Origin: Thermopetrobacter sp. | Lineage (GTDB): Bacteria > Pseudomonadota > Alphaproteobacteria > Rhizobiales > Aestuariivirgaceae | Reading direction: 5' to 3' | Length of the DNA stretch: 10,294 nucleotides | NCBI GenBank assembly: GCA_011374735.1 | Contig: DRPD01000279.1 | Span: 1-10,294 of the forward strand | Part shown: one piece after another, positions 1-10,294 of the stretch | Layout of the letters: each line of letters begins with the position of its first letter | Numbering within the stretch: position 1 is the first letter of the stretch | Notes under the pieces: generated by a model | Told to the model about the DNA's origin: nothing | What the model saw: only the letters and a program-made list of their open reading frames with translations | Databases searched by the model: none | Program-made: the position numbers and the translations under genes

Positions 1-82
1 GCATGGGCTTGCGCATTTCAGCCGGGCAGTTTTCTTCTAGCCAGGCGCGGGTTTCAATACGGAAAGTTTCTAAATCGCTCAA
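1..82 (-). CDS. Acyl-CoA dehydrogenase-like protein, N-terminal fragment (cut by window edge)
   Basis: Only 27 codons are inside the window. On the minus strand they read (start)SDLETFRIETRAWLEEN followed by a CP.EMRKPM segment. This matches the first helix of acyl-CoA dehydrogenases, where an F-R-x-E-x-R-x-W-L-x-x-N motif precedes a proline-rich turn. Such enzymes are FAD flavoproteins that oxidise acyl-CoA thioesters. The start is TTG at 82: an in-frame TAA lies immediately upstream (83-85) and a GGAG ribosome binding site sits at 90-93, 7 bases from the TTG. Codon use (TTA, CTA, ATT, GAA, ACT) is clearly more AT-rich than in the rest of the window, which hints at a different origin or a lowly biased gene. 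The catalytic glutamate and FAD-binding regions are outside the window, so the enzyme subfamily cannot be told. Confidence 0.7.
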   Translation of the reverse strand, partial: MSDLETFRIETRAWLEENCPAEMRKPM

Positions 83-89
83 TTAAATT

Positions 90-93
90 CTCC
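90..93 (-). promoter_or_regulatory. Ribosome binding site deciding a TTG start
   Basis: GGAG on the minus strand, 7 bases before the TTG at 82. No ATG or GTG in the same frame could serve instead, because a TAA codon directly precedes the TTG. Confidence 0.6.
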
Positions 94-110
94 ATTTGTA
101 CGCTAATTCT

Positions 111-237
111 GTCATTACCGGGCTTGTCCCGGTAATCCAGTCCGGCCTTTCGTCATGCGGCGGCATAAGGAAAGAACCGACGCGCCGCCGTATGAAGGCG
201 CCGCCCACTGGATTGCCGGAACAAGTCCGGCAATGAC
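111..237. repeat. Composite palindromic repeat, copy A (two facing hairpins)
   Basis: Two 30-bp palindromic units face each other across a 67-bp spacer. Unit 1 (111-140) folds as ATTACCGGG-CTTGT-CCCGGTAAT. Unit 2 (208-237), in the opposite orientation, folds as ATTGCCGGA-ACAAG-TCCGGCAAT. Both have perfect 9-bp stems and 5-base loops. The reverse complement of unit 2 matches unit 1 at 26 of 30 positions, and the four differences form two compensatory base-pair changes in the stem. The spacer holds a further inverted repeat (CGGCGGC 158-164 with GCCGCCG 184-190). A second copy of the whole structure lies at 2325-2473 in the same orientation. Palindromes of this type are widely dispersed in alphaproteobacterial genomes. 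No poly-T follows, so a terminator role is not shown. Confidence 0.8.
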
Positions 238-302
238 GCATGAGGGGCGGCAGTGACATATGATGAAGCGGCAATGATGCGCGGGGGTGGAATGACGTAT
301 GG
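229..302. repeat. Degenerate tandem repeats, about 20-bp period, upstream of the [2Fe-2S]/ASKHA gene
   Basis: Four imperfect units of the form GGCAATGACGCATG begin near 229, 249, 270 and 289, ending 10 bases before the start codon at 312. The first unit is the tail of palindromic unit 2 of the composite repeat. They may be decayed repeat ends, or phased binding sites since 20 bp is about two helical turns. The sequence does not settle which. Confidence 0.45.
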
Positions 303-311
303 TGCGGGCCC

Positions 312-2288
312 ATGACGGGAAAGACGGCGAAATACCCCTGCCGCGTGCTGTTCATGCCCTCCGGGCTGCGCGGGACGAGCGGGCCGGAGGAAACGCTGCT
401 GGGCGCCGCAAGGCGGCTGGGGGTCGATCTCGATTCGGCGTGCGGCGGGCGGGCCATCTGCGGGCGCTGCCAGATCGCCGTGCAGGAAGGCCGGGCGGAA
501 AAGGAGGGCATCACGTCGGCCGCCGGTCACCTGTCGCCACCCACCGAGGCGGAGAAGAAATACGCCGATCTGCGCGGCCTGCGGCAAGGCCGCCGGCTGG
601 CCTGTCAGGCGCGGGTCATGGGCGATGTCATCATCGACGTGCCGCCGGAGTCGCAACTGCACGAACAGCTGGTGCGCAAGGAGGCGGACAGCCGCGACAT
701 CGCCGTCGATCCGCTGATCCGCGCGCTGCCGCTGCGGCTGGACGATCCCGCCGAGCTGGCCGCTGCGCTGGCCGAGGAATGGGCCATCACCGAGGTGGAG
801 ATCGACGAAAGCGTCACGCCCCCGGCTGGTGAGGTGACGGCCATTCTCCACCAGCCGCACATCGACGCCACGCCACGGGTGATCGACGTCCGCCCCGGCT
901 TCGACGAGAAACTCCTGGGGCTGGCGGTGGATGTCGGCTCCACCACCATCGCCGCCCATCTGGTGGATCTGCACACCGGCGACGTGCTGGCCGCCGCCGG
1001 GCGCATGAACCCGCAAATCCGCTTCGGCGAAGACCTGATGAGCCGCGTCTCCTACGCCATGATGCATGAAAACGGCGCGCAAGAGATGACCCGCGCGGTG
1101 CGTGAAGCCATCAACGAGTTGGCGGCGGAGGTGAGCCGCGATCATGGCGGGCCGGGGCGCATTCTCGACGTGGTGCTGGTGGGCAACCCGGTGATGCACC
1201 ACCTGCTGCTGGGCTACGACCCGATCCCCTTGGGCCAGGCCCCCTTTACCCTGCATACCGATCAGGCGGTGGAGCAGCCGGCGCGCAACATCGATCTCGA
1301 TCTGGCCCCCGGGGCGCGCAGCTACGTGCTGCCGGTGATCGCCGGTCACGTGGGCGCGGACGCGGCGGCCGTGGTGCTGGCCGAGGCGCCACACGAACGC
1401 GACGCGGTCAGCCTGATCGTCGATGTCGGCACCAACGCCGAGATCGTGCTGGGCAACCGCGCGCGCCTGCTGGCCTGCTCCTCCCCCACCGGCCCGGCGC
1501 TGGAAGGCGCGCAGATCTCCTCCGGCCAGCGCGCAGCACCGGGGGCCATCGAGCGGGTGCGCATCGACCGCGCCACGCTGAAGCCGCGCTTCAAGGTGAT
1601 CGGCGTCGATGTCTGGTCCGACGCCGAGGGCTTCGCCGAGCAGGTGAAGAAGACCGGCATCACCGGCATCTGCGGCTCCGGCATCATCGAGGTGGTGGCG
1701 GAGATGTATCTGGCCGGCGTCATCGACGAGGACGGCCGCTTCAACACCGCTCTGGCCGACACGTCGCCATATGTGGAGGCGCGCGGGCGCTCCTTCGCCT
1801 ACATCCTGCGCCCGCAAACGGACGGCCAGAAGGAAGTCTCCATCACCCAGGAGGACGTGCGCGCCGTGCAACTGGCCAAGGCGGCGCTGTATGCCGGCGC
1901 GCGGCTGCTGATGGACGAGATGGGCATCGACGCGCCCGACCGCATCCGGCTGGCCGGGGCGTTCGGCAACCACATCGACCCGCTGTATGCCATGGTGCTG
2001 GGGCTGATCCCCGATTGCGATCTGAACCGTGTTTCATCGGCCGGCAACGCCGCCGGCACCGGGGCGCGCATGGCGCTGGTCAGCATGGAGGCGCGCCGCG
2101 AGATCGAGCGGCTGGCGCGCGAGATCGTCAAGATCGAGACGGCCACCGAGCCGCGCTTTCAGGAGCATTTCGTCGCCGCCATGGCGCTGCCGCACAAGAG
2201 CGCGCCGATGCCGCACCTCGCCGCCGCCATCGACCTGCCGCCGCGCAAGCCGCAGGCCCGGCGCACCCGCCGCACCCGGCGGCGCTGA
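312..2288 (+). CDS. [2Fe-2S] ferredoxin / ASKHA-domain protein, RACo/RamA-type corrinoid activator (DUF4445)
   Basis: A 658-residue protein with the fusion typical of reductive activators of corrinoid proteins, which use ATP to drive electron transfer to inactive Co(II)-corrinoid of methyltransferase systems. The N-terminal ferredoxin domain (about 10-110) has cluster ligands C44-x5-C50-x2-C53 in SACGGRAICGRC and C98 in RRLACQAR. A middle region follows. From about 195 the ASKHA ATPase part shows LAVDVGSTTIAAHLVD, IVDVGTNAEIVLGN, GICGSGIIEVVAEMYLAG and IRLAGAFGNHIDP. The last 25 residues are Pro/Arg-rich and look non-conserved. The ATG at 312 places the ferredoxin fold at the usual distance, but the ribosome binding site is weak (GGTG 301-304). 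No corrinoid protein or methyltransferase gene is nearby, so the partner is unknown. The gene is bracketed by two copies of a composite repeat. Family is confident; substrate is not. Confidence 0.9.
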   Translation: MTGKTAKYPCRVLFMPSGLRGTSGPEETLLGAARRLGVDLDSACGGRAICGRCQIAVQEGRAEKEGITSAAGHLSPPTEAEKKYADLRGLRQGRRLACQARVMGDVIIDVPPESQLHEQLVRKEADSRDIAVDPLIRALPLRLDDPAELAAALAEEWAITEVEIDESVTPPAGEVTAILHQPHIDATPRVIDVRPGFDEKLLGLAVDVGSTTIAAHLVDLHTGDVLAAAGRMNPQIRFGEDLMSRVSYAMMHENGAQEMTRAVREAINELAAEVSRDHGGPGRILDVVLVGNPVMHHLLLGYDPIPLGQAPFTLHTDQAVEQPARNIDLDLAPGARSYVLPVIAGHVGADAAAVVLAEAPHERDAVSLIVDVGTNAEIVLGNRARLLACSSPTGPALEGAQISSGQRAAPGAIERVRIDRATLKPRFKVIGVDVWSDAEGFAEQVKKTGITGICGSGIIEVVAEMYLAGVIDEDGRFNTALADTSPYVEARGRSFAYILRPQTDGQKEVSITQEDVRAVQLAKAALYAGARLLMDEMGIDAPDRIRLAGAFGNHIDPLYAMVLGLIPDCDLNRVSSAGNAAGTGARMALVSMEARREIERLAREIVKIETATEPRFQEHFVAAMALPHKSAPMPHLAAAIDLPPRKPQARRTRRTRRR

Positions 2289-2324
2289 ACCTGTTGTGCA
2301 TGCTTCCCGCCGCTCTCCTGCCGC

Positions 2325-2473
2325 GTCATTACCGGGCTTGTCCCGGTAATCCAGAGCGGCCTTGCTCATTTGCCGAAGGGACGAAAGAGCCGAAACAGCG
2401 CGAGTTTGCCGCCCTGCCCACTGGATTGCCGGAACCCCGGATCAGGTCCGGGGCAGGCAAGTCCGGCAATGAC
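2325..2473. repeat. Composite palindromic repeat, copy B, with a nested palindrome in its second hairpin
   Basis: Unit 1 (2325-2354) is identical over 30 bp to unit 1 of copy A. A 66-bp spacer follows, recognisably related to the 67-bp spacer of copy A. Unit 2 (2421-2473) keeps the outer stem ATTGCCGGA (2425-2433) with TCCGGCAAT (2462-2470), but its loop is enlarged by exactly 23 bp. The copy-A loop ACAAG has become A + 23 bp + CAAG. The added bases are palindromic: CCCCGGA (2435-2441), loop TCAGG, TCCGGGG (2447-2453). It looks like a second, different palindromic unit inserted into the loop. Confidence 0.8.
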
Positions 2474-2539
2474 GGGGAAGACATACTGGCGGCGAAGAGC
2501 AAAAGTTCCCGTCCGCGCCGGGTAACATCACGCCGCGCT

Positions 2540-2562
2540 CACGGGAAGTTTGCTTTCCCGTG
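2540..2562. promoter_or_regulatory. Hairpin or operator-like palindrome upstream of the SCO operon
   Basis: CACGGGAA (2540-2547) and TTCCCGTG (2555-2562) form a perfect 8-bp inverted repeat around a 7-base loop. No T tract follows, so it is a poor intrinsic terminator. It overlaps the possible -35 region of the downstream operon and could be an operator. Confidence 0.35.
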
Positions 2563-2583
2563 TCCGCGCAGCGGCGCTAGATT
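2555..2583 (+). promoter_or_regulatory. Possible sigma-70-like promoter of the SCO operon
   Basis: TTCCCG (2555-2560), 17-base spacer, TAGATT (2578-2583). The -35 is weak. The predicted transcript would start near 2590, leaving a leader of about 34 bases before the ATG at 2624. The left half overlaps the inverted repeat at 2540-2562. Confidence 0.25.
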
Positions 2584-2610
2584 CTCCCCCATTCGACGGA
2601 CACCCGAGGA

Positions 2611-2617
2611 AGGGAGG
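2611..2617 (+). promoter_or_regulatory. Ribosome binding site of the first SCO-operon gene
   Basis: AGGGAGG, 6 bases before the ATG at 2624. It decides for this start and against any further-upstream start in the same open frame. Confidence 0.7.
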
Positions 2618-2623
2618 AGCTTC

Positions 2624-3058
2624 ATGCGCACATTCGCCTCATTGGCATTGGGCGCGGCGCTGGCGCTGGCGGTATCGGCCGGCGGCACGCAGGCCGCGCA
2701 GGGCAAGCGGGTCAAGGTCACCGGCGAGCTGATCGACACCTGGTGTTATGTCACCGGCATCATGTATGCGCGCGGCACGGCGCATCACCAATGCGCGGTG
2801 TGGTGCGCGGTGGGCGGCATTCCCGTCTCCATCCGCGGCGACGACGGCAAGGTCTACATGATCCTCAAGGTGGAGGGCGACGCCACCTCCGTGGCCGCGC
2901 CGAAGCTGGTCACCATCCAGTCGCACACCGTCAGCGTCGATGGCGACCTGTATGTGCGCGACGGCGTCAACTACCTGATCGTCAATCAGGTGGCCGACGA
3001 CAAGGGCATCGTGAACCTCACCCACAAGGACTACGGCATCGTGCCGTTCGGAGAATGA
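2624..3058 (+). CDS. Exported cysteine protein of unknown function, first gene of the SCO operon
   Basis: A 144-residue protein. Residues 1-25 form a signal peptide (RT then an Ala/Leu-rich core, likely cleavage after TQAA). The mature part begins with KVTGELIDTWCYVTG and continues to AHHQCAVWCAVGGIPV, then a DDGKVYMIL strand and a C-terminal beta-rich region ending in YGIVPFGE. C41, H54, H55, C57 and C61 make a plausible metal or thiol site. The family resembles conserved hypothetical periplasmic proteins, and I do not know an assigned function. It shares a core (C, then C-x3-C, then a loop ending in DDGK) with the next gene, so the two look like diverged paralogues. Two bases separate its stop from the most likely start of the next gene. 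Co-transcription with a SCO protein suggests a role in copper delivery or periplasmic redox, which is inference. Confidence 0.8.
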   Translation: MRTFASLALGAALALAVSAGGTQAAQGKRVKVTGELIDTWCYVTGIMYARGTAHHQCAVWCAVGGIPVSIRGDDGKVYMILKVEGDATSVAAPKLVTIQSHTVSVDGDLYVRDGVNYLIVNQVADDKGIVNLTHKDYGIVPFGE

Positions 3059-3060
3059 CC

Positions 3061-3570
3061 ATGAAACGCATGATCCTGACGATGGGGCTGACGGCCCTGC
3101 TGGCCCCGGCCGCCCTGGCGGCGGAGGAATGGGGCATCGACGGCGAGAAGAAGGCGCGCTTCGAGGCGAAGGTGGTGGACATCCTGTGCGTCATCACCGG
3201 CGACTGCCCGAAGGACTGCGGGGCCGGCAAGCGCCAGCTGGGCCTGCTGAGGGATGACGGCAAGCTCTTTCCGGCGGCCAAGAACTTCGACCCCTTCGCC
3301 GGCACCACGGTGGAACTGCTGCCGTTTTGCAACAAGCGGGTGCTGGCCGACGGGCTGATCATCGACAGCCCCAAGGCGCGCCTGTTCGCCCTGCAATTCG
3401 TGAGGCCGCTGCCCGATGGCAAGTGGCGGCGCGCCGACCGCTTCGGCAAGGCGTGGGCCAAGGCGCACCCCGGCAAGCCGGCCGGGCAATGGTTCCGCCA
3501 TGACCCGCTGGTGAAGAAGATCATCGGCAGGGACGGCAAGCTGGGCATTCCGGGGCTGAAGGCGCAATGA
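3061..3570 (+). CDS. Exported cysteine protein of unknown function, second gene of the SCO operon
   Basis: A 169-residue protein. Residues 1-20 are a signal peptide (KRMILTMGLTALLAPAALA, cleavage before AEEW). The mature domain has AKVVDILCVITGDCPKDC, then GLLRDDGKLF and ELLPFC, giving C43, C49, C53 and C90. The C-terminus is basic and Trp/Arg-rich (about 120-169). The pattern D-x-x-C-x-x-T-G...C-x3-C...DDGK aligns with the preceding gene, where C57-x3-C61 takes the place of C49-x3-C53, although the upstream His pair is missing here. The ATG at 3061 is preferred because GGAG (3050-3053) lies 7 bases upstream. An ATG at 3055 overlapping the upstream stop is possible. The stop overlaps the SCO start (ATGA at 3567-3570), so translation is probably coupled. 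Function is unknown. Confidence 0.8.
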   Translation: MKRMILTMGLTALLAPAALAAEEWGIDGEKKARFEAKVVDILCVITGDCPKDCGAGKRQLGLLRDDGKLFPAAKNFDPFAGTTVELLPFCNKRVLADGLIIDSPKARLFALQFVRPLPDGKWRRADRFGKAWAKAHPGKPAGQWFRHDPLVKKIIGRDGKLGIPGLKAQ

Positions 3571-4148
3571 TCCGAACCTTGACGATCCTGCTCTTGTTGC
3601 TGGCCGCGCCGCTGGCCGCCACGGCGGGGCCGGCGCCGGCCGCGCCACCACTTCAGAAGCTGTTCGGCGGGCCGTTCACGCTCACCGATCACGACGGGCG
3701 CACGCGCACGGAGAAGGATTTTCGCGGCCGCTTCGTGCTGCTCACCTTCGGCTTCACCCATTGCCCGGATATCTGCCCGACGAATTTGAACGCCATGGCG
3801 GCGGCGCTTGACAGGCTGGGCGATGCGGGAAAGCGCGTCACGCCGCTGCTGATCTCCGTCGATCCGGCCCGCGACACCCCGGCGGTGTTGAAGGACTATC
3901 TCGCCAACTTCGGCCCGCGCTTCATCGGCCTGACCGGCACGCCGGCCCAGGTGCTGGCGGCGGCGAAGGCCTACCGGGTGCACATCCGGCTCTATGAGCG
4001 GCCGGGCCACCAAGGGCATCAGGTGGATCACGGCTCGCTGATCTACCTCATCGGCCCGGACGGCAAGTTCCGCACCCTCATCCCCCACAACACCCCGCCG
4101 GAGCGCATGGCGGCCATCATCGGCAAATACGTCACGCCACGGCGCTAA
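3567..4148 (+). CDS. SCO1/SenC/PrrC-family copper chaperone
   Basis: A 193-residue protein with an N-terminal hydrophobic segment (about 4-20, signal or anchor) and a thioredoxin-like domain. FTLTDHDGRTRTEKDFRGR leads to the hallmark FGFTHCPDICP. C66 and C70 (C-x3-C) plus H155 in VDHGSLIYLIGPDG form the Cu ligand set of the family. LLISVDPARDTP and the YERPGHQGHQVDH stretch are also typical. SCO proteins deliver copper to the CuA site of cytochrome c oxidase or act as periplasmic thiol-disulfide oxidoreductases. All key residues are present and the length is normal. It is the last gene of the operon and overlaps the upstream gene by ATGA. No cytochrome oxidase gene is in the window, so the client may instead be the two co-transcribed cysteine proteins or a distant oxidase. 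Confidence 0.93.
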   Translation: MIRTLTILLLLLAAPLAATAGPAPAAPPLQKLFGGPFTLTDHDGRTRTEKDFRGRFVLLTFGFTHCPDICPTNLNAMAAALDRLGDAGKRVTPLLISVDPARDTPAVLKDYLANFGPRFIGLTGTPAQVLAAAKAYRVHIRLYERPGHQGHQVDHGSLIYLIGPDGKFRTLIPHNTPPERMAAIIGKYVTPRR

Positions 4149-4172
4149 CCACCCGCACGAGGCCGTTGCAAT

Positions 4173-4219
4173 CCCGTTCCTTCCGGGCGTATTCAGGAAG
4201 GAACGAAGGAGGGAACGGG
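4173..4219 (+). promoter_or_regulatory. Possible bistable leader over the ribosome binding site of the cysteine hydrolase
   Basis: CCCGTTCCTTCC (4173-4184) can pair with either of two downstream segments. Stem 1 is CGTTCCTTCC (4175-4184) with GGAAGGAACG (4196-4205), a perfect 10 bp with an 11-base loop, leaving the Shine-Dalgarno AAGGAGGG (4206-4213) free. Stem 2 is 4173-4184 with GGAGGGAACGGG (4208-4219), 12 pairs in RNA including one G-U, which buries the Shine-Dalgarno. The two pairings are mutually exclusive. The downstream segments form an imperfect 12-bp tandem duplication. No ligand-binding domain is visible. Confidence 0.45.
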
Positions 4220-4220
4220 C

Positions 4221-4772
4221 ATGGACAGGCACACGGCCTTGCTGTTCGTCGACTGGCAGCGGGGGTTCATCGAACTGGCGCGAAGGATGGAACGCAACAA
4301 TCCGCACGCGGAGGACAATGCCGCGCGGCTGCTGGCGCACTGGCGGGCGCAGGGGTGGCCGGTCTTCCATGTGCGGCACAATTCGCTGGAGGCGGATTCC
4401 GTGTTGCGCGAGGGCCTGCCCGGCTTCGCCTTCCGTGATGTCGCGCAACCGGCGGCGGGAGAGCCGGTGTTCGTCAAGCGGGTGCACGCGGCCTTCATCG
4501 GCACCGATTTGGAAGGCGCGCTGCGCCGGGCGGGCGTCATCCGGCTGGTCATCAGCGGCGTGCGCACCGATCATTGCGTCAGCACCACCGCGCGCATGGC
4601 GTATGATCTCGGCTTTCAGGTGGTGGTGGCGGGCGACGCCTGCCATGCCTTCGCCTGCGAAACGCCGGACGGCCGGGTGATCGACGCACAGACGGTGCAT
4701 GACGTGAATCTGGCGTCACTGCACGGAGAATTCGCGCAGGTGGCGCCCACGGCGGCATTGCTGAATGGCTGA
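4221..4772 (+). CDS. Cysteine hydrolase, isochorismatase superfamily
   Basis: A 183-residue protein with the isochorismatase-like fold. The catalytic triad is visible: D11 in ALLFVDWQRGF, K86 in PVFVKRVHAAF and C119 in SGVRTDHCVSTTARMAYDLGF, followed by VVVAGDACHAF. Members include nicotinamidase, ureidoacrylate and carbamoyl hydrolases, and isochorismatase. The substrate cannot be told from sequence, and the nicotinamidase D-x-H-P-x-x-H metal motif is not evident. The AAGGAGGG site (4206-4213), 7 bases upstream, fixes the start. It lies 72 bases after the SCO stop and may be a separate unit or the operon tail. Two alternative hairpins in its leader could control translation. Its stop is 3 bases from the trmFO stop on the opposite strand. 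Confidence 0.9.
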   Translation: MDRHTALLFVDWQRGFIELARRMERNNPHAEDNAARLLAHWRAQGWPVFHVRHNSLEADSVLREGLPGFAFRDVAQPAAGEPVFVKRVHAAFIGTDLEGALRRAGVIRLVISGVRTDHCVSTTARMAYDLGFQVVVAGDACHAFACETPDGRVIDAQTVHDVNLASLHGEFAQVAPTAALLNG

Positions 4773-4775
4773 GAC

Positions 4776-6296
4776 TCAGCCCCGCAGCCACCTTTCGAAG
4801 TCGGCCAGCGCGCGGGCGGTGAGCGCCCGGCGGCGGGCCTTGGTGCGTTCCTTGCCCTTCAGGCGTTTGCCGTTCTCGTCGTGGGTGGGCGGCTCGATGG
4901 GCGGAAACAGGCCGAAGTTGATGTTCATCGGCTGAAAGGTGCCGCCGCCGGCGATGTGCCCGCCGGTGATGTGGTGAATGAGCGCCCCGTGCGCCGTGGT
5001 TGCCGGCGGCGGGGTGAAGTCCCGCCCCTCCGGCAAGGAGGAGGCGACGTTTACCGCAGCCTCATGGGTTCGTGGCGAGGCTTGTTGGATGCCCGGGTCA
5101 AGCCCGGGCATGAGCCGTTGGCCAGCCGCCCCCTCCCCCCGCTGCGGCTCATTGCCGGGCCCAGACCCGGCAATCCTGCCGCGCACCACCTCAAAAGCCG
5201 CCGCCCGCCCGGCGATGAGGCCGCACGCGGCGCTTTCCACATAGCCCTCCACGCCGGTCATCTGCCCGGCGAAGCGCAGACGCGGATCGGCCTTCAGCCG
5301 CAATTGTTCATCCAGCAGCTCAGGCGAGTTGAGAAAGGTGTTGCGGTGCAGCCCGCCCAGCCGCGCGAAGCGGGCGTTTTCCAGCCCCGGGATCAGGCGG
5401 AAGATGCGCTTCTGCTCGCCGTAGGTCAGCTTGGTCTGAAAGCCGACCATGTTGTAAAGCGTGCCCAGCGCGTTGTCCTGCCGGAGCTGCACCACCGCAT
5501 ACGGCTTCTCGTCCGGCCGGTGCGGGTTGGTCAGCCCCACCGGCTTCATCGGCCCGTGGCGCAGGGTGTCGGGGCCGCGCGCGGCCATCACCTCGATGGG
5601 CAGGCAGCCGTCGAAATAGGGCGTGGTCTTCTCCCACTCGCGGAAGTCCACCTTGTCGGCCGCCAGCAGCTCGCGCACGAACGTCTCATATTGTTCCCGG
5701 TTCAGCGGGCAGTTGATGTAGTCCGCGCCGCCCTTGTCATAGCGCGACTGGAACCAGCACACGTCCATGTCGATGCTGTCGAAATGCACGATCGGCGCGA
5801 TGGCGTCGAAGAACGCCAGTCCCTCCGCGCCGGTCAGCGCGCGGATCGCCGCCGCCAGCGGTTCGGAGGTCAAGGGCCCGGTGGCGACGATGACGTTGGC
5901 CCACTCTTCCGGCGGCAGCCCGGCGACCTCCTCGCGCACGATGCTGATGTTCGGATGCGCTTCCAGCCGCCGCGTGACCGCCGCCGCGAAGCCCTCGCGA
6001 TCCACCGCCAGCGCCCCGCCGGCCGGCAGCTTGTGGGCGTCCGCCGCCGCCATGATGAGAGAGTCCGCCAGCCGCATCTCCGCGTGCAGCAGGCCGACGG
6101 CGTTGTTCTGCGCGTCATCGGAGCGGAACGAATTGGAGCACACCAGCTCCGCCAGCTTGTCGCCGGTGTGCGCGTCGGTGAGGCGCACGGGCCGCATTTC
6201 ATGCACGATCACGGAAACGCCCAGATTGGCCGCCTGCCACGCCGCTTCCGAACCGGCCAGCCCGCCGCCGATGATGTGGATCACGTCGTCATGCAT
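4776..6296 (-). CDS. trmFO: Methylenetetrahydrofolate-tRNA-(uracil-5-)-methyltransferase with an in-frame palindrome insertion
   Basis: A 506-residue flavoenzyme that makes 5-methyluridine at position 54 of tRNA using methylene-THF and FAD. The N-terminal Rossmann motif is [17 protein letters not shown] (about 5-21). Expected catalytic cysteines are C53 in [13 protein letters not shown] and C231 in [32 protein letters not shown] and [14 protein letters not shown] are family signatures. The ATG at 6296 gives the normal N-terminus; in-frame ATGs at 6308 and 6365 would add unusual residues. Homologues are usually about 435-480 residues. The excess is a segment at about 374-426, between VVRG and the conserved [19 protein letters not shown]. 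It is encoded by DNA containing two palindromic repeats (5089-5111 and 5151-5174) and is absent from typical TrmFO. The frame is intact, so the enzyme may still work with a surface loop. Confidence 0.93.
5087..5113. repeat. Palindromic repeat unit inside trmFO, first copy
   Basis: ATGCCCGGG (5089-5097), loop TCAAG, CCCGGGCAT (5103-5111): a perfect 9-bp stem. Read on the trmFO strand it encodes MPGLDPGI (residues 396-403), the commonly seen in-frame translation of this alphaproteobacterial repeat. Confidence 0.8.
5149..5177. repeat. Palindromic repeat unit inside trmFO, second copy
   Basis: ATTGCCGGG (5151-5159), 6-base loop, CCCGGCAAT (5166-5174). It encodes IAGSGPGN at residues 375-382 on the trmFO strand. 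It faces away from the first trmFO copy, whereas the intergenic pairs face inward. Confidence 0.8.
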
Positions 6297-6303
6297 GGCG
6301 GCA

Positions 6304-6332
6304 CACATAGGCCCTCGCGCACCGCGCGGCAA
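6304..6332 (-). promoter_or_regulatory. Possible trmFO promoter giving a leaderless transcript
   Basis: On the minus strand TTGCCG (6332-6327), 17-base spacer, TATGTG (6309-6304), then 7 bases to the ATG at 6296. Transcription would begin at or beside the start codon. No Shine-Dalgarno precedes that ATG, which fits a leaderless mRNA. Confidence 0.35.
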
Positions 6333-6411
6333 GAGCGCGCCAACCCCCTTGCGCCGCGCCGCCATTGTGGCAGGATGAAGGCGGGGAACACGGGCGGCGG
6401 CCGGCCCGATC

Positions 6412-6418
6412 AGGGAGG
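6412..6418 (+). promoter_or_regulatory. Displaced ribosome binding site of the first DUF1311 gene
   Basis: AGGGAGG directly left of the MITE-like element. Joining the flanks (6420 to 6654) puts it 6 bases from the ATG at 6658, the same motif and spacing used by the gene at 2624. In the present sequence it is 239 bases from the ATG. Confidence 0.5.
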
Positions 6419-6420
6419 CC

Positions 6421-6653
6421 AGGGTCTGGTCTCAATAAATACGTCGATGCCAGCGGCATTTTCGCAAAATAGCGCCGAGACTTTCTTTCGCAGGCAATAC
6501 CCTGAGGTATTGGCAAGAAAGAAAGGCCGGCGATATGTAGCGAAAATGTCGCCCGAAGGGGCTGGCGAAAATGCCCGTCCACATACATAAACGCTTGAAC
6601 CCTTGCTGCATTTTCGCCAGACTGGCGCGGCGGATTTATTGAGACCAGACCCT
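6421..6653. mobile_element. MITE-like non-autonomous element, 233 bp, with 20-bp terminal inverted repeats
   Basis: AGGGTCTGGTCTCAATAAAT (6421-6440) is the exact reverse complement of 6634-6653. There is no transposase or other coding content. The inside is less GC-rich than its surroundings and highly structured. A hairpin pairs CTTTCTTTC (6481-6489) with GAAAGAAAG (6517-6525) and CAATACC (6495-6501) with GGTATTG (6506-6512) around loop CTGA. CTGGCGAAAATGC (6562-6574) is the exact inverse of 6608-6620. The GCGAAAATG core occurs four times in both orientations (near 6456, 6540, 6566 and 6608). The right end abuts TA (6653-6654) and the left end CA (6420-6421), compatible with a TA target duplication as in IS630/Tc1-type elements with one mutated copy. 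The parent element cannot be named from sequence alone. Confidence 0.8.
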
Positions 6654-6657
6654 AGGC

Positions 6658-7032
6658 ATGAACAGGCGTGCGATGGCGCTGGCCCTGCTGCTGGCATGGG
6701 CCCCCGTGGCCCCGGCGCGGGCGGTGGCGGTGAAGAGCTTCAGCTGCGAAATGGCCCACACGGTGGACGAGAAGGCGGTGTGTCGCGCCCCCTGGCTCAG
6801 GCGGCTGGACGACATCATGGCCGCGCAATACGTGGCCCTGAAGGCGTATCTGCGCCGCCGCCGCGCCCTCCGGCCCGGCTGGGCGGCCGATATGGAGCGC
6901 CGCTTGCGCGATGGTCAACGGGATTTCGTCGCCGCCAGGGCGCGATGCGCGGCGCAAGAAGCCTGCATCGGCACGCTCTATGAGCAACGCATCATGGCGC
7001 TGGTGCGGATATGGAGAGAGCTGTTGCGCTGA
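6658..7032 (+). CDS. Exported DUF1311/LprI-like protein, copy 1
   Basis: A 124-residue protein. Residues 1-22 are a signal peptide (NRR then ALALLLAWAPVAPARA). The mature part has the DUF1311 pattern SFSCEMAHTVDEKAVCRAPWLRRLDD, a helix, then RDGQRDFVAARARCAAQEACIGTLYEQRI. Cysteines are C30-x11-C42 and C97-x5-C103, expected to form two disulfides. LprI of mycobacteria, which shares this domain, is a lysozyme inhibitor, but most family members have no known function. The start codon has no adjacent Shine-Dalgarno because a MITE-like element lies 4 bases upstream. An alternative ATG at 6673 would shorten the signal peptide. A relative with the same cysteine spacing lies at 7586-7951. Confidence 0.85.
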   Translation: MNRRAMALALLLAWAPVAPARAVAVKSFSCEMAHTVDEKAVCRAPWLRRLDDIMAAQYVALKAYLRRRRALRPGWAADMERRLRDGQRDFVAARARCAAQEACIGTLYEQRIMALVRIWRELLR

Positions 7033-7033
7033 A

Positions 7034-7052
7034 GCATTCATCGGCGGTTCAG
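7034..7052. repeat. 19-bp direct repeat, left copy
   Basis: GCATTCATCGGCGGTTCAG recurs at 7549-7567 with one difference. The two copies bracket the basic duplicated protein gene and lie in the gaps after the first and before the second DUF1311 gene. Confidence 0.6.
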
Positions 7053-7115
7053 CCACGGTGCGCTATGTTCCCGGCACATGCGGGAGCGGGCGGATACGCT
7101 TGAGGAGGAATCGCC

Positions 7116-7535
7116 ATGCTCTTCAAGGCCATGTCGGGCGGCGCGCTGGCCATCGCCGCGCTGCTCATCGCCGCCGAACCGGCGGCGGCGAAGCTGAAAT
7201 CCTGTGCCTATACGGCATACGAAGTCGGAACGGGAAAGCTCGTCGCCGACGGCTATGCCAAAGCGTTCAAGCGCAGTCGCGCCTGCAAGCGCGCCAAACG
7301 CCGCTGCAATCGTGAGCTGAAGCGCCGGCGCACGCTCCGGGGCACCCGCTGCAAGTTCGACCCCAATCCACCGCCGAAGTGGAAGATCTGCGCCTATATC
7401 GGCTACAGCGCCGGAAAACAGAAGGTCGTCGCCTTCGGCCGCGCCCTCACCATGGAGCGGGCCTGTAAACGCGCCAGGCGAAATTGCAAGGTGAAATTGG
7501 GCCTTGCTTTCATGGGCCGCTGCGTGCGCCGCTGA
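7116..7535 (+). CDS. Exported, very basic cysteine-rich protein with an internal duplication
   Basis: A 139-residue protein that I do not recognise. Residues 1-25 are a signal peptide ending EPAAA. The mature chain is two repeats. Repeat 1 (30-79) has cysteines C30, C57, C64 and C79. Repeat 2 (92-136) has C92, C117, C124 and C136. Both share K-x-C-A-Y-x-x-Y, a KLV or KVV strand, and an almost identical helix, RACKRAKRRC and RACKRARRNC, then GTRC or MGRC. Four cysteines per repeat suggest two disulfides each. Lys and Arg content is very high, so the mature protein is strongly cationic. GAGGAGG (7102-7108) supports the ATG at 7116. It lies between two DUF1311 genes, in the same direction. Binding to a polyanion (LPS, nucleic acid, lysozyme-sensitive wall material) is conceivable but only inference. 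Confidence 0.75.
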   Translation: MLFKAMSGGALAIAALLIAAEPAAAKLKSCAYTAYEVGTGKLVADGYAKAFKRSRACKRAKRRCNRELKRRRTLRGTRCKFDPNPPPKWKICAYIGYSAGKQKVVAFGRALTMERACKRARRNCKVKLGLAFMGRCVRR

Positions 7536-7548
7536 CGATGCCCGCGCC

Positions 7549-7567
7549 GCATTCATCGGCCGTTCAG
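7549..7567. repeat. 19-bp direct repeat, right copy
   Basis: GCATTCATCGGCCGTTCAG, differing from 7034-7052 at one base (7561). It lies just upstream of the second DUF1311 gene. Confidence 0.6.
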
Positions 7568-7585
7568 GTGGGCCGTGCCAGCATC

Positions 7586-7951
7586 ATGCGCATGATACGC
7601 GCGACTCTCATGCTGATGTGGCTGATGCTGGCGCTGGCCGCCACCGGGGCTCCCGCGCACGCTCAGAGCTTCGACTGCCGCAAGGCGCAAGCGGCCGACG
7701 AGCACGCCATCTGCGCCACCGCCCGCCTCGGCGCCCAGGACGAGATCATCGCCACCCTCTATCGCCGGCTGTGGCGTTATATCGAGAACCATGACGCGGC
7801 CATGGGCGTGCTGGCCCAGCTGAAGGGCGAACAGCGCGATTTCCTGCGCGACCGGGCGCGTTGCGGCGCCAATGTGGCCTGTCTCGATCACATCCAGCGC
7901 CGCCGCATCGTCGAGCTGGCCGACTGGTATCGCCGCGGTTTCGGCAGCTGA
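7586..7951 (+). CDS. Exported DUF1311/LprI-like protein, copy 2
   Basis: A 121-residue protein. Residues 1-27 are a signal peptide (RMIRATLMLMWLMLALAATG, cleavage after AHA). The mature part is QSFDCRKAQAADEHAICATA, then GEQRDFLRDRARCGANVACLDHIQRRRI. Cysteines C31-x11-C43 and C93-x5-C99 match the spacing of the gene at 6658 exactly, so the two are paralogues or close family members. The ATG at 7586 gives a clean signal peptide; ATGs at 7592 and 7538 are alternatives. The ribosome binding site is poor (AGGTGGG at 7565-7571, 14 bases away), so it may depend on translation of the upstream gene, whose stop is 50 bases before. Confidence 0.85.
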   Translation: MRMIRATLMLMWLMLALAATGAPAHAQSFDCRKAQAADEHAICATARLGAQDEIIATLYRRLWRYIENHDAAMGVLAQLKGEQRDFLRDRARCGANVACLDHIQRRRIVELADWYRRGFGS

Positions 7952-7985
7952 CCCCCTTCGGCCATGCCGCCGGATGGCGCGCGCC

Positions 7986-8265
7986 TCATTTCAGGCGCCA
8001 CCGCAAACGGCCGATGTTCAGCGCACGGGGCCGGGTGCCGCCCACCGCGGTGAAGAACAGCACGCGCCCGCCGGGGCCGGCGGCAGAAGGCCACGGGTCG
8101 CCAGGCCACGCAAAGACCACATAAGCCGGTCAGCGTCGGTCCCTTGATGCGGCACGAGGCGTCACAGCGCGCCGGCGCGGGGTCGTCGGCCGCCCCGCAA
8201 GCCGTCCACACGGCCGGCCCGAGGAGCGCCATCAAGGCGGTGAACCATCTCTTCCCGTTTCCCAT
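7986..8265 (-). pseudogene. Possible small exported-protein gene broken by a frameshift
   Basis: On the minus strand an ATG at 8265, preceded by GAGG 6 bases upstream (8272-8275), opens GNGKRWFTALMALLGPAVWT, a signal-peptide-like start, followed by CGAADDPAP and RCDASCRIKGPTLT. After about 8125 this frame turns into Arg-rich nonsense, while the frame one base on reads YVVFAWPGDPWPSA, GGRVLFFTAVGGTRP and ends ALNIGRLRWRLK with TGA at 7986-7988. Both halves have GC-rich third positions in their own frame. The span of 280 bases is one more than a multiple of three, consistent with a single extra base near 8121-8130 (possibly the GG in the segment complementary to CCGG). No family is recognised. 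Sequencing error or real inactivation are both possible. Confidence 0.4.
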
Positions 8266-8337
8266 GCCCGGCCTCAAAAGCCTGTGGAAACGAACGGCGC
8301 AAACGGCCCGCCTCGCGCCTTGTTGTCCGGCCCGTGA

Positions 8338-8365
8338 TTGCCGCCGGGGCGCTCATCGGTGTAAA
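8338..8365 (+). promoter_or_regulatory. Possible promoter of the His-rich/FGE-fold operon, leaderless
   Basis: TTGCCG (8338-8343), 16-base spacer, TGTAAA (8360-8365), then 8 bases to the ATG at 8374. No Shine-Dalgarno is seen, and an in-frame TAA (8362-8364) sits 9 bases upstream, so no earlier start is available. This fits a leaderless transcript. Confidence 0.3.
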
Positions 8366-8373
8366 ACGCCCCC

Positions 8374-9120
8374 ATGGACGAACTGCGGCTGGACATGGAG
8401 GCCATCATCAACCGCCTGTCGGCGGAGCGCCTGGAGCGCATGCGGCAAGCCGGCCGGGTGATTCTGGACAGCTACCGGGCGCTGGACAAGGCGGACGCCA
8501 ACGTGGTCGGCCAGTGCCTGGCCCATCAGGGCACCTTCTACGAACTGGAGCACTACCCGCAAGGCGACGTGTTCGACGACGAGACGGGGGCCCAATATTA
8601 CTATCACGCCCACCGCCCCGATGCGGACGAGCACGGCCATTTCCACACCTTCCTGCGCGCCACCGGCATGCCCGCCGATGTCACGCCGGTGCCCTATCAC
8701 GGCGCCGCCGAACGCCCGGAGGGCGACGACGCGGTGGGCCACCTGATCGCCATTTCCATGAACGCCGAGGGCTTCCCCACCCATCTGTTCACCACCAACC
8801 GCTGGGTCACCGACGAAACCTTCTATCCGGCCGCCGGCACCTTGCGCATGGTGGAGCTGTTCAAGGTGGATCACGTGTTTCCCTGCCTGGCGGTCAACCA
8901 CTGGATCACCGCCATGCTGCGGCTGTTCTGGCCGCAGATCCGCGCGCTGCTGAAGGCCCGCGACGAAACCATCCGCGGCTGGCAGCGCCGCCATCCGGGC
9001 GAGGACGTGTTCGAGGATCGCGACCTGGAGATCACCTCCATCATGGCCATCGACGTGGACGAACAGATCGCCTTGGTGGAGGCGGCGCTGAAGGGCATGG
9101 CGGTCAACGCGGCGCAATGA
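8374..9120 (+). CDS. Conserved-looking His-rich protein of unknown function, linked to an FGE-fold protein
   Basis: A 248-residue soluble protein without signal peptide or membrane segment. An N-terminal helix (1-35) carries RLSAERLERMRQAGRVILD. The most striking part is 75-93: YYYHAHRPDADEHGHFHTF, with H78, H80, E86, H87, H89 and H91, a likely metal-binding cluster. GDDAVGHLIAISMNAEGFP, LFTTNRWVTDETFYPA and FPCLAVNHWITAMLRLFWPQ look like conserved structural segments. I do not recognise an assigned function; it may belong to one of the DUF families of proteobacteria. It shares ATGA (9117-9120) with the next gene, so the two are translationally coupled. The start is fixed by an upstream in-frame stop. 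An enzyme using a metal is plausible but unproven. Confidence 0.8.
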   Translation: MDELRLDMEAIINRLSAERLERMRQAGRVILDSYRALDKADANVVGQCLAHQGTFYELEHYPQGDVFDDETGAQYYYHAHRPDADEHGHFHTFLRATGMPADVTPVPYHGAAERPEGDDAVGHLIAISMNAEGFPTHLFTTNRWVTDETFYPAAGTLRMVELFKVDHVFPCLAVNHWITAMLRLFWPQIRALLKARDETIRGWQRRHPGEDVFEDRDLEITSIMAIDVDEQIALVEAALKGMAVNAAQ

Positions 9121-9971
9121 TCGATATCCGGCGCGGCATAGTGGCGTTGCTGGCGTTGCTGGCGTTGCTGGGCGTGGCTGCCGCGGATGCGCCGCCGAGG
9201 ATCGCCAGCGTCGAGGTCCCGGCCGGGCTGTTCATCGCCGGTTCGACGCCGCGGGAGCGCGAGACCGCCTATCGGCTGGACGAGAAGGCCTATGGCCACG
9301 ACGTGACCCGCCGCCGCCAATGGTATGCCAACGAGCCATTGCCGATGCAGCGGTTCCTGCCCGCCTACCGGATCATGGCCACCCCGGTCACCAACCGCCT
9401 CTATGCCCGCTTCGTCGCCGCCACCGGCCATCGCGCCCCGTTCATTTCCGAACCGGCATGGAAGGCCCAGCGCCTCGCCCACCCCTACGCCCGGGTGCGC
9501 GGCTATCTGTGGCGAGACGGCAAGCCGCCGCCCGGCAAGGAAGATCACCCGGTGGTGCTCGTTTCCCATGCCGACGCCGTGGCCTTCGCCCGCTGGCTGT
9601 CACGCACGACGGGACACCGCTGGCGGCTGCCGACGGAGAATGAATGGGAAAAGGCCATGCGCGGCACCGACGGGCGGATGTTCCCGTGGGGCGACGCGTT
9701 CGACCCGCGCAGGCTCAACAGCGCCGACGCCGGGCCGTTCGCCACCGTGCCGGTGGGGCGCTTCCCGGCCGGGGCCAGCCCCTACGGGGTGCTGGACGGC
9801 GCCGGGCAGATCTATGAATGGACGGCGACGCCGGCCGCCCCCGGCCGCCACGTCGTCAAGGGCGGCTCGTGGGACGACAAGGGCTGCGGCGTGTGCCGCC
9901 CGGCGGCGCGCCACGGCCGGCCCGACGGCGTGCGCCATATCCTGATCGGCTTTCGCCTGGTGCGCGAATAA
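9117..9971 (+). CDS. Exported FGE-sulfatase (SUMF1/EgtB/NirV-like) fold protein
   Basis: A 284-residue protein. Residues 1-25 are a signal peptide whose core is three ALL repeats. The FGE-type domain follows: VEVPAGLFIAGS (start of the fold), MATPVTNRLYARFVAATGH, HPVVLVSHADAVAFARWLS, HRWRLPTENEWEKAMRG, MFPWGDAFDP, YGVLDGAGQIYEWTA, KGGSWDDKGCGVCRPAARHGR and ILIGFRLV at the end. True formylglycine-generating enzymes have two cysteines five residues apart near GGSW. Here there is a CxxC (C257, C260), so sulfatase maturation should not be assumed and a metal or redox role is possible. No sulfatase gene is in the window. The start overlaps the upstream stop (ATGA). Domain assignment is secure and function is not. 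Confidence 0.88.
   Translation: MIDIRRGIVALLALLALLGVAAADAPPRIASVEVPAGLFIAGSTPRERETAYRLDEKAYGHDVTRRRQWYANEPLPMQRFLPAYRIMATPVTNRLYARFVAATGHRAPFISEPAWKAQRLAHPYARVRGYLWRDGKPPPGKEDHPVVLVSHADAVAFARWLSRTTGHRWRLPTENEWEKAMRGTDGRMFPWGDAFDPRRLNSADAGPFATVPVGRFPAGASPYGVLDGAGQIYEWTATPAAPGRHVVKGGSWDDKGCGVCRPAARHGRPDGVRHILIGFRLVRE
9144..9170. repeat. Three perfect 9-bp tandem repeats in the signal peptide
   Basis: GCGTTGCTG occurs three times in frame, encoding ALL-ALL-ALL in the hydrophobic core. Slippage would change the core by three residues without shifting frame. Confidence 0.75.
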
Positions 9972-9993
9972 TCGCCGTTCCTCCCGCCATGCA

Positions 9994-10038
9994 CACAAGG
10001 TTGTGATGGATCGCACCCCGGTTGTGAGGCGACAACCG
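9994..10038. promoter_or_regulatory. Candidate operator pair upstream of the NPC-repeat gene
   Basis: GGTTGTGA occurs at 9999-10006 and 10020-10027, 21 bp apart (two helical turns). Each lies in an inverted repeat: CACAA-GG-TTGTG (9994-10005) and CGGTTGT-GAGGCG-ACAACCG (10019-10038). The pair sits 86-130 bases before the next start codon, so it could bind a dimeric regulator. The regulator is unknown. No T tract follows, so termination is less likely. Confidence 0.35.
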
Positions 10039-10107
10039 CCGGTATTGCTTCCATAACAGAAAGCGCGGAATGGCCCGCCCGTTCCCGCATTGTTTTGACG
10101 TTATCTG

Positions 10108-10115
10108 AAGGAGAG
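10108..10115 (+). promoter_or_regulatory. Ribosome binding site of the NPC-repeat gene
   Basis: AAGGAGAG, 8 bases before the ATG at 10124. Confidence 0.65.
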
Positions 10116-10123
10116 ACACGACC

Positions 10124-10294
10124 ATGAGCAATTTCCGGAAAATCTGGCTGTCCTCGGTGGCGGCGCTGCCGCTGGCGCTGGGCATGACGGGTGCGGCGAC
10201 GCTGGCGGTGATCGCCTCAGGCAGCGGCACCGCCTGGGCGGCCAGCCACAACCCTTGCAACCCGTGCGCGGCCAGGAAGAAGAACCCCTGCAAC
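10124..10294 (+). CDS. Exported Asn-Pro-Cys repeat protein, N-terminal part (cut by window edge)
   Basis: 57 codons are present and the frame runs off the edge. Residues 1-39 are a long signal peptide (SNFRKIWLSSVAALPLAL, cleavage after AWA). The mature protein starts ASHNPCNPCAARKKNPCN, the beginning of an NPC repeat tract. Proteins with N-P-C tracts behind a signal peptide occur in alphaproteobacteria, and from memory some continue into a cytochrome-c-like CxxCH domain; that part is not visible here. The Cys-rich tract could bind metals. AAGGAGAG (10108-10115) supports the start. It has its own upstream region of 152 bases with candidate operator repeats, so it is probably transcribed separately from the FGE-fold operon. 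Confidence 0.75.
   Translation, partial: MSNFRKIWLSSVAALPLALGMTGAATLAVIASGSGTAWAASHNPCNPCAARKKNPCN

Follow-up and report, generated by a model that had tools for sequence, protein, structure and literature searches.

A MITE between the Shine-Dalgarno sequence and the start codon of an LprI-like gene, and a predicted hairpin that may bridge them

RNA structure between a Shine-Dalgarno (SD) sequence and its start codon can bring the two together. In phage T4 the SD-AUG spacing of gene 38 is shortened in this way from 22 to 5 bases, and that of gene 25 from 27 to 11 bases, according to the extract of PMC3014915. An earlier note on the DNA studied here had named gene 38 as a precedent; the precedent is real, and gene 25 provides a second case in the same extract. 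The present locus resembles both in that the SD is too far from the AUG by sequence, and in that a structure between them is predicted to bring the spacing down, here from 239 to about 6 bases. It differs in that the T4 hairpins are small and were demonstrated by mutation or probing, going by the same extract, whereas the hairpin described here is a 231-base mobile element and is a prediction.

Short non-autonomous repeats with inverted ends, co-transcribed with their neighbours and altering the fate of the mRNA, have been described in Neisseria (Correia elements) and in enterobacteria (ERIC), and are similar to our element in these respects. Unlike bridging, the effects given for them in the available portions of PMC10969869 and PMC2229807 are promoters, IHF binding, processing by RNase III or RNase E, gene inactivation and small RNAs. 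Their sequences are unrelated to that of our element as far as can be seen without a direct comparison. In a review of MITEs in prokaryotes (PMC10969869), section 4.1 names riboswitches and terminators as further effects that can be imagined; a bridged SD is absent from the effects in that section, and the main text nowhere uses the words 'Shine', 'ribosome' or 'start codon'. Searches of an open-access collection brought up no report of a transposon between an SD and a start codon. Inserts in mRNA that are tolerated through ribosome skipping are known from T4 gene 60 and from the mitochondria of Magnusiomyces capitatus, but in the cases covered by the extract of PMC5009743 skipping occurs in elongation, within coding sequence, whereas the insert described here would be passed at initiation.

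Layout of the split ribosome-binding site

The window, by which we mean the whole stretch of DNA analysed, is a 10,294-base contig from a genome of 1.84 Mb in 410 contigs. In it, a MITE sits exactly between the SD and the start codon of an LprI-like gene (Table 1), separating the SD from the ATG at 6658-6660 by 239 bases. The earlier note had described a MITE-like element at this position, and this was confirmed by the sequence, by the presence of the element in 14 places of its own genome (several interrupted by contig ends), by the TA flanks and by the stability of the fold. The element is short, non-coding and multi-copy, with terminal inverted repeats and a target duplication.

Table 1. 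Features of the locus (positions in the window)
Feature	Position	Strand	Basis or remark
trmFO, divergent neighbour	4779..6296	-	NF003739 and TIGR00137 above cut-off
SD AGGGAGG, parted from its ATG	6412..6418	+	read and recounted from sequence
Left target copy, CA (most other ends: TA)	6420..6421	n/a	134/174 ends adjoin TA, 27/174 CA
MITE, 231 bp, end type A (GGGTCTGGTCTCAATAAAT)	6422..6652	+	14 own-genome places
Left terminal inverted repeat, 19 bases	6422..6440	+	sequence and inverted-repeat search
First arm: long, internal, distal hairpin	6453..6552	+	inverted repeat I2; compensatory changes in its helices
Third arm, CTGGCGAAAATGC / GCATTTTCGCCAG	6562..6620	+	inverted repeat I5; compensatory changes
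Right terminal inverted repeat, perfect reverse complement of left	6634..6652	-	sequence and inverted-repeat search
Right target copy, TA	6653..6654	n/a	read and recounted from sequence
LprI-like gene, 124 codons, signal-peptide-like start	6658..7032	+	coding score 72.6
Alternative ATG, sixth codon of the 6658 gene	6673..6675	+	start of database protein P0001; crude start caller

On its 3' side the element is followed by GGC and then by ATG 6658. Deletion of the element and one target copy in silico gave AGGGAGG-CTAGGC-ATG, in which the spacer C-TA-GGC is 6 bases long, and the gene at 2624 likewise carries AGGGAGG (2611-2617) 6 bases ahead of its ATG; both the restored spacing and its likeness to the gene at 2624 had been claimed before and proved correct on recounting. 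The duplex between SD and anti-SD was calculated at -9.2 kcal/mol for GGGAGG and -11.1 kcal/mol for CAGGGAGGC. The inverted ends, which had been described as perfect over 20 bp, are indeed so (6421-6440 / 6634-6653), with 92% identity over 26 bases. The outermost pair, A6421/T6653, is however part of the TA target duplication, and the element proper therefore spans 6422-6652, with 19-base perfect ends. The right copy of the target is TA, but the left copy reads CA.

An empty site of the form AGGGAGGC-TA-GGCATG was not found: the 122 bases upstream of the element, compared with the 11 genus genomes, gave short, chance-like matches besides the match to themselves, and of 83 stretches in the genome contigs that matched the pattern of a three-protein alignment, none encoded a relative.

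The element family, its likely mover and its insertion sites

Matches to the element were obtained in 10 of 60 genomes, comprising 9 of the 11 genomes of the genus (its own included) and one genome of another genus with a 27-base match; the genus genomes G002 and G006 gave no whole-element match in this search. A collection of 84,980 species yielded 50 stretches with exact type-A ends, all of them in four MAGs titled Hyphomicrobiales or Alphaproteobacteria. By the 60-genome search, relatives of the element are confined almost entirely to the same genus. Two further matches were attributed to chance, namely one end-like match in a viral contig (L192), with no second end and no body in the stretch read, and an Rfam match to MIR2933 that scored 31.5 bits where the gathering score is 70.

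Elements with two paired ends span 64-251 bp (n = 57; one chance pair and two outer pairs spanning neighbours were dropped from 60). For pairing, 14 of 18 bases had to be shared between the two ends; within this list, end types therefore agree by construction. Where both ends of an own-genome copy are visible, the end type is identical at both in seven of eight copies, and the eighth, L004, is a B/A chimera. The MITE family is restricted to the genus and carries several end types on a single body of conserved structure. These types read A, GGGTCTGGTCTCAATAAA; B, GGCTCAGGACCCATAAAT; C, GGGCGTGGACTCATAAAA; and D, GGGTCAGGACTCATAAAG, and the variety is seen among element ends in G000, G001, G003-G005 and G008-G010. 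Members of only 64-67 bp with the same ends were seen at L097, L111, L156 and L172, and adjacent family elements lie head to tail with one TA in common at L156, L160, L163, L183 and L189.

The dinucleotide beside 174 distinct ends in the fetched loci was TA in 134, CA in 27, TG in 4 and another in 9. The departures from TA are lopsided, with 27 CA against 4 TG ends, and 24 of the 27 CA ends read CCAGG. Vsr repair was considered as the source of a TA-to-CA change and is not supported, with Vsr present in 1 of the 11 genus genomes and the own genome lacking it.

A TA target by itself does not decide between IS630/Tc1-mariner and other origins. An IS630/Tc1-mariner origin was set aside as unsupported, DDE_3 (PF13358) being found in 0 of 11 genus genomes and in 3 of 14 ring control genomes. 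DUF4096 (PF13340, IS4/5 family) is present in five of the 11 genus genomes, in four of them above cut-off; the profile search gave no PF13340 match in the own genome. At 3 of 13 PF13340 matches, a family end with TA lies directly 5' of the transposase gene. A type-A end precedes a DUF4096 gene broken over frames in G002 (L188/L203), and type-B ends precede DUF4096 genes at two G008 loci (L195 and L202); at L195, two frames match DUF4096 and DDE_Tnp_1. Judged by sequence, the MITE probably derives from the IS5 family, its terminal repeats and TA flank matching those beside DUF4096/DDE_Tnp_1 genes in two sister genomes, although unlike the insertion sequences of that family it lacks a transposase gene. 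The searches turned up no intact autonomous copy bearing two ends, so the parent is identified via one end only. We take the IS5-family relatives of the MITE to be the IS427-like group.

We then asked where the family inserts. Among the 53 elements with enough flank for gene context, the TA falls within the stop codon of a predicted gene in 11, and seven lie inside a predicted frame, five of these within 26 bases of its 3' end. A scored start is found at most 16 bases away from 18 of the 174 ends; a number of these starts seem to be miscalled, and most of the ends have no known flank on the far side. One family element, at L059 (G003:C11, 1173-1345), lies 150 bases past the 3' end of the closest fetched orthologue of the 6658 gene. 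Separation of an SD from its start was seen in one of the 55 elements with known flanks, the window copy only. As background, 31 of 6954 TA positions have an SD before and a scored start after them, from which about 0.5 split sites are expected among the 110 orientations of 55 elements. One split site in 55 is close to this chance expectation and gives no sign of selection at this site.

These counts bear on the suggestion in the earlier note that the element acts as an on/off translational switch. The fold could in principle change, as a switch selected at the 6658 gene would demand, but it is common to relatives at unrelated sites, and the single split site equals what chance provides. None of the 54 other examined members with known flanks lies between an SD and a start, and the window copy is an ordinary family member; nothing observed supports a true switch, which we consider very improbable. 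The element itself is a genuine and unremarkable MITE; what is unusual is its location.

Predicted fold and initiation at the 6658 gene

The RNA of 6400-6680 has a predicted folding energy of -148.5 kcal/mol (z = -9.9), and none of 200 shuffled sequences was equally stable. The predicted shape is a branched hairpin with an end stem of about 20 uninterrupted pairs, in which the pair A6421-U6653 and those inward of it have a predicted probability of at least 0.92 in three transcript ranges.

A consensus of 19 related elements (alignment A3, drawn from the 20 elements measuring 215-255 bp, with the chimera L004 omitted) contains 70 pairs, of which 26 show changes on both sides. Covariation in the outer helix is partly by construction, owing to the 14-of-18 selection on ends, whereas the internal helices are free of that selection. 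There, compensatory changes on both sides occur in 16 of 40 pairs, amounting to 73 both-side cells against 19.5 in shuffles that ignore relatedness (0 of 500 reach the observed value), and the covariation score is 0.360 against at most 0.111 when slid; a measure based on further pair types is weaker, being reached by 29 of 500 shuffles. Pairing is thus conserved. Selection acting on the folded RNA or DNA could account for this, and so could repair in which one arm serves as template for the other. The compensatory changes in the internal pairs of the relatives indicate that the fold is a trait of the family and did not evolve at the 6658 gene.

The start codon of this gene was assessed from its relatives. 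Its product matches LprI weakly and falls short of the cut-off (E 0.051), and a homologue, P0003, scores above cut-off. A protein search with the product returned three proteins, P0001, P0002 and P0003, the first of which is the window protein itself. P0002 and P0003 begin at the equivalent of ATG 6658, though a second Met is present near codon 6, and the closest fetched orthologue (G003, 44% identity) also begins there, with AGAGG 6 bases upstream. P0001 begins at 6673, a start that the crude caller picks as well, even in the joined empty site. A sequence search for relatives of the protein with a solved structure gave none.

With the element, AUG 6658 has a predicted probability of 0.50-0.94 of being unpaired, against 0.00-0.08 without it. 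In the models, bases 6413-6415 of the SD are for the most part paired whether the element is present or not (0.01-0.22 unpaired). Of the earlier proposal that the inverted ends pair and restore a 6-base spacing, the stem and a distance of about 6 bases are likewise predicted here, but most of the SD is itself engaged in pairs. For seven assumed 5' ends, opening the SD and AUG footprint was calculated to cost 13.1-15.1 kcal/mol with the element and 11.5-14.5 kcal/mol without it, the bridged site being dearer than the intact site by 0.3-2.2 kcal/mol at each 5' end; this model leaves out the sterics of a 231-base hairpin, co-transcriptional folding, proteins and RNases. The opening costs are thus similar in the two cases, which makes bridging of the kind known from T4 genes 38 and 25 a plausible hypothesis.

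An alternative is translation that does without the displaced SD, either at ATG 6673 with a weak AGG or at ATG 6658 with no SD. Opening at ATG 6673 would cost 13.3-15.7 kcal/mol with an SD duplex of only -2.5 kcal/mol, and when the duplex is counted (-9.2 kcal/mol or better for the bridged start) the model prefers bridging to a start at ATG 6673. The start of P0001 and the crude caller speak for 6673, but the homologues begin at the first Met despite having the second. The AUG 6658 region alone opens for 7.6-8.0 kcal/mol, a point in favour of this alternative; SD pairing directly before 6658 reaches only -2.7 kcal/mol, a point against it. A recognised SD was present in 13 of 27 scored genes here, against 17 of 108 in the control; with 14 of the 27 lacking one, an SD-less start at the 6658 gene is also possible. 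We hold initiation without the displaced SD, at either ATG, to be rather unlikely.

A promoter in or after the element would yield a transcript lacking the hairpin foot. Promoters have been described within MITEs elsewhere, Correia among them (PMC10969869), but a sigma-70 consensus scan of 6280-6680 gave 0 sites. The scan was equally empty upstream of the element and covers no other promoter type, so it cannot place the transcript start; we judge a promoter in or after the element improbable. A promoter 5' of the element would fall within 6297-6411. A terminator scan returned none.

More weight is due to the possibility that the insertion mainly silences or weakens the gene as a recent near-knockout, through cleavage of the end duplex by RNase III or through a hairpin that blocks initiation. 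RNase III cuts transcripts of Correia elements at their inverted repeats, according to the available portions of PMC10969869 and PMC2229807, and the long uninterrupted end stem is a likely substrate; the second LprI-like gene, at 7589-7948, could back up the 6658 gene. The frame at 6658 is intact and its coding score normal, which argues against silencing. The window copy has 15 private differences over 221 positions compared, 13 of them clustered in the loop of the third arm and 2 elsewhere; with only these two outside the loop and with perfect ends, the copy may be young, and an intact frame then proves little, but the 13 clustered differences preclude firm dating. Silencing is on balance doubtful.

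The explanation that we tentatively prefer, while giving it somewhat less than an even chance, is that a MITE inserted by chance and that its hairpin bridges the SD to AUG 6658. An IS5-family transposase would have moved the non-autonomous element in trans, recognising its ends and inserting it at a TA that happened to lie within the 6 bases from the SD to ATG 6658; the insertion itself is evident from the sequence. In the transcript, the element is predicted to fold into one closed, branched hairpin with A6421-U6653 as its lowest pair. As the whole element closes on its own ends, the SD and AUG would remain adjacent where the stem begins; the stem would leave out two bases on the SD side (6419-6420) and four on the AUG side (6654-6657), for a predicted separation of about 6 bases beside the helix. 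The 30S subunit could then bind the SD and the AUG across the hairpin foot, and the gene would still be translated, probably less well than before the insertion. Bridging is plausible on the modelling and physically reasonable, and in our view slightly likelier than cleavage or silencing. As the element family as a whole shares the fold, such tolerance would be a by-product and not an adaptation at the 6658 gene.

If bridging works, mobile elements could occupy ribosome-binding sites without killing the gene, and the split-site mechanism of T4 would extend to a natural transposon insertion. The general proposition that fold-back MITEs are translationally transparent, with the ribosome initiating across a 231-base mobile element, is one we regard as rather unlikely; if true, it would supply a selective reason for the conserved fold, aiding the persistence of such elements, and a counterpart at initiation of the bypassed inserts in coding sequence. 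With a single element, a single strong SD and a single clear start, the locus offers a simple test case.

Other features of the window were observed in passing. The LprI-like gene at 7589-7948 is a paralogue that resembles the gene beside trmFO in G003 and G004. The trmFO gene (4779-6296, minus strand) carries a 52-codon in-frame insert at 5028-5183 with palindromes such as ATGCCCGGGTCAAGCCCGGGCATG. The insert is absent from trmFO of G002-G006; gaps take up 24 positions in the alignment to G009, compared with about 55 in the others, and G009 may therefore carry something similar. It is reminiscent of the in-frame palindromic elements of Rickettsia mentioned in the available portion of PMC10969869. 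A REP-like repeat, CATTACCGGGCTTGTCCCGGTAATCCAG, lies between genes at both 113-140 and 2326-2354.
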